Shown here: piece by piece, positions 1-64,000 of the stretch
How the letters are laid out: each line of letters opens with the position of its first letter
Numbering within the stretch: position 1 is the first letter of the stretch
Assembly (NCBI RefSeq): GCF_003096415.1
Contig: NZ_QEKH01000022.1
Span: 1 to 64,000, forward strand
Length of the DNA stretch: 64,000 nt
From: Victivallis vadensis
GTDB lineage: Bacteria > Verrucomicrobiota > Lentisphaeria > Victivallales > Victivallaceae
Reading direction: 5' to 3'
Made by a program: the position numbers and the translations under genes
The notes under the pieces: model-generated
The model's database searches: none
What the model was told of the DNA's origin: nothing
The model's input: the letters and a program-made list of their open reading frames with translations, nothing else

Positions 1-1
1 G

Positions 2-94
2 GAGGACTACTGGCAAAAACGTATGCAAATTATCGGCAACGTCGTTATCGGCGTTGGAAACTACAAGTGTGTTTCACAAAATTTGGGACAATAA
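2..94 (+). CDS. Possible 3' end of a gene truncated by the window edge
   Basis: Frame 2 is open from the first base to a TAA at 92-94 and encodes about 30 residues (EDYWQKRMQIIGNV...). It could be the C-terminus of a gene that starts outside the window. The stretch is less GC-rich than the genes that follow, and no family can be recognised. The stop lies 15 bp before the -35 box of the next gene, which fits a gene end. An open frame this short may also be chance. Confidence 0.3.
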   Translation, partial: EDYWQKRMQIIGNVVIGVGNYKCVSQNLGQ

Positions 95-108
95 CAACAT
101 TTGCCCTC

Positions 109-137
109 TTGACATCGGGTGAAAAGTTTGGTATAAT
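109..137 (+). promoter_or_regulatory. Consensus sigma-70 promoter of the cassette A regulator
   Basis: TTGACA at 109-114, a 17-bp spacer and TATAAT at 132-137 give a perfect match to the consensus. The spacer ends in TTTGG, so the core reads GGTATAAT, as in front of the cassette B, D and E regulators. The 5' leader to the start at 244 is about 100 nt and contains the 13-mer GTTATAGGAGAAC twice (139-151 and 227-239). The second copy supplies the ribosome-binding site. Confidence 0.8.
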
Positions 138-243
138 AGTTATAGGAGAACCGAATAACCTGTTGTTTGAGCTTCCTGCTGCTGAAAAGAGAATGAAAAC
201 AGGGTATGGCGTTCCGGCTGGAAGAAGTTATAGGAGAACTGAA

Positions 244-1329
244 ATGAATATCGTGGAGACTCCGTCCAAAAAGGATCAGGTGCGCAACTACCTGATCCAG
301 GAGCTGAACAGCGGAAAATATCCGCCCGGCTCGATGTTTCTGTCGGAGAATATGCTGTTCCGTGAGCTCGGCATCTGCAAGAATACGGTGCGCGAAGCAC
401 TCTCCTCGCTGGTCAGCGAAGGATTGCTCGAACGGGTGCGCGGCAAGGGCACGTTCGTGCTGGAACCGCGCCCGCATATCGTGGAAAGCACCTCGGCCGG
501 AGTGGTTCATTTCATCTGCGCCAACCCCTGGAGGACCGGGGAAAGCGATCCTTTCATCAGCGGGCTTGTGCAGGGGCTGCATGCGGCGCTCGACCCGTTC
601 CGCTGGCGGATCTGCCTCGATTTCGCGGACTTCACGGAACATTCGCACGAAGATATGAAGACGATCATCAGTACGATTCATCCCGGCGAGTGCGCCGTGT
701 TGGCGGGCTTCAATTTTTCCGCGGAGCTGACCGGAATGCTGCGCGAGGCGAATATCCGTTTCCTGACCGTCGGGCAGGCGGAGGATGAGTCGGTTCCCTG
801 TGTGGATACCGACTATGTTTCGGGAACCTACGATGCCGTCTGCGACCTGATCGGGCGCGGCCATACCCGGATCGCGCTGGTCGACCGCCGCGGCCCGCAC
901 TTCCCCTCCTGCGAGAAGCGGCGGCGGGGGTATATCAAAGCACTCGGCGAACACGGCATTATCCCTGACGCCCGGCTGATGGCGCAGTATTCAAACCTGA
1001 CGCCCGCCGAGGGGGAAAAAGTGTGGAAGGAGCTTGAGGAGTATGCGACGGGCTTTACCGCGGTGCTGATTTACGGCGACGTGCCGGTTCTCGGCTTCGT
1101 GAAGAGCGCGCTGGCGGCGGGCCGGAAAATACCGGAGGGGTTGTCGGTCGTGGCATTCTGCGATCCGCCGCTGCTGGTCGCGGATCACGTGATCACCCGG
1201 ATCGTCCCGTCGCTGATCGAGCTCGGCAAGGCCGCCGGAAATCTGATCCGCGAACCGAATGGAACTTTCCCGCGTACCATTGCCTGCCGCCGGCTCGAAG
1301 GCAATACGGTTGCCGGGATCGGAGAATAG
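244..1329 (+). CDS. GntR-type transcriptional regulator with LacI-like sensor domain (cassette A)
   Basis: The 361-residue protein has a GntR winged-helix DNA-binding domain at about residues 5-75; the wing ends in GKGTFV. A LacI/periplasmic-binding-protein fold follows at about 85-355 and probably binds a sugar ligand. It is the first gene of cassette A, 29 bp before a pseudopilin gene and followed by a GH39-like enzyme, so it probably controls them. The start at 244 was chosen because AGGAG lies about 7 nt upstream; the frame is also open further upstream, but those codons lie in the leader or upstream of the promoter. The inducer is unknown. Confidence 0.85.
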
Positions 1330-1358
1330 GAACAGGATGTTACAGCGAAAGGAGCAAA

Positions 1359-2018
1359 ATGAAACATCGTTTTACATTGATCGAATTGTTGATTGTTATT
1401 GCGATAATAGCAATTCTCGCTTCCATGCTTCTGCCGGTGCTGGGACAGGCGCGCGAAGCCGCCCGAAAAACCGCCTGCGGCGCGAACCAGAAGCAGGTCG
1501 GGCTCGCGCTTCAGCATTACCAGGGGGATTTTGACGCTTATATCCCGGCTTACTGGACATCCGGGTACCAGCCGTCGGAGTGGTGGTTCTGGCAGATGTC
1601 GATGTTGAACTATATCCCGGAATTGCAGGAGGGAAAGCCCGGCATCATGACCTGCGCGACCAACGCGATGTCCGCTCCCCGGCCGGAACTGCTGGTCACC
1701 ACCTATTGCCGCGTCGGCAACGGCTGGTACTGGTGGCCGGGAGAGTGGCGCAGCACGGACGGCTTCTGTAAAATCAGCCGCCTGCCGCATCCTTCGCGCC
1801 AGATCCTGCTGATGGAGGGCTCTTTTCTGGAAGGCGGCACCGGCGCCCCCCGCGACGGCGCGTCGATCAATTCATGGGGATTGAAGCACTCCGGCCAGGG
1901 GGCGTTCGCGCACAAGGGGACGATGAATTGTCTGTACGCCGACGGTCATGTCGCTTCCCACAGCTTCGGTGAATTCGACGAATATGATGAACGGATGAAC
2001 CATCCGGACTCCCATTGA
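1359..2018 (+). CDS. DUF1559-type pseudopilin (cassette A)
   Basis: The 219-residue protein begins MKHR followed by FTLIELL and a hydrophobic helix (about residues 5-30), the type IV pilin/T2SS pseudopilin N-methylation signature. Glu5 of the mature form is present, but the residue before the Phe is Arg, not the usual Gly. The C-terminal region has the LYADGHV motif typical of DUF1559 proteins (H-X9-DG). It should be membrane-inserted with its C-terminal domain outside the cytoplasm. AAAGGAG precedes the start. It lies between a regulator and a secreted GH39-like enzyme; a role in surface display, sensing or export of that enzyme is inference. Confidence 0.85.
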
Positions 2019-2044
2019 GCAACCTGTAACGCTGTGAGGTTCTG

Positions 2045-4462
2045 ATGAAATTTCTGTTGTTGTTCTGCTTTTTGTGTTCGCTGGCGGCGGGCGGGGTTGA
2101 CTTCCTGCGGCTGAAGCCGGATTTTTCCCGCTCCGACTGGCGCGAACTGCTGATTCCATCCGGGGCGGGTGAGCCGTCGGTCCGGGGTAACGCACTGGAA
2201 CTGCCCCCCGGCAGCCTGCTGGCCACACAGCGTTTTCCGCTGGTGAAGGGGGAGATCAAAATCAAGGCCGGGGTTTCCGGGGCCGTGAAGCTGAAACTGG
2301 CGTTCTACCGCGCCGGCAGCAGGCTCGGAGAGCTGCCGGTGGCGGCCGTGGCCTCCGTTCCGGCCTCCCGCGCTCCGGCGAACAGTGAGGAGTTCCGGCT
2401 GGAAGTCGCCGCGCCCGGCCCCGGGAACGGGCGGCTTTCCGCACTGGAATTGCGGCTGGCGGTCGATGGCGCGCCGCTGACCGGCGACCCGTTTTTCCGG
2501 AACGCGCTCGGCCGCGATCACTGGCTGATCCGCGGAAACGGCCGGGACTGGGACAATCTGAGCTACGGAGGCCCGGACAGCGGAGTCCGGATCGAATCCG
2601 CCGCCGGTCCGGCCGGAGGCAACATCCTGGCGGTTACCGATACCGGGACGGTAAATTCGGCGACTTTTCCGTATGCGGGCGAGAGGCTCCTGATCGGCGC
2701 GTGGCTGAAGCAGGAGAACCTGCGAAGGGATGCGAATGCTCCCGCCTGGGCTTATGCGACGGTTCAGGCGGTGCTGTTCGACCGCACCGGCAGGGAGATC
2801 GGCCACTGCGATCTGACGCCGCTGGCGCCGGGCGATACGCCGTGGAAATTTTACTGGCTCGAAGTGGAGCCGGGCAGCTGGTCGCGGCAGGTCGACAGCT
2901 TCGGGCTTTACATCCGGGTGTTCGACGGGGCGCACGGCACGCTGAAAACCGGCATGGCGGTCGCGATCCGGCAGGAAGATGGGAGTAAAAGCCGCCGCTC
3001 CTACAACGCCGCGCAGGGGACGGTCCGAATCGACGCGGCCCGGCCGGGAAAGCTCTTCACGCCCTTATGGCAGGCGGCGGATATGTCCTATGCGGTCGAC
3101 ACCTATCACCCGTCGATGCGTTACGCGCTGGCGGAGCTTCGCCGGGCCGGAGTGCGCCAGTTGCGGCTGCGGGAGTTCATGCAGGGGCTGCGCATTGTGA
3201 AAAATCTCGCGCCGGACGGCAGCTTTGAACTGGATTTCACCAATGCGGACCGGGCGCTCGACTATGTGGTCCGGGAACTGGGATTTGACCTGACCGTGAC
3301 CGTCGAAAGTTCGCCGAACCAGCTTTCCGTGAAACCGGATCCCGGCGATCCCTATGCGAACTCCCATCCTCCCCGGGACAATCGGGTGTGGGGCAATATC
3401 GTGAAGGCCGCGGTCAACCACTGGATCGACCGGTACGGCCGCGATGCCGTGGCGCGCTGGAGTTTCGAGTGCTGGAACGAACCGAATTCCTCCGCTTTCT
3501 TCAAGGGGACGGATGCGCAGTTCACCGACCTGTTCCAAGCCTATCTGGAGGCGCTGACCGAAGTGGAGGCCGAGAGGAACATTCAACTGAACATCGGCAC
3601 GATGAGCGCGTTTGAGGCGACGTCATGGTTCTTCAATCTCTTTGAAAGGGCACGCTCGACGGGAAAGCTGGACCGGATCGATTTCATCTCCTTCCACCTC
3701 TACGCCGGCTTCATCGGCTCGCTGGAGAGCTTTACGCGGAACATCGCCCGGATGCGCCGGATCGCGGCCGAGTTTCCGCCGATGGACAAGCGGCCTCTGT
3801 ACCTGACCGAATACAACGCCAATACGATGAACGATGTGAAGCTCGACACGGGGGCCAATGCGGCATTCGCGGTCAAGGTCGCGCGCCTCTTTCTGGACGG
3901 CGGCATCGAACGGGCATATTTCTTCTGTGTGTGCGATCACCTTTATCTGTACAGCGGGCGGCACTTCGAGGGTGGACTCGGCCTTTTCACCGCCAGTGGA
4001 ATTCCGAAGCCGGCTTTCAACGCGGTGGCGTTGCTGAACCGCCTTACCGGAAACAGGCGGTTGCCGGTGAGTTCCTCCAACGATCCGTTCGACGCGGTCG
4101 CCGGAGTCGATGAAAACGGCGCGGTCCGGGTGCTGCTGACCACCTTCGATGAGCTGCAGCCTGAAGCGGCTGCTGCGGCCAGGGTCCGGTTGGAACTCGA
4201 CTGGACCGGACGTTCCCGGAATATCGCTCCACTGCTGATCCGTGTTGACAGCGCCCATGCGAACTCTCACGCGGCTTACCAGAAGGCCGGTTCTCCGACG
4301 ATTGCGGCGCATCCTGATGTGACGCCGTTCCGCCGGGCGAACGAGATGAAACCGGAACCGGTAAAGAAGTTCCGCTTCGCCGGGAACAAGCTGCTGATCG
4401 ATCTGGAGCCGGAACTGAACTCCGTGACTTGCGTGGAAATCGCTCCTCCGGAAAGCCGATGA
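2045..4462 (+). CDS. Secreted GH39-like glycoside hydrolase (cassette A)
   Basis: The 805-residue protein has an N-terminal signal peptide (MKFLLLFCFLCSLAAG). About 330 residues of beta-rich sequence come next, then a TIM-barrel domain. The motif CWNEPNSS places the likely acid/base at Glu479, and LYLTEYNAN places the likely nucleophile at Glu589, both in the order expected for clan GH-A enzymes such as GH39. GH39 members hydrolyse beta-xylosides and related substrates; the substrate here cannot be read from sequence. GAGG lies 5 nt before the ATG and the pseudopilin stop is 26 bp upstream, so the genes are probably cotranscribed. A hairpin terminator follows. Confidence 0.75.
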   Translation: MKFLLLFCFLCSLAAGGVDFLRLKPDFSRSDWRELLIPSGAGEPSVRGNALELPPGSLLATQRFPLVKGEIKIKAGVSGAVKLKLAFYRAGSRLGELPVAAVASVPASRAPANSEEFRLEVAAPGPGNGRLSALELRLAVDGAPLTGDPFFRNALGRDHWLIRGNGRDWDNLSYGGPDSGVRIESAAGPAGGNILAVTDTGTVNSATFPYAGERLLIGAWLKQENLRRDANAPAWAYATVQAVLFDRTGREIGHCDLTPLAPGDTPWKFYWLEVEPGSWSRQVDSFGLYIRVFDGAHGTLKTGMAVAIRQEDGSKSRRSYNAAQGTVRIDAARPGKLFTPLWQAADMSYAVDTYHPSMRYALAELRRAGVRQLRLREFMQGLRIVKNLAPDGSFELDFTNADRALDYVVRELGFDLTVTVESSPNQLSVKPDPGDPYANSHPPRDNRVWGNIVKAAVNHWIDRYGRDAVARWSFECWNEPNSSAFFKGTDAQFTDLFQAYLEALTEVEAERNIQLNIGTMSAFEATSWFFNLFERARSTGKLDRIDFISFHLYAGFIGSLESFTRNIARMRRIAAEFPPMDKRPLYLTEYNANTMNDVKLDTGANAAFAVKVARLFLDGGIERAYFFCVCDHLYLYSGRHFEGGLGLFTASGIPKPAFNAVALLNRLTGNRRLPVSSSNDPFDAVAGVDENGAVRVLLTTFDELQPEAAAAARVRLELDWTGRSRNIAPLLIRVDSAHANSHAAYQKAGSPTIAAHPDVTPFRRANEMKPEPVKKFRFAGNKLLIDLEPELNSVTCVEIAPPESR

Positions 4463-4473
4463 CAAAGATTATT

Positions 4474-4506
4474 AATGCCATGTGCAAGTTTCTTGAACAT
4501 GGCATT
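4474..4506 (+). terminator. Hairpin terminator after cassette A
   Basis: AATGCCATGT at 4474-4483 pairs perfectly with ACATGGCATT at 4497-4506 across a 13-nt loop, and T-rich sequence follows. It sits 12 bp after the GH39-like stop. The T tract is broken, so termination strength is uncertain. Confidence 0.5.
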
Positions 4507-4605
4507 TATTACTATTGAGTCTGCCGGTAGTACTTGCCCATACCATTTCCTTTCTTCCTCTCCTCCTTTACCCGGAATAAAATCGGTGTTTTTAGCCTGC
4601 CGGTT

Positions 4606-4634
4606 TTGCTAAATACGGAAAAGAGTGGTATTGT
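4606..4634 (+). promoter_or_regulatory. Probable promoter of the 4660 gene
   Basis: TTGCTA at 4606-4611, a 17-bp spacer and TATTGT at 4629-4634 lie 25 bp before the ATG at 4660. TAAGGA just before the ATG is a plausible ribosome-binding site. Confidence 0.5.
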
Positions 4635-4659
4635 ATAGAAACCCGGTATAAGGAATTTT

Positions 4660-6135
4660 ATGAAATCATTCACTCTGTTTTTTTCGTTCGCTGCACTGGC
4701 TGCGGCGCTGCTCTTCGGTTGCGCGCCTTCGCCGGTCGGTTCGTACCAGTCGGCGGCGACGTATGACCGGGTGCTTTTCAGCGACACGGCGAAGGAGGCA
4801 TTCCGCTTTCAGGGGCCGGAGCGCAATCCGGTGGTGGTGATTCACGGTTTCCTCGGGGCGAAACTGGGAAATGCGAAAAGCTGTGAGATGGTGTGGGGAA
4901 AGTTTTCCGCGCGTCCCCCGGCGGCGGCTGAATTGCAGCAGCTCGCACACCCGATGATTCTGGGCCGCCCGCTGCGGGAGATTCCGACGGCTCTGGTACC
5001 GCTTTCGATTCTGGATGAGGCGGATGTGGAGGTCGGGATGTTCAATTTCACTTTTCCCGGCTACCGGACCGCGATCGACCAGCTCGTGAAAGCCGGCTAT
5101 GTCGACGCGAATAAACCGCTGCCGAAAGACCGGAAGTACGCGGATCTGTTCAGTTTCGCCTATGACTGGCGCCGCGACCTGCCGGAAACGGCGGAGCGTC
5201 TGCACCGGTTCCTGTTGAAGAAACGGGAGGAATTGCAGAAGATTTATGAGCGTGAATACGGACTGAAGGATTACGATGTCCAGTTCGATATCGTCGCTCA
5301 CAGCATGGGCGGGCTGGTGGCGCGTTACTACCTGATGTACGGCGACCGGGACCTGCCGGAAGACCCGGCGAAGGTGCCGGTTCCGGATTGGAGCGGCGCG
5401 AAACTGGTGGACAAGGTGATCGTGGCGGGGACGCCGAACGACGGCTATCTCGACACGCTGACCGAAATGGTCGAGGGGCTGAAAATGGTGGCCGGCGCGC
5501 CGGTCTATCCCTCGGGAATCATCTCGACGTTTCCCTCCTATTACCAGATGCTGCCGGGTGCCGGGGGGGGCGAGGCGGTGGTGAAGGGCGATGATTCCGG
5601 CAAGACGCTGGACCTTTTCGATTACGGAGTCTGGGTGATGTTCCGCTGGGGACTGGCGAATCCGGCGGCGGATGCGCAGCTGAAGCTGCTGCTGCCCGGC
5701 TTCTACACGGCCGCGGAGCGGCGGGTGGTCGCGCTGGATCATCTGAAGAAATGCCTGGCCCGCGCCCGGCAGTTCCGGGCGGCGCTGGCGGTGCCTTCGC
5801 GTCCGCCGGACGATGTGATGCTTTTCCTGTTCGCCGGGGATGCGGTGGAGACCGCCTACCGGGTTGAAGTTGATCCGCGTTCCGGTAAATTGACCCCGGC
5901 CGGATTCAGCGCCGGGGACGGCAAGGTGCTGGCGACCAGCGCCCGGTTCGACCGGACGCGCCGGGGAGCGGGGCTGCCGTTTTCCCAGTCGCCGATCTAC
6001 TGGCAGGGGGTTGACCATGTCGCGGCGGCGCACATGGGGCTTTTTTCAAGCAATGACTTCTGGCGCAATGTGCGGTACTACCTGCTGCAGTTCCCGACGG
6101 TTGCGCAGCGGGAGCGGTATCAACTCAACCGATAG
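4660..6135 (+). CDS. LCAT-like alpha/beta hydrolase lipoprotein
   Basis: The 491-residue protein has a lipoprotein signal ending in a lipobox (LLFGC, Cys at about residue 21), so it should be lipidated and membrane-anchored. VVIHGFLGAKL near residue 55 is an oxyanion-loop motif, and AHSMGGLVARYY carries the nucleophile elbow (G/A-H-S-x-G) of the lecithin:cholesterol acyltransferase family. It therefore probably acts on ester bonds of lipids at the envelope, as hydrolase or acyltransferase. It has its own promoter, and folB starts 7 bp after its stop. Family assignment is by motif; the substrate is unknown. Confidence 0.75.
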   Translation: MKSFTLFFSFAALAAALLFGCAPSPVGSYQSAATYDRVLFSDTAKEAFRFQGPERNPVVVIHGFLGAKLGNAKSCEMVWGKFSARPPAAAELQQLAHPMILGRPLREIPTALVPLSILDEADVEVGMFNFTFPGYRTAIDQLVKAGYVDANKPLPKDRKYADLFSFAYDWRRDLPETAERLHRFLLKKREELQKIYEREYGLKDYDVQFDIVAHSMGGLVARYYLMYGDRDLPEDPAKVPVPDWSGAKLVDKVIVAGTPNDGYLDTLTEMVEGLKMVAGAPVYPSGIISTFPSYYQMLPGAGGGEAVVKGDDSGKTLDLFDYGVWVMFRWGLANPAADAQLKLLLPGFYTAAERRVVALDHLKKCLARARQFRAALAVPSRPPDDVMLFLFAGDAVETAYRVEVDPRSGKLTPAGFSAGDGKVLATSARFDRTRRGAGLPFSQSPIYWQGVDHVAAAHMGLFSSNDFWRNVRYYLLQFPTVAQRERYQLNR

Positions 6136-6142
6136 GTTTTTC

Positions 6143-6493
6143 ATGGATAAGATTTTTATTTGCGACCTGCGGATCAATCCGATCATCGGGCTTTATCCGG
6201 GGGAACGGATTCACCGGCAGGGGCTGCTGGTCAACGTGGAGATCGGGCTTGACCTGCAGATGGCTTCCCGGAGCGATGACCTTTCTCACACTGTCAATTA
6301 CGCCGAGATCGAGGAACGGATCGTCGTGCTGGCCGATGCGTCGGAATTTCTGCTGATCGAGCGGCTGGCCGGAGCGATCGGCGCGCTGGTGTTGGAATAT
6401 ACCCGGGTTCAGACGGTGAAAGTCAGGATCGAGAAACCCCGCGCCGCCCGCCATGCCCGCGCCATCGCCGTGGAATTGAATTTTACCCGCTAA
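6143..6493 (+). CDS. folB: Dihydroneopterin aldolase
   Basis: The 116-residue protein matches FolB in length and pattern: MDKIFICDLRINPIIGLYPGER at the N-terminus (the I-G-x-x-x-x-E-R region), LSHTVNYAEI in the middle with the tyrosine typical of the family, and LIERLAGAI followed by VRIEKP near the C-terminus. FolB converts 7,8-dihydroneopterin to 6-hydroxymethyl-dihydropterin in cytosolic folate synthesis. The ATG lies 7 bp after the preceding stop. The frame is open further upstream inside the lipoprotein gene, but the family homology begins at this Met. Confidence 0.85.
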   Translation: MDKIFICDLRINPIIGLYPGERIHRQGLLVNVEIGLDLQMASRSDDLSHTVNYAEIEERIVVLADASEFLLIERLAGAIGALVLEYTRVQTVKVRIEKPRAARHARAIAVELNFTR

Positions 6494-6509
6494 CTTGAGG
6501 AAGAAGAAT

Positions 6510-7064
6510 ATGGAGCAGGATGTGAAAACGGAATGGATGGAAATTTCCCCTGAAGAGTTCCGGTGTGACGCCTTTCAGGTCTGGGGTGACAACTGGTTGG
6601 CGCTTGCCGCTGGCGATTTTGAAGAGAAGCGTTTCAACGCGATGACCGTCGGCTGGGGCTTTTTCGGCACGATGTGGGCGGCTCCGGCGGTGATGGTGGT
6701 GGTGCGCCCGCAGCGGTATACGCTGGAGTTTCTGGATGAGTATTCGAGCTTCACCCTGAGCGCGTTCGCGCCGGAGCACCGCGAAAAGCTCGCTTTCATC
6801 GGCAAACACTCCGGGCGCGGGATGCCGGACAAGCTGGCGCAGGCGGGGCTGACCCCGTGCGCCGCGAAGCAGGTTGCCGCCCCCGCGTTCCGCGAGGCGG
6901 AACTGGTGCTGGAGTGCCGCAAAACTTACCGGGGCCAGTTCACCGGCAAGGAGTTTCTGGAAAAGTCGCTGGTCAGCCGGATGTACCCGGAACGGGATTT
7001 CCACGTGTTCCTGCTGGGCGAAGTGGTCCGGATCGCGGGTGTTTCCAAATACGTGAAACCGTGA
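6510..7064 (+). CDS. Flavin reductase-like (FMN-binding split-barrel) protein
   Basis: The 184-residue protein resembles flavoredoxin/flavin reductase domain proteins: a core around FNAMTVGWGFFGTMW, then VVVRPQRYTLEFLDE, typical of the FMN-binding split barrel. Such proteins bind FMN and transfer electrons or reduce flavin; the partner is not evident. The ATG at 6510 was preferred to an upstream TTG because GAGGAAGAAG directly precedes it. It lies between folB (16 bp upstream) and mutS (19 bp downstream), suggesting one transcript. Confidence 0.75.
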   Translation: MEQDVKTEWMEISPEEFRCDAFQVWGDNWLALAAGDFEEKRFNAMTVGWGFFGTMWAAPAVMVVVRPQRYTLEFLDEYSSFTLSAFAPEHREKLAFIGKHSGRGMPDKLAQAGLTPCAAKQVAAPAFREAELVLECRKTYRGQFTGKEFLEKSLVSRMYPERDFHVFLLGEVVRIAGVSKYVKP

Positions 7065-7083
7065 GGAAAGGGGGCGCGGAACC

Positions 7084-9615
7084 ATGCAGGACAACCTGAC
7101 TCCGATGATGCGCCAGTACCGCGAGGCGAAGGATTCGATTCCGCCCGATGCGGTGCTGCTGTTCCGGATGGGCGACTTTTACGAGGAATTTTTTGAGGAC
7201 GCCGAGGTCGTGAGTTCGACGCTGGAGCTGACGCTGACCAAGCGGCAGGGGGTGCCGATGTGCGGCTTTCCGCACCATGCGCTGGATACCTATTTGCCCC
7301 GGCTGGTTGCCGCCGGCGTGAAGGTCGCGGTCGCCGAGCAGATGGAAGACCCCAAATTCGCGCAGGGCATCGTGAAACGGCAGGTCACCCGGGTGATCAC
7401 GCCGGGAACCATCATGGACAACGCGCTGCTGAATCCCTCCTGCAACAACTTTCTGGTGTCGCTGGCGGCGGCGAAGGAGAAGCGCGCGCTGGCCTGCCTC
7501 GACATCAGCACCGGCGAGTTCCGCGTGACCGAGATTTCCGACGGCCATAAGCTCTGCACCGAATTGAACCGGCTCGGCGCGCGCGAGTGTGTGATTTCGC
7601 ACCGGCTGGCCGCCGAGCTGCGCGAAACCGACGGTTTCCCGGAGACCCGCAACAAAATTCTGTGGACGGAGCTGGACAACGACGACTTCGATTTCTCCCG
7701 CGCCGAGGAGTTTCTGAAAGAACACTTCAAAGTCGCGACGCTGGACGGCTTCGGCTGCCGGAACCTGCCGCTGGCGGTCTCCGCTGCCGGAGCCGTGCTG
7801 CGCTACGCGACGGAAAACCTGCGGCAGGACGCGAAGCATATCCTGAAACTTGAGGTGTATTCGGTCGATCATTCTCTTGAACTCGATTCGATTTCACAGC
7901 GCAACCTTGAGCTGGTCGAAACCATGTTCGGCGGCGGCAAGTCCGGTTCACTGCTCGGCGTGCTGGACCATACCGTGACCCCGATGGGGGGGCGCCGGCT
8001 GCGCAACTGGGTGCTGCGTCCGCTGTGCGAGCACGACGCGATCGTGGCCCGGCTCGATGCGGTCGAACAGCTGAAGCTCGATCCGCTGACGCTGGCCGAA
8101 CTGCGCGAAACCATCGGCGTGGTCCGCGATCTGGAGCGGATCGTCGGGCGGCTGAACATCGGCAGCGCGAATCCGCGCGACTTCCAGACGCTGGCGGTGT
8201 CGCTCGGCGTGCTGCCGGGGGTGAAAACGCTGCTGGAGGTGTTCGATGCGCCGCTGCTGGAGCAGTTGAACAACCGGCTGGAGCTTTTCCCGGAGCTGTC
8301 GGAGAAGATCAGCCAGGCGATCGCGGATGAGCCGCCCGCATTGCTCTCCGACGGCGGCGTGATCCGCCCCGGTTATTCGCAGCAGCTTGACGAACTTCGT
8401 GCCGCCGCGACCGACGGCAAGGGATGGCTCTCCCAGATCCAGCAGCGCGAACAGGAACGCACCGGCATCAAGTCGTTGAAGGTGAAGTTCAATTCGGTAT
8501 TCGGCTACTATATCGAGGTCAGCAAAGCCAATCTCGCCTCCGTGCCGGAGGATTACATCCGCAAGCAGACCCTCGTGAACGCCGAGCGGTTCATCACCCC
8601 GGAACTGAAAGAGCTGGAAAGCAAAATCCTCGGCTCCGAGGAAAAGGCCCGCGCGCTCGAATACCAGCTTTTTCAGGAACTGCGCGAATTCGCGCTCGGT
8701 TTCACGGGCGGCATCCAGAACGCCGCCAACGCGCTCGCCGACGTCGACGCATTGCTGAGCCTGGCCGAATGCGCCCGGCTTCACCACTACAACCGGCCCG
8801 GCATTTTCGAGGACGACCGGCTGATCATCAAGGGCGGGCGGCACCCGGTGCTCGACGCCGCGATGACCGGCAGCGAGAAATTCGTGCCGAACGACTGTCT
8901 GCTCGACGGCGACCGCAACCGCATGATGCTGATCACCGGCCCGAACATGGCCGGTAAATCCACCTATATCCGGCAGACCGCACTGCTGGTGGTGATGGCG
9001 CAGATGGGTTCGTTCATTCCGGCGGATTCCGCCGAAGTCGGCCTCGTCGACCGCATCTTCACGCGCGTCGGCGCGGCGGATGACCTCGCGCGCGGCCAGA
9101 GTACCTTTATGGTCGAGATGGTCGAAACCGCCAATATCCTGAACCACGTGACTCCGAAAAGTCTGGTGATCCTCGATGAAATCGGACGCGGCACCAGCAC
9201 TTTCGACGGACTTTCGATCGCATGGGCGGTGGCGGAATTTCTGCACGACGATCCGGGCTGCCGCTGCCGTACCCAGTTCGCGACCCACTACCACGAGCTG
9301 ACCGAACTCGCCCAGACCCGGCGTGGCGTGAACAACTACAACGTCGCGGTCAAAGAGTACGGCGACCAGATCATCTTCCTGCGCCAGATCATTCCCGGCG
9401 CGACCGACCGCAGCTACGGTATTCACGTCGCGAAGCTCGCGGGCATTCCGACGCCGGTGATCGAACGGGCCAACGTGATCCTCGAACTGCTGGAAAAAGC
9501 CGCCGACGCTCCGCGTGACGCGATCGCTTCGCTGCCGCGCAACACGGTGAAGGCCCGCCGCAAAAAAGGCAGAGAGGATGAATCCGACGATATGATCCAG
9601 CTCCGGCTGCTGTAA
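7084..9615 (+). CDS. mutS: DNA mismatch repair ATPase MutS
   Basis: The 843-residue protein has the usual MutS length and domain order. The mismatch-sensing F-Y-E motif is at residues 32-34 (RMGDFYEEFF). A connector, lever and clamp region follow, then the ABC-type ATPase with Walker A GPNMAGKST at about 619-627 and Walker B LVILDEIGRGTSTFDG. The helix-turn-helix region before the tail (GIHVAKLAGIP) is present. It recognises base mismatches and recruits MutL. It follows the flavin reductase-like gene by 19 bp, and a repeat cluster lies just after its stop. Confidence 0.97.
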   Translation: MQDNLTPMMRQYREAKDSIPPDAVLLFRMGDFYEEFFEDAEVVSSTLELTLTKRQGVPMCGFPHHALDTYLPRLVAAGVKVAVAEQMEDPKFAQGIVKRQVTRVITPGTIMDNALLNPSCNNFLVSLAAAKEKRALACLDISTGEFRVTEISDGHKLCTELNRLGARECVISHRLAAELRETDGFPETRNKILWTELDNDDFDFSRAEEFLKEHFKVATLDGFGCRNLPLAVSAAGAVLRYATENLRQDAKHILKLEVYSVDHSLELDSISQRNLELVETMFGGGKSGSLLGVLDHTVTPMGGRRLRNWVLRPLCEHDAIVARLDAVEQLKLDPLTLAELRETIGVVRDLERIVGRLNIGSANPRDFQTLAVSLGVLPGVKTLLEVFDAPLLEQLNNRLELFPELSEKISQAIADEPPALLSDGGVIRPGYSQQLDELRAAATDGKGWLSQIQQREQERTGIKSLKVKFNSVFGYYIEVSKANLASVPEDYIRKQTLVNAERFITPELKELESKILGSEEKARALEYQLFQELREFALGFTGGIQNAANALADVDALLSLAECARLHHYNRPGIFEDDRLIIKGGRHPVLDAAMTGSEKFVPNDCLLDGDRNRMMLITGPNMAGKSTYIRQTALLVVMAQMGSFIPADSAEVGLVDRIFTRVGAADDLARGQSTFMVEMVETANILNHVTPKSLVILDEIGRGTSTFDGLSIAWAVAEFLHDDPGCRCRTQFATHYHELTELAQTRRGVNNYNVAVKEYGDQIIFLRQIIPGATDRSYGIHVAKLAGIPTPVIERANVILELLEKAADAPRDAIASLPRNTVKARRKKGREDESDDMIQLRLL

Positions 9616-9850
9616 TCGGCGAGGGGGATGCCTCCGGCGGCCGGGGGCGCTTCGCCCCCCGGTCCCCCCGACCGGCAAGGTGCCGGCGCCGGGTACGGTT
9701 TCGAGTTTTTTGCTGCGCAAAAATCTCAAAACCGGGGTATTACGAATGGGTTGGAATCGTCTATGGGCGATATACGCCACCGGGTGCAGTCCGGGCGGGG
9801 CTGAACGGTCGGCTTCGGTAATCAGGTGAAGCGCCTTGCCGCCGCGAATG
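9616..9850. repeat. Two-hairpin repeat plus long inverted repeat after mutS
   Basis: This gap before ispD has no credible gene. Hairpin H1 (CCGGGGGCG...CGCCCCCCGG) is at 9641-9662 and hairpin H2 (CCGGCA-AGG-TGCCGG) at 9672-9686. An 18-bp inverted repeat (CGGTTTCGAGTTTTTTGC / GCAAAAATCTCAAAACCG, two mismatches) is at 9696-9734. The stretch from 9632 is nearly the same as 28058-28160 read in reverse. A degenerate further copy (CACCGGGTG, later GAAGCGCC) covers about 9780-9840. Confidence 0.75.
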
Positions 9851-9912
9851 CGGCGTGGTTTTCCCGGCAGACGCCGGTATTGATATTGAGAGAAAGAAAA
9901 GCGGATACGGAA

Positions 9913-10596
9913 ATGTACGAGGATACCGGATTTGTGATGGTGGCGGGCGGTTCGGCGCGCCGGTTCGGCGGCGGCAACAAGCTGCTGCTGGAGGCGGGCG
10001 GCCTGCCGGTGTTCCTGCACGGAGTGCGGGAGTTCGCCGGAGCGATGCCGGGTCGTTTTGTGATTGTGACGCCGGCGGATCAGGGAGAGCTCTTCCGTTC
10101 GCTGGCGGAGAAATACTGCCCGGAAGCCCGGATTTTGTGGACGACCGGCGGAGCCGTCCGCAGCGATTCGGTGCGGGCCGGGCTGGCGATGCTGCCGGAT
10201 GGGGTGAAGTTCGTGGCGATTCACGACGCCGCCCGCCCGCTGGCGACCCGGGAACTGCTGGCGAAGGTATTGGAGCGGGCGCGGGAGATCGGCGGCGCGA
10301 TTCCGGGAAAGCCGGTCACCGACACCCTGAAACGGACCGATGGAGAGGGTGTGATTTCCGAAACGGTGGACCGCGCCGACCTGTGGCGGGTGGAAACTCC
10401 GCAGGTGTTCGACGCGGCGAAGCTGAAGCAGGCCTATGAAGCGGCGGCCGGGCGGGAGTTCACCGACGACGCCGGGGTGATGGCGGCGGCGGGTTTCGAC
10501 ACGGCGGTCGTGTTCAATCCCGCCGAAAACCTGAAAATCACCTATGCCGGGGATGCGGCGATTCTCGTCCGGCTGCTGGAGGAACAGGGCCGATGA
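9913..10596 (+). CDS. ispD: 2-C-methyl-D-erythritol 4-phosphate cytidylyltransferase
   Basis: The 227-residue protein has IspD motifs in order: VMVAGGSARRFGGGNK (CTP-binding loop), AIHDAARPL, PVTDTLKRTD, TPQVF, TDDAGVM and NLKITY. It makes CDP-methylerythritol in the non-mevalonate isoprenoid pathway. The start at 9913 puts the nucleotide-binding motif at the usual distance from the N-terminus; no strong ribosome-binding site is seen, and the frame stays open upstream. Its TGA overlaps the ATG of the next gene by 4 bp, so translation is probably coupled. Confidence 0.92.
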   Translation: MYEDTGFVMVAGGSARRFGGGNKLLLEAGGLPVFLHGVREFAGAMPGRFVIVTPADQGELFRSLAEKYCPEARILWTTGGAVRSDSVRAGLAMLPDGVKFVAIHDAARPLATRELLAKVLERAREIGGAIPGKPVTDTLKRTDGEGVISETVDRADLWRVETPQVFDAAKLKQAYEAAAGREFTDDAGVMAAAGFDTAVVFNPAENLKITYAGDAAILVRLLEEQGR

Positions 10597-10991
10597 AGCT
10601 GGCGCGGGCGGCACATCTGGCGCTGGGACGGCGGGGTGAGGCCGCCGCGTGCCGGCTGCTTGAAGCCAAGGGGTTCGATATCCTGGCCCGGAACTGGCGG
10701 GTGAAGGCGGGAGAGCTGGACATCGTGGCGCGCGACGGGGCGAGCGTGGTGTTCGTCGAAGTCAAGACGCTGCACCGGAAAGGATTCTTCCGGCCTCTGG
10801 ACAATCTTTCCGCTCATCAGAAAAAGCGGAATTTCCATGCGGCGCAGTTGTATTTGCGCATGATCGGCGGTACGGGATTGCCAGTGCGCTTCGATCTCGT
10901 GGAGGTGGTGGCTTCGCGCTGGCGGCTCCGGGAGATCCGCCACCACCACGACTATCTGCCGCGCCTGAACTGGAAGGAAATGCCGGGATGA
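10593..10991 (+). CDS. yraN: YraN family protein (UPF0102, endonuclease-like fold)
   Basis: The 132-residue protein matches YraN: LGRRGEAAACRLLEAKGF, then NWRVKAGELDIVARD and VVFVEVKT, the E-(x)-D-...-E-V-K pattern of the restriction-endonuclease-like fold. No cellular role is firmly known. It overlaps both neighbours by 4 bp (ATGA at 10593-10596 and at 10988-10991), so ispD, yraN and comF form a tight operon. Confidence 0.88.
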   Translation: MKLARAAHLALGRRGEAAACRLLEAKGFDILARNWRVKAGELDIVARDGASVVFVEVKTLHRKGFFRPLDNLSAHQKKRNFHAAQLYLRMIGGTGLPVRFDLVEVVASRWRLREIRHHHDYLPRLNWKEMPG

Positions 10992-11704
10992 AGGAGCTGT
11001 TTTTCCGTTTTGCGGCCTGGTTCAATTTGTTTCCCTGCCCGCTGTGCAGGACGGGGGACGGCGGCGGGCGCAACCGGATCTGTCCGGAGTGTCGCAAAGA
11101 GTTCCGGGTGTTCGAAGAGCCGTTCTGCCCGGGCTGCGGCGGCACGCTGGACGGACTGATGGCGGTCTGCGGCAAATGCCTGGCCGAGGAGAAGCGCCCG
11201 TGGGTCGGGGCGCGGACGCTGTTCGAATACCGGGGAGCGGCCCGGCGGATGCTGCATGAGTTCAAATTCGGGGGGCGCCCGGAATTGGCGAGGCCACTGG
11301 GGGAACTGGCGGCGGAAGCATTGCAGGGGGCGAAATTCTCCCCGGAACTGGTCGTGCCGGTTCCGCTGCATCCACTGCGGCTCTATGGGCGCGGCTACAA
11401 TCAGGCCGGGCTTTTCGCCGAGGTTGCGGCAAGGACACTGCATGCGAAATACTGCGATGCATTGAGCCGGGCGAAGCGGACGAGGAAGCAATCGAGCCTG
11501 AACAAGGAGGCGCGCCGCCGCAATCCGGCCGGGGCGTTCCGGGTTCGCACCCCGGAAGCAATCCGCGGGAAACGGATCCTGCTGGTGGACGATGTATTCA
11601 CGACCGGGGCGACGCTGGCCGCCGCAGCGAAAACGCTGCTGGCGGCGGGTTCCGGGCCGGTGTTCATCCTGACGGCGGCCCGGACTCCGGCCTACCGCCG
11701 GTGA
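10988..11704 (+). CDS. ComF family phosphoribosyltransferase-like protein
   Basis: The 238-residue protein has an N-terminal double zinc-ribbon (CPLC, CPEC, CPGC, CGKC) and a C-terminal phosphoribosyltransferase domain with the PRPP-binding motif RILLVDDVFTTGAT. This is the ComF/GntX architecture. ComF proteins are linked to DNA uptake in competent bacteria, but the biochemical activity is uncertain. It is the last gene of the ispD operon and precedes the tRNA-Val promoter. Confidence 0.88.
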   Translation: MKELFFRFAAWFNLFPCPLCRTGDGGGRNRICPECRKEFRVFEEPFCPGCGGTLDGLMAVCGKCLAEEKRPWVGARTLFEYRGAARRMLHEFKFGGRPELARPLGELAAEALQGAKFSPELVVPVPLHPLRLYGRGYNQAGLFAEVAARTLHAKYCDALSRAKRTRKQSSLNKEARRRNPAGAFRVRTPEAIRGKRILLVDDVFTTGATLAAAAKTLLAAGSGPVFILTAARTPAYRR

Positions 11705-11730
11705 AAATTCCGCAAACTTGCTTCAGCCGC

Positions 11731-11759
11731 TTGATATTGCCGTAAGCCGGTGATATATT
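11731..11759 (+). promoter_or_regulatory. Promoter of tRNA-Val
   Basis: TTGATA at 11731-11736, a 17-bp spacer and TATATT at 11754-11759 lie 16 bp before the tRNA 5' end. Confidence 0.7.
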
Positions 11760-11775
11760 TTAAAACATTCTTTTC

Positions 11776-11852
<77 letters not shown>

Positions 11853-11856
11853 TCCT

Positions 11857-12235
11857 TCGCTCGATGAAGTCGAGCTACGGATGGCAAGCCCTCCTTTTTG
11901 CGAGCGAAAGCGAGTGAAAAGGATGAGCGCAGACAGGAGTACCCGCAGGGGAAGGATGTCCTCCATAGCGCGTAGCGCGTCGGAGGACCGGCAAGCCCTC
12001 CTTTTCGTGAGTGAAAGCGAGAAAAAGGATGAGCGCAGACAGGAGTACCCGCAGGGGAAGGATGTCCTCCATAGCGCGTAGCGCGTCGGAGGACCGGCAA
12101 GCCCTCCTTTTCGTGAGCGAAAGCGAGAAAAAGGATGAGCGCAGACAGGAGTACCCGCAGGGGAAGGATGTCCTCCATAGCGCGTAGCGCGTCGGAGGGC
12201 CGGCAAGCCATTCTTTTCTGCGAGCCAGGCGAAAT
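11857..12235. repeat. Three tandem 106-bp repeats downstream of tRNA-Val
   Basis: Near-identical units begin at CAAGCCCTCC: 11885 (107 bp), 11992 (106 bp) and 12098 (106 bp), with a partial fourth from 12204. Each contains GGATGAGCGCAGACAGGAG, then ATAGCGCGTAGCGCGTCGGAGG. A diverged half unit (CTTCGCTCGATGAAGTCGAG) lies between the tRNA and the first unit. Open frames through the array merely reflect the repeat and are not called as genes. From 12236 to 12432 there is no gene; CGCTTT-CGC-AAAGCG at 12258-12272 is a small hairpin. Confidence 0.9.
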
Positions 12236-12432
12236 TATCTCAATCCGGCAGCGGTCACGCTTTCGCAAAGCGTCACTTTCTGTTCAAGTCGTTGATAGAT
12301 TCATTATAAAGCTCGAACCGGCTTTGTGAAAGTTCAAGATTCTTGCCATGAGTATGTTTATATTGGGCTACTGGTTTATTATCAATAAGTTAAGCTGGTC
12401 TTATCACCTTGGGGGATTCGCATCTTTCGGTT

Positions 12433-15400
12433 TCAATATAGTTTGAAGGTTCTGATTTCAAAGGGGTGAAAAGAGATGGTGGTCAGGCCTGCCTCCGGGA
12501 GAATTTCCCGGCCATCTTCCCATTCCAGCAGCGAAGTCTCCACAAGCCGGTATGACGTTCGGATGACCGCCTGCGAGTAACGGCCGCTCCGCTCGATAAG
12601 GCGCATTACCAGGCAGGAACCCTGTTGGGCCTTCTTCAGGGCACTCAACTCCACATGCTCTGATTCGATTGCAACCGGCAACTGCGGAGTTCCGCTCCGG
12701 CCGTCGAAGCGGAATGGGGGCCGATTCAGCTGTTGCGCTTCCAGGCGGACGGCCGAGGATACCGCATCTCCCGGATGCGGCAGAAAACTGTAAGTGAAGC
12801 ACTGCTCTCCGCGGTCCGCTTCCCAGTCCGGGAACTTCGGGGCGCGCAGCAGGGCGAGATCAATCGTATTTCCCTGCAGTCTGCAACCGTACTTGCAGTC
12901 ATTCAGCAGGGCCGCTCCGAAGTCGGGTTCAGAAAGGTCCGCGTACTTGTGAATTGCGACTTCAAAGCGTGCCCTGTCCCAGCTGGTGTTGGTGTGCGTT
13001 GGACGCCGGATGAAGCCGAAGGGAATGTCGGCGGTGCTTTCCGCCGCCTGAACCGTTACCGGGAAGGCGACGCGCAGCAGCTTTCTCGCCTCACGCCAGT
13101 CGACGGTGGTCACGAAGTCGAGACGGCGGGAAGATGTTCCGAGAATCACACGCTGAACAATGGTGGAACAACCGATTTTCAAATGAAATTCGGCTGTGTC
13201 GCGCACACTCCCGCGTGTGATGCGGCAGGGAGCTTCGGCGCGCACCTTCGCGCAGGGGCGGTTCCGGTAGGAATCGTCGATATTCCACGCTTCATAAACG
13301 GCGGGGCGGTCGACGTAAAGGGTGAAGGCGTTGCCGCAGGCACCGGAGGGGATGAATTCCCGCTGCAATTCCTTGTCGAACGCGGAAATCAGCTGGCCGC
13401 AGGAATCGAAGCGGTAACGGATGAATTGGTTTTCCAAAACGGGTGACTTCTCTTCTTCCGCCCGGAGGTGTTCTGCCCGGCCGATCCGCCGGAGTGTGAC
13501 GAAACCCAGCGGCGGGACGGTGAGCGCCGCAGCGTACCGCCTGTTTCCTTCCCGCTGGACGGGTACGCGGACTCCGTCCCCGGCCAGGCCCGCTCCGTCC
13601 CAGTCCGCCGGGAGTTCGACCGAACCGCGGAATTCCGTGTTCAGGGAGTTGAAAAACGTCACGCATTCCGTGTCGGGCTTCAGGAGCCGGGCTGCGGCTT
13701 CCATCCGCAATCGCATCAGGGTGGCGCGGGCATCGGCGTACTCTTTTTCGGTATTCTCATACACGTCGCGAATGGAAGAACCGGGCAGAATATCATGAAA
13801 TTGATTGAGCAGGATGATCTTCCAGACCCGGTCCAATTCTCCGGCCGGATATTGATCCGGAGGCAACGCGCTCCACAATATCTCGGTCGCGGCGATTTGC
13901 TCTTCCAGCTTCCGGTTGCTCCTCTTGGCGCGGGCCTGACTGGTCAGGGTGCCGCGATGGTTTTCCAGATAGAGTTCGCCACTCCAGGAAGGCAGCGAGT
14001 CGGCGCACCGGCTCAGACGTTCAAAGAACGCATCGGCCCGCCCGAAGCGGAACTTCGGCGTCCCCTCCAGATTTTTCAGCCGGAGCGCCCTTTCCAGATA
14101 CTCCTCCTTGGGGCCGCCTCCGCCGTCTCCGATCCCGAAGAGGCTCAGGAACTCATCGGTCACCGTGTTTTCGTTGAACCGGTTTTCCGCCGGAATCAGC
14201 TCGGAAGGCCTGACGAAGGCGATATAGCTGTCTTCCGGCAGGAAATGGGTCAGAAGTTCGCTTCCGTCGATGCCGCGCCAATGGAAGGCGTGATAGGGGA
14301 AACGGTTGGTTTGGTTCCAGGACATTTTCTGGCACACGAAATTCGGGCATCCGGCGAGGCGGGCGATCTGCGGCAGAGAAGCCGGACAGCCGAATATATC
14401 CGGCAGCCACAGGTTCTTCACTTCGATTCCGAACTCATCCCGGAAGAAATTCTTGCCGTAGAGAAACTGGCGGACCAGCGATTCGCCGCCCGACAGATTG
14501 CAGTCGGCTTCAATCCACATTCCTCCGAGCAGTTCCCAGCGGCCGGAGCGCACGGACTGCCGCACTTTTTCATAAAGTGCCGGGTAGTGCTCCCGGACAA
14601 AGAGGTAGTGCAGCGGCGACGAGGCGCCGAATACGTAATCCGGATATTTTTCCAGCAGGTCGATCTGGTTGGCGAAGGTCCGGCCGCATTTGCGGACCGT
14701 CTCCCGGACCGGCCACATGAAGCCGGTATCGATATGTGCGTGTCCCAATCCGGTTACGGTCATCGAGCTCGAACACGCCGGACGCGCCAGTTCCGGAGCC
14801 AGCTCGGCCCGCGCCCTGGCCGCGTTTCCCGGCTCCTCCGCAAAGATGTCCGCAGCGCGGCTGACGGCGGCCAGGATCAGATCGCTGCGGCGGGAGCGGG
14901 CCGGCAAAACCTTCAGCAGGTCCAGCAGAATCTCCAGATCAAGCGACAATTGCCAGAGTTCGTGGTTGAAACAGCCGATCCGCATTGTCGCGGCAACGGC
15001 TCTGAACCGGCCGTAAGGGTTCTGTTCTCCCAATTCCGGGTCACTGTCGGGAAGCAGCCCGTGAACGACGTTGCCCGCGGCCTCCACCAGGAATTCGGCC
15101 TGTCGCCCGGCGGGACAATCGGGAAGACGGTAAATCTCCTTGCGGAAATCCGGGCCGAGCAGCGAGCCCGCGCTGAAGGCGAACTGCGGCACGCCGTCCC
15201 GGTCGAACAACAGGGCTTCTCCGCCCAGATTCAGGCGGAGCGCCAGTTGCCGTCCGGTCCAATCGGCCGGAATTTCCGCATGAAGGCGGAACCAGCCGGA
15301 TTCCCATGCTCCCCCCCAGCTTTCCCCCTCGGAAATCGGCCGGTATTTTCCTGCCGCCGCCAGTTGAAACGGCACCGGTTCAACGGAATGAAACACCTCC

Positions 15401-15498
15401 GCCTTCAGCGGGATGGTTTCACCCAGCAGATGGCGCGATACGCGTTCGTGGAATTTAACGGCATACGCGTATTTGCAATCGTACTCTTTTGGCTGCAT
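12433..15498 (-). CDS. GH38 alpha-mannosidase (cassette B)
   Basis: The 1021-residue protein has GH38 hallmarks: the zinc-binding GHAHID motif at about residues 252-257, ELLGGMWIEAD, and WLPDIFG with the likely nucleophile Asp367. The C-terminal half is the beta-rich GH38 region. GH38 enzymes release alpha-linked mannose, for example from N-glycans or alpha-mannans. No signal peptide is visible, so it may be cytoplasmic, unlike its cassette partners. The start at 15498 was preferred to an ATG at 15513 because GGAG lies 9 nt upstream. It is the last gene of the operon from 21990. Confidence 0.88.
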   Translation of the reverse strand: MQPKEYDCKYAYAVKFHERVSRHLLGETIPLKAEVFHSVEPVPFQLAAAGKYRPISEGESWGGAWESGWFRLHAEIPADWTGRQLALRLNLGGEALLFDRDGVPQFAFSAGSLLGPDFRKEIYRLPDCPAGRQAEFLVEAAGNVVHGLLPDSDPELGEQNPYGRFRAVAATMRIGCFNHELWQLSLDLEILLDLLKVLPARSRRSDLILAAVSRAADIFAEEPGNAARARAELAPELARPACSSSMTVTGLGHAHIDTGFMWPVRETVRKCGRTFANQIDLLEKYPDYVFGASSPLHYLFVREHYPALYEKVRQSVRSGRWELLGGMWIEADCNLSGGESLVRQFLYGKNFFRDEFGIEVKNLWLPDIFGCPASLPQIARLAGCPNFVCQKMSWNQTNRFPYHAFHWRGIDGSELLTHFLPEDSYIAFVRPSELIPAENRFNENTVTDEFLSLFGIGDGGGGPKEEYLERALRLKNLEGTPKFRFGRADAFFERLSRCADSLPSWSGELYLENHRGTLTSQARAKRSNRKLEEQIAATEILWSALPPDQYPAGELDRVWKIILLNQFHDILPGSSIRDVYENTEKEYADARATLMRLRMEAAARLLKPDTECVTFFNSLNTEFRGSVELPADWDGAGLAGDGVRVPVQREGNRRYAAALTVPPLGFVTLRRIGRAEHLRAEEEKSPVLENQFIRYRFDSCGQLISAFDKELQREFIPSGACGNAFTLYVDRPAVYEAWNIDDSYRNRPCAKVRAEAPCRITRGSVRDTAEFHLKIGCSTIVQRVILGTSSRRLDFVTTVDWREARKLLRVAFPVTVQAAESTADIPFGFIRRPTHTNTSWDRARFEVAIHKYADLSEPDFGAALLNDCKYGCRLQGNTIDLALLRAPKFPDWEADRGEQCFTYSFLPHPGDAVSSAVRLEAQQLNRPPFRFDGRSGTPQLPVAIESEHVELSALKKAQQGSCLVMRLIERSGRYSQAVIRTSYRLVETSLLEWEDGREILPEAGLTTISFHPFEIRTFKLY

Positions 15499-15562
15499 GT
15501 TCGGCAACTCCATATTATGGTTGGATTGTTCGGCGGCCGCCGGAACCGGGATGGCCCGGCGG

Positions 15563-16432
15563 TCAGCGCGTCAGAATGAATTCCGCATATCCGTAGAGGT
15601 TATGGCCGTCATAGAGAAGCGGATACGGCGAGGTTTTCACCGGCGGGCTGCCGGATTCTCCGTTCCAGTCGCACCGGACCAGCGCAAGGCGGACCCGGTT
15701 CCCGGGGACGGCTTCGCGTTTTTCCCAGAGTCCGGCGAGCTTGTTCCAGGGAATGGAGCAGGTCACGAAATAACCGTCCGGGGTCAGTCCCGCGGCGGCG
15801 GTGAATTCCGGTCCGCGCCGGTCGATGCCGTAATGGACGATTCCCTCTTCGGTCCGCAGGTGGTATATGGAACGTTTCCCGCCATGCGGCGTGACCAGAT
15901 ATTCCGCATAGAGCATCAGCGGGATATCCGGCCATAGGAAAAGCTCAATGCAATCCCCTTCCCAGAGCTGTTTGCGCGATGAAACCGGGGCGGGATCGAC
16001 GCATTCGACCCGGACTTCCAGTGTTTCCGGAGTCCAGCCCAGGAACCATCGCGTTCCGCCTGCTCCCGCCGTTTGTCCCAGTGGAAACGCCCGGTCAAAC
16101 TTCAAAGCGTGCGTCCACTCTCCGGCGGAAATCCGCGGCAGATTATAGCGGGGCGGCTTCAGGCGCCAGTTCAAACCGCTCCGGATGTCGCATAACAGGG
16201 CTTTCACGCTCCTTTCCGCCTCCGCCTCCGGTATGCGCGGAATATCGGTGCCGAGCCACGAACGGATCGCCCTGCCGGTTTCCCGGTCGCGGATGATTTT
16301 ATCCGTTGCGAATTGGGCAGGCGTTCCCTTGCCGGTGCGGTAGGCTTCCTCCAGCAGCTTTGCCCTGCCGTCGGAGGCGCAGCCGGCTGACAGGAGAATC
16401 CCGCAGGCGGCGAGCGGTACGTATCGCTTCAT
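15563..16432 (-). CDS. CBM9/DOMON-like carbohydrate-binding lipoprotein (cassette B)
   Basis: The 289-residue protein has a lipoprotein signal (MKRYVPLAACGILLSAGCAS, Cys at residue 18). The body resembles carbohydrate-binding family 9-like beta-sandwich domains: ALKFDRAFPLG, FLGWTPETLEVRVEC, WEGDCIELFLWPD and CSIPWNKL. It probably binds glycan at the cell surface for the neighbouring enzymes. Its ATG overlaps the TGA of the upstream giant gene by 4 bp (16429-16432). An open frame extends upstream, but the lipoprotein signal fixes the start. Confidence 0.72.
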   Translation of the reverse strand: MKRYVPLAACGILLSAGCASDGRAKLLEEAYRTGKGTPAQFATDKIIRDRETGRAIRSWLGTDIPRIPEAEAERSVKALLCDIRSGLNWRLKPPRYNLPRISAGEWTHALKFDRAFPLGQTAGAGGTRWFLGWTPETLEVRVECVDPAPVSSRKQLWEGDCIELFLWPDIPLMLYAEYLVTPHGGKRSIYHLRTEEGIVHYGIDRRGPEFTAAAGLTPDGYFVTCSIPWNKLAGLWEKREAVPGNRVRLALVRCDWNGESGSPPVKTSPYPLLYDGHNLYGYAEFILTR

Positions 16433-19400
16433 CTGACTTGCCCTGTGAGTGTCGCGCCGCCTTTGATCCGGAATGTGCGGAGCTGGTAGGGCGCCAGTTC
16501 CAGCCGCAGCGGCGAGGGCAGTTTCCGTCCCGAAGCGGTATCTTCCGCCGCCGTGGCGTCGAAACGCAGTTCGGCGCAGGCGGGGCGATCGTCGGTGTTG
16601 ACCGCGTAAAACCAGGTGTCCCCCTGAAAGGAGAGCGTCCGGAGCTTCACGGTTTCCGAATTCAGCGGCTGCTCGCGGAACGGCAGGGCCGGAAGAGACC
16701 GGAACGCCCGGCTGAAGGCGGCCAGGGCGGTGTCCATGCCGTAGGTGCCGATCAGGTATCCTCCTTTGGAGACATTCATGTAATCGGCGTAGCGCAACGG
16801 CAGCACATAGTGCTTCATCGCATGAAATCCGGCCGGATTCAGCGTCGAGGCGCGCCACGGTTTCTCATTGAGCCACGAAGCCTTCAGCCGGTTGGGCTTG
16901 TCACTCCAGTGGTTCTGGAACGTCGAACCGATCGCGGATTCCCAATAGCGGTCGTGCATGTGAAGCCAGGAGCGTCCGGGATTCATCATGAAATTGTAAC
17001 ACTCCCGGGTGTCGAAGAACTCGCGGAGCCGTTTCCGCCGCTCCGGGGACATCTTCCGGTCGGAGTAAAAACGGTGGTCGGCGGGGAAAACCGTTTGGCC
17101 CGTGATGATCCGCGTTCCGGAGAAGCAGTGCAGGTCCAACCCCATTTCCGCCAGCTGTTTTTGCGCGAAATCCCGATCGGTGTAATTCGCGTTCCCGTAC
17201 AGGTTGCCTCCCTCCATCGGCAGGAGCACCAGCCGCAGGTCGGGGCGGGCCTGGCGGACCATTGAATCAACTTTCCTGTAGAACGCGGCGAGTTTCCCGC
17301 AGCGCCAGCGGATCCAGCTCTGCCGGGCATTCTTTAAAATCCATTCCGCGTACAGCTTTCCCCGCGTGGGGGCCTCGCGGTTGACGGGGACGGCGATCCC
17401 GGTATCACGGGAAAAGGCTTCCACTGCGTAATCGTTGTAACCGGCTTCGAGACTTCCGAAGGAGTGCAGCGAATGCAGCGACAGGTGCATCACGATTCCC
17501 TTGAATGAGGGATGCTTCGTTCCGGTCTCCAGAATTCGCCGCAGGTCGGCGAAAAACTCCGCCTGAACCGCCGGATGCAGGATGTTATAGTTGGGCGGCG
17601 TGCCGTGCCACCCGGTATTGGGCCGTCCGGAAGCGAGGATGGAAAACGGCGAGGAAAGCAGGCTGCCGTCACTTTGCTGTTCCGCCGGAACCGATTTTAC
17701 CGGACAGGCCTTGAGGTTGTGCTGGTTGACGGTTCCCATGAACTGCAACCCGGCCCGGTCGAATTTCTCAAGGAAGCCGTCCAGGAATGTGTCCGCGTGC
17801 ATCCGGGGATTGTATTCGCCGTCGATGTATCCCTGATACCAGACGAGAGGATAGGCCAGCATATTCTGGCCGCTGTATTTCATATAGGCGACCAGCTTGT
17901 CGAGCATATTCTCGAAGCCGGGCATCCGCGAGGCCGCCGTTTCGAAGGCGCTGTTGACTGCCGGGTCCTCGAAATAGAGGACCACATTCCGGGTCTGTCC
18001 GTTCACGGCGGGGGCCGGGCGGTCCGGCGATATCGGGAGCTTGCCGTCTTTCGGTTCATATATCCGGATTTCTCCGGCCGCGGCGGGGAGCCCTTCCCGG
18101 GCGGTCATGAAAATGGCGGTTACATCGTCCGACAGCGCGAAGAACACATTGCGCTGCGTCAGCATTTTGCCGGTGTTGCGGTATTCGTCGCCGCTGCAAT
18201 AGCCGACGTTGAAGGTTGCAAGGTGCGAGGCGGAATTCTGGACGATCACGTCGCAGGTACGCACTGCGTCATCCGGGTAATCGAATTCCAGAAAATAGAT
18301 CGCGGGAGCCTTGGGGAGGCGCAGCCGGACGGCGAAACGGTCGCCGCGTTCTTTGCCCGCTTCCAGATAGGGCTTGCCGTCGCAGCGCTTGCGCACCGTT
18401 TCGCCGATCGATGCGAAGCGGCTGTCGCCCAGATCGGGATCCGGCAGGATGCGGAGGATTTCTTGGGGGGCCTCCTGAGTTTCGGTCAGGAAAGGATTCT
18501 CCCGGCGGAATGCGAACAGGGGCTCTTCTTCGGTCATTCCCCCGGCTGTGACGCGCAACGTATAGGTTTCGCCGGCAGTGCTTTTCCGGCTGGAGGTTTC
18601 GGAGAGGTGGAGCTTTTCGCCTTGGCGGAGCCTGTCCGGGGACTCCCCTGAGGCTGCGGTTTCTCCTGCCGAATTCAGAATTTGCCACTTCACCTGGGAA
18701 AGCGGGGCGCGGGCGGTCAATTCACAATCGGCGACGAGCGGAGCGTCCGGCGAAAAGTAGCGTTTCCGCACTTCCAGATCAAACGTCAGGCGCCTGTCGC
18801 TTTCGCGCCGGATCTCTTCGGGTGATAATTCGTAAGAGAAGATTTTCACCTCGTCGATCAGCCCGTCCGCCTGCTGCCTGCCGTGATGGTTGCCGATGAA
18901 GAGACTTTTGAGCGGCACACGGTCGAACTGCGGAACCTGCGGCCGCCTGACCAGCGGCGAATGTTCGTCGCCGGGACTCGCAAGGCTCTTTGCGTTCATA
19001 TAAATTTTTTGCCCGTGCTCCTCATCCCACGTCATGCACAGATGGTTCCAGTTGCGGTTCCGGATCGGGGAAAAGGAGAACACGTAACGGTCCTTTTTAT
19101 CCGAGAGGTCGCCGCGCAGGAAACCGCCGTACGCCCAGAACCAGATCGCGCCGGAACCGGCCCGGGGATCGGGCTGTTCCGTCATGACCAGTTGCCGCCA
19201 CTCGTCCGCCGGGCTGGCGAAATCGACCGGACAGTCCCATTCCGGCTTGAACCAGAGTGAGATGGTACCGCGCTCCGGACGCATGTTGTTTGCCAGCGCG
19301 AATTCCAGCGCGCCTCGGTTCCGGTGGTTGATCCGCAGGGCCTTGCCGAACAGTCCGTCCGCGAATTCCAGGCGTTCCGCCCGTACCGGCCGGCCGTCGC

Positions 19401-20031
19401 CTTTGGCGTAATCGGCCCCGGCCCCGTTGTCGAAGGTGTGGTGGAACAGGAGTTCCCGCGGCCCCCGCGAGGAGCTTTTCTGCAGGAATGCGGCCCGGGA
19501 GAGGAAAAATTCTCCGGCGTATGGAATATCGATCTGCAAGTACACTTTCCGCGCTCCCGGCGGAAACGAAACCGTCAGGCCGGCTGTCTGCGGCTCCCCG
19601 GTCAGGTCGATATCCTTTCTGAACCAGAGATGCTTGTTGTTCTGATCGTAACTTTCGAGAAAAAGGGAAGCCTTCCGCCCCTTTTCCCCTTGAAACCGCG
19701 CGGAGAACTCATAGCGGGGAGCGGGATATTCCAGCAGGGGAAGCCCGGTGAAGACAAGGCTGACCTTTTGCGCCCCCTCCCGGAACGCCTTCGAACTGTC
19801 GATGCGCAACATTTTCCGGGCGGTTCCGCTTCGAACCGCATTCGCCGGGATGCCGGCGGGAACTGTGCGGATCAGGATGCCGGAAGCGGTGTCTTTCCCC
19901 GAACCATCCGGGAACGAATGTTGAAAGATGATCTTTTCCGGAAATTCCCGCGCCGGTTCCTCCGCCGGTAAAATTCCCGTACCGGAAAACCACGCAAGCG
20001 CGACGATGACTGTAACATGCCGGAGATTCAT
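16429..20031 (-). CDS. Large secreted LamG-domain protein, putative glycoside hydrolase (cassette B)
   Basis: The 1200-residue protein starts with a signal peptide (about residues 1-23, ending near ILPAEE). A jelly-roll segment comes first, then a LamG/concanavalin-like domain at about 195-405 (GTISLWFKPEW, MTWDEEHGQKIYMN). The rest, about 650-1190, looks like a TIM-barrel-type hydrolase with a beta C-terminal domain (for example AYPLVWYQGYIDGEY and LVLLPMEGGNLYG), but I cannot assign a GH family. The pseudopilin gene ends 65 bp upstream and the CBM9-like gene overlaps by 4 bp. Partnership with the GH38 enzyme on mannose-containing glycans is inference. Confidence 0.65.
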   Translation of the reverse strand: MNLRHVTVIVALAWFSGTGILPAEEPAREFPEKIIFQHSFPDGSGKDTASGILIRTVPAGIPANAVRSGTARKMLRIDSSKAFREGAQKVSLVFTGLPLLEYPAPRYEFSARFQGEKGRKASLFLESYDQNNKHLWFRKDIDLTGEPQTAGLTVSFPPGARKVYLQIDIPYAGEFFLSRAAFLQKSSSRGPRELLFHHTFDNGAGADYAKGDGRPVRAERLEFADGLFGKALRINHRNRGALEFALANNMRPERGTISLWFKPEWDCPVDFASPADEWRQLVMTEQPDPRAGSGAIWFWAYGGFLRGDLSDKKDRYVFSFSPIRNRNWNHLCMTWDEEHGQKIYMNAKSLASPGDEHSPLVRRPQVPQFDRVPLKSLFIGNHHGRQQADGLIDEVKIFSYELSPEEIRRESDRRLTFDLEVRKRYFSPDAPLVADCELTARAPLSQVKWQILNSAGETAASGESPDRLRQGEKLHLSETSSRKSTAGETYTLRVTAGGMTEEEPLFAFRRENPFLTETQEAPQEILRILPDPDLGDSRFASIGETVRKRCDGKPYLEAGKERGDRFAVRLRLPKAPAIYFLEFDYPDDAVRTCDVIVQNSASHLATFNVGYCSGDEYRNTGKMLTQRNVFFALSDDVTAIFMTAREGLPAAAGEIRIYEPKDGKLPISPDRPAPAVNGQTRNVVLYFEDPAVNSAFETAASRMPGFENMLDKLVAYMKYSGQNMLAYPLVWYQGYIDGEYNPRMHADTFLDGFLEKFDRAGLQFMGTVNQHNLKACPVKSVPAEQQSDGSLLSSPFSILASGRPNTGWHGTPPNYNILHPAVQAEFFADLRRILETGTKHPSFKGIVMHLSLHSLHSFGSLEAGYNDYAVEAFSRDTGIAVPVNREAPTRGKLYAEWILKNARQSWIRWRCGKLAAFYRKVDSMVRQARPDLRLVLLPMEGGNLYGNANYTDRDFAQKQLAEMGLDLHCFSGTRIITGQTVFPADHRFYSDRKMSPERRKRLREFFDTRECYNFMMNPGRSWLHMHDRYWESAIGSTFQNHWSDKPNRLKASWLNEKPWRASTLNPAGFHAMKHYVLPLRYADYMNVSKGGYLIGTYGMDTALAAFSRAFRSLPALPFREQPLNSETVKLRTLSFQGDTWFYAVNTDDRPACAELRFDATAAEDTASGRKLPSPLRLELAPYQLRTFRIKGGATLTGQVR

Positions 20032-20096
20032 GAGGACCCTCGTAAGGAGTTATGGTTATGGTTGCTGTTTCGGTTGCGGACAGGTGTTCCGGATAT

Positions 20097-20777
20097 TCAC
20101 TGATTGTCGTGTCCCCAGAGATCATTGCGGTTGTCGATGATGGCCTCGCGCCTGTCCCAGGTCGCGGAACCGTCCACTTTCGCCATATTGGCCCCGCCGT
20201 TGTGTCTGCCGGACAGGTTGGCCGCATGGCCGGCGAATTCCACCAGACAGGCGATTTCCCAGTTGTTGCGGCCGGTGCCGCCGCGCGCATCGACGAACAT
20301 CTGAATCTGGGAGGGGCGGCGGAAGCCGGAGATCTTTCTGGGTTTCGGCGAATAGGCATTGGCGGGGCTGGTGGCGAACACATGCGACAGATTGGCGGCG
20401 AAAGAGCCGTGCTGATGCGTGCCCAGCGAATCCGCCGTCACATCAGGGCAATAGAAAGGCGTTTTCATGGTTTTCAGCAGTTCTTCGGCGGAGGAGGAAG
20501 CACCGAGCTCCACATTGAAAACCGTCCGGGCGAGGGTCGGCTGAAGAAAAGGCGCCTGATAATTGCCGTAGTAGAGCGGAGGCAGGTTTCCATCCGAAGA
20601 ATCCGCATAGATCGCGACGGCCTGCCCGATCTGCTTGAGGTTTCCCAGACACCGGGTCTGTCGGGCCCGCGTCCGGGCCTTGTTCAGGGCAGGCAGCAGC
20701 ATCGCCGCCAGTATCGCTATGATTGCTATTACGATAAGCAATTCTATCAATGTAAACAGACGGCGTTTGTGTGACAT
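20097..20777 (-). CDS. DUF1559-type pseudopilin (cassette B)
   Basis: The 226-residue protein begins MSHKRRL, then [20 protein letters not shown], with Glu5 present and Leu in place of Gly before the cleavage site. The conserved [20 protein letters not shown] and NLKQIG segments follow the helix, as usual in DUF1559 proteins of this phylum. [12 protein letters not shown] motif is the C-terminal H-X9-DG equivalent. GGAGTGG lies just before the ATG, which decides the start over upstream codons. It lies 34 bp after the regulator gene and 65 bp before the LamG gene. Confidence 0.85.
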
Positions 20778-20811
20778 TTTCCACTCCTTCGCTTTGGTTC
20801 TTTTGTTCCGC

Positions 20812-21990
20812 TTACGACGCGACATGATTGAACGCGCCGGGACCTTCTCCTTTGGTGACAGCGATCCCCGCCGCACGCAACTCTTCGCATATTCTCCCGG
20901 AGAGCTTCTCCTTTCCGGCGCATGAGTCGCGTATGACCAGAACACGCGACAGCTCACCCGGATATTGGCACAGTTTGCCGTCGGCCCTGGCAATGGCGGC
21001 CTTCAGCGCGATCCGGGCGATCTGGGCGTAATCGGGCCGGACGCTGGAGAGGGGCGGTTCGCAGTAGACGGCTTCCGGCGTGTCGTTTGCCCCGATGATC
21101 CGGAAGTCCGCAGGCGCGCTCAAGCCCAGTTTGTGCATGGCGACCATAAAGCGCAGAGCATGAATATCGTCATAACAGATAAGCGCCAGCTCTCCTTTGA
21201 ATCTCTTCAGTTCCGCCGCCGTTGCATCCATGTCGCGGGCGGAGGGGCCGGTCATGCGGATATGGCACTCCAGCGGGTTGGCGGACATGAACCGGGAGAA
21301 GCTCAACACATTGTCGCGCATATTGGGGACGCGGCAGATATCGGGGCCGAGCAGGACGAGGCGTTTTTCGCCGAGTATCTGGAAATACCGGCACACTTCA
21401 TCCGTCTTTCTGCTCAAGTCCATCTGTTCCGGCGGGGGAATTGTGATGTTGCACTCCTCGAATCCCGGGAGGGCGGCAGGCAGGCAGACCGGCAGCGGCG
21501 AAATCTTCAGAAACGCGGCGAGTTCCATCAGATTTCCAGGAGGAAACCATGGAATCAGGAGAGAGTCGCATCCTTCCTGAAGAAGTTCCGCGGCCACTTT
21601 TATGATATGCGTGCCCAGATTGCTTACACAGACGAGTTTGAGCCTGACCGGCAGCTCTTCGGCCGCGTTGTTGATGGCGTTCAGGACGTTGATGGCGTAC
21701 GAATCGGCTCCGGCGGGCAGCATCACGCCGATTGTGACGTTGCTGTTGCGGCTTTTCGCTTTCCGGACCCGGAGCGGATCCGCGACGAATGTGCCGCTGC
21801 CGACGTTGCTTGAAATGACATCGCGCTCGGCCAGCAGCTGCATTCCCCTGCAAATGGTCGCGCGGGTAGTTCCGAGAATGGTCATAAGCGTTCGGACACT
21901 TGGCAGGCGCTCGCCCGGCTTGAGTTGTCTTTGCTTAATGAAATCTTCGATGTAATCAGCAACTTGCTGATATTTTTCTTTCTGTGCCAT
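20812..21990 (-). CDS. GntR-type regulator with LacI-like sensor domain (cassette B)
   Basis: The 392-residue protein has an N-terminal GntR winged helix at about residues 4-75 ([37 protein letters not shown]) and a periplasmic-binding-like effector domain at about 85-370 ([12 protein letters not shown]). It probably controls cassette B. The ATG at 21990 was chosen because an upstream in-frame ATG at 22038 lies upstream of the expected transcription start. GAGGG is about 10 nt upstream of 21990. Confidence 0.85.
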
Positions 21991-22023
21991 ACAGCGAAGG
22001 CCCTCTGTGGATACAAATAAAAT

Positions 22024-22035
22024 TGTCCTAGTACA
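22024..22035 (-). promoter_or_regulatory. Candidate autoregulatory operator
   Basis: TGTACTAGGACA (minus strand) is a 12-bp near-palindrome of the form TGTnCTAGnACA. It lies 5 bp after the -10 box, across the expected transcription start of the GntR-type gene. The position suits repression by its own product; binding is inferred. Confidence 0.35.
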
Positions 22036-22040
22036 CATTA

Positions 22041-22069
22041 ATTATACCACAGAGAAATGAAAATGTCAA
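22041..22069 (-). promoter_or_regulatory. Consensus promoter of the cassette B regulator
   Basis: On the minus strand TTGACA (22064-22069), a 17-bp spacer and TATAAT (22041-22046) are a perfect consensus, again with GG directly before the -10 box. The rest of the gap to the esterase gene at 22243 holds no gene. Confidence 0.8.
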
Positions 22070-22242
22070 GAGGCGTTGCCGAAAAAGTGATTTTAAATGG
22101 AACATATACGGGTTCGCCAGGGGGGGCTTGCGGGTCTGTTGCACTGTTTTCAACCTTTTTGCAACTTTCCCGGAACACGAAATGGTTTTGGGATTTGAAA
22201 ACAGTATATTATCATAGAGATTTATTTCAGGAGGATAGAACG

Positions 22243-23391
22243 ATGACATCTGTATTCGACGACAAACTCGATCAGTTGTTTCAGGTTCCGCGGACCTGGG
22301 AGGCTGAGCTGCCGTGGTGTTCCGGCGCGAAGCCGGTCTGGGTGGAGAGTGTTCCCTACAGGGGCAAGACGACCCGGTTTTTCGCCTGTTACGGCCTGCC
22401 GGAAGGAGCGACGCCGGAGCGGCCGGCGCCGGGCGTGGTGCTGGTTCACGGCGGCGGGGCGACCGCCGTCGCCGACTGGGTCGCGCTGTGGAACCGGCGC
22501 GGCTATGCCGCGATCTCGATGGATACCTGCGGAGCGGCGCCGTGCTGGGCGGAAAATCCGCAGTATGCGAAGTGGCCCCGGCAGCCGCACGGCGGCCCCG
22601 CCGGCTGGGGAAGGATGGAGGAGGCCGGTCTGCCGCCGCGGGAGCAGTGGCCGTTCCATGCCGTTTCCGCCGTGATTCTGAGCCATTCGCTGCTGCGTTC
22701 GCTGCCCGGTGTGGACTCCGGCCGGATCGGTTTGACCGGGATTTCATGGGGCGGCGTGCTGACCTGCATCACGGCGGGCGTGGATGACCGTTTCCGCTTT
22801 GCGATTCCGGTGTACGGGTGCGGATTCTTCCATGAGGAGGCCTCGGCGCTCTGCTTCGAGCACCCGGATGTCACGGAAGAGTTGCGAAAGCAGTGGTTCG
22901 AGCTGTGGGACCCCGGTCACTATCTGGCGCGGGCGAAGTTGCCGATGCTGTTCTTTTCGGGAACCAATGATTTCGCGTTTCCGTTCGATGCGCTGTCCCG
23001 CTCGTTCCGGACGGTTCCGGCAAAGCTCAAGCGGCTCGGTGTGCGGGTTGCCTATCCGCACAATCATACGGAGTGCCGCACCGAGGAGACGATCTTCGAC
23101 TTTGCGGATGCGGTGCTGAACAACCGTTCCATTCCCGCTGTTTCCGAAATCACGCGCGACGGAAACCGCCTTTCGGCAGCGGTCGCCTCTGAACGGCGGC
23201 TCAGGAAAGCGGAGTTCAACTTCACCCGGGCGACCGGTTACTGGGGCGACCGCTGCTGGAACACGCTGCCGGTCGAGCCGGTGGACGGGTGCATCGGCGC
23301 TGAGATCCCGCGGTGCGCAACTGCCGCCTATTTTACGGTGTTCGACCACAACGGCTGCTGCTACAGCTCGCCGATGATTGAAATCAATTGA
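22243..23391 (+). CDS. Alpha/beta hydrolase of the acetylxylan esterase/dienelactone hydrolase type
   Basis: The 382-residue protein has GVVLVHGGGATAVADW (oxyanion region), IGLTGISWGGVLT with the nucleophile serine in GISWGG, and late Asp/His candidates (FFSGTNDFAFP, YPHNHTECR). This pattern matches AXE1-like esterases that deacetylate xylan or other acylated glycans. No signal peptide is evident, so it may act in the cytoplasm on imported oligosaccharides. AGGAGG at 22229-22234 fixes the start at 22243; the frame is open upstream but lacks such a site. It is transcribed divergently from cassette B and ends at a repeat cluster. Confidence 0.7.
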   Translation: MTSVFDDKLDQLFQVPRTWEAELPWCSGAKPVWVESVPYRGKTTRFFACYGLPEGATPERPAPGVVLVHGGGATAVADWVALWNRRGYAAISMDTCGAAPCWAENPQYAKWPRQPHGGPAGWGRMEEAGLPPREQWPFHAVSAVILSHSLLRSLPGVDSGRIGLTGISWGGVLTCITAGVDDRFRFAIPVYGCGFFHEEASALCFEHPDVTEELRKQWFELWDPGHYLARAKLPMLFFSGTNDFAFPFDALSRSFRTVPAKLKRLGVRVAYPHNHTECRTEETIFDFADAVLNNRSIPAVSEITRDGNRLSAAVASERRLRKAEFNFTRATGYWGDRCWNTLPVEPVDGCIGAEIPRCATAAYFTVFDHNGCCYSSPMIEIN

Positions 23392-23811
23392 TTGAGTGCC
23401 TCCGGCGGCCGGGGGATTATCTATCGGTTTATTTGCTCTATCGGCAATACTCGCCACCGGGTGCTACCCGGTCGGGGTCAAGGGGCGAAGCGCCCTTGCC
23501 ACCGGAGGTAACTTGTGCGCTATGCGCCCAGCTACCGGAGCCTGATTGAAAATCAGGCCGCGTAGCGCACAAGGTCTGCCGCCCGGTAGGGTGGACAGAC
23601 CCGCCTGCCGCGAAAGCGGCATGGCTGTGACTCGCCGGTTTATTGTCTATCAGTTTATCGGCTCTATCGGCGTTACTCCGCACCGGCACGTTGCCGGTCG
23701 TGATCCAACGGCGAAACCGTTGGCCGCCGGAGATCTTCATGCGTGCAGCGGGCAAGGCCTGCAAACGGCAGGTTTTCCCCCGCTGCGATTCGCCTTGGAC
23801 AACCGGAGGCG
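23392..23811. repeat. Composite palindromic repeat cluster between convergent genes
   Basis: No gene is seen here. H2 (CCGGGT-GCT-ACCCGG) is at 23457-23471 and H1 (CAAGGGGCG...CGCCCTTG) at 23479-23498. A second pair is H2 (CCGGCA-CGT-TGCCGG) at 23683-23697 and H1 (CCAACGG-CGAAA-CCGTTGG) at 23705-23723. GCCTGATT-GAA-AATCAGGC (23540-23558) lies inside a longer imperfect stem beginning GTGCGCTATGCG. An AT-rich motif (TCTATCRGTTTAT, later GCTCTATCGGC) appears at about 23420 and 23645. The same modules recur in reverse at 27.74-28.16 kb. Confidence 0.75.
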
Positions 23812-25893
23812 CTATTTGTCGCGGGTGCAGCGGGTGACCAGCTCGCCGTTTTCGTGATCGAATTCGGCGGTGATGATGCCGGAAGGGACGCGGATGCGGT
23901 AACGGCCGGACTTCAGGCCGCCGGGCTGCGGCTTGCATTCAAACTCTTCCCAGCCGGGCTTGGTCGGGCGCAGGCCGAAAACGCCGCGCATGATCATATT
24001 CCCCGGCGCGCTGCCCCACGGATGCACGAAGCTCATATTGGGCTTCAGCTCCGGATTCCACGCTTCGGTCGCGCAGGTCGCGCCGAGGCGGATCATCTCC
24101 AGCCAGCTGCGGTCGGAGTCGGAGGTCATCAGTTCGACGGCCTTTTCGGCGCAACCGTAACGGAAGAGGGCTTCGAGGTAGAATTGCGCGCCGTAGACGC
24201 TGCACTTCATGCCGGACTGCGCGATGAAGGCGAGCGGCCTTTCCACCTTGTCGTCATCGGCGACGCCGAAGGCCAGCGCGAACATATTCGCATGGAATCC
24301 GGCGTGGCGCGAGGCGGCGTTGTCGAGGAAAAGACCGCTCTCCGGGTCGTAAAGCCGGGTATTGAAGGCGCGTTTGACCCGGACGGCAAGCTCCTCGTAT
24401 TCGCGCGCTTCGCCGGCAAGGCCGAGGGCTGCGGCGAGTTTGGACTGGTCACACAGGTCGCGGTACAGAAATGCGTTCGGAACTGCTTCGGCGGGACCGA
24501 ATTCGTATTCGTCCCGGCAGGACATCGGCCAGTCCACGATCACGCGCATCGGAAATTTTTCAACCAGCCCGTCTTTGAGCAGGTGGTGGAAGGTGCACTC
24601 CGATTTGAGCCGGGGCCAGACTTCCCGCACCAGTCCGAGGTCGCCGGTGTGCATGTAATATTCGTACACCACCGGAATCATGAACATCCGCCACTCGCAC
24701 GGCCAGGTGTAGTGGTTCATCTGGTAGAGGATGGTGCGGCGGGCGGTGGCGGTCTGGTGTTCGACCGCGAAATGGGTCAGCATATTGATATAGGCGTCGG
24801 CCTCGTAAGCCATGCGTTCGCGGCTCGGGCAGTCGTAGTAGATGTCAAGCGTGGTATACCGGATGGAGTTGCGGCACAGCTCCCACACTTGTTCCAGCCG
24901 GGGATCGGAGCAGGAAAAGGCGGAATCCTCCTCGCGGAACGGCAGCGTGATCGACACCGCCCGGATCGCCGCCGGATCGAGCCTGTCCGGATATCCGAGC
25001 AGCTCGGCGTAGCGGAAGGAGCGCATCCCGAAGTGGCTCAGCGTCCCGCCGTTTTCCGGGAAGCGCCACCCCTCCTGATAGCAGTTGCCGGTGCGCATCT
25101 GGAACCGCACGCCGCCGGAGGGGAGCAGCTCTTCGCCGAGCCGCAGCTCGATTTCGGCGCCGCAGGGGGAGGTCAGTTCGATTCCGCCGGCCACCGCCCG
25201 CCCGAAATCGGCCACGATGCGGCCGTCGCCGAGCTGTTCGATCCGGATCGGTGCGATGGAAACCGGCGTGTAGTGGAGCGCTTCTCCCGCTTCGAGTTCA
25301 AAGGGATCGACGGCGGTGACGGCGGCGGCCTCCCAGCCGGAGTCGTCGAAGCCAGGCCGTTCCCAGTTCTGCGGCAGGCGGGTGCCGTCGAGGTGTTCAG
25401 GCTGTTCGCCGGGGCCGAAAGTGCCGCGGGACATGCCGAGGGCGGGGTGCCACCAGCAGACCGGATTGCAGAAGTCGTTGGCGTTTTGCCGTTTCCAACC
25501 GGGACCGGTGGCGACGGTTTGCCGGGAACCGTCGGAAAACGTAAGCTCCAGGGTCAGCGCGAAGCCGTATTTTTCACCGCGCGACTGCACTGCGAGCACA
25601 TTTTCACCCTGCCGGAGAAGGCCGGTCACATCGTACCGTTCCGCGACCGCGCGGCCGTCCCGGACCGGGCGGAAGGGGCCGACCGCCGCCGGGGCGCTGT
25701 TCAGGAACACCCGGTATTTCAGGAAGCTCCCGGCCAGCAGCCAGTTGTGTTCATGCTCCACCTCCATCCAGGAGGGCCACAAATAAGTATGCGGATCGGC
25801 GGCGACGGTCAGGATCGCTTCCGCAACCGTTCTGTCTATGGAAAAACTCTTGCGGCAAAAGGAGTTGCCGGCTCCTCCGATATAGTTCATCAT
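23812..25893 (-). CDS. GH78-like alpha-L-rhamnosidase
   Basis: The 693-residue protein has an N-terminal beta-sandwich region and a C-terminal alpha/alpha-barrel. The motif YDCPSRERMAYEAD at about residue 350 carries the acidic residues expected of GH78 catalysis, and SFVHPWGSAPG near the C-terminus is also typical. GH78 enzymes remove terminal alpha-L-rhamnose. No signal peptide is seen. The ATG at 25893 (or the adjacent one at 25890) follows GGGGAG by about 7 nt. It is divergent from the gene at 26061 with promoters for both in the 167-bp gap. Confidence 0.8.
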   Translation of the reverse strand: MMNYIGGAGNSFCRKSFSIDRTVAEAILTVAADPHTYLWPSWMEVEHEHNWLLAGSFLKYRVFLNSAPAAVGPFRPVRDGRAVAERYDVTGLLRQGENVLAVQSRGEKYGFALTLELTFSDGSRQTVATGPGWKRQNANDFCNPVCWWHPALGMSRGTFGPGEQPEHLDGTRLPQNWERPGFDDSGWEAAAVTAVDPFELEAGEALHYTPVSIAPIRIEQLGDGRIVADFGRAVAGGIELTSPCGAEIELRLGEELLPSGGVRFQMRTGNCYQEGWRFPENGGTLSHFGMRSFRYAELLGYPDRLDPAAIRAVSITLPFREEDSAFSCSDPRLEQVWELCRNSIRYTTLDIYYDCPSRERMAYEADAYINMLTHFAVEHQTATARRTILYQMNHYTWPCEWRMFMIPVVYEYYMHTGDLGLVREVWPRLKSECTFHHLLKDGLVEKFPMRVIVDWPMSCRDEYEFGPAEAVPNAFLYRDLCDQSKLAAALGLAGEAREYEELAVRVKRAFNTRLYDPESGLFLDNAASRHAGFHANMFALAFGVADDDKVERPLAFIAQSGMKCSVYGAQFYLEALFRYGCAEKAVELMTSDSDRSWLEMIRLGATCATEAWNPELKPNMSFVHPWGSAPGNMIMRGVFGLRPTKPGWEEFECKPQPGGLKSGRYRIRVPSGIITAEFDHENGELVTRCTRDK

Positions 25894-25931
25894 CCGATGC
25901 TCCCCGAGGTTTGAAACTGTTTCGTATGGAG

Positions 25932-25959
25932 AATATATCTGTATTTTACCGAAAAACAA
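25932..25959 (-). promoter_or_regulatory. Probable promoter of the GH78 gene
   Basis: On the minus strand TTGTTT (25954-25959), a 16-bp spacer and TATATT (25932-25937), about 39 bp before the start codon. Confidence 0.45.
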
Positions 25960-25981
25960 GGCGGTTCCGGCGGAAAACTGC

Positions 25982-26009
25982 TTGAAACCGCCGGAATCCG
26001 GATTATACT
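25982..26009 (+). promoter_or_regulatory. Probable promoter of the 26061 gene
   Basis: TTGAAA (25982-25987), a 16-bp spacer and TATACT (26004-26009), about 50 bp before the start at 26061. Confidence 0.5.
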
Positions 26010-26060
26010 TTATTTGCATTTGCCTCCGGCCTTACAATGATAATTCAGAGGGACGTCTTT

Positions 26061-27737
26061 ATGGAACTTGCCGATATGATCGCGGCTGTCGAGCCTGATT
26101 TCAACGCCGAACGCAATTTGCTCGGCTCCGTCTGGAACGGGCCGGGTTATCACAGCCGGGTTCCGAACGGAAGCTGGGTGCACCAGACCCGGCTGTCGAT
26201 CTACTACGCGCTGGCGCTGCTCGACGACGGCAGGCCGGAGTATCTCGAACGCGCCGCAAAGGTGATCCGGGCGGTGCTGAAAAGTCAGGTCACCGATCCT
26301 TACGATCCTGCCTACGGCATCTGGCCGTGGCTGGACGAGGAACCGGTCGCGCAGATGGCTCCGCCCGATTGGAACTGGGCGGATTTCATCGGCTCCGGGC
26401 TGTGCCACATACTGGTCGAACACGCCGGCAAGCTCGATGCGGAGTTGAAGCGGGAGATCACCGCCGCGCTCGAACGCGCCGCATGGTCGATTTTCCGCCG
26501 CAACATCCAGCCCAATTACACCAATATCGCGCTGATGGGGGCGGCGGTGACCGGCTGCGCCGGGGAGATTCTCGACAATGCGATCCTGCGCGAATACGCG
26601 AAGAACCGGCTGGCGAAGTTTCTTGCCTACACCCGCGAAACCGGCGGGATCAACGAGTACAACAGCCCGACTTACACTTTCGTCGCGCTTTTCGAGGTCG
26701 AACGCATTCTGCAACTGGTGCGCGAGCCGGAGACGCGCAGCCATGCCGGGGAGCTGCTGCGGCTCTTCTGGAACGAACTGGCGAACCACTTCCATCCGGC
26801 GACCGGGCAGCTCGGCGGGCCGCAGTCCCGCGCCTACGGCGACTTTCTGCCGGCGGACAACGCCCGCTTCATCCGCGAGGCGACCGGAGTGGAGATTCCG
26901 ATCGCCGCACCGGGAAAAGAGGGCGAGGAGTTCTGCCACTTCACCTATTCGGGAATCCGCCACCGGCCCTGCCCGCCGGATATCGCGGTGCGCTTCGCCC
27001 GACTGCCGGAGCCGGAGACGGAGGTGGCGCTGCGCTGCATCAGGCGGCAGCCGGACACCCATTCGACCTGGTGCACCACCTTCCTGAACGACGATTTTGT
27101 GGTCGGCTCGGCGAGCGTGTCGATCTTCTGGATTCAGAGCCGTCCGCTGCTCGGCTACTGGCGGGTGCCGGGAACGGCGGTCCCTGCGCAGTTCCGGTTC
27201 CGGTTCTTGCGGGACAACCGGGATTTCTCGTCGGCGCAGCTCTATTCGCGGCAGTGCCGGAACCGCATCCTGTGCGGCGTCGGCCTGCGGCGCGACCTCG
27301 GCGACCACCATCCCGGACTCGACCGGCCCGCCGACGGCGTATTCCATTTTGAACGGCTTGCCGCCTGCTTTGAATTGACCGGAAAGGGAGCGGAGGTCAG
27401 CCGCAACCCGGATGGAACTTTCACGCTGCGGCTCGGTTCAACGCAGGCGGTGATCCGTCCCGGTTCGGGTGTATTCAGCGGTATTCCGGTCCGCTGGGAG
27501 TGCAGTTCTTCTGAAAACGGGGCGCGGGTGGAGGCGGTCTTCTATGCGGGGCCGTCCCGTTCGGAGCTTTTCGATGAGAGAACCGAACTTACTCTGGCCT
27601 GCGGCGTCGAAGTGCTTCCCGCCGGCGGCGCTTCCGAAGCCGGAGCCTTCACGGAGAGCGTCGGCCCGGAAAGCGTCACGGCCGCGTGGGGCAGCCTTGC
27701 GCTGGAGTTTCCGCGCTTTGCGCAGAAGGAGTGGTGA
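26061..27737 (+). CDS. Unknown protein, probable alpha/alpha-barrel plus beta domain
   Basis: I do not recognise the family. The 558-residue protein has no signal peptide. The first ~300 residues look like helical hairpins of an alpha/alpha toroid (WNWADFIGSGLCHILVEHAG, NYTNIALMGAAVTG, GGINEYNSPTYTFVALFEVE), the fold of many glycan lyases and glycosidases. The last ~200 residues look beta-rich. Divergence from a GH78 gene within one repeat-bracketed unit suggests joint work on a rhamnose-containing glycan; this is inference. AGAGGGA 7 nt before 26061 decides the start over an ATG at 26037. Confidence 0.6.
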   Translation: MELADMIAAVEPDFNAERNLLGSVWNGPGYHSRVPNGSWVHQTRLSIYYALALLDDGRPEYLERAAKVIRAVLKSQVTDPYDPAYGIWPWLDEEPVAQMAPPDWNWADFIGSGLCHILVEHAGKLDAELKREITAALERAAWSIFRRNIQPNYTNIALMGAAVTGCAGEILDNAILREYAKNRLAKFLAYTRETGGINEYNSPTYTFVALFEVERILQLVREPETRSHAGELLRLFWNELANHFHPATGQLGGPQSRAYGDFLPADNARFIREATGVEIPIAAPGKEGEEFCHFTYSGIRHRPCPPDIAVRFARLPEPETEVALRCIRRQPDTHSTWCTTFLNDDFVVGSASVSIFWIQSRPLLGYWRVPGTAVPAQFRFRFLRDNRDFSSAQLYSRQCRNRILCGVGLRRDLGDHHPGLDRPADGVFHFERLAACFELTGKGAEVSRNPDGTFTLRLGSTQAVIRPGSGVFSGIPVRWECSSSENGARVEAVFYAGPSRSELFDERTELTLACGVEVLPAGGASEAGAFTESVGPESVTAAWGSLALEFPRFAQKEW

Positions 27738-28165
27738 GCGGATATCTTGCCCGGCGCGAGGTGCGGAAAGGGAAAGCCTGCCGCTTTGAAAGTGCAGGGC
27801 TTATATTTTTTATGATCTTCAAAGGCGAATCGCGGGGGAAGCCTGCCGTTTTGAAGGCAGGCGGGTCTGTCCGCCCTGTCGGGCGGCAGACCTTGTGCGC
27901 TACGCGGCCTGATTTGCAATCAGGCTCTGGCAGCTGGGCGCATAGCGCACAGGTGTCTCCGACGGGCAAGGCGCTTCGCCCTTGCAACCCGACCGGGTAG
28001 CACCCGGTGGCAAGTACTGCCGATAGAGCGGATAAACTGATAGATAATACCCTCGGTTTTGAGATTTTTGCTGCGCAAAAATCTCAAAACCGTACCCGGC
28101 ACCGGCACCTTGCCGGTCGGGGGGCCCGGGGGGCGAAACGCCCCCGGCCGCCGGAGGCCGAAAGT
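27738..28165. repeat. Composite palindromic repeat cluster, reverse-oriented counterpart of 23.39-23.81 kb
   Basis: No gene is seen. Modules in order: GCCTGCC-N8-GGCAGGC near 27840; GCCTGATT-TGC-AATCAGGC (27907-27925) within a longer stem starting GTGCGCTACGCG; H1 GCAAGG...CCTTGC (27966-27985) with H2 CCGGGT-AGC-ACCCGG (27993-28007); an AT-rich GATAGAGCGGATAAACTGAT motif; a perfect 18-bp inverted repeat at 28054-28092; and H2 CCGGCA-CCT-TGCCGG (28102-28116) with H1 (28126-28147). It lies between two convergent genes. Confidence 0.75.
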
Positions 28166-31100
28166 CTACCGGGTCAGGTGGTAGACCATTACGCCGCTTT
28201 TTCGGGCGGAGGTGTCGGCGGTGAACCGGAGTTTGCCGTCGCGGTAAGCGGCAGGAACCGCTCCGGCGGCTGTGCCGTCGAGTTTCAGCGCCTCCACCCG
28301 GAAACCGGCCGGAAGCGTCAGCTCCACATCGGCTTTGCATTTTTCCAGCAGCAGCGGCAGCTGCCCCCAGCTTTCGAGCAGGTTGCGGCGCCGGTTGGCG
28401 AACTTCATTTTAGTCGCGGCCAGATTGGGCATCTGAATCAGGAGCAGGCTGCGGCTTTCGCCGAGTTTCCGGCTGTCGAGCGAAAGCAGCGCGACCGTCT
28501 GATAGCGGCTGCCGTTGGAGAGGCGCATGACCTTGCCGGTTTCGTTTCCGGCGAAGGTGAATACCTCGCACTTCGGAGCGACGACTTTCAATGTTTTCGC
28601 TTTGGCGTCGAGGGTGATTTCGCCGCCTGCGCTGGTGATGGTTCCACTTTTTTCAAGTCCCGCCAGCGCGGCGCGGGCGGCCTGCGGCAGCTTCGCCTGC
28701 CAGCCGGAAGTGAGCGGATCGACCTTCTGCACTCCGGGGAAAGTCGCTTTCGGGCCGAGGGTGCCGATCCGGCCGTACAGGCCCAGTTCGGTGAAGGCGT
28801 CCGGATAGTTGCCGTCGCTTTCTGGCGGGCCGGCCAGCGTGCGGAGCTGCTCCGGGGTACAGGTGAATGCGAAGGCGGGCGCGGCGGGCCGGATGTAGTC
28901 GCGGGTGAACAGCAGATTGATGATCCGCTCCGCCAGCTGCGCCTGCGGGTCGTTGACGATGTCGAAGCCCATCGGGATATTGAACTTCTCCATATTGAGC
29001 CGGTTGTGGGACCACGCGAAGCGGTAGAGCCCGTCCCAGTCCTGAAGGCCCGCGTAGCCGCCGATCAGCGGGGCCGCTTCCACCCGGTACGGATTCGGAT
29101 TGCAGAAGTTGAACTCGGTGACCGTGTACGGCTTGCCGAAGATGCGCGTCGGCATCAGGTAGCGGGGATTCTGCGCGAGGCGCGCGATCGAGGACATGTT
29201 GGAAAACAGATAGGGCATTCCCCACTGCCGCACCGGGAAGCTCGGATGGTCCCAGTACTGGTGGTTGTCCACGAAGTCGAGCTGCTCACGGACCGGGTTC
29301 AGCGTGAATTTGCTGTGCATGTTGAGGTCGGTGATCAGCGCGGTGAGCTTCAGTTCCTGCTTCAGGAACCGCTTCTGTTCTTCGATGCACCGGATCTGGA
29401 GGTCATTCAGGAATTCGATGAAAAGCCCGCCGCGCGAGGCGCGGTTTTCCGGGGTGTCCAGCCCCTTCGCTTTCAGGAATTCGACATATTTCGCCTCGAA
29501 GAGCGGAATCAGCGGCGGGTTGCGGTTCCAGATCGACACGAGCGGATTTTCGTTGACCAGATTCAGGGAGTAGAGGGCCGGGTCCTCCGCGTAGGTCAGA
29601 CCGGTGTACGGATTGCGGTGGGTCAGCAGCCGGCGTGCGAACTCCTTCCAGTTCGCCATCGCGGAGGGGCTTAACGTGACCAGGCTTTTCATTTCAAAGT
29701 CGTAGCGCCCGAAGCTATTGCCGTTGCGCTCTTCGATGTTGTCCCCGGCGCGCAGCGCGCGGCTGGCGTAGAGGTCGAGGCACAGATAGATGCCGTGTTT
29801 TTTCAGTTCCGCGAACAGGTAGTCGAATTTGTCGAGCGCCTGCGGGTCGAAGGTCAGCGAATCGGCGCTCCCGCGATCGAGCAGGTCGTTTTCAAAATGG
29901 TGGAAACGGATGGTGTTGTAGCCGAGCCGCGCGATTTTGGTCACGAAGTCGTCCGCCGTTTTTTTGTCGAGGTAGCTGGAGTTGCCCACCAGATTCGGGC
30001 CGAAGAAACGGATGCGTTTTTCCGGCGCGTCGCGAAAGGAGAAGTGCCCGTTCCCATTCACCGTGACCGGACCGTATTTCCCGGCGGGAGCGTCGAGGAA
30101 AACCGAAAAATCGAGCGGGGAGCCTTTGGCCGTCGTGCCGTCATAGTCGAGCGGCAGCCAGTCGTTGCCCGCGACGATATAGGAGGGCGGTTCGATCTGG
30201 TTCAGGTTCAGCCGGCGGTCGCCGAGGGTTGCGCCGAGAATCATCCAGACCGCGTCGCCGCCGGAAGCGGCCCGGAAGGTCAGCTTTCTCGGCGTGCCGC
30301 CGACGGGGAAGCAGGAGAGGTAAAGCCCGACGTAGGACTCCTTGTTTTCGCCGGTCCACGCCAGCGCGCCGTTCGGGAAGCTGAAGGGCTGCCACCAGTT
30401 GCCGACGTCGCGGCCCGCGAGGACCGGGAACTCCTTTTTGCCGCCGTCGGCATATTCGGCGGCGATCGTGCCGACCGGCTGTCCGGCGGCGGGAGTCCAC
30501 GCGGAGGCGTGCAGCAAATACAAATATCGGAGTTCTCCGGCGGTTTTCGCACAGTTCACCGTCTTTTCCGCCGGAAACTTCTTCTGGCCGGAGGAGAGCA
30601 CCAGACAGGAACGACCGTCGTTGCGGGCCGGGTCGGCGATATCGAACTCGACTCCGAGCGCGGCGAGCTTGCCCGGCTTCATCATGGAGAGATCGTTGGA
30701 AGGCCCCTGATCGGTCCAGCCGCCTTTGCCGTCGTTGAGTTTTTCATCGCGGAATCCCATATTGAAGGCCGGTTTGAGGTCTACCGCGACGGTGCGGGGC
30801 GACGCGACCCGGAGCCGCAGGTCCAGCGACGCCTCCTTGAGTGTGCCCGAAACGGGATCGGCTCCGAGACGGAACACGAAATGGTTGTTGCGCCACTTGC
30901 GGTCGTCCTGGATCAGCAGCGTGAAGTCGCCTTCGATGGTGACGGTCCGTCCGTCCAGCTCGAATTGCAGGCAGTGGACCTTGCGGCTGCCGAAGAGCTG
31001 GATGCGCTCGAACGTTGCCGGGAGTTCGATTTTCCGTCCGTCGACCAGCACGCCGGGCGCCGGGGTGTCGGCGGGCAGATTCATCACCAGTGCGAGCGTC

Positions 31101-31420
31101 CGGGTTTCGACCGGAGGATTGGCTTTGAACCGGGCGGAATAGGTGATCGTGTCCTCTTTCACTGCCGCGGCCGTGACGGTGAACCGGAAGCCGTTCCACG
31201 TCCCCGCGGTTTCAAATTCACCGGAGTTGTATCGCGGGAAACCGGGAGCGGCTTTGAAGCTGTCGTTTCCCAGTACCGCGGCGGACCAGTCGGGGGCGTA
31301 GCAGGTCCAGCGCAGCGCGAGTTTTCCGATCTGCAGATTGCCGTTGCCGTCCACGACCGGACCGGCCGGAAGCAGGAGCGCCGCGATCGAAAGCAGGAGA
31401 GACATCAATATTTTTTTCAT
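28166..31420 (-). CDS. Secreted GH5-like glycoside hydrolase (cassette C)
   Basis: The 1084-residue protein has a signal peptide (MKKILMSLLLSIAALLLPAG). An N-terminal beta region is followed at about residues 226-405 by a module also found at the C-terminus of the cassette D GH2 enzyme ([24 protein letters not shown]). A clan GH-A TIM barrel starts near 500 (LGYNTIRFHHFEND), with likely acid/base Glu624 (LVNENP) and nucleophile Glu769 (TVTEFNFCNP). It looks GH5-like, but the exact family is uncertain. The ATG at 31420 follows GAGGTG by 5 nt. It lies 23 bp after the pseudopilin gene. Confidence 0.7.
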   Translation of the reverse strand: MKKILMSLLLSIAALLLPAGPVVDGNGNLQIGKLALRWTCYAPDWSAAVLGNDSFKAAPGFPRYNSGEFETAGTWNGFRFTVTAAAVKEDTITYSARFKANPPVETRTLALVMNLPADTPAPGVLVDGRKIELPATFERIQLFGSRKVHCLQFELDGRTVTIEGDFTLLIQDDRKWRNNHFVFRLGADPVSGTLKEASLDLRLRVASPRTVAVDLKPAFNMGFRDEKLNDGKGGWTDQGPSNDLSMMKPGKLAALGVEFDIADPARNDGRSCLVLSSGQKKFPAEKTVNCAKTAGELRYLYLLHASAWTPAAGQPVGTIAAEYADGGKKEFPVLAGRDVGNWWQPFSFPNGALAWTGENKESYVGLYLSCFPVGGTPRKLTFRAASGGDAVWMILGATLGDRRLNLNQIEPPSYIVAGNDWLPLDYDGTTAKGSPLDFSVFLDAPAGKYGPVTVNGNGHFSFRDAPEKRIRFFGPNLVGNSSYLDKKTADDFVTKIARLGYNTIRFHHFENDLLDRGSADSLTFDPQALDKFDYLFAELKKHGIYLCLDLYASRALRAGDNIEERNGNSFGRYDFEMKSLVTLSPSAMANWKEFARRLLTHRNPYTGLTYAEDPALYSLNLVNENPLVSIWNRNPPLIPLFEAKYVEFLKAKGLDTPENRASRGGLFIEFLNDLQIRCIEEQKRFLKQELKLTALITDLNMHSKFTLNPVREQLDFVDNHQYWDHPSFPVRQWGMPYLFSNMSSIARLAQNPRYLMPTRIFGKPYTVTEFNFCNPNPYRVEAAPLIGGYAGLQDWDGLYRFAWSHNRLNMEKFNIPMGFDIVNDPQAQLAERIINLLFTRDYIRPAAPAFAFTCTPEQLRTLAGPPESDGNYPDAFTELGLYGRIGTLGPKATFPGVQKVDPLTSGWQAKLPQAARAALAGLEKSGTITSAGGEITLDAKAKTLKVVAPKCEVFTFAGNETGKVMRLSNGSRYQTVALLSLDSRKLGESRSLLLIQMPNLAATKMKFANRRRNLLESWGQLPLLLEKCKADVELTLPAGFRVEALKLDGTAAGAVPAAYRDGKLRFTADTSARKSGVMVYHLTR

Positions 31421-31443
31421 CAAATCACCTCGGGTTGAATGGG

Positions 31444-32592
31444 TTACTGTTTATCCGGCCACAAATTCCAGTATTGATCGTAGATTTCCGAACTCTTGGG
31501 ATCGGAGGGACGGTTCGGCGTTTGGGTGTCGCAGATCTCCCGCCAGTCGATTCCGGCTTTCACGTGGCCGTCGTAAAAGGCCGCGTTCAGCTTGCGGGCG
31601 TGTCGGTAGGCGGGCATCACATTGTCGACGCTCGGAAGCACTTCGCCGGTCATCAGGTAATTGGTGTTGTAATTTGCCTTGGGATATTCCGCATTCCAGT
31701 CGTTGGCATCCATCACCGCCAGTTTGCCGGAGGGATTGCGCAGGCGGTCGATTTTGGTCACACGGTGGTTGGGGGTCCGCCAGCTTGTGCCGAATTCGTT
31801 GTTGCGGCCGTAGACCACGCTCATATCGGCGAAGCCGTCCTTGTTCCGCCCGCTCTGGTTGACCAGTGTTCCGTTGGGGCACAGGAAGCTCGGCGTCACG
31901 AACTGAGGATCATCACCTTTGAATTTGAGACCGAGCATCTTCAGATAAGTTTCATTTTTGACCCAGTAGTTTTTGGAGCCGGAGGAATCCGAATAGGCGC
32001 CGTATACGCCGTAGCCGTTGTAATCGGAGGCGTAAATCTGTTCCGTCAGCCCCATCTGTTTCAGGCTTCCGGCGCATTTGGTGCTTTTCGCCTTGTCCCG
32101 CGCCTGATTCAGGGCCGGAAGCAGCATACCGGCGAGAATGGCGATGATCGCTATCACAACGAGCAGCTCAATAAGGGTAAACGGCCTTACATGGCGGTAT
32201 GCGGGGGGCGTATCCGCCGCCCCCCGCGCCCCCTGCGTCCGGCAAGGTGCCGGTGCCGGGTAGGGGGCGGTGCAGTGCAAAGACGCGGTCGGTCGGTGGT
32301 GGGAAGAAGATCCGCAATAACGTGAAGTTGTCTTCCCGCTTTTTTGCGGAAAGGCAACTTCACGTTTTTGCTCCGACTTGCCGCTTGCAGAGCATTGGCG
32401 GAGGCGTGAGAGCTTGCGGGGAATAAGAGAGATGTTCAGATTGGTTGGTACGGGGAGAGACGCGGCGCTTGTCGCCGCTTTCTCTCCCCCGAACCCCTCT
32501 CTTTTCCGCAGAGCGGTATATGAAAGAAAATAGTATATTTGACAAGTTTTAATAACGAGCAGCTCAATTAAGGTGAAATTTCTGGTTTTCAT
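31444..32592 (-). CDS. DUF1559-type pseudopilin with a 132-codon in-frame insertion (cassette C)
   Basis: The frame encodes 382 residues. AGGAGG 7 nt upstream and [13 protein letters not shown] look like a normal pseudopilin start, but after residue 13 the sequence turns into GC-rich filler. It resumes at residue 138 with a second FTLIELLV that continues into [18 protein letters not shown] and a normal DUF1559 body ending with AAFYDGHV. Without the insert the protein would be 250 residues, like its siblings (219-255). The second FTLIELLV has no in-frame ATG or GTG close upstream. The gene is either disrupted or makes a protein with two pilin signals. Confidence 0.7.
32158..32553 (-). repeat. 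396-bp insertion in the pseudopilin leader, hairpin-rich
   Basis: The segment lies between two copies of ATTGAGCTGCTCGTT (minus strand; on the plus strand AACGAGCAGCTCAAT starts at 32158 and at 32554). It contains the two-hairpin repeat (H1 32201-32227, a perfect 10-bp stem; H2 32239-32253). It also holds a long stem formed by GTGAAGTTG and CAACTTCAC around GCGG/CCGC, and a stem of GGGGAGAG with CTCTCCCC enclosing GCGGCG/CGCCGC. The two FTLIELLV copies differ at synonymous sites, so this is not a simple target-site duplication. Confidence 0.7.
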
Positions 32593-32609
32593 CACGAATC
32601 CTCCTTCTT

Positions 32610-33737
32610 TTATTGGGCAATTAAGGCTTGCTGCCGGTGCATCGCATTGGAACTGCCGGTTTCCGGCCAGCAGACCCGGACCGGAAGCCACTGCTGGATC
32701 ACGGAGTCGTCCCCCTCCTGAATCACGGAGATCAGCCGCTGCGTCACCCGTTGAAACAGTTCCGACGCGCTTCCGGCGACTCCGGCGGTTCCCTGCTTCG
32801 GGTCGATCGTGATGACCGCCAGCCGGATATCCTCCGGGACCCGCAGCCCCTGCCGGCGGATCGTTTCCTCCAGCGAATCGGCGAGGTCGGCGTTGCACAG
32901 GATCACTTCGGGCAGTTCCGCTCCGTTGCGGATCAGGGCGGCTGCCCGTTCGGACGGCGGCTCCTCTTCCCGGCCGAAATCCGCTTCAAACGACTCCGCT
33001 CCCGCCGCGAACAGGTGCGGCCGGAACAATCCGCCGAGCTTTTTGCGGAAGATGTTGTAGACCCTCTCGTTGAAGCCGTACTTGCCGGGCGGCCCGAAGT
33101 AGCCGATGCGGGTATAGCCGCGTTCCCGCAGCAGGTCGAGCAGGTCGCCGATCCCCTGCGCCATATTGAAATCGATGTAGTTCACCTCGGAGATGCCGTA
33201 GCAGGCGTTGGCCGATACGAACGGAATATGCCGCTTTTTCAGGATGTCGGCGATCTCGTAGGTCAGCGAGGAGAAGATGAAGACCATGCCGTCCACCGGC
33301 AGACTCGTGAGATAACCCGGATTCTGCCGCAGCTGCTCCGCCCCGATGTGAATCAGGATCGCGTGGAATCCGGCCTGCGCGGCTTCGGCGTCGATCTCGG
33401 CCGCAATCTGCGATACGGTGTAGGGCGAATAGTGGTAGCGGCTGCTGAGATAGCGCGACTCGGTCTCTTCCGCCGCCTCGTTCCGGCGGATGCAGATCAC
33501 GCCGATGGTATGGTTGGGGGCGGTGTTTCCCCGCGGAATCACGAAAGCTCCCATATTCGGGACCACCGAAACATATCCCTTTTCCTCCAGCACCCGGAGC
33601 GCCTTGGAAACCGTCGCCGGATTGACGCCGAACTGCTTTCCCAGCACCCGCACCCCCGGCAGCCTGCCGGAGAGGTCGCCGCTGCGAATGCTCGTCTTCA
33701 TTTTATCGACGAGTTCATGGTAAACCGGAACAAACAT
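32610..33737 (-). CDS. GntR-type regulator with LacI-like sensor domain (cassette C)
   Basis: The 375-residue protein has an N-terminal winged helix ([40 protein letters not shown], about residues 4-72) and a LacI-like effector domain from about 80 ([36 protein letters not shown]). It is the first gene of cassette C, 17 bp before the pseudopilin gene. The ATG at 33737 has GGAGG upstream; an ATG at 33767 has no ribosome-binding site. AATAC-C-GTATT (33786-33796) upstream is an 11-bp palindrome that may be an operator. Confidence 0.85.
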
Positions 33738-33785
33738 TTCACCTCCGTATTGTAGAGTGTTTCGCATATCGTCATATATATTTTG

Positions 33786-33796
33786 AATACCGTATT
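33786..33796. promoter_or_regulatory. Candidate operator of the cassette C regulator
   Basis: An 11-bp perfect palindrome, AATAC-C-GTATT, lies 49 bp before the start codon. TTGACA on the minus strand (33809-33814) lies upstream, but no -10 box sits at standard distance, unlike in the other cassettes. Confidence 0.35.
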
Positions 33797-33964
33797 ACAT
33801 CAATGTCAATAGGGAAGTCGAAAAAAAAGTCACATTTTTTATTCCGACCGGCCTTTGGCGGCTATGGAAATTTCCCGTTTTTACAGAGAAAGGGGAGGCG
33901 GAAGAGAGTTTGACGGGATATATTGCAGGAGACTGGAAAAACACGGAATGGAGGGCATGATGTT

Positions 33965-34441
33965 ATGAGCTTCAGGATTTTTCGGGATTTTCCGTTCGGA
34001 CGGTTCGGGGTGGAGGAAAAAGAGGGAGCCGTCACTCATCTGTATCTGAATCCGGCCGGGGCGGTGCTTCCGGCGGAGGAGCGGGAGACGCCGCTGCTGG
34101 CTGAAGCGATGCGCCAGCTGGCGGAATACTTTGCCGGGGAACGCCGGGAGTTCGAGCTGCCGCTGGCGCCGGAGGGGACGCCGTTCATGCGGCGGGTCTG
34201 GGCGGAGCTGGTAAAGGTGCCTTACGGCGCGACCGCGACCTACGGGGAGATCGCGGAGCGGATCGGCAACCCGGGCGGCTCCCGCGCGGTCGGGCTGGCC
34301 AACAACCGCAACCCGATCGCGATCATCATCCCCTGTCACCGGATCATCGGCAGCAGCGGAAAACTGGTCGGCTACGCGGGCGGAGTCGAATTGAAGGAGC
34401 GCCTGCTCGCGCTGGAATCCGGCAGTCCGCTACTGTTCTGA
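33965..34441 (+). CDS. ogt: Methylated-DNA--protein-cysteine methyltransferase
   Basis: The 158-residue protein is a typical O6-alkylguanine-DNA alkyltransferase. The helix-turn-helix region is VPYGATATYGEIAERIGNPGGSR followed by AVGLANNRNP, and the active-site IPCHRII holds Cys124. It repairs O6-methylguanine by a single-use transfer to the cysteine. GAGGG 9 nt upstream supports the start at 33965; the frame is open 14 codons further up. It lies between cassette C (divergent) and the GH4 gene, with no obvious functional link to either. Confidence 0.92.
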   Translation: MSFRIFRDFPFGRFGVEEKEGAVTHLYLNPAGAVLPAEERETPLLAEAMRQLAEYFAGERREFELPLAPEGTPFMRRVWAELVKVPYGATATYGEIAERIGNPGGSRAVGLANNRNPIAIIIPCHRIIGSSGKLVGYAGGVELKERLLALESGSPLLF

Positions 34442-34570
34442 AGGTGCGCCGTATATGGGCTTGCCGCTTCGGGAAGAAATACATCAGAAATATTGTTTTG
34501 GCCGGAAAGCAGCAGGTGCTGCCGGAAGGAATCCCCAAAAAACGTCAACAAAAAGCGCAGGGAGAGAAAC

Positions 34571-35902
34571 ATGAGTAAGAAAATCGCCTTTATCGGAGCC
34601 GGTAGCTTCGGCTTCACCCGTAAGCTGGTCCGGGACATCCTGACGTTCCCGGCCTTCCGGGATGCAACCATCGCGCTGATGGACATCGACGCCGAAAAAC
34701 TCGGCTTCGTGACCACTGCGGTCAACCAGATCGTCGAAGCGGGCAACTATCCGGCCCGGGTCGTCAGCACCTTCGACCGCAAAGAGGCGCTCAAGGACGC
34801 CGACGGCGTGGTCATCACCATTCTGCAGGGCGGCTTCCAGGTGTTCCGCAGCGATGTGGAAATCCCGATGAAGTACAAGGTCGACATCAACGTCGGCGAC
34901 ACCCGCGGCCCCTCCGGCATCTTCCGGATGCTGCGCACCTTGCCGGTGATGCTGGACATCTGCCGCGACATCCGGGAGTGCTGTCCCGGGGCGATCGTGC
35001 TGAACTACACCAATCCGATGGCGATGCTCTGCCGCGGGATGCAGAGTGAATTTCCCGAACTGCGGATTACCGGGCTTTGCCATTCGGTGCAGGGAACCGC
35101 CGAAATGCTGGCCAGATGGATCGGCGCGCCGATGGAGGAAATCACCTACACCTGCGCCGGAATCAACCATCAGGCCTTTTACCTCGATTTCAAGTGGAAC
35201 GGCAAAGACGCCTATCCGCTGATCCGGGAGGCGGTCACCACCCGCGAGGAGGTCTACAAAGAGGAGATCGTCCGCAACGAAATGTTTCTCGCATTGGACT
35301 ATTACGTGACGGAGTCGAGCGGCCACAACTCCGAATACAATGCGTGGTTCCGCAAGCGGCCGGACCTGATCGAAACCTACTGCCTGCCGGGAACCGGCTG
35401 GAATCCGGGAGTGCACGCCTATATCGTCGACTGCTACCGCGAGCGCAACGACAAGTGGCAGGAGCTGACCCGCAAGGAGCTGGCCGAGCCTTTCGACCTC
35501 GCGCGGGGCAACGAATACGCAAGCTGTATCTTCAACGCGGTGTTCGGCGACTACACGCCGTTTGAATTCAACGGCAACGTCCGCAATTTCCACTACATCG
35601 ACAACCTGCCCTACGGCAGTTGCGTGGAGGTCCCGGTGATCGCCGGGCGCGATACGCTCCGAACCGTCGCCATCGGCGCGCTACCGCCGCAGCTGGCGCT
35701 GCTGACCAATATCAGCGCGCGGTGCGAGGAGCTGGCGATTGAAGGTTTCTTCGCCGGTGACCCGAAGATGATTTATCAGGCGATTCTCTTTGATCCACTG
35801 ACCGGTGCGGTGCTTTCGCTTGCGGAAATCCGAGACATGGTCAACGAAATGTTCGAGGCGAACAAAGAGTATCTCGGTTATTTCCATTCGCTGAAAGCAT
35901 AA
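34571..35902 (+). CDS. GH4 family NAD-dependent glycosidase (alpha-galactosidase/glucosidase-like)
   Basis: The 443-residue protein begins with a Rossmann NAD-binding motif ([20 protein letters not shown]). It continues with GH4 motifs: [27 protein letters not shown] (metal-binding Cys/His region) and [13 protein letters not shown]4 enzymes use NAD+ and a divalent metal to cleave glycosides by oxidation and elimination in the cytoplasm; CHSVQGT is common in MelA/LplD-like members, but the sugar is not certain. GGAGAG precedes the ATG. It ends 11 bp before the convergent GH78-like gene. Confidence 0.88.
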
Positions 35903-35913
35903 GGCTGGCGGCG

Positions 35914-37455
35914 TCAGCCGGGAATCCGGTCGCGGTAGCGGCGGATGAAGTATGCCGGAGCACAGCTCCAGGCATGGCAGGCGCTGTTGAGCCGGACATC
36001 CCCATAGGGGGTGCGGTACGGATTGTCAGGATCGAACACCTCTTGAAAGGTGTCGGCTCCGCAATCCGCCATCTTGCCCCAGTATTCCTGCAGGTGGCGG
36101 AACAGCTGTTCAAACTCGCCGGCGACCGCCCACGCTTCCAGCAGGAAGTGATGCAAAAAAGGCGTGACGGGCCGGATTGCTTCCGGTGCCGAAGCGAGTT
36201 TTCGGAGCAGTGTGCCGGCATCTTCCGGGGGAACCGCGCCTCCGAGGATCATCCAGATCTGCGAGGCATACGAGAGCTGCCGGTCCGGGCCGCTGACGAA
36301 AAGTCCCGTCCGGGGATCGCGCAGTTCGCGGCGCAGCCGGAGGCTTCGTTTTTCGGCTTCGGCCAGCAGCGCCGCCCGGTCGCTTTCGCGTCCGAGCAGT
36401 TCCGCCAGAGCGGCGGCGTTCCGCAGGCCGAAGAGGTAGACTCCCGCCAGCGCGGTCGTCTTATCGAGCTTTTCCGACCAGTCGATGAACGCCCAATGTT
36501 CGGAATGGGGGCAAGGGGTATCTCCCCAGCTTTGACGCATCGGTTCAAGTTGGCGCAGGGCCGTATCGTAATACCGGGCGGCGAATTCCGCTCCGCCGGC
36601 GGCTTGTGTGTGCTCGCGGATCAGCGCCGGGAAAAGCAGCGGATAATCCGCCAGCCAGTTGCCGGGGGCGGGTACCGGCTTTTCATAGACGCTGGAAACC
36701 ACCTGCCCCTGCTCCGAAGTAAAGGCGGCCAGAAGTGCGATCGAGCGTTCCACCAGGTCAAAGCGACGGAAACTCACCCGGTCCACTTTAGCCTGCAAAT
36801 AGAGGTCTCCGAGCCAGAGCCTCCGATCGCGTTTGGGGCCGTCCTCAAACAGTTCCTGCATACAGTCCCGGAGTGTGCGCAGCGCGATTGCGTCGAGCCG
36901 CGCCAGCCGTTCGGGAACGCCCGGCGGGGGCGGCGGCAACCTCCGTCCCACGGCGCTTTGGGCGATGAACCGGATATCGTCAAATACCAGCCGGTCCGGC
37001 GTGCCGACCACTTCCAAAAGCAGATAGCGCATCGCATAGCGGCGCGGCAGCACCACGGTTGCCGGAATCTCGTCGATCGTTACGGTCTCCTCCTGAATCC
37101 ATGAGCGGCACAAATACCCGGTGAACGGCCGGTCCGCTTCGGCGATCTCCTGCGGCAGTTCCGCGAAGAGCAGTTTCAATCGTACCGGGGCGTCGGCCGG
37201 CTTGCCTGTGGTGCGCATCGCCAGTTTCAGGCGGCCGACCGAATGCTCTCCGAAGTCAAGGAGGAAACGCTCTCCCGCGGCGAACGGCCGGTTCAATACT
37301 CCTGCGACCGGCCCGACGCCGATCGCCGCATACCCCTGCCAGGCGGTGGAGTCCGCGGCGAAGGCCACCTGTTGTTCCGGAGCGACTTCCCAATGTTCCA
37401 ACTTCGGTTTCAACACCCTGACCTGCCGGAGCAGTTCTTTATCGCAATTGGCCAT
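35914..37455 (-). CDS. GH78-like alpha-L-rhamnosidase (cassette D)
   Basis: The 513-residue protein carries FEDGPKRDRRLWLGDLYLQ at about residues 200-218 and NSACHAWSCAPAYF near the C-terminus, as in short GH78-like enzymes of this phylum; the first motif replaces the DCPxRE form seen in the 23.8 kb gene. No signal peptide is visible. Its ATG (37455) follows AGGAG by 8 nt and lies 17 bp inside the end of the GH2 gene, so the two are translationally linked. It is the last gene of cassette D and may finish cytoplasmic degradation after the exported GH2 step. Confidence 0.72.
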   Translation of the reverse strand: MANCDKELLRQVRVLKPKLEHWEVAPEQQVAFAADSTAWQGYAAIGVGPVAGVLNRPFAAGERFLLDFGEHSVGRLKLAMRTTGKPADAPVRLKLLFAELPQEIAEADRPFTGYLCRSWIQEETVTIDEIPATVVLPRRYAMRYLLLEVVGTPDRLVFDDIRFIAQSAVGRRLPPPPPGVPERLARLDAIALRTLRDCMQELFEDGPKRDRRLWLGDLYLQAKVDRVSFRRFDLVERSIALLAAFTSEQGQVVSSVYEKPVPAPGNWLADYPLLFPALIREHTQAAGGAEFAARYYDTALRQLEPMRQSWGDTPCPHSEHWAFIDWSEKLDKTTALAGVYLFGLRNAAALAELLGRESDRAALLAEAEKRSLRLRRELRDPRTGLFVSGPDRQLSYASQIWMILGGAVPPEDAGTLLRKLASAPEAIRPVTPFLHHFLLEAWAVAGEFEQLFRHLQEYWGKMADCGADTFQEVFDPDNPYRTPYGDVRLNSACHAWSCAPAYFIRRYRDRIPG

Positions 37456-40400
37456 GATCTTTCTCCTCTGCCTTTTCCGCGGTCACGGCGACCAGTACCG
37501 GGACGGGGGAGTTCGACGGAAGCCAGTCGATTCCCCCGTCCTGCGCCTCTCCGGCGGAGAGGAAGTCGAAGGAGTCCACCCTTACCTCCGGGCGCGGATT
37601 CCGCCACGCCGCGACGAAAGTGCCCACTTCACTGCCGAATGCGTTCCGGCAGATGATTCCGACTTTGGCTTCCGGCAGCATGGCGACCCGCCACCAGTCG
37701 CCGATGTTCTTGCCGCCCTGAAGTTTGTAATCGACGGTTTTGCCGTCGGCATAGCGGATCCGGTAGGCTCCGGCGAATCCCCGGTTTCCCCACGCGGCGG
37801 TGTGCATGAAAAAGAGCCGGGACACCTTTTCATGTACCCGGATGCCGCGTACTGCCGCCGGAAGTCCGGGGCGTTCGGAGCCGCGGAGCACCAGGCATCC
37901 CCGGCCGCCGTTCCGGGCGGGATCGACGATGCGGAACCGCACTCCGGCGGCGGTCAGCTCCCCGACCGGCATCATGCGGAAGTCGTTGCTGCCCTGATCG
38001 GTCCAGCCGCCCTTGCCGTCGTTTTCATATTCGTCGCGGAACGGGGCGTTCGCATATGGTGCAAGGTCGATCGGCTTTTGCGTCTCCGGCCGGACTTCAA
38101 AGGTCCGGCTCTGGCCGACGCTGAGCGGCTGTGCCTGTTCCCAACGTTCTTCGCCGACCGCATAGGCCAGCAAATTGCGCAGATAGGCGGCCGCTGCGCT
38201 GTCATTCCGGTAACACGCCGTTGCTTCCAGCTGCGACAGCAGGACCCGCCCGCTGCCGACAGTTCCTTCTATAACGGCTCCGCCGATGCCGTTCTGCCCG
38301 AGGCCGGTTCCCCTGACTGCCAGCGCATCCGGAGAGTAGGGGAGGAAAGCCGCTGCTGCCACGTAACCGTGGTCCGGGTTGTTCCAGGTATCGAACCGGG
38401 CCGGATCGAGGCCGGCGAAAAGCGGATGGTCCGGCGTGACGACATCGACGAAGGTGTTGCCTCCCGGCGCCGGGCTCCGGTTGCCGGGCAGGATGCTTTT
38501 GATGTTCTTCTGTTCCAGCACCAGCAATGTGCCGCCGCGGTTCAGGAAAGCGGCGACTGCGGGATCGTCCTGCAGCCGGAGGGTCTGCGGTTCCGCGGTT
38601 TCGGGAGGTACGGCCAGCACGGAGTCCGCCGCGGCCTCCGCCGCGGAATTGATCCGCCGGCAGGCAAGGCCGAACTCATCGAGGAGGGTTTCAAGTGCGG
38701 CCACATTTTTCCCGGCGCCGGTATCCAGCACGAAAAGAGGGCGCCGCCCGGTAATCTTTTCCGGCCGGGGCGAGAGGAAAAGATCGTAGTAATTTCGCGC
38801 GACGATTTCATCCGCCTCGCGCAATGTCACCCGGAGTTGCCAGTCGCCGGAGCGGAGTCCGGCGGGAACCGTCAGGGCGACCGGCACGGAACTGCGGCTG
38901 TACGGCGCTATCTCCGGCAGCTTTTGCGTATGCAGGATGACCGCTTCGCGCGTGGTGCGGTGGAGGGCGAGTTCGAGTTGCGGCGCCCGGTATCTCCGGG
39001 AATTGCTGTTCACAAGTTCCAGACGCCAGCGGTAGTTCTCCCCGGTGAACAGGTTGCGGGGGAAAAGCGAGTTTTCATTCCGCAAAGCCGGGAAAAGCGG
39101 TTGCGTCCACAGCGTCGCCGCCGGATTGCCGCCGAACCACGGCGCGAAACCGCTGAAATTCGGGTCGAGCCGGAATATCTCATAGATGCGCCTTCCGTAG
39201 AGCGCCTGCGCCCACTCCGCGAAGCCGGGCGTCAGCGCCTCGAAAAGCGGCGCGCAGCCGATGAAACCGATCCCATTCGGGCTGCCCCACGAACTGGGCT
39301 TGTTTACATAGTCGGCGTATTGCCCGATATCGCCGCGCCGGAAGTTGCGGTCCGTCACATGCGTTCCCCATGAGAAGCCGACCGTCTCCCACGCAACCAG
39401 CGGCCGCGACAGCCGCCCGGTTTCTCCGTAGATCCGCAGTTCGCCCTCATACTGGCGGGCCAGCAGTTCCGGCAGCCGGCTCCACGGCGAAGCCAGCCCG
39501 GCATACTCGTGGATGTCGATCACATCGGTTTTCAGGCGGTTCGTACCGTAGGAGTACCAACTGCCCATGGCGGAAAAGGAACAGGCCGGGCGTCCCGATT
39601 TATCCAGCGCGCGTACCGTGTCGTACTGGAGATCCAGCTGCCGGGCGATTCCCGGTTCCTGGTGCTTGATCTCGTTGCCCAGCGACCACATGCAGACGGA
39701 GGGATGGTTGTAACTCGCCTTGACGAACTCGGCGATTTCGCGCAGGTTGTTCCGCTCGAACGCCTCGAAGTCGAGATTCGTGGTGAAGCTCCATGCCCAT
39801 TCGTGGTAGATCATCATGCCGATTTCGTCCGCAATTTCCAATGCAAGGGGCAGGATCGGCATATGGGAGGTGCGGGTCATCACATAGCCCAGATTGCGGT
39901 AATCCAGCAGGATTCCGAGAATATTCCGCTCCTCCTGTGCTTCGTCCAGGCCGTTGCCGCCGAACTTGGAACCGATATTCTGGCCGAACAGGTAGATTTC
40001 TTCGCCGTTCAGAAAGAATTTTCCGTCCCTGGCGGCGAATTCCCGGTAGCCGAACCGGACCGCATCGCGGGAGAAGCCCCCTTCGGCGTCCTTCACCTCA
40101 CAGACCAGAAAGTACAAATAGGGATTCGTCGTCGACCACCTAACCGGATCGCTGAGCGGAAGTTCGACCGTGCCGGTGTTGACGCCCGGTTGCAGCGCGA
40201 CGGCATGCCGCCGTGTTCCGGCGAGTTTGCCGGCATCCTGCCGGATTGCGGGCGTAGCGGAAAAGTCCAGTGCGGTTTTCACGGTTTTTCCGGTGTGGTT
40301 GAGGATCTTGTAATCGACCTCGACGGCACTTTTCGCCAACCGTGGCGTAACGAACAGTCCGGCGATTCGGATTTCCGGTTCCAGCGACAGCGCGACGTTC

Positions 40401-41485
40401 TGCCAGATGCCGCCCTTGATATCCTTTACGGACCACTGGGCGCCGTAGGCGTGGTGAATCTTTTCCGGATTCGCGGCGTGCCCCTGATCGGTGAACACCC
40501 GGATTGCGAGCGTATTGCGTCCGGGCCGCGCCGCATCGGTCACATCCAGCTCGAATGCGGTGAAGTCCCCGAGATGACGGCCGACTTCCCTGCCGTTCAG
40601 GAAGAGTGTCGCATCGCAGCCGATCACATCGAATTTCAGGATCACGCGGCGTTGCTTCAGCTCCGTGGCGGCGAGGTCGAATGTGGTGCGATACCAGCCT
40701 TTCACGTAAGGTTCGCGGAGATTCTGCTTTTCCGGGTACTTCAGATACCAGTTCAGCGGAACCGCGATTTCAGCCCAGCCCGAATCGTCGAACTCCGGGC
40801 GCTCGATTCCCCGTTCCCGGTCGGCATCGGCAGGAAACGGCTTCACTGCAGTCTCCAGTTCGGAGATTTTCCACATTCCGTTCAGCGAACGCTGCACTTT
40901 CGTAGGCCCGGTTGCGGCGATGTCGATTGTGTCGGCCCGGCGGAACTTCCCGCGCGGCGGCAGATAGGGTGCCGGCGATACTTCGGCATCGGGACGTTCG
41001 CCGAGGTCGCGTACTGTGATCGAACGGACCTCGATCAGGCCGGAACTGTTTTGCAGACCGACCATGAGTTTCGCGGTCCGGGCATCTTCCGGGACCGACA
41101 TCGGAATTGTGACTTCCCGCCAGTCGAAATCGCCGTGGTTCCACTGCCGGGGCGTGTCGGCGACAATCTCCCGGTGACCGCTGCGGCAGCTCAGGATCAG
41201 CTTGATTCCGGTGAAATCCTGCGGCGGCCGCGTGACCTTTTCGGCCCGCAGCCGATAGACCAGCTCGATGTCGTGGCCCCGGTAGGGAATGATGTCGAAT
41301 GTGCGTTGTGCCGTCAGGAAGCGGTTCGCCTCTTTCCCCGGCCTGATCTGGATTTCCAGTGTCCCCGCCGGAGTGAGGCGCGCACCGTCAGGAAGCGTCC
41401 ACGCGGCGTCAAGCGGCACCGGGTGTTCCTCTCCGCGCGCAGCCAGAACGCACAGTAGCAACATGGTGAAAAGCAGCCGCCTCAT
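37439..41485 (-). CDS. Secreted GH2 beta-glycosidase with C-terminal accessory module (cassette D)
   Basis: The 1348-residue protein has a signal peptide ([18 protein letters not shown]), an N-terminal beta domain and a GH2 sugar-binding region ([30 protein letters not shown]). The TIM barrel has acid/base Glu605 (SLGNE) and likely nucleophile Glu700 (VAWETVGF). Residues about 1149-1325 form a module shared with the cassette C enzyme ([26 protein letters not shown]). GH2 covers beta-galactosidases, glucuronidases and mannosidases; the exact sugar is not resolved. ATG overlaps the pseudopilin stop by 4 bp. Confidence 0.82.
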
Positions 41486-42204
41486 TCGTAAATCTCCGCC
41501 CAGACAAGTTCATGAATCACCTCGGTGGGAGGAAGCACTTCGACATGGCCGTCGAGCATGCAGAGCGCGGCGCGGTTACCGTGCCGGTAGGCGAAGATGT
41601 TCCCCCAGACCGAAGGCGTGGTCACCGTCTGCCAGGCGAGGAGATTTTCCGCATGGCTTTTACGGAACATCCAGCCGAGCGTGTCCGCGAATTCCGGCAC
41701 CTTCGACGGGCGTTTCACCCGCGTCACCTTGGGGGCAATCTGGTTGTACTGATAGAACGGGTCGTGGTTGAGGCCATAGGAAAACGGAATTTCACACCCC
41801 TCGTTGTTCTTCACCTGAAACGCAAAGGTCGCATTCGGGCAGATCAGGCCGGGAGTGATCCGGTTGCTGTACATCAGGTTGCCGGGGCTGGCCGGGTCCG
41901 GCTTCGCCCCGTCCAACAGTGCGCGGAAGCCGGGATTTTTGAACCAGTGGTAGGAGTCCCCTCCCCACGGCACCCCGAAGCCGTCGTAGTCGTTGAAGTA
42001 CATGCTCAGGGCCGTGCCGTACTGTTTGAGGATGCCGACGCATTTCGCCTGTCTGGCTTTTTCGCGCGCCTGATTCAACGCCGGCAGCAGCATGCCCGCC
42101 AGCACCGCGATAATCGCAATTACCACGAGCAACTCGATCAATGTAAAACCGGCGATCACGATACGTTTTTTGCTGATGCTTTCGGGCAGATGATTCGTTT
42201 TCAC
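41482..42204 (-). CDS. DUF1559-type pseudopilin (cassette D)
   Basis: The 240-residue protein has a 19-residue leader, then the only canonical Gly-Phe cleavage site among the five pseudopilins ([16 protein letters not shown]). Glu5 is present, [17 protein letters not shown] follows, and [12 protein letters not shown] is near the C-terminus. The start is a GTG at 42204, set by GGAGG 6 nt upstream; the ATG between them runs into a stop after two codons. It lies 18 bp after the LacI gene and overlaps the GH2 start by 4 bp. Confidence 0.85.
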
Positions 42205-42222
42205 TTCATACCTCCTGATGTG

Positions 42223-43206
42223 TTAGGGTCGTGTACTTTGACGGACGATATATTCAGACGGAGTCATGAAACTCCGTCCCGGTTCACAATTCGGGTAATC
42301 GATCAGCATCTCCACTGCTTTTTCCATCATCGCGGCCACGTCGTAGCCGATGCAGGAAAGTTCGGGCTGCACCCATTCGGTGGCTTCGAGGTTGCCGACG
42401 CCGACCAGTTCCACGTCGTCCGGCACCCGGATTCCTTTCCGGGCCAGCCGGGACATCAGCCGTACCGCGGTTGCCGAACCGCTGACGATGAACGCGCCGG
42501 AGCCGGAAGTGCGTACAAATTCCGCCACTTCGTCGGCGCAATCCGGCAGGCCGATGTGCCGGAACCGGTGTTCAACCGGTTCGACTCCCGCCGCCTTGCA
42601 GACGGTCGTCAGCGGGCGGGAGTCGGTGTGCGGAGAACAGATGTGGCCGATTTTCCGGTGCCGCCGGGCGAGATCGGCGACCGCCTGCCGGAATCCCGGT
42701 TCGTAATTCACTCCCACCGTCGCAAAGACCGGATCAGGCGTGCAGTAGGTCACGACCGGAAACTTTTCCTGCCGGAGCGTTTCGTAGAATTCCGGGTCTT
42801 TCCGGAACGAACCGGGCTGGAAAAACACGCCGTCCACATTGCGTTCGTGCAGCAGCCGCAGCAGTGCGAGCTCCTTCTCCTCTCCCCACGGAGTCGGGCA
42901 GGTCAGCACCTGATAACCGCGCGCCTGCGCCGCCGTGATCAGGTGAAACGCCAGCATCGAATAAGAGGGGTCGCGCAGGTCGCCGACCACCATCCCGAAT
43001 GCGCCGCTTTTTCCGGTTTTCAAGGCTCGCGCCATATAGGAGGGCCGATAGTTCAGCTCTTTCGCGACCGCGAAGACCCGGTCGCGCGTTTCGGCGGTCA
43101 GCTTTTTCGCCCGCGCCTTATGGTTCAGCACCAGCGAGACCGTGGAAATGTCCACGTTGGCCCGACTGGCGATATCCGCCAATGTAACCCGGTTGTTTCG
43201 TCCCAT
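42223..43206 (-). CDS. LacI family transcriptional regulator (cassette D)
   Basis: The 327-residue protein has a LacI helix-turn-helix at about residues 7-30 (VTLADIASRANVDISTVSLV) with a hinge helix region, then a sugar-binding effector domain (GAFGMVVGDLRDPSYSML, VPDDVELVGVGNLE). It is first in cassette D and probably represses it. The start at 43206 was chosen because the HTH then begins at the normal position; upstream in-frame TTG lies within the operator. A CG-centred palindrome lies between promoter and start. Confidence 0.9.
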   Translation of the reverse strand: MGRNNRVTLADIASRANVDISTVSLVLNHKARAKKLTAETRDRVFAVAKELNYRPSYMARALKTGKSGAFGMVVGDLRDPSYSMLAFHLITAAQARGYQVLTCPTPWGEEKELALLRLLHERNVDGVFFQPGSFRKDPEFYETLRQEKFPVVTYCTPDPVFATVGVNYEPGFRQAVADLARRHRKIGHICSPHTDSRPLTTVCKAAGVEPVEHRFRHIGLPDCADEVAEFVRTSGSGAFIVSGSATAVRLMSRLARKGIRVPDDVELVGVGNLEATEWVQPELSCIGYDVAAMMEKAVEMLIDYPNCEPGRSFMTPSEYIVRQSTRP

Positions 43207-43235
43207 CAATCTGAAATCCCTGAAAAAGCAATTGG

Positions 43236-43247
43236 TCAAACGTTTGA
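43236..43247. promoter_or_regulatory. LacI-type operator of cassette D
   Basis: TCAAACGTTTGA is a perfect 12-bp palindrome with a central CG, the form preferred by LacI-family proteins. It begins 5 bp downstream of the -10 box and covers the expected transcription start, a position suited to autorepression. Confidence 0.65.
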
Positions 43248-43252
43248 ATTAT

Positions 43253-43281
43253 ATTATACCAAACTTGAGGGCAAAAGTCAA
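43253..43281 (-). promoter_or_regulatory. Promoter of the cassette D regulator
   Basis: On the minus strand TTGACT (43276-43281), a 17-bp spacer ending TTTGG and TATAAT (43253-43258). The seven bases before the -10 hexamer nearly equal those of cassette A. Confidence 0.8.
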
Positions 43282-43309
43282 GAGCGGTAATGGAAAAATC
43301 TGGAAAATC

Positions 43310-43327
43310 GTCCGGTACCTGCCGGAC
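43310..43327 (-). terminator. Terminator of the MFS gene
   Basis: GTCCGG pairs with CCGGAC around a 6-nt loop, 15 nt after the MFS stop on the minus strand. The T-rich sequence GATTTTCCAGATTTTT follows. Confidence 0.55.
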
Positions 43328-43342
43328 CGGGCGGCGGAGCTT

Positions 43343-44512
43343 CTACGGATTCAGCCGCTTCAGCAGCCGGCGCGTACAGTAGAAGAAAGCTCCGACGGCG
43401 ACCAGGCCGCCCGCGAATCCGATGCGGGAAATGGAGGAGTAGGTGCAGACGGCTCCGCCGAGCAGCGTTCCGCAGCCGATCCCGAGATTGAAGATGCCGG
43501 AGAAGATCGACATCGCGACCGCCGTCGCCTCCTGCTGCGTATGCTTGATGATCTCCGCCTGGCAGACGATGTTGAACGCCGTCGCCGCCACTCCCCAGAA
43601 GCAGCACAGCAGGATCACCGCGCCGGTCTGAAAGGAGGCTGGATACAGCAGCAGCAGCGCCCCCGCGATTCCGCCCAGCGAGAGTTTGATGAAGGTATGG
43701 GGGAAACGGCTGTAAAGCCACGAGAACAGGAAGCTGCCCAGAATCCCCGACACCCCGAACAAAGCCAGCGTCATCGTAATCCAGCTTTCCGGCAGTTGCG
43801 CGACCTGCTTCAGAAACGGTTCGATATAACTGTAGGCAGTGTAATACGCCGTTGCGACCAGTGCCGCCAGCCAGTAGATGCCGAGCAGCAGCGGATTCCT
43901 GAGGAGCCGGGGCAGTTCGCGCAGCGTGAAGGTCTGGCGGCTCGGCAGCCTGGGAGCCACTTTCAGCAAATAGGCGAAGATCGCGAATGCCAGCAGCCCC
44001 ACGCACAAAAAAGTCATCCGCCAGCCGATGTGAAGGCCGATCGCCCGCCCCAGCGGCAGCCCGAAGATCATCGCTACGGAGGAGCCGGTCACGATCATGC
44101 TCAGTGCCAGCGGGCGGTGCTCCTCCGAAACCACCCGGACCGCGATCGGCGAAGCGATGGACCAGAACACCGCATGGGAGCAGGCCACCCCGATCCGCGA
44201 AGCCATCAGCGCCCCGAAACTGCCGGAAACGGTCGACAGAATCTGGCACACTCCGAACAAAGCCAGCGTGCAGAGCAGCAGTTTACGCATCTCCATGCGG
44301 CAGACCAGCAGCATCAGCGGCAGCGACAGCAGCATCACGACCCACGCGTAAACCGAGATCAGCAGCCCCGCGTGCGCTTCGGTGATCCCGAAATCGGCCG
44401 CGATATTGGTCAGCAGCCCGATCGGCATGAATTCGGAGGTGTTGACGACGAATGCGGAAAAGGTCATCCCCAGCAGGGGAAGCCACTCTTTGAGAGGCAT
44501 ATTCTTTTTCAT
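43343..44512 (-). CDS. MFS exporter of the SotB/AraJ sugar-efflux type
   Basis: The 389-residue protein has about 12 hydrophobic segments and the MFS drug/sugar-efflux signature near the N-terminus (FVVNTSEFMPIGLL), which resembles the SotB/YdhP/AraJ group. It probably exports small molecules, perhaps sugars, by proton antiport; the substrate is inferred only from family resemblance. The start at 44512 has no clear ribosome-binding site; a Met at 44500 is an alternative. It has its own weak promoter and a terminator and seems independent of cassette D. Confidence 0.8.
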   Translation of the reverse strand: MKKNMPLKEWLPLLGMTFSAFVVNTSEFMPIGLLTNIAADFGITEAHAGLLISVYAWVVMLLSLPLMLLVCRMEMRKLLLCTLALFGVCQILSTVSGSFGALMASRIGVACSHAVFWSIASPIAVRVVSEEHRPLALSMIVTGSSVAMIFGLPLGRAIGLHIGWRMTFLCVGLLAFAIFAYLLKVAPRLPSRQTFTLRELPRLLRNPLLLGIYWLAALVATAYYTAYSYIEPFLKQVAQLPESWITMTLALFGVSGILGSFLFSWLYSRFPHTFIKLSLGGIAGALLLLYPASFQTGAVILLCCFWGVAATAFNIVCQAEIIKHTQQEATAVAMSIFSGIFNLGIGCGTLLGGAVCTYSSISRIGFAGGLVAVGAFFYCTRRLLKRLNP

Positions 44513-44563
44513 AACGGTGTTCAGCGGCCTCTCCGCCGGGCAGGGAGGATGGAGCGGCCTTTC

Positions 44564-44592
44564 ATTATATCAATGCAACCCTTGCAAAATAA
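44564..44592 (-). promoter_or_regulatory. Possible promoter of the MFS gene
   Basis: On the minus strand TATAAT (44564-44569) is a perfect -10 box. The -35 at 17 bp is TTATTT (44587-44592), a poor match. Confidence 0.4.
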
Positions 44593-44649
44593 CAGAATGC
44601 ACCACAGTTTCAATTCAAAACTTCGATATGATTTACGGCATATACCGAA

Positions 44650-44680
44650 CCTCCGGGCCGGCTTTCCACCGGCCCGGAGG
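44650..44680 (-). terminator. Hairpin after metG
   Basis: CCTCCGGGCCGG and CCGGCCCGGAGG form a perfect 12-bp GC stem with a 7-nt loop, 22 bp past the metG stop. There is no long T tract, so it may act as an mRNA 3'-end stabiliser as well as a terminator. Confidence 0.55.
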
Positions 44681-44702
44681 TTTGAATGTTTCGTCAGAAA
44701 GT

Positions 44703-46643
44703 TCAACCGACCTGGGCGCCGGAGGCGATTTCACCGTCGACGGTCACGAGTTTCAGCTCCTTGCCCTGTTTGGCCGCGAGCAGCATGCCGTTGGATTCGA
44801 CGCCGCGGATCACCGCCGGCTTCAGGTTCGAGACGATCACCACCGTCTTGCCGGTCAGGGAGTCCGGCGTGTACCAGGCGGCGATGCCGGAGACGATCTG
44901 GCGCTTTTCCCCGCCGACTTCGATCTGGAGTTTCAGCAGCTTGTCGGCCCCTTCGACCTTTTCGGCCTGAAGCACCTTCGCGGTCTTCAGCGCGACTTTG
45001 GCGAAGTCGTCGATCGCGATCAGGTCGACCACATTGACCGGTCCGGCCGTCTTTTCCTGCTTGGCTTTGGCCGGTTTGGAGGCCGGAGCGGGTTTGTCCG
45101 CTTCCTCCGCCAGAATACGCGGGAAAAGACCGGCGGAATCCCGCACGGTACGCCCCGCCAGATCGCTCCTGCTGGAAAGGAGGTCCGAGATCCGCGCGTT
45201 GGTCAGCTCCTCGCCGGAGTAACCGAGGCAGGCGCGCAGTTCGGCCATCTTGTCGGGCATCACCGGCGCGAGCAGCACCGAAATCCGGCGCAGCGCGTCG
45301 GCGGCGGTGTAGAGCACGGTGTTGAGCCGGGCGACTTCGCCTTTCTTGGCCAATGCCCACGGCGCGGTCTTTTCCAGATAGCGGTTTCCGGCGCGGACGG
45401 CGTTCATCACCGCATTCAGCCCCTGGTCGAACTTCATCGCTTTCAGGCTGGTTTCCATCGCGGCGATCGCGGTTTCGACTTCGCGGTTGAGTTCGAGGTC
45501 GTCGGCATTGAGTTCGGCGGGGGGCTGGATCACGCCGCCGGAGCGGAGCGTCATCTTCAGCACCCGGCTCAGCAGGTTGCCGAGGTCGTTCGCAAGGTCG
45601 CTGTTGTAGCGGGCCACGAAGCTCTCCTCGCTGAAGTTGGCGTCGTTGCCCGGCGACATTTCCGACAGCAGGAAGTAACGGAACGCATCCACGCCGCATT
45701 TTTCGATCATATCCATCGGATTGACCACGTTGCCGAGCGACTTGCTCATTTTGGTGTTGCCGGTCAGCCACCAGCCGTGCGCGAAGATCGTGCGCGGCAT
45801 CGGCAGCCCGATCGCCTTGAGCATCGTGGGCCAGTAGACGCTGTGGGTGGTCAGGATGTCCTTGCCGATCAGGTGGTAGCTGGCCGGCCACCATTTTTCG
45901 AACTCGGCCTGATTGCGGCGGTAGCCGACCGCCGAAATATAGTTGATCAGCGCGTCGAACCACACATAACACACGTAATCGGCGTCGAACGGCAGTTCGA
46001 TCCCCCAGCTCAGGCGCGATTTCGGGCGGCTGATGCAGAGGTCGCCCAGTTCGCGCTTCAGGAAGCCGAGCGTCTCATTGGCGCGGAAGGCCGGCTGGAT
46101 GAAGTCCGGATGGGTCTGGATGTAGTCGATCAGCCACTGCTGGTATTTGCTCATGCGGAAGAAGTAGTTGGACTCCCGGATCGCGGAGACTTCGCGCCCG
46201 CATTCCGGGCACTTGCCCTCGACCAGATCCTTTTCCGTATAGAAACGCTCGCAGCCGACGCAGTACCAGCCGGTGTATTCGGCTTTGTAAATCTCGTCGC
46301 GGTCGTAAAGTTCCTGCAGGATCTCCCGGACCACCTCCTTGTGGTATTCGTCGGTGGTGCGGATGAAGCGGTCGTTGGTGATGCCGAGCCTTTTCCACAG
46401 CTCCTGGAAGCGCACGACGGTTTCATCCGCCTGCTGCTTCGGGGAAACTCCCCGTTTGGCCGCTGCCTTTTCGACCTTCTGCCCATGTTCGTCGGTGCCG
46501 GTCAGGAAGAAGGTATCCACATTCAGCGAACGGTAGTAGCGCGCCAGAACGTCGGCCAGGATCGTGGTGTAGGCATGACCGATGTGCGGCTTGTCGTTGA
46601 CGTAGTAAATAGGGGTGGTTACATAGAAGTTGTCGGTATTCAT
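44703..46643 (-). CDS. metG: Methionyl-tRNA synthetase
   Basis: The 646-residue protein has the class I motifs HIGHAYTT and KMSKSLGN, a zinc-binding insertion (CVGCERFY, CPECGREV) and the C-terminal EMAP II-like tRNA-binding domain (about residues 545-646, DDFAKVALKTAKVLQAEKVE). It charges tRNA-Met in the cytoplasm. The start at 46643 gives the standard N-terminus (MNTDNFYVTTPIYYVN), with GAGGTG upstream. The frame extends further up without homology. Confidence 0.97.
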   Translation of the reverse strand: MNTDNFYVTTPIYYVNDKPHIGHAYTTILADVLARYYRSLNVDTFFLTGTDEHGQKVEKAAAKRGVSPKQQADETVVRFQELWKRLGITNDRFIRTTDEYHKEVVREILQELYDRDEIYKAEYTGWYCVGCERFYTEKDLVEGKCPECGREVSAIRESNYFFRMSKYQQWLIDYIQTHPDFIQPAFRANETLGFLKRELGDLCISRPKSRLSWGIELPFDADYVCYVWFDALINYISAVGYRRNQAEFEKWWPASYHLIGKDILTTHSVYWPTMLKAIGLPMPRTIFAHGWWLTGNTKMSKSLGNVVNPMDMIEKCGVDAFRYFLLSEMSPGNDANFSEESFVARYNSDLANDLGNLLSRVLKMTLRSGGVIQPPAELNADDLELNREVETAIAAMETSLKAMKFDQGLNAVMNAVRAGNRYLEKTAPWALAKKGEVARLNTVLYTAADALRRISVLLAPVMPDKMAELRACLGYSGEELTNARISDLLSSRSDLAGRTVRDSAGLFPRILAEEADKPAPASKPAKAKQEKTAGPVNVVDLIAIDDFAKVALKTAKVLQAEKVEGADKLLKLQIEVGGEKRQIVSGIAAWYTPDSLTGKTVVIVSNLKPAVIRGVESNGMLLAAKQGKELKLVTVDGEIASGAQVG

Positions 46644-46958
46644 GGGCACCTCGCAAGTAGACGGTATTGAACTAAAACGAACTATTATCAAGTGTGCGCG
46701 GCTTCCCGGATCATCCACATCCCGCGACAATCACAATTGCTTAATATACAGCGGAATTTGAGAAAAACCAGCAGAAAATCGGCTTGAATCGGGGATATTT
46801 CGGATGAAATGCGCCGATCATGATCCTTTCATGGAATGAATTGACGCCGAGTGCAGGTTTCCGATGAGATCGAGCTGCTGGACAAGCCGCTTGCATCGGA
46901 AGTCCGCCTTTTTCCATTGACGTCGGCGAAAAAAAACGAATTTTTCCAACAGCGGGTA
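46644..46958. other. Intergenic stretch between metG and cassette E
   Basis: This is the first part of a 390-bp divergent gap that holds no credible gene. It must contain the metG promoter, but no clear -35/-10 pair is visible on the minus strand. TTGATAATAG at about 46687 (minus strand) contains GATAAT as a possible -10. An open frame from 46851 into the LacI gene is regarded as leader, because the promoter lies inside it. Confidence 0.5.
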
Positions 46959-46987
46959 TTGCTTTTGGCGCGCGAATATGGTATAAT
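46959..46987 (+). promoter_or_regulatory. Promoter of the cassette E regulator
   Basis: TTGCTT (46959-46964), a 17-bp spacer ending ATATGG and TATAAT (46982-46987). It places the transcription start near 46995, so only the ATG at 47034 can be used. Confidence 0.75.
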
Positions 46988-47033
46988 TAAAGAGGGTTAC
47001 AGAATAAAAAGTAAACATCAATACAGGCGCATC

Positions 47034-48083
47034 ATGATCAGCCGCACCAAACCGACCGTCAGAACCATCGCCGCCGAGCTCGGCGTCAGTGCGATGACTA
47101 TCACGCGTGCGCTGAACGGCCACCCGAAAGTCAGCACGGAAACCCGCAGGCGGGTGCTCGCCAAGGTCAAGGAGGTCGGCTACGACTTTCGCGCCAGCTC
47201 CCGGACCGTCCGGCAGGAGCGCGACCGGAACGTCGCGATCCACTGCGGCGACGATAAGCTCTATTCCGACAACATCCTGAACTTCTACATGCGTCTGCAT
47301 TATTTGTGCCAGCGGCGGCTGAAGGCCGAAGGGCTGCGCGGCCAGCTGATCGACCTGAATGTTCACGCCGAAGCGGCGTTTCCGGTACTCGACAACTGCG
47401 GCAGTTTGATCCTGCTCGGCCCGGTGGAGCAGGCGCGGCTGGAAACGGTGCGGAAGCGCTATCCGGAGCTGCGGATCATTTCGGTTTTCGGCAGCGTCGA
47501 CGGCGTAACCCAGGTCGGGCCGGACGATTACGAAGGCGGCGCCTTCGCCGCCCGCCGGTTCGCCGCGCTCGGTCACCGCCACGCTGCGGTGTTCGCAACC
47601 CTCTCCGAATCCGGTTTCTGCAAGCGCTACGGCGGCTTCGTCGCCGAATTTCAGGCCCGGCAGCCGGGAGCGCGCGTGGACCTGATCCAATTCTCCGAAG
47701 AACACGACCAGTCCGCCGACGACCGCACCCGGCGGCAGCGTCTGGATGAGTACTTCACCAGCGTTTCGCCGCTGCCGACCGCCTGTTTCGTGCCGAACGG
47801 CTACGCCGGAGTGTTTCTCGCGGACTACCTGGCCGAACGCGGCTGGCGGATTCCGGAAGATTTCAGTTTGATCGTCTACGACAACCTCGAACTTTTCGAT
47901 TTCCGCACTCCGGCGCTGGCCCGGGTCTGGTTCGACCTGAAGGAGCTGGCCGCGCAGGCCGTGACCGCGCTGCAGAACCAGCTGCGCGACCGCGACAGCC
48001 GCCCTGTTTCAATTTCGATCGCCAACGAGTTCACGCCGGGCGGCTCCCTCGCCGCCCCCCGGAATCCGCGGCGCGAGCTCTGA
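47034..48083 (+). CDS. LacI family transcriptional regulator (cassette E)
   Basis: The 349-residue protein starts with a LacI helix-turn-helix (PTVRTIAAELGVSAMTITRA, about residues 7-30) followed by the effector domain (NVAIHCGDDKLYSDN, VGPDDYEGGAFAARR). In LacI proteins this domain binds a sugar or sugar phosphate. It is first in cassette E, followed after 54 bp by the GH130 gene. The start is fixed by the promoter position and by the HTH lying at the N-terminus. Confidence 0.88.
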   Translation: MISRTKPTVRTIAAELGVSAMTITRALNGHPKVSTETRRRVLAKVKEVGYDFRASSRTVRQERDRNVAIHCGDDKLYSDNILNFYMRLHYLCQRRLKAEGLRGQLIDLNVHAEAAFPVLDNCGSLILLGPVEQARLETVRKRYPELRIISVFGSVDGVTQVGPDDYEGGAFAARRFAALGHRHAAVFATLSESGFCKRYGGFVAEFQARQPGARVDLIQFSEEHDQSADDRTRRQRLDEYFTSVSPLPTACFVPNGYAGVFLADYLAERGWRIPEDFSLIVYDNLELFDFRTPALARVWFDLKELAAQAVTALQNQLRDRDSRPVSISIANEFTPGGSLAAPRNPRREL

Positions 48084-48137
48084 TTTTTTTGCATTTTGAT
48101 GTTACAAAACTAAATATCAACATGAAAGGTGAAAACA

Positions 48138-49049
48138 GTGAAAAGCCCGCTGGTGCGTTGCGCGAAAAATCCGATCCTGACCCCGGCGATGATGCCGTTC
48201 GACTGCTATACGGTGATGAATGCAGGGGCGACCCGCTTCGAAGGGGACGTGCTGCTGCTGCTCCGGGTGGAAACCCGCGAACGCAAAACGCAGTTTCATG
48301 TCGCCCGCAGCCGGAACGGCATCGATTTCGAGGTGAATCCCGAACCGATCCGCTATCCGCTGACCGAGCTGGACCGGCTCGGAACCCGTCCCCACCGCTT
48401 CGACATGAGGATCACCCGCATGGGCGAGGTCTATTATGTATTCCACGCGAACTGGCTCGACCCGTGGGGAAGCCTGATCAACCTCGCGAAAACCACCGAT
48501 TTCGTGAATTTCGAGCCGGTATCGCATTCGGTGCCGGCCAACCGCAACGCGGTGCTTTTCCCGGAAAAGATCAACGGCCGCTACGCACGGCTGGAGCGCC
48601 CGCAGAACATCGACGGCCGCGGCGCAATCTGGTACAGCGAATCGCCCGACCTCGAATTCTGGGGCCGTTCGATGCCGGTGATGCTGCCCGCGACCGACTG
48701 GGCGCAGTTCAAGCAGGGGGCGGGTTGCGTTCCGGTCCGCACGCCGCACGGCTGGCTCGAAATCTATCACGCCACCGCGATGACCGCCTCCACCGAAAAC
48801 TACTACCTCGGCGCGTGCCTGCTCGACCTCGACGAACCGTGGAAGGTGGTCGCCGCCCCGAAGTCCTTCCTGCTCGCCGCTGAGGAACTGTACGAATGCG
48901 TCGGCCAGACTCCCAACGTGGTTTTCACCGGCGGCGGCTGCGAGATGGACGACGGTTCCTATTTCCTTTATTACGGTGCGGCCGATACGCGCATGTGCAT
49001 GGCCCGCACCACAATCTCCGAACTGGTCGATTTCTGCCTGGAAGCCTAA
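48138..49049 (+). CDS. GH130 family beta-mannoside phosphorylase/mannosidase (cassette E)
   Basis: The 303-residue protein has the five-bladed propeller pattern of GH130: NPILTPAMMP, NAGATRFEGDVLLLLRVE, FDMRITRMGEVYYVFHA, and GGGCEMDDGSYFLYYGAADT at the end. GH130 enzymes phosphorolyse or hydrolyse beta-linked mannosides; which applies cannot be read here. No signal peptide is seen, so it works in the cytoplasm. The start is GTG at 48138, set by AAAGGTG 6 nt upstream; a GTG at 48129 overlaps that site. The pseudopilin follows after 18 bp. Confidence 0.85.
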   Translation: MKSPLVRCAKNPILTPAMMPFDCYTVMNAGATRFEGDVLLLLRVETRERKTQFHVARSRNGIDFEVNPEPIRYPLTELDRLGTRPHRFDMRITRMGEVYYVFHANWLDPWGSLINLAKTTDFVNFEPVSHSVPANRNAVLFPEKINGRYARLERPQNIDGRGAIWYSESPDLEFWGRSMPVMLPATDWAQFKQGAGCVPVRTPHGWLEIYHATAMTASTENYYLGACLLDLDEPWKVVAAPKSFLLAAEELYECVGQTPNVVFTGGGCEMDDGSYFLYYGAADTRMCMARTTISELVDFCLEA

Positions 49050-49067
49050 CTGGAAAGGGATGTACGA

Positions 49068-49835
49068 ATGAAAAAATGCAAATTCACCTTAATTGAGCTG
49101 CTCGTAGTGATAGCGATCATCGCGATTCTGGCGGCGATGCTGCTGCCCGCCTTGAACAAGGCGCGCGCGACTGCGCAGGGGGGAGTCTGCCGGGGCAACC
49201 TGCGCCAGATCATGCAGGGAGCATTCCTGTACGCACAGGATTACAGCGACTACCTGCCGCTCGGCTTCGGCGAGGAATACGACGGCTGGAAGGTATGGTG
49301 GAGCCAGATCATGACCCGGACCAGCGGCTACACCACCGGTTATATCATGCCGACCAGGCAGATGACTCTGTTCCGCTGCCCCGGCGACTCCACCAATTAC
49401 GTGACGCCGTCCACCCAGCCGTCGGAAATCATTACCACCACGCCGGAAGGCAGCCGGTGGGCGCTTCAGAGCAATTACGTCTACTACTCCCGGGTCGGCC
49501 GGATCGACTGGTATCGCGCCAACGGCACCGGCTGGGCGAAACACTATGGGCCGAAAAAGCTGTCGCGGGTCCGCGAGGCCTCCCGCTCCGCGTTGATTCT
49601 GGACGGAAAGGGGATGAAAGCGGTCTCCTCCAGCGTTCAGGGCGGCCTGCTGTTCAACCGCTATGATTCCGACGGCGACAGCTACAACGGCAACCGGTTC
49701 ACTCCCAATTTGCAGAACGTCGATTACCGTCATAACAAGCAGATCAACTGCGCGCTGGTGGACGGCCACGTCGAAAGCATGGGCGTGTCGTGGGGCATGC
49801 CGGACAGCTATCTCGCCTGGACCGATGAACAATAA
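49068..49835 (+). CDS. DUF1559-type pseudopilin (cassette E)
   Basis: The 255-residue protein begins [18 protein letters not shown] with a lysine before the cleavage site, then [20 protein letters not shown] and [20 protein letters not shown]. The C-terminal [13 protein letters not shown] is the DUF1559 H-X9-DG-type motif. It lies between the GH130 gene (18 bp) and the secreted multi-domain enzyme (17 bp), so cotranscription is very likely. The nucleotide sequence over FTLIELLV nearly matches that of the cassette C gene. Confidence 0.87.
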
Positions 49836-49852
49836 TCCATGAAGGTATCACT

Positions 49853-52800
49853 ATGAAATACAATCTTCTTCTCCCGCTTCTGCTGGCCGGTACTGCCGCC
49901 GGTGCGGCGGAGCTGCTGCCCAACGGCACCTTTGAACAGAAATTCAAAGGGTGGCATTACGCCGATTACGCAGGGAAACCCGAACCGGGCGCGGTCGTCT
50001 CCGACATCGTCTACGGCGGCAACTTCGCCTACCGCATGGGGATTCCCGGCGACAAGGGCAACGATCTTTACACCGGCTTCAAGCCGGTTCCCGGCCAGGA
50101 TCACCAGGTCACGCTGATGTGGAAATCCGACGGCCTGCCGCCCGGCGACGCCGAAATCCGCATCCTGCGCAACGGCGGCGGCAAGGTGATCGGCTGGGCG
50201 TCGAATCCGGCCGGAAGCGGCGTGAACCGCCTCGCGGTCACCGGCGGCACCCATGACTGGCGGCAGGTGAAATTCACTGTCTCCGGCTCCGAATTTCCGC
50301 CGGAGGTGACCGGTGCCAACCTCTATGTCAAACGCGGCCACAACGGGATCGGCAATCTGTATGTCGACGAAATATCGATCCGGCCGGTCGTCCCCGCTCC
50401 GGCGGCCCCGGCGGACAGACTCGACCGCTGGGAATACGAAAAGTGGCGGAAAATTCCGGCGCCGGGCGGCATTGACCGCGCCGTGACCCGTTCCGGCGGC
50501 GGCTCCTACTGCATGTTCGCGCCGGGACAGAAAGGAGCTTCGATCTACCAGCGCATTCCGTTCCGTCCGGGCGAGGGGCTGGAGCTTTCTTTTTATCTGA
50601 AAGCGGAAAAAGTGCCGGACAAGGACGCCTCCTTTATGATCCTCGTGAACCATAAAAACAAAAAGACCAGCTGGATCGCGATGCCGCCCGGCAGCGGCGT
50701 GAACGTGCTCGGCACCGCCGGCGGCACCTTCGACTGGCGGGAGTTCCGGCTCTCGATTCCGGCGGACGCGATCCCGGAAGACGCCGCCTCGCTGCTTTTC
50801 TTCCTGAAGCGGCGGCAGAATGACGCCGGCAAGCTCTATATCGACGATTTCACCGCCGCCCCGCCGCAGGCGGAAAAACCGGTACAGGTCGTGAACCTGT
50901 GGCCCGGCGACGGCTCCTTCGAGGGGGGCAGCACTTTTTTTCAATTGCCGCCCGATGAGACCCGGGCGTTTCACGGGCGGCGTTCCTTGCGGATGGAGCC
51001 GGCGCAGACCGGCCTCACCTCCGGCTATCTCTTTCGGGTGATGCGTCCCAACCGCACCTACACGGTCAGCGGCTACGCCACCTCCGACCGGCCCGGCAAG
51101 TTGACGGTCAAGGCGGATTCGCACAAATACGAAACCATCGGCACCGGCAGCGTCGAGCTGGCGCCGGGCGAATGGAAACGCTTCACGGTCCGGCTGCGGC
51201 CGCAGCAACTGGTCTCCAGTTTCCGGCTGGGCTTCACCAAGCCGGAGGGCGTGGCCGTCTGGCTCGACGCATTCCAGCTGGCCGAGGGGGACGCTGCCGG
51301 AACCTATGTGCCCGAAACTCCGCTGGCGATCGGCGTGGACCGTACCGGTGTTCCCGGCGAGATCCTGTACACCGGCCCGGAACCTCTGGTGCAGGCCGCC
51401 CGGCTCCACAACAGTTCCGGCAGGCCGATGACGGTGAAATTCACTGCTTCGGTCGATGCGTTCGGAACACCCGCCCGGCGGCTCGCCTCCGAAACCGTCA
51501 CGCTCGCTCCCGGCGAAACCGCGGTGCGCCCGCTGACCGTGCTGTCCAGGCGCGAAGCCGGCTATTACGTGCTCCGGCTGCGCGGCGAGGCGGACGGCAA
51601 AGTCTACAAGGCGGATTTCCCGCTGGCGGTCACGGCTCCGCCGCCGCCGAAGGGCGGCAATCCGTTTTTCGGGCTTCATCCGATGGGGCCGACTTCCCCG
51701 GAGATCCTGCGCCGGATTGGTGTCGGCGCGATCCGCCACATGCCCGGCTGGCGGTACATTCCGGAAAAGGACGGCAAATACCGCTTCTCCGACCACGACA
51801 TCCGCTATGCGCTGGCCGGGATGGATCAGATGAACAGCGTGAAAGTCGGCCTCGTGCCTCCCAGATACCGCAGGCCGGACGGGCGGTTCGCGGACCACGC
51901 GGCGGTGAATGAGTTCCTGCGCCAGATGCTGGCCGCGTGGGGCGGCTCCATCCGCGACTGGGAGATCGAAAACGAACCCGACCTCGTGTTTCCCGGCATG
52001 TTCAAAAAGGGCGGAAATGACGCGGCGGAGAACTACGCGGCTTATGTGAACGCCGCCGCTCCCGTGATCAAGGCGGCGAATCCCTGCTTCCGGCTGCTCG
52101 CCTCCGGCGTCTCCGGCGTCGATTTCAACACCGGTTTCCCGTTCACCCGCACCGTGCTGGAAAAGGCGGGCAGGGTGATCGACGTGGTGCCGGTCCACCC
52201 CTACGCCAACGCCCGCTATGTGGGAGCCGACCGCAGCGACATCGGCCCCGAAGCCAACGCGGTCTACCGCAAAACCCGCGAACTGCAGAAGCTGATCCGC
52301 GAAACCGGCGGCAGCCAGCCGGTCTGGTACGGCGAAATCGGCTGGGCGCTCGACGTGGAGGAGGATTACCTCAGCGAAGCGGCCCTGCGCCACGCCGAAT
52401 ACCTGTCGCGCCTGATGCTGATCGGCAAGGCGGCGGGAGTGGAGCGCGTGCAGTACTTCCTCGCCGACTTCTGCATCGAAAAGGAACGCTATTACTATGG
52501 ACTCTGGCGCAACACCCTGCCGCTTCCGGCGGCGCCGGCCTACGCCGCCAGCGCGCAATGGCTGGAGGGGGCGAAGCCGGGCGAGACCGTCTCCGACTCC
52601 GATATCCAGTGTTTCACCTACCTTGACCGGAACGGCCGCCCCTTCGCGGCACTGTGGACCGCCGACGGCACTCCGACCAAAGCCCGGATTCCGCTGGATG
52701 CGGCCCGGCTGGAGGCCGCCGACTTTTTCAACCGTCCGCTCGCGCTGAAGCAAGGGCCGGCGGAGCTGGCCCTCTCCGGCGCACCGGTCTACCTGCGGCT

Positions 52801-53023
52801 CCGGGAAGGCACCGCCGCCGAGTTGGCCGCCGCACTGCGGCAGGCGAAATACGACCTGCCCCCGGTGAGCGCGGGCTGGCGGCTGCGGAACGGCTCGACG
52901 GTGGAGCTGACACTGGCCAACCGGCGCACCGCGCCGCTGACCGGCAAGGCGGTGCTTTCCGGCGCGGAGTTCCGCGAGCCGGAGCGGCCGTTGGCGTTGC
53001 AGCCGGGGGAGGAGACCACGTAG
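49853..53023 (+). CDS. Secreted GH39-like enzyme with CBM-like domains, ended by an in-frame TAG (cassette E)
   Basis: The 1056-residue product has a signal peptide (MKYNLLLPLLLAGTAAGAAE) and two homologous jelly-roll CBM-like domains (about 20-170 and 200-340, sharing the SGVNxLxxxGGTxDWR pattern). A third beta domain (about 350-480) precedes a TIM barrel with likely acid/base Glu708 (WEIENEPDL) and nucleophile Glu828 (WYGEIGWALD), as in GH39-like clan GH-A enzymes. The TAG at 53021-53023 falls inside a domain (...LQPGEETT-stop-VFAAPSSL...), and the same frame continues 241 codons. Confidence 0.75.
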   Translation: MKYNLLLPLLLAGTAAGAAELLPNGTFEQKFKGWHYADYAGKPEPGAVVSDIVYGGNFAYRMGIPGDKGNDLYTGFKPVPGQDHQVTLMWKSDGLPPGDAEIRILRNGGGKVIGWASNPAGSGVNRLAVTGGTHDWRQVKFTVSGSEFPPEVTGANLYVKRGHNGIGNLYVDEISIRPVVPAPAAPADRLDRWEYEKWRKIPAPGGIDRAVTRSGGGSYCMFAPGQKGASIYQRIPFRPGEGLELSFYLKAEKVPDKDASFMILVNHKNKKTSWIAMPPGSGVNVLGTAGGTFDWREFRLSIPADAIPEDAASLLFFLKRRQNDAGKLYIDDFTAAPPQAEKPVQVVNLWPGDGSFEGGSTFFQLPPDETRAFHGRRSLRMEPAQTGLTSGYLFRVMRPNRTYTVSGYATSDRPGKLTVKADSHKYETIGTGSVELAPGEWKRFTVRLRPQQLVSSFRLGFTKPEGVAVWLDAFQLAEGDAAGTYVPETPLAIGVDRTGVPGEILYTGPEPLVQAARLHNSSGRPMTVKFTASVDAFGTPARRLASETVTLAPGETAVRPLTVLSRREAGYYVLRLRGEADGKVYKADFPLAVTAPPPPKGGNPFFGLHPMGPTSPEILRRIGVGAIRHMPGWRYIPEKDGKYRFSDHDIRYALAGMDQMNSVKVGLVPPRYRRPDGRFADHAAVNEFLRQMLAAWGGSIRDWEIENEPDLVFPGMFKKGGNDAAENYAAYVNAAAPVIKAANPCFRLLASGVSGVDFNTGFPFTRTVLEKAGRVIDVVPVHPYANARYVGADRSDIGPEANAVYRKTRELQKLIRETGGSQPVWYGEIGWALDVEEDYLSEAALRHAEYLSRLMLIGKAAGVERVQYFLADFCIEKERYYYGLWRNTLPLPAAPAYAASAQWLEGAKPGETVSDSDIQCFTYLDRNGRPFAALWTADGTPTKARIPLDAARLEAADFFNRPLALKQGPAELALSGAPVYLRLREGTAAELAAALRQAKYDLPPVSAGWRLRNGSTVELTLANRRTAPLTGKAVLSGAEFREPERPLALQPGEETT

Positions 53024-53749
53024 GTGTTCGCCGCACCGAGTTCGCTGAACGGCAAAGAACTGACGCTGCGGGTCGATTCCACGCTCGGCGAGCTGACCGC
53101 CCGCTACCGCGCCGAGTTTCTGCCGTGTCCCGCCGGGCGGCCTGATTTCCGTTCGCCGGAACTGCCCGCCGCCGGACGGCTGCCGTCGATGGCGAGCCGC
53201 GACTACCTGATCCCGAACGACCCGGAAAACGGCTATGACGGCCCCGCCGACCTCAGCATTGAAAGCGCGATCGGCCACGACTCCGACAATCTCTATCTCG
53301 CGATCAACGTCCGCGACGATGTGCATTTCCAGCCCTTCTCCGCCGGAAAGCTCTGGGCCGCCGACTCCATCCAGCTCGTAATCGATACCCGCGCCGACGC
53401 GCTGCCGAACGTGTACGGCTTCGCGCCGGACGACTACGAGATGAGCTTCGGCCTGACTCCGAACGGCCCGGACAAGGAGTTCGACTACATCTACGAACGC
53501 GGCCGCGCCGCCGCCTCGCTGAAGCAGGTCGAATGCAATATCTTCCGTTCCGGCGACCTGACCTGCTACCGCATTGCGATCCCGTGGAAGGTCCTGAATA
53601 TGGAACCGGAAAACGGAACCGTTTTCGGACTGAACTTCATCGCCAACGATCACGACGGCCACGGCCGCAACTACTGGATGGGGTTGACTCCCGGCATCGG
53701 CGAAGCCAAAAATCCCTACGCCTACCGGAAATTCATCCTGCAACGCTGA
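53024..53749 (+). CDS. CBM9/DOMON-like C-terminal part of the cassette E enzyme, downstream of an in-frame TAG
   Basis: The 241-residue frame continues directly from the upstream gene without shift. It completes an interrupted beta domain and adds a CBM9-like domain (ADLSIESAIGHDSDNLYLAI, WAADSIQLVIDTRADALP, CYRIAIPWKVLNM). Such domains bind glycans. It has no signal peptide of its own. A GTG directly after the TAG has GGGGGAGGAG 9 nt upstream, so reinitiation is possible. Alternatives are readthrough, a recent nonsense mutation or a sequencing error. Confidence 0.6.
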   Translation: MFAAPSSLNGKELTLRVDSTLGELTARYRAEFLPCPAGRPDFRSPELPAAGRLPSMASRDYLIPNDPENGYDGPADLSIESAIGHDSDNLYLAINVRDDVHFQPFSAGKLWAADSIQLVIDTRADALPNVYGFAPDDYEMSFGLTPNGPDKEFDYIYERGRAAASLKQVECNIFRSGDLTCYRIAIPWKVLNMEPENGTVFGLNFIANDHDGHGRNYWMGLTPGIGEAKNPYAYRKFILQR

Positions 53750-54030
53750 CTGCCGGGATTTCGCCTTCGGCGACCAAGGCGCTTCGCCCTTGGAACCCGA
53801 CCGGCAAGGTGCCGGTGCCGAATACTTCAGATCCGGGAAAGGCATACCGCCTTTCCCTCCGGGGGGGAGGCTCTACTGTGGACAGGCAGGCGGGTACCTG
53901 AGCGGCACACCGCTCCGGTCGGCACAAAGCCCGCTTTTCTGCGGGCTTCAGGCACTCCCTGCGGTGAGCTGCCGCCGGAGGTCACGCGCGGAACCTCCAG
54001 ATGCTGACCAGATAATAGAAAGATACCCTG

Positions 54031-54231
54031 ATGGAGGCTGATAAGAACTCATCTGCCGATATACGCAAAGCGAGGTCAGGCAACAATACAATTGCCATAT
54101 CACAGGCAAGCATATCTTTGAGTACGAGCCTTACTGAACCTTGCCTGTATTATGGGATAGGCAAGGCGAGATCAGGCAACAATGCAGTTGCCAACCCACA
54201 GGCAAGCATCTTGGAATACGAGCCTTACTGA
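54031..54231 (+). CDS. Small 66-residue frame inside the palindromic element
   Basis: The frame starts at ATGGAGGCTGAT in the left terminal repeat and encodes two copies of a KARSGNN motif separated by about 32 residues. No ribosome-binding site is visible. The same frame, with one residue changed, exists in the second element copy at 63710-63910 (minus strand). Conservation is fully explained by the copying of the element, so coding is doubtful. Confidence 0.2.
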   Translation: MEADKNSSADIRKARSGNNTIAISQASISLSTSLTEPCLYYGIGKARSGNNAVANPQASILEYEPY

Positions 54232-54260
54232 ACCTTGCCTGTATTATGAGGATAGGCAGA
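54070..54260. repeat. Two ~96-bp tandem units at the centre of the palindromic element
   Basis: Unit 1 starts at 54070 and unit 2 at 54166, both with GCGAGRTCAGGCAACAAT. Each contains GGCAA-N8-TTGCC and a 9-bp stem ACAGGCAAG / CTTGCCTGT (54102-54110 with 54140-54148; 54198-54206 with 54234-54242). The pattern suggests folded RNA or cruciform DNA. Confidence 0.8.
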
Positions 54261-54562
54261 GTTCAGCCTCCATGAGAGTACCTTTCTATTATCTGGTCAG
54301 CATCTGGAGGTTCCGCGCGTGAACTCCGGCGGCAGCTCACCACAGGGAGTGCCTGAAGCCTGCAAAAAAGCAGGCTTTGCGCCGACCGGAGCGGTGTGCC
54401 GCTCAGGTACCCGCCTGCCTGTCCACAGTAGAGCCTCCCCCCCCGGAGGGAAAGGCGTTTCGCCTTTCCCGGATCTGAAGTATTCGGCGCCGGCACCTTG
54501 CCGGTCGGGTTCCAAGGGCGAAGCGCCTTGGTCGCCGAAGGCGAAATCCCGATTTCCCGGAT

Positions 54563-56167
54563 TTATTTTGCGCGAGGAACGTTTTTTTTCAGCATTGCTT
54601 CGGCCTGACGCAGACCGTCCGCCGCCGCTGACATGATTCCGCCCGCGCAGCCGGCCCCTTCGCCGCACAGATACAGATTTTCCACGGAACTCTCCAGCGT
54701 TTCCGGGTTTCGCAGAAACCGGATCGGACTTGAGACGCAGGTTTCCGTGCCCACCAGCTTGCCGTATTTCAGGAAGCCCGGCATGGTCCGGTCGAAGTGT
54801 TTCAACGCCGCCCGCAGGCCCGCTCCCAACTCCGGCGGTACGATCCGGTCGAGCCGTCCGGGAGTGATTCCGGTCGCGGCGCCGGTCTGCTTCCGGGTCA
54901 GGCCCGCTTTCCCCGACAGGAATGCCGCCGCATCCTGTGCGGGAAGGGTGTAGTCGGAGCCGCCCTGCTCGAAGGTCGCGCGCTCCATTGTTTCGAGCAG
55001 TCCGTAGGCTTGATCGCAGGAGTCGAACCGGTCCGGCGGCAACGTGACGATCAGGCAGCCGTTCGCAAACTCACCGTCGCGGGCGAAGTCGCTCATGCCG
55101 TTGGTGACGGAGCGGCCCGGCCAGGCTGTCGCGTTCAGCAGTGTGCCGCCGGGACACATACAGAATGAACTCACGTTCGGCACACCGTTGCCGGGACGTG
55201 AAACGATATGGTATTCCGCCGCGCCGAGTACTGCCGGCCGCGCCCCGTCGATATGGTACTGGCAGCGGTCGACGAACTCCTGCGGATGCTCGATCCGGCA
55301 GCCCACCTGGAAGGATTTGAAGTCGGAGGCGATTCCCGTCCGGCGCAGCGACCGCGCCAGTTCCCGTCCGCCGAGCCCCGGAGCAATCAGCACTGCCGGA
55401 GCCTCCAGAACCTCGCCGGAACGGAGCCGCACGCCGGTGCAGCGGCCGCCGGCGATCACGGGCGCGGCAACTTCGGTGCGGAAGCGGAAGGTGCCGCCGA
55501 GTTCGACGATCCGCCTGCGCAGGTTGGCCGCGACGATGCGCAGGTAGTCCGAACCGATATGAGGGCGTTTCTGCCAGCGGATCTCCGGCGGCGCTCCCGC
55601 TTCGACGAAGGCGCGCAGGATGAAACCGGAACGGCTGTCTTTGGTGCCGGTGTAGAGCTTGCCGTCGGAAAAGGTCCCCGCGCCGCCTTCGCCGATCAGC
55701 AGATTGCTGTCGGGATCGAGTTCGCGGCTCTCCAGCATGGCCTGATACTCTTCGTAACGCGGGCCGACTTCGGGGCCGCGGTCGAGGATCACCGGTTCGG
55801 CTCCGGCCAGCGCCAGCGCCAGCGCCGCGAAGATGCCTCCGGGGCCGGTGCCGACCACGACCGGATGGCGCAGCACGGATTCCGGCGGCAGTTCCAGCTC
55901 CGGGAACCGCATGGCGCGGACCGCCTCCGGCTCCAGCCGTTCGAGGCGGGCGGCGCCGGGAGTGCGGTCGTCCAGTTCCAGGATCAGCGAGTAGACCAGC
56001 GACGGCCCGCCGCGCCGGGAGTCGACGCTCTTGCCGGTGATGAAGAAATCCAGCAGCGCCCGTTCCGGCAGGTGCATCGACTTCAGCACGAACCGGGCGA
56101 TTTTCCGGTCGATGTCGGCGGGAGCCTTGGCGGCGCTGATCTTGAAATTGCTGACCGGTACGAACAT
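54563..56167 (-). CDS. COG2509-type FAD-dependent dehydrogenase
   Basis: The 534-residue protein has a FAD-binding motif at about residue 110 (VVVGTGPGGIFAALALALAG), GEGGAGTFSDGKLYT in the middle, and a second FAD motif near the end (NLYLCGEGAGCAGGIMSAAADG). This is the pattern of uncharacterised COG2509 flavoproteins, whose substrate is not established. The ATG follows AAGGAG by 7 nt and lies 13 bp after the CvpA-like gene. Convergent with cassette E across the palindromic element. Confidence 0.85.
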   Translation of the reverse strand: MFVPVSNFKISAAKAPADIDRKIARFVLKSMHLPERALLDFFITGKSVDSRRGGPSLVYSLILELDDRTPGAARLERLEPEAVRAMRFPELELPPESVLRHPVVVGTGPGGIFAALALALAGAEPVILDRGPEVGPRYEEYQAMLESRELDPDSNLLIGEGGAGTFSDGKLYTGTKDSRSGFILRAFVEAGAPPEIRWQKRPHIGSDYLRIVAANLRRRIVELGGTFRFRTEVAAPVIAGGRCTGVRLRSGEVLEAPAVLIAPGLGGRELARSLRRTGIASDFKSFQVGCRIEHPQEFVDRCQYHIDGARPAVLGAAEYHIVSRPGNGVPNVSSFCMCPGGTLLNATAWPGRSVTNGMSDFARDGEFANGCLIVTLPPDRFDSCDQAYGLLETMERATFEQGGSDYTLPAQDAAAFLSGKAGLTRKQTGAATGITPGRLDRIVPPELGAGLRAALKHFDRTMPGFLKYGKLVGTETCVSSPIRFLRNPETLESSVENLYLCGEGAGCAGGIMSAAADGLRQAEAMLKKNVPRAK

Positions 56168-56180
56168 GACGGTTTCTCCT

Positions 56181-56936
56181 TTACTTCGCTGCGTCGCGGA
56201 CCGACCGGTTATGCTTGTCGGAGGTGGCGTTCACACGTCCCCGGATGCGGTTGAAGAACGCGCCGTTGGGGCCGGACGGGGAGGAATGGATCACCGCTTC
56301 GGAACCACCGGTGTTTCCTGTCTGCGGAGCCGTCCGGGCGGGCGGCCGGGAAGCTCCACTGCCGCTGTTCGGATTTTCCTCCTCGTCTTCCGGGGGCACA
56401 TACAGATAATACGTGAGCAGCTCCTGCCGCTGCTTTTCGGTGAATCTCTGGAAGCTCATCCGGTCGACGGTGTGAAGGGTGCGGGTCAGGACCGTTACGG
56501 AAACCCGTTCCAGCATCGCCGGATCGGCCTCGACCGGCAGTTTTTCCCGGAAGGGAGTCATCAGCACCAGCAGGACCAGAAAATTGGTCAGCACGACTCC
56601 GGATAAAGCGCCGCAGATCGCGCCGCCGAAACGGTTGATGATTTCCGGGAAAGCGTACTCCTCGCTCTCGCGGTTCAGCATTTTGCCGACGATGGCGAGG
56701 ATCAGGAACACCACGGCGGCGGTGATCCAGCAGGAGAGCATTCCCTCAAGTTGGGCGTTCTGCGCCTCTTCCGGTAAAGAGCGCAGAATTGCGGGGGCGA
56801 AATGCGGCCCGGTCAGGATTCCGACATAGACCGCAAGGGAGATTCCCAGCAGTCGGAAGAAACAACTGAGCAGCCGGGAGGTGAAACCGAATGCGAAAAA
56901 AATCAGCGGCAGCAGCCACAGAATTGCGTACCCCAT
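56181..56936 (-). CDS. CvpA family membrane protein
   Basis: The 251-residue protein has four hydrophobic segments in its first ~130 residues (for example LLPLIFFAFGFTSRLL, WITAAVVFLILAIVG and LSGVVLTNFLVLLVLM), with INRFGGAICGALSGVV, typical of CvpA/colicin V production proteins. A long polar cytosolic or periplasmic tail follows, rich in Glu, Pro and Ser. The molecular role of CvpA is unclear. It lies 5 bp after the GspE-like gene and has AGGAG before its ATG. Confidence 0.7.
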   Translation of the reverse strand: MGYAILWLLPLIFFAFGFTSRLLSCFFRLLGISLAVYVGILTGPHFAPAILRSLPEEAQNAQLEGMLSCWITAAVVFLILAIVGKMLNRESEEYAFPEIINRFGGAICGALSGVVLTNFLVLLVLMTPFREKLPVEADPAMLERVSVTVLTRTLHTVDRMSFQRFTEKQRQELLTYYLYVPPEDEEENPNSGSGASRPPARTAPQTGNTGGSEAVIHSSPSGPNGAFFNRIRGRVNATSDKHNRSVRDAAK

Positions 56937-56941
56937 CGTGA

Positions 56942-58408
56942 TTACTCCTGTGTCAGGATCGCGCGGCGGACTTCATCTTCGGAAGTCTGGCCGGTTGAAA
57001 CCAGTTGAAAGCCGCGGTAAACCAGCATCGAGCTGCCGTGCTCGCGCTCCAGCTCCTGCCGGACCATGCTGATCGGCACTCCGTCCGCGTCGAGCAGGTC
57101 GCGCAAATGGTCGGAGACCTGAACCAGGTCGAAGACCGGCAGCACTCCGTCGTAGCCGGTGCCGTTGCATTTGCGGCAGCCGGCGGGCAGGCAGACGTTT
57201 GCGTCGCTCAGGTGCGCCTGCTGGAAATAATCCTGTATTTCCGGAGTGAGCCGTCCCTTCTGCCTGCAGCTGCAAAGTTTGCGTACCAATCGCTGGGAGA
57301 GCAAAAGCAGCAGCACCCGGGCGAGCGCCGCCGGTGAAATGCCGAGCTCCGGGAAGCGGGAGAGGACGCGGCCGAGGTCGCCGCCCGGAATCACTGCGAT
57401 CACCAGCAGCTCCCGGGCGGCCCGGAGCGCCATTTTCATGCTTTCCGGGTCGGTAAGCTCGTCGATGAAAAGCATATCGGGAGTCTGCTGCAGCGCGGTT
57501 CCGATCAGTGCGGCCTGATTGTCCGCCGCTCCGCCGCCGACCTCCATCTGGCTGACGCCGGAGATGGCCCGCCCGATCCGGTTTTCCACGGAGAATGCGA
57601 TGCGCAGTGTGGTGTCGGCCTCCTCCATCAACGTGTACATGGTGGTGGTTCGGCCGCTGCCGGGGGGGCCGGAGATCAGGATCAGGCCGGTCGGTTTCTT
57701 GAGCGCGTTGCGGATCGCGGCGGTTTCGCCGCCGCCGAGGTTGAGGGCGTCGAGCCCCGCAGTTCCGGTCCCCGGAAGAAGCAGCCGGATGGTCAGCTTT
57801 TCGCCGCCGAAAATCCCCGCCGTGGAGGCGCGGAACCGGATCATGCTCTCCGGCAGGTTCGCCGAGAAACCGCCTTCCTGCGGCGCCCGTTTTTCGGCAA
57901 GATTCAGGTCGGCGGCGGTCTTGATTTCGTCGATCATCGCCTCGCCCAGCTCCAAATCCACCTCGCGGACCGGTTTTGAGGTGGCGCCGTGCCGGAACCG
58001 GATGGTCATGGTGCGGTTGGGCCTGGGCTCGAAATTGATCTCCCCGGCCTGTTTGCGGATCGCGTCGGTCAGCAGCGCGCGCAGCAGTACGACGGCCGCC
58101 GGATTGTCGTGCGGCCGCTCCGGGTCGAGCACCGGCGTGCCTGAAGCGCCGATCAGCTCCAGCCCTTGAGTCGGGCGCTTCGGCTTGCGGGCGGGGAAAA
58201 GCTTGCGGAAGCTGAAACCGCTTTTGGCTATCGCCCGTCCGACCGGAAACAGCGCCAGCACGACCGGCCCCAGAAAGAGGGCCGCGAGGTTCAGCCACGG
58301 GCGCCAGGCGCGCTTCTCCGCCACGTGCTGATCCACATATTTCAATGTGAAAAGTCCAAAATACAGCCAGACCGCCGGAATCAGCAGTTGGATCGGATTG
58401 TAGCTCAC
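56942..58408 (-). CDS. Membrane-anchored, degenerate GspE/PilB-type secretion ATPase
   Basis: The 488-residue protein has one or two hydrophobic segments at its N-terminus (residues about 5-60), where GspE/PilB have none. The GspE-type N-domain and core follow. Walker A reads GPPGSGRTTT, with Arg253 in place of the catalytic Lys. The Asp-box-like FSVENRIGR is present, Walker B reads LFIDELTD in place of GEIRD, and the His-box His is absent (VIAVIPGGDLGRV). The zinc motifs (CSCRQK...CRKCNGTGYDG) remain. Start is GTG with AGGGGTG upstream. It may be a pseudo-ATPase partner for pilin-like export. Confidence 0.75.
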   Translation of the reverse strand: MSYNPIQLLIPAVWLYFGLFTLKYVDQHVAEKRAWRPWLNLAALFLGPVVLALFPVGRAIAKSGFSFRKLFPARKPKRPTQGLELIGASGTPVLDPERPHDNPAAVVLLRALLTDAIRKQAGEINFEPRPNRTMTIRFRHGATSKPVREVDLELGEAMIDEIKTAADLNLAEKRAPQEGGFSANLPESMIRFRASTAGIFGGEKLTIRLLLPGTGTAGLDALNLGGGETAAIRNALKKPTGLILISGPPGSGRTTTMYTLMEEADTTLRIAFSVENRIGRAISGVSQMEVGGGAADNQAALIGTALQQTPDMLFIDELTDPESMKMALRAARELLVIAVIPGGDLGRVLSRFPELGISPAALARVLLLLLSQRLVRKLCSCRQKGRLTPEIQDYFQQAHLSDANVCLPAGCRKCNGTGYDGVLPVFDLVQVSDHLRDLLDADGVPISMVRQELEREHGSSMLVYRGFQLVSTGQTSEDEVRRAILTQE

Positions 58409-58601
58409 GGGTCACCCCTTGCGGTTGTACGTTATGGTCGGGTGTTTCTTCGGGGGATAATTTAGCCTGTTTTCCGGGATTTTGCAACCGGAAACCGTTC
58501 CGGTTCCGGCGAAATTATCGCCGTGCCGCAAGCCGGAAGCCGCTTATGCGGCGCCTGTTTCAAAAAAAATCGTCGAAAATTGGTAAATTTCTTCGAAGCG
58601 G
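58409..58601. other. Divergent intergenic region between the GspE-like gene and tig
   Basis: No gene is seen. Small hairpins include GCCGC-TTAT-GCGGC (58539-58552). The minus-strand promoter for the GspE-like operon must lie here, but no clear consensus is visible. Short frames on the minus strand are not supported. Confidence 0.5.
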
Positions 58602-58630
58602 TTGACATTTGAAATTTGATACGATATATT
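58602..58630 (+). promoter_or_regulatory. Promoter of tig-clpPX
   Basis: TTGACA (58602-58607), a 17-bp spacer and TATATT (58625-58630). The leader to the ATG at 58722 is about 85 nt. Confidence 0.75.
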
Positions 58631-58721
58631 AAAAGTCTGTCTGCAATGTGGACGGATATGGTTGAATATGAATGCAAACCCGTCGACCGGGGGCTTTTTT
58701 AAGGAAAGGTTTGGTGTTTTG

Positions 58722-60029
58722 ATGGCAAAGAAGTTGGTGGATTCCATCCAGATGGAAGTGCGGGATGCTCAGCCGTGCCGCAAGGAATTTGATTTCGTCG
58801 TTCCGGCGGACGTGGTGAAGAGCGAGGCCGAGAAGACCGTGCGCGAGATCGCCGGGATGGTGTCGGTTCCGGGCTTCCGCCAGGGCAAGGCTCCGGTCAA
58901 CATGATCAAGACCAAGTATGACGGTGAAATCAGGGAAGAACTGCAGCGTAAGATCATGTACGCCGCGTTTGAGATGGCCAGCAAGGATGAGGTCTACGAT
59001 ATCATCTCCTGCGGCATCGAAGGCAAGCCCGAGCTGAAGCTCGATGCAGAATTCAAGTTCACCCTCGGCGCGGACGTCGCTCCGGAGATCGAAGTCGGCG
59101 ACTACAAGGCGATCAAAGTCGAAATTCCGAAGGACGCCGTTACCGACGAGCAGGTCGAGGAGCGTGTGAAGTTCTACCGTACGATGTACGGCAACTACGC
59201 CGACGTCGAAGGCGCCGCGCAGGCCGAAGATATGCTCAAGGTCAGCTACAAGAGCGACTTCGAGCTGCCGGAGGACGCGACCCCGGCGGTGAAGCGCCAG
59301 GCCGAAGCCGACAACACTTTCATCTGGCTCAGCGAACCTGAGTCGATTCCGGGCTGCATCAAGGCGCTGACCGGTGCGGAAAAAGGCAAGGAATACACCT
59401 TTGACGCGGTCTATCCGGCCGACTACCGCGAAGCCGCCCTCGCCGGCAAGACCGTGAAATACACGGTGAAGGTCGAAGGCATCCAGCGCCGTTCGGTGCT
59501 GACCGACGAGGAACTGGCCGAGAAGGCCCGCGTGAAGTCCCTCGAAGAGTTCCGCGATATGCTGCGCAAGGCGATGGAGCAGGAGAGCGAAACCAAGCAT
59601 CACAATGAAGTGGTCGAGGCGGTCTACAAGCGGCTGGCCGAGCAGGTCGGCGACGTCGAGCTGCCTCCGAACGTGCTGCAGGCTGAAATTTCCAAGGAGC
59701 TCCAGAAGATCGCCCGCGAAGTGGTGAAGAGCGAGGAAGACGCCGAAACCTTCAAGAAGGAGCTGGAAACGCACAAGGCTGCCGCCGAAAAGGCCGCGCG
59801 GGAGTCCCTGAAGAAGAGCTTCATCCTGCGCAAGATCGCGAAACTGGAGAATATTTCGCTGTCGCAGGGCGAAGTGGATGAACAGCTCAATCAGATGAGC
59901 CGTTACTACGGTTACAAGGAGAAGGAATTCCGCGCGATGCTCGAAAAGAACGGCGGAATGGACGATCTCCAGCTTGATCTCATCAATGCCAAGGTGCTGA
60001 GCATGCTTGCGGAATCCGCGGCGAAGTAA
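58722..60029 (+). CDS. tig: Trigger factor
   Basis: The 435-residue protein has the trigger factor ribosome-binding signature [10 protein letters not shown] at about residues 46-55, the PPIase-like middle domain, and a helical C-terminal domain rich in Glu/Lys. It binds nascent chains at the ribosome exit and helps folding. The start at 58722 gives the normal N-terminus ([10 protein letters not shown]); AAGGAAAGG lies 12 nt upstream. An upstream in-frame extension (from 58662) is not conserved. It is followed by clpP and clpX, the usual order in many bacteria. Confidence 0.93.
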
Positions 60030-60055
60030 ACATCCGGATCATTGATTACTCCGAC

Positions 60056-60096
60056 GGGACCGGGCGGCCGAAAAATTTCAGCGGCAGCCGGGTCCC
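60056..60096 (+). terminator. Hairpin between tig and clpP
   Basis: GGGACCGGGC pairs with GCCGGGTCCC (one mismatch) around a 21-nt loop, followed by ATTTGGTTTTATT. It could attenuate readthrough into clpP. TTGACA at 60108 and TATATT at 60122 follow, but are only 8 bp apart. Confidence 0.4.
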
Positions 60097-60196
60097 ATTT
60101 GGTTTTATTGACAATGTCTGCTATATTAGCGGAAGAGCGAGGTGGCTGCGGCCGCCGGATTTTCCGATTCAATATTTAACGTACGGAGATAAAGTT

Positions 60197-60802
60197 ATGA
60201 AGAGCAATTCGTTTCTGGTTCCGATGGTGGTCGAACAGACCGGACAGGGAGAACGCGCATTCGATATCTACAGCCGGCTGCTGAAAGACCGGATTATTCT
60301 GCTGGGAACCCCGATCGACGACGATGTCGCGAACCTGATCGTGGCGCAGCTGCTGTTTTTGCAGGCCGAAGATCCGAAAAAGGACATCGACCTTTATATC
60401 AACAGCCCCGGCGGTTCGGTGACGGCCGGCCTGGCGATCTACGACACGATGCAGATTCTCTCCTGCGACGTGAAAACCTACTGCGTCGGACAGTGCGCGT
60501 CGATGGGCGCGGTGCTGCTCTGCGCCGGCGCCGCCGGCAAGCGGTTCGCGCTGCCGAACAGCCGGATCATGATCCACCAGCCGTGGGGCGGTGCGCAGGG
60601 CACTGCGGCCGATATGGATATCCAGGTCAAGGAGATCCAGCGGTTGAAGGCGATGCTGAACGGCATTTTGTCGTCGCACTCCGGCCAGCCGATCAAAAAG
60701 ATCGAAAAGGACACCGAGCGCGACTTCTTCATGGGAGCCGAAGACGCCGTCAAATACGGTCTGGTCGACAAGGTCGTCGCCCGGCCTTCGCAGGAGAAGT
60801 AA
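60197..60802 (+). CDS. clpP: ATP-dependent Clp protease proteolytic subunit
   Basis: The 201-residue protein has the ClpP catalytic triad: Ser102 ([11 protein letters not shown]), His127 ([11 protein letters not shown]) and Asp172 (KDTERD). YINSPGGSV, the oxyanion strand, is present. It forms the barrel-shaped tetradecamer that degrades proteins unfolded by ClpX or ClpA. It lies 167 bp after tig and 3 bp before clpX, so the two Clp subunits are probably made together. Confidence 0.96.
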
Positions 60803-60805
60803 CCG

Positions 60806-62134
60806 ATGGCCGGAAAACGCGGAAACCGTAAATTGATCTGCGCCTTCTGCGGCGCCACGGAAGGGGACGACCCGTCGGTGATTTTTGCTCCGAGCGGTTA
60901 TGAAGGCCTGGCGATCTGTTCAAACTGCCTGAAGCAGGGTTATACCGCCCTCTGCGCCGATCAGGCTGCCGGTGCGGCGGTCAAGGAGAAGAACGCGGAA
61001 AATCCGGTTGCCAGCCTCCGGGTGCCGAGCCCGGCTGAAATCAAGGCCGAACTGGATCAGTATGTGATCGGGCAGGAACGCGCCAAGCGGGTGCTCGCCG
61101 TCGCGGTTCACAACCATTACAAACGGCTTCAGACGCAGGCCGGAGTCCACACTTCCGCGGCGCGGGATCTGTTCAGCGACGTCGAGCTCGACAAGAGCAA
61201 CGTGCTGCTGCTCGGACCGACCGGCAGCGGCAAGACGCTGCTGGCGAGGACGCTGGCCCGGCTGCTGGATGTGCCGTTCGCGATCTGCGACGCCACGACT
61301 CTGACCGAAGCCGGCTATGTCGGCGAGGATGTGGAGAACATTATCCTGCGGCTGTTTCAGGCCTCCGGCTCCAATGTGGAACGCACCCAGATCGGGATCA
61401 TCTATGTCGACGAGATCGACAAGATCGCCCGCAAGACCGAGAACGTGTCGATCACCCGCGACGTCTCCGGCGAGGGAGTGCAGCAGGCGCTGCTGAAGAT
61501 CCTCGAAGGCACGGTTGCGAATGTGCCGCCGCAGGGCGGCCGCAAGCATCCGCAGCAGGAGTTCCTGCGTATCGACACCTCGAATATCCTGTTCATCTGC
61601 GGCGGTGCGTTCGTCGGGCTGGATAAGATCATCCAGCGCCGTTGCGGCAAGCAGGTGCTCGGTTTCAAGCGTCTGGTGGACGATGAAGCGGAGCAGGCGG
61701 AACTGGATGCCGAGCATCTCGCGAAGAATCCCTATGCGAAGTGCGAACCCGAGGACCTGATCCGGTTCGGACTGATTCCGGAGTTTGTCGGCCGCCTTCC
61801 GGTGGTCACTTCGCTTGAACCGCTGCGCAAGGAGGACCTGATCCGGATTCTGAAGGAGCCGAAGAACGCGCTGATCCGCCAATACCAGCGGCTGCTGGGT
61901 ATGGAAGGGGTTACGCTGGAATTCACCGAGGACGCGCTGGAAGCACTGGCCGACAAGGCGGTGGCGCGTGGCACCGGCGCGCGCGGGTTGCGTGCAATCC
62001 TTGAGGAGATGATGGTCGATGTGATGTTCGACGCTCCATCCCGGGAGGGGATCAGCCGCTGCGTGATCGACGGCGCGGTGATCCGCGGCGAAGCGGAGCC
62101 GCAGCTGCTCGGCGAAACGCGTAAGGCACAATAG
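60806..62134 (+). CDS. clpX: ATP-dependent Clp protease ATP-binding subunit ClpX
   Basis: The 442-residue protein has the N-terminal zinc finger (CAFCG...CSNC), Walker [12 protein letters not shown], Walker [10 protein letters not shown] and the arginine-finger region typical of ClpX ([12 protein letters not shown]). It unfolds substrates and feeds them to ClpP. Length and motif order are normal. It lies 3 bp after clpP. Confidence 0.96.
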
Positions 62135-62154
62135 CGGTTACGAAATTCCGGTTC

Positions 62155-63297
62155 ATGAATACCGTATCTGACAGCATGGAGACGAAAACCCGGGTGCTTT
62201 CGACGGATTCTCCGCTTTTGGCAGCGGGGGATTCGGTCGATGTGCTTTCCACGCTTCCGGTCAAGCCGCAGGAGCGCTACCGGTTTATCCGGAGCATCGG
62301 TTTCGGCGGAATGAAGGGGGTGCTGCTGGTATTCGACCAGGACACCGGCCGCGAAGTCGCGATGGCGATCATGCCGGATTTCCGGGACCGCCCCAAGACG
62401 GACCTGGAGAAATTCGTGCGCGAAGCCAAGCTGACCGCGCATCTGGAACACCCGAACATCGTGCCGGTTCACGATATCGGCATCGACGGCTCGGGTTCTC
62501 CCTACTTTACGATGAAATACCTGCACGGGCAGTCGCTCGCTTCCGTGCTGCGCAAGATTCAGAAGGAGGACGCCGAGACGATCGCCAATTACGGATTGGT
62601 CCGGCTGCTCCACATCTACACCCGGATCTGTCACGCGATCGAATTCGCACACTCGCAGGGAATCTGCCATCTGGACCTGAAGCCGGAAAACATCAATCTC
62701 GGCGACTTCGGTGAGGTGCTGGTTCTGGATTGGGGGCTGGCGCGTTCGTTGAAAAGTCCCGCTTCCGGCGGACTGCTTGCTCCGAATGAGGCGGGCGATG
62801 AGGTGGCCGGCCGGGTGAAGGGCACACCGGGTTACATGGCCCCGGAACAGATCCGCACTCTGAACAGCGCTCCGATCGACGTGCGTGCCGACGTGTACGC
62901 GCTGGGGGCGATTCTGTATGCGATGCTGGCGCTGACCAATCCGCTGGCGCGGCTGTCGGTCGATGAGATTCTGCGCCGCACCGTGACCGGCGAACTGCCG
63001 CCGCCCACGGAGGTCGCTCCCGAGGGACGGTATGTGCCCGCCGCGCTGGAGGCGATCTGCATGAAGGCGATGGCGCTGCGCCCGGCGGACCGGTATGCGA
63101 CGGTGCGGGAGCTGCGGGAGGACATTTTCGCGTTTCAGTCCGGCTACGTGCCGAAGGCGGAAAACGCCTCTCCGCTGAAGCACGCCGGACTGTTCATCGG
63201 CCGGAACTACCTGATTTTGCTGGTGCTGCTGACGGTGAGCCTGAGTGTGGCGCTGATCCTGCTGGCGATCAACTACTACCGGGTGGTGGCGGAGTAA
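62155..63297 (+). CDS. Tail-anchored Hanks-type Ser/Thr kinase with WNK-like lysine position
   Basis: The 380-residue protein has kinase motifs: glycine loop GFGGMKGV (residues 49-56), HLDLKPEN at 172-179 (HRD Asp174, Asn179) and DWG at 192-194. The usual VAIK lysine is replaced (VAMA, Ala71), but Lys54 in the glycine loop sits 17 residues before it, the WNK arrangement. Glu90 is the likely alphaC Glu. A single transmembrane segment (about 351-374) ends the chain, leaving only a few residues outside. No sensor domain is present. It follows clpX by 20 bp; no strong ribosome-binding site is seen. Confidence 0.85.
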   Translation: MNTVSDSMETKTRVLSTDSPLLAAGDSVDVLSTLPVKPQERYRFIRSIGFGGMKGVLLVFDQDTGREVAMAIMPDFRDRPKTDLEKFVREAKLTAHLEHPNIVPVHDIGIDGSGSPYFTMKYLHGQSLASVLRKIQKEDAETIANYGLVRLLHIYTRICHAIEFAHSQGICHLDLKPENINLGDFGEVLVLDWGLARSLKSPASGGLLAPNEAGDEVAGRVKGTPGYMAPEQIRTLNSAPIDVRADVYALGAILYAMLALTNPLARLSVDEILRRTVTGELPPPTEVAPEGRYVPAALEAICMKAMALRPADRYATVRELREDIFAFQSGYVPKAENASPLKHAGLFIGRNYLILLVLLTVSLSVALILLAINYYRVVAE

Positions 63298-63387
63298 CGG
63301 TTGCCGCCATCGTCACGAGTCGCCTTCGGCGGTTCGGATGCGCTTCGTCCCGAGGTTGCCTTTACGCCGTGTGCAAGTTTCCGAACC

Positions 63388-64000
63388 GGGATTTCGCTCC
63401 TTTAGAGCGAGCAGGGCGCTTCGCCCCTGCACCCCGACCGGCAAGGTGCCGGCGCCGGGTATTTAGATCCGGGAAAGGCGTTTCGCCTTTCCCTCCGGGT
63501 GGGGGAGGCCCCGGTAGAGACAGGCAGGCGAGTACCTGAGCGGCACACCGCTCCGGTCGGCGCAAAGCCTGCTTTTTTGCAGGCTTTAGGCACTCCCTGC
63601 GCCTGCTGCCGCCGGAGTTCACGCGCGGAGCCTCCAGATGCTGACCAGATAATAGAAAGGTACTCTCATGGAGGCTGAACTCTGCCTATCCTCATAATAC
63701 AGGCAAGGTTCAGTAAGGCTCGTATTCCAAGATGCTTGCCTGTGGGTTGGCAACTGCATTGTTGCCTGATCTCGCCTTGCCTATCCCATAATACAGGCAA
63801 GGTTCAGTAAGGCTCGTACTCAAAGATATGCTTGCCTGTGATATGGCAATTGTATTGTTGCTTGACCTCGCTTTGCGTATATCGGCAGATGAGTTCTTAT
63901 CAGCCTCCATCAGGGTATCTTTCTATTATCTGGTCAGCATCTGGAGGTTCCGCGCGTGACCTCCGGCGGCAGCAGGCGCAGGGAGTGCCTAAAGCCTGCA
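63388..64000. repeat. Second copy of the palindromic element, truncated by the window end
   Basis: The left arm runs from GGGATTTCGC at 63388, with H1 GCAGGG...CCCTGC (63411-63430), H2 CCGGCA-AGG-TGCCGG (63438-63452) and GCCTGC-T6-GCAGGC (63567-63584). The AT-rich centre from about 63630 to 63945 is the reverse complement of 54000-54310 with few changes, including the two tandem units and the 66-residue frame (63710-63910, minus). The right arm begins near 63950 and leaves the window. 63298-63387 shows nothing. Confidence 0.85.

Follow-up and report, generated by a model that had tools for sequence, protein, structure and literature searches.

The gene at positions 62155-63297 of the window, by which we mean the whole 64,000-nucleotide stretch of Victivallis vadensis DNA that was analysed, encodes a PknB-like protein kinase with a relocated lysine. 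Its sequence and those of its relatives make it highly likely that this is an active kinase in which the end of the glycine loop (as Lys54), and no longer beta-3 (the VAIK motif), supplies the lysine that anchors the ATP phosphates. The loop lysine is the property of an entire clade, beyond the single protein first noted, and it is accompanied by a change at a third site, the arginine of the HRD motif. The gene and its characteristic elements are as follows.

62155..63297, + strand: Ser/Thr-type protein kinase gene, 380 amino acids, with the relocated lysine (ORF, Pfam, AlphaFold2)
62299..62322, + strand: glycine loop GFGGMKGV, residues 49-56, aligned with PknB GFGGMSEV and WNK1 GRGSFKTV
62314..62316, + strand: Lys54 codon (AAG), which aligns with the WNK1 glycine-loop lysine and PKA Gly55
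62356..62367, + strand: beta-3 VAMA, residues 68-71, wherein Ala71 (62365-62367) replaces the VAIK lysine
62422..62424, + strand: Glu90, the helix-C glutamate (PKA Glu91), invariant in alignment A1 (46 diverse clade members, down to 36% identity)
62668..62691, + strand: catalytic loop HLDLKPEN, residues 172-179, wherein Leu173 replaces the HRD arginine and D174, K176 and N179 are invariant in A1
62728..62736, + strand: DWG metal-binding motif, residues 192-194, invariant in A1; in the larger set position 193 is W in 110 and F in 2
63208..63270, + strand: predicted C-terminal transmembrane segment, about residues 352-372, within a single helix (340-379) of the structural model

The protein matches the Pfam family PF00069 (Pkinase) with E 1.9e-36 and 126.2 bits, relative to a curated cut-off of 31.7, and its AlphaFold2 model (mean pLDDT 88.8) has a confident kinase fold. 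The helix-C glutamate, the catalytic aspartate and asparagine, and the metal-binding aspartate of this family are all present (E90, D174, N179 and D192), but the VAIK lysine is not. This lysine is usual in PF00069, yet membership without it is possible, as is the case for the active kinases WNK and POMK. Lys54 takes the place of the third glycine of the glycine loop. The loss of the VAIK lysine (Ala71), the presence of Lys54 exactly 17 residues earlier, and the intact HLD, Asn179 and DWG, to which the preliminary description had drawn attention, can all be read directly in the open reading frame. There are 13 Pkinase genes in this genome (L001-L013), and the shifted lysine is found only in the window kinase, leaving aside L013, which is a fragment.

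Relatives were collected from the same phylum, from a one-genome-per-species collection, from five genomes outside, and from matches to a DNA pattern. Among the 161 complete kinase domains, which were picked by similarity to the window kinase or, in the pattern sets, selected on Lys54 and HLD and not on the VAIK-position residue (which was spanned by one of the six peptide probes used to search the species collection), the loop lysine occurs without the VAIK lysine in 112 and the reverse is found in 49, with none having both lysines or neither. The VAIK position is occupied in the loop-lysine clade by A in 110 members and by G and T in one each, compared with K in 49 of the 49 kinases outside the clade, which carry G, A or S at the loop position. 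The Lys54 codon varies across the clade (AAA in 67, AAG in 44), and thus it is the residue that has been kept and not the DNA. Position 173, which corresponds to the HRD arginine, is L in 102, F in 9 and Y in 1 of the clade members and R in 38 of the 49 outside. Of all columns in the kinase domain, these three (loop, VAIK and HRD arginine) separate the two groups best. G51, K54, E90, D174, K176, N179 and D192, by comparison, are invariant in A1. The presence of Lys54 in 112 sequences rules out sequencing error as its source, and its invariance, together with the alignment to PknB, WNK1 and the VAIK-lysine paralogues, rules out chance or misalignment.

Every loop-lysine member has a hydrophobic residue in place of the HRD arginine, a third co-change that is absent in WNK. 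A DNA-pattern search of 195 genomes for a loop lysine combined with a retained HRD gave no true case; the single match proved to be an ATGAAA located upstream of an ordinary GGMG loop and in a different reading frame. Since the lysine-shifted clade has one origin, the co-change represents a single evolutionary event, though one that has been well kept since.

This single origin is evident in a tree from which the three trait columns (loop, VAIK and HRD arginine) were left out, wherein the loop-lysine kinases form one side of one branch (SH-aLRT 99) and only one change is required. The sister rows of the clade belong to the same phylum and are bacterial kinases that retain the VAIK lysine; the nearest of these on the tree, which adjoin the clade, are L011 from the same genome as the window, L088 and L091. 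Loop-lysine kinases are found mainly in the phylum that includes Victivallis, Lentisphaera and Verrucomicrobia, with named loci in Lentisphaerota, Kiritimatiellota and Verrucomicrobiota. When the search was carried beyond the window, as had been proposed from the start, a strict DNA pattern, which required HLD and a Met-Lys pair in the glycine loop, was present in 75 of 388 genomes of this phylum, in 1 of 294 genomes in a planctomycete phylum, and in 0 of 146 genomes in a third phylum, that of genome G389.

Four genomes of family f11 (G192, G209, G233 and G315) have 11-15 strict-pattern matches each, a few of which are out of frame, and thus exhibit a large expansion. Some of their loop-lysine members have VA-K-A or IA-K-A, in which a lysine lies one residue before the VAIK position. 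The sole positive among the 294 planctomycete genomes is G388 (MAG nwagbin3), which carries at least five copies, including L096, L098, L104 and L112. Either these copies were gained horizontally, or the MAG is misplaced or mixed. No viral copies of the loop-lysine kinase were found.

In the mechanism we propose, Lys54 would reach the alpha and beta phosphates of ATP and pair with Glu90, and would thereby do the job of WNK1 Lys233 and POMK Lys91; the ATP-anchoring lysine would have moved independently of both WNK and POMK. There is precedent from mutagenesis for the beta-2 lysine of WNK1 (PMC10211241), and for POMK, wherein the K93G mutant is dead and the K93G/S108K mutant is active again (PMC5142810). 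One possibility is that the clade proteins are instead pseudokinases, which bind nucleotide or serve as scaffolds without phosphotransfer and use Lys54 only to stabilize the nucleotide or the loop. The VAIK lysine and the HRD arginine are both gone, as in the usual first signs of such proteins, and a membrane segment at the C-terminus is known from bacterial pseudokinase families (the GLW family, PMC12599244). However, most of the families described in that source have degraded versions of the catalytic motifs, whereas the catalytic Asp and Asn, the metal-binding Asp and the helix-C Glu are invariant here over very diverged members, and the exchange of lysines is exact. A dead domain is not expected to keep these residues, and so we infer that the clade kinases are catalytically active and consider a pseudokinase unlikely; the initial impression that the window kinase is probably active is supported as a prediction by the same invariant set. 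In RD kinases, the HRD arginine reads the phosphorylated activation loop. Its loss suggests that an active kinase of this clade may not need activation-loop phosphorylation. WNK keeps this arginine, and its loss in the clade, in which the clade is unlike WNK, is a point against the proposed mechanism.

The preliminary description had also placed Lys54 at the position of the WNK catalytic lysine, and the alignment bears this out. The glycine-loop lysine of WNK1, whose letters in the alignment were confirmed against PDB WNK1 chains, falls on K54 and its cysteine on A71, and the spacing is 17 residues in both. In PKA numbering, the WNK change is G55K with K72 lost (PMC1821047), and the arrangement in the window kinase is identical. 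WNK and the clade are alike in having the loop lysine, in having lost the VAIK lysine, and in keeping the helix-C Glu, the catalytic Asp and Asn, and DxG. They differ in that WNK has Cys at the VAIK place and keeps HRD and DLG, whereas the window kinase has Ala71, HLD and DWG. In addition, the WNK chloride-pocket residues differ in the clade, and the clade sequence groups with bacterial kinases. Could the clade nevertheless descend from a WNK that was taken up from a eukaryote, as the identical lysine spacing might indicate? An AU test does not reject the union of WNK1 and the clade (p 0.14), with WNK1 represented by a single row on a long branch. However, a free tree of a smaller set plus WNK1 positions WNK1 apart from the clade and among VAIK-lysine rows only, which requires two changes. 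The same-phylum bacterial sister rows likewise speak against such an acquisition, as do the nearest solved structures, which are those of PknB; there is no WNK among the 60 best PDB sequence matches of the window kinase, though many WNKs are in the PDB. The lack of a WNK chain among the best 50 listed of the structural comparison is no evidence against kinship. Phylogenetic kinship with WNK is not supported by the sequences, and acquisition from a eukaryote is extremely improbable. WNKs sit among the eukaryotic STE-like kinases, and because they belong there, a separate origin is the natural reading. Thus, the relocation of the lysine in bacteria appears to be separate from that in WNK.

A related proposal is that these are bacterial WNKs in function, with chloride bound at the vacated beta-3 site and gating the enzyme. 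The backbone amides of Gly370 and Leu371 hold the chloride ion in WNK1, where Phe283, Leu299, Leu369 and Leu371 surround it, and this pocket may coincide in part with the usual location of the lysine (PMC7606576). The shared lysine arrangement and the WNK-like Leu carried by most clade members at position 195, the equivalent of Leu371, are consistent with such a function, but this is the only pocket position that usually agrees. The position of Phe283 is V, I or L in the clade, that of Leu299 is F or Y, and that of Leu369 is W (110) or F (2); an L369F change makes WNK1 chloride-insensitive (PMC7606576). Moreover, the DWG Trp is also present in 34 of 49 VAIK-lysine relatives, which means that the lysine shift was not what it adapted to. 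Thus, the lysine arrangement is WNK-like and the chloride site is not. The early hint of chloride binding does not hold up, chloride sensing is not supported by the residues at these positions, and we regard a chloride-gated kinase as very unlikely.

The best solved match of the window kinase is PknB from M. tuberculosis (sequence E 2.7e-36; structure Z 32.1, 34% identity). The two proteins share the fold, a nearly identical GFGGM loop and membrane anchoring, but PknB keeps the VAIK lysine, HRD and DFG, whereas the corresponding features of the clade are a loop lysine, Ala at the VAIK position, HLD and DWG. PASTA repeats are absent from the window kinase, which has about 8 residues beyond the membrane segment, and its score against PknB_PASTA_kin is 198.1 bits, below the cut-off of 450. 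The best NCBIfam match of the kinase domain is chlamydial PknD (PRK13184), also below its cut-off (232.8 bits, cut-off 839); the match covers the kinase domain only, and the VAIK-lysine sister rows match well too. There is no named NCBIfam family for the window kinase beyond general kinases. POMK (SgK196) is similar in that its lysine has migrated to the start of beta-2 and has been shown to be essential (PMC5142810), but its other catalytic motifs and its helix-C Glu are also moved or lost and it phosphorylates a sugar. In the CAK-chloro small-molecule kinases, the positive charge has apparently moved from K72 to position 55 (Arg55/Met72; PMC1821047). However, this residue is an arginine and not a lysine, the helix-C Glu is replaced by Phe, and the family is not of the protein-kinase type.

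The window kinase is located at the end of a conserved run of genes.

58602..58630, + strand: candidate sigma-70-like promoter upstream of tig, TTGACA-17-TATATT (from a scan for the consensus alone, which would also be expected to yield one site of this kind by chance)
58722..60029, + strand: tig (trigger factor), first gene of the conserved run (Pfam Trigger_N, Trigger_C)
60197..60802, + strand: clpP, conserved upstream (Pfam CLP_protease, E 8.5e-83)
60806..62134, + strand: clpX, ending 20 bp before the kinase gene (Pfam zf-C4_ClpX, AAA_2)

For the short form of the kinase, 49 loci were examined, some of which represent the same species twice. In all of them clpX is found directly upstream of the kinase, preceded by tig and clpP wherever the flank reaches far enough, and the encoded protein always ends in a hydrophobic helix or tail segment. 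The C-terminal anchor and the place after clpP-clpX, both regarded as unusual in the preliminary description, are therefore real and conserved. Longer clade members have other C-terminal parts, which in L059 and L060 are leucine-rich repeats, and none of those with sufficient flanking sequence has the tig-clpP-clpX neighbourhood. Given the conserved clpX linkage and tail, it is plausible that the short form is co-transcribed with these genes and takes part in ClpXP proteostasis, the tie to ClpXP being one of gene order alone. A more tentative suggestion is that its site of action is the membrane, with ClpXP itself, or proteins that ClpXP handles, as the target. A literature search for Ser/Thr phosphorylation of ClpX or ClpP found nothing. 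By a looser analogy with the chloride gating of WNKs, the lysine move and the loss of the HRD arginine might have left the beta-3 site open to a small ion or metabolite, such that a membrane-bound kinase would be gated directly in its active site and pass the signal on to ClpXP, although we consider this improbable.

There is no Rfam RNA element at the kinase locus. Directly downstream of the kinase is a palindromic intergenic element of ~420 nt (63578-64000), a second copy of which is located at about 53944-54362. Its 101-nt arms are 95% complementary, and several dozen related copies occur across many contigs of the genome, in the manner of a REP or MITE family.

POMK is a later addition to the functional ePKs that lack the VAIK lysine. 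In 2007, WNK was called the only such family (PMC1821047). Our literature searches, which covered sources other than the 2025 bacterial kinase atlas, wherein a prior description is possible, found no bacterial protein kinase with the WNK lysine. None of the pseudokinase families described in PMC12599244, which lists those from a 42-family bSTK atlas (O'Boyle 2025), matches the loop-lysine clade. A large and old bacterial clade with a WNK-like move would represent an independent replicate of active-site migration. Because extant relatives represent both states, and because a third site changed as well, the order and the cost of the change are testable by simple mutants. The clade also carries a warning for annotation, in that the VAIK rule would file its kinases as pseudokinases, and the fixed place behind clpX provides a lead to the function of one of its branches.
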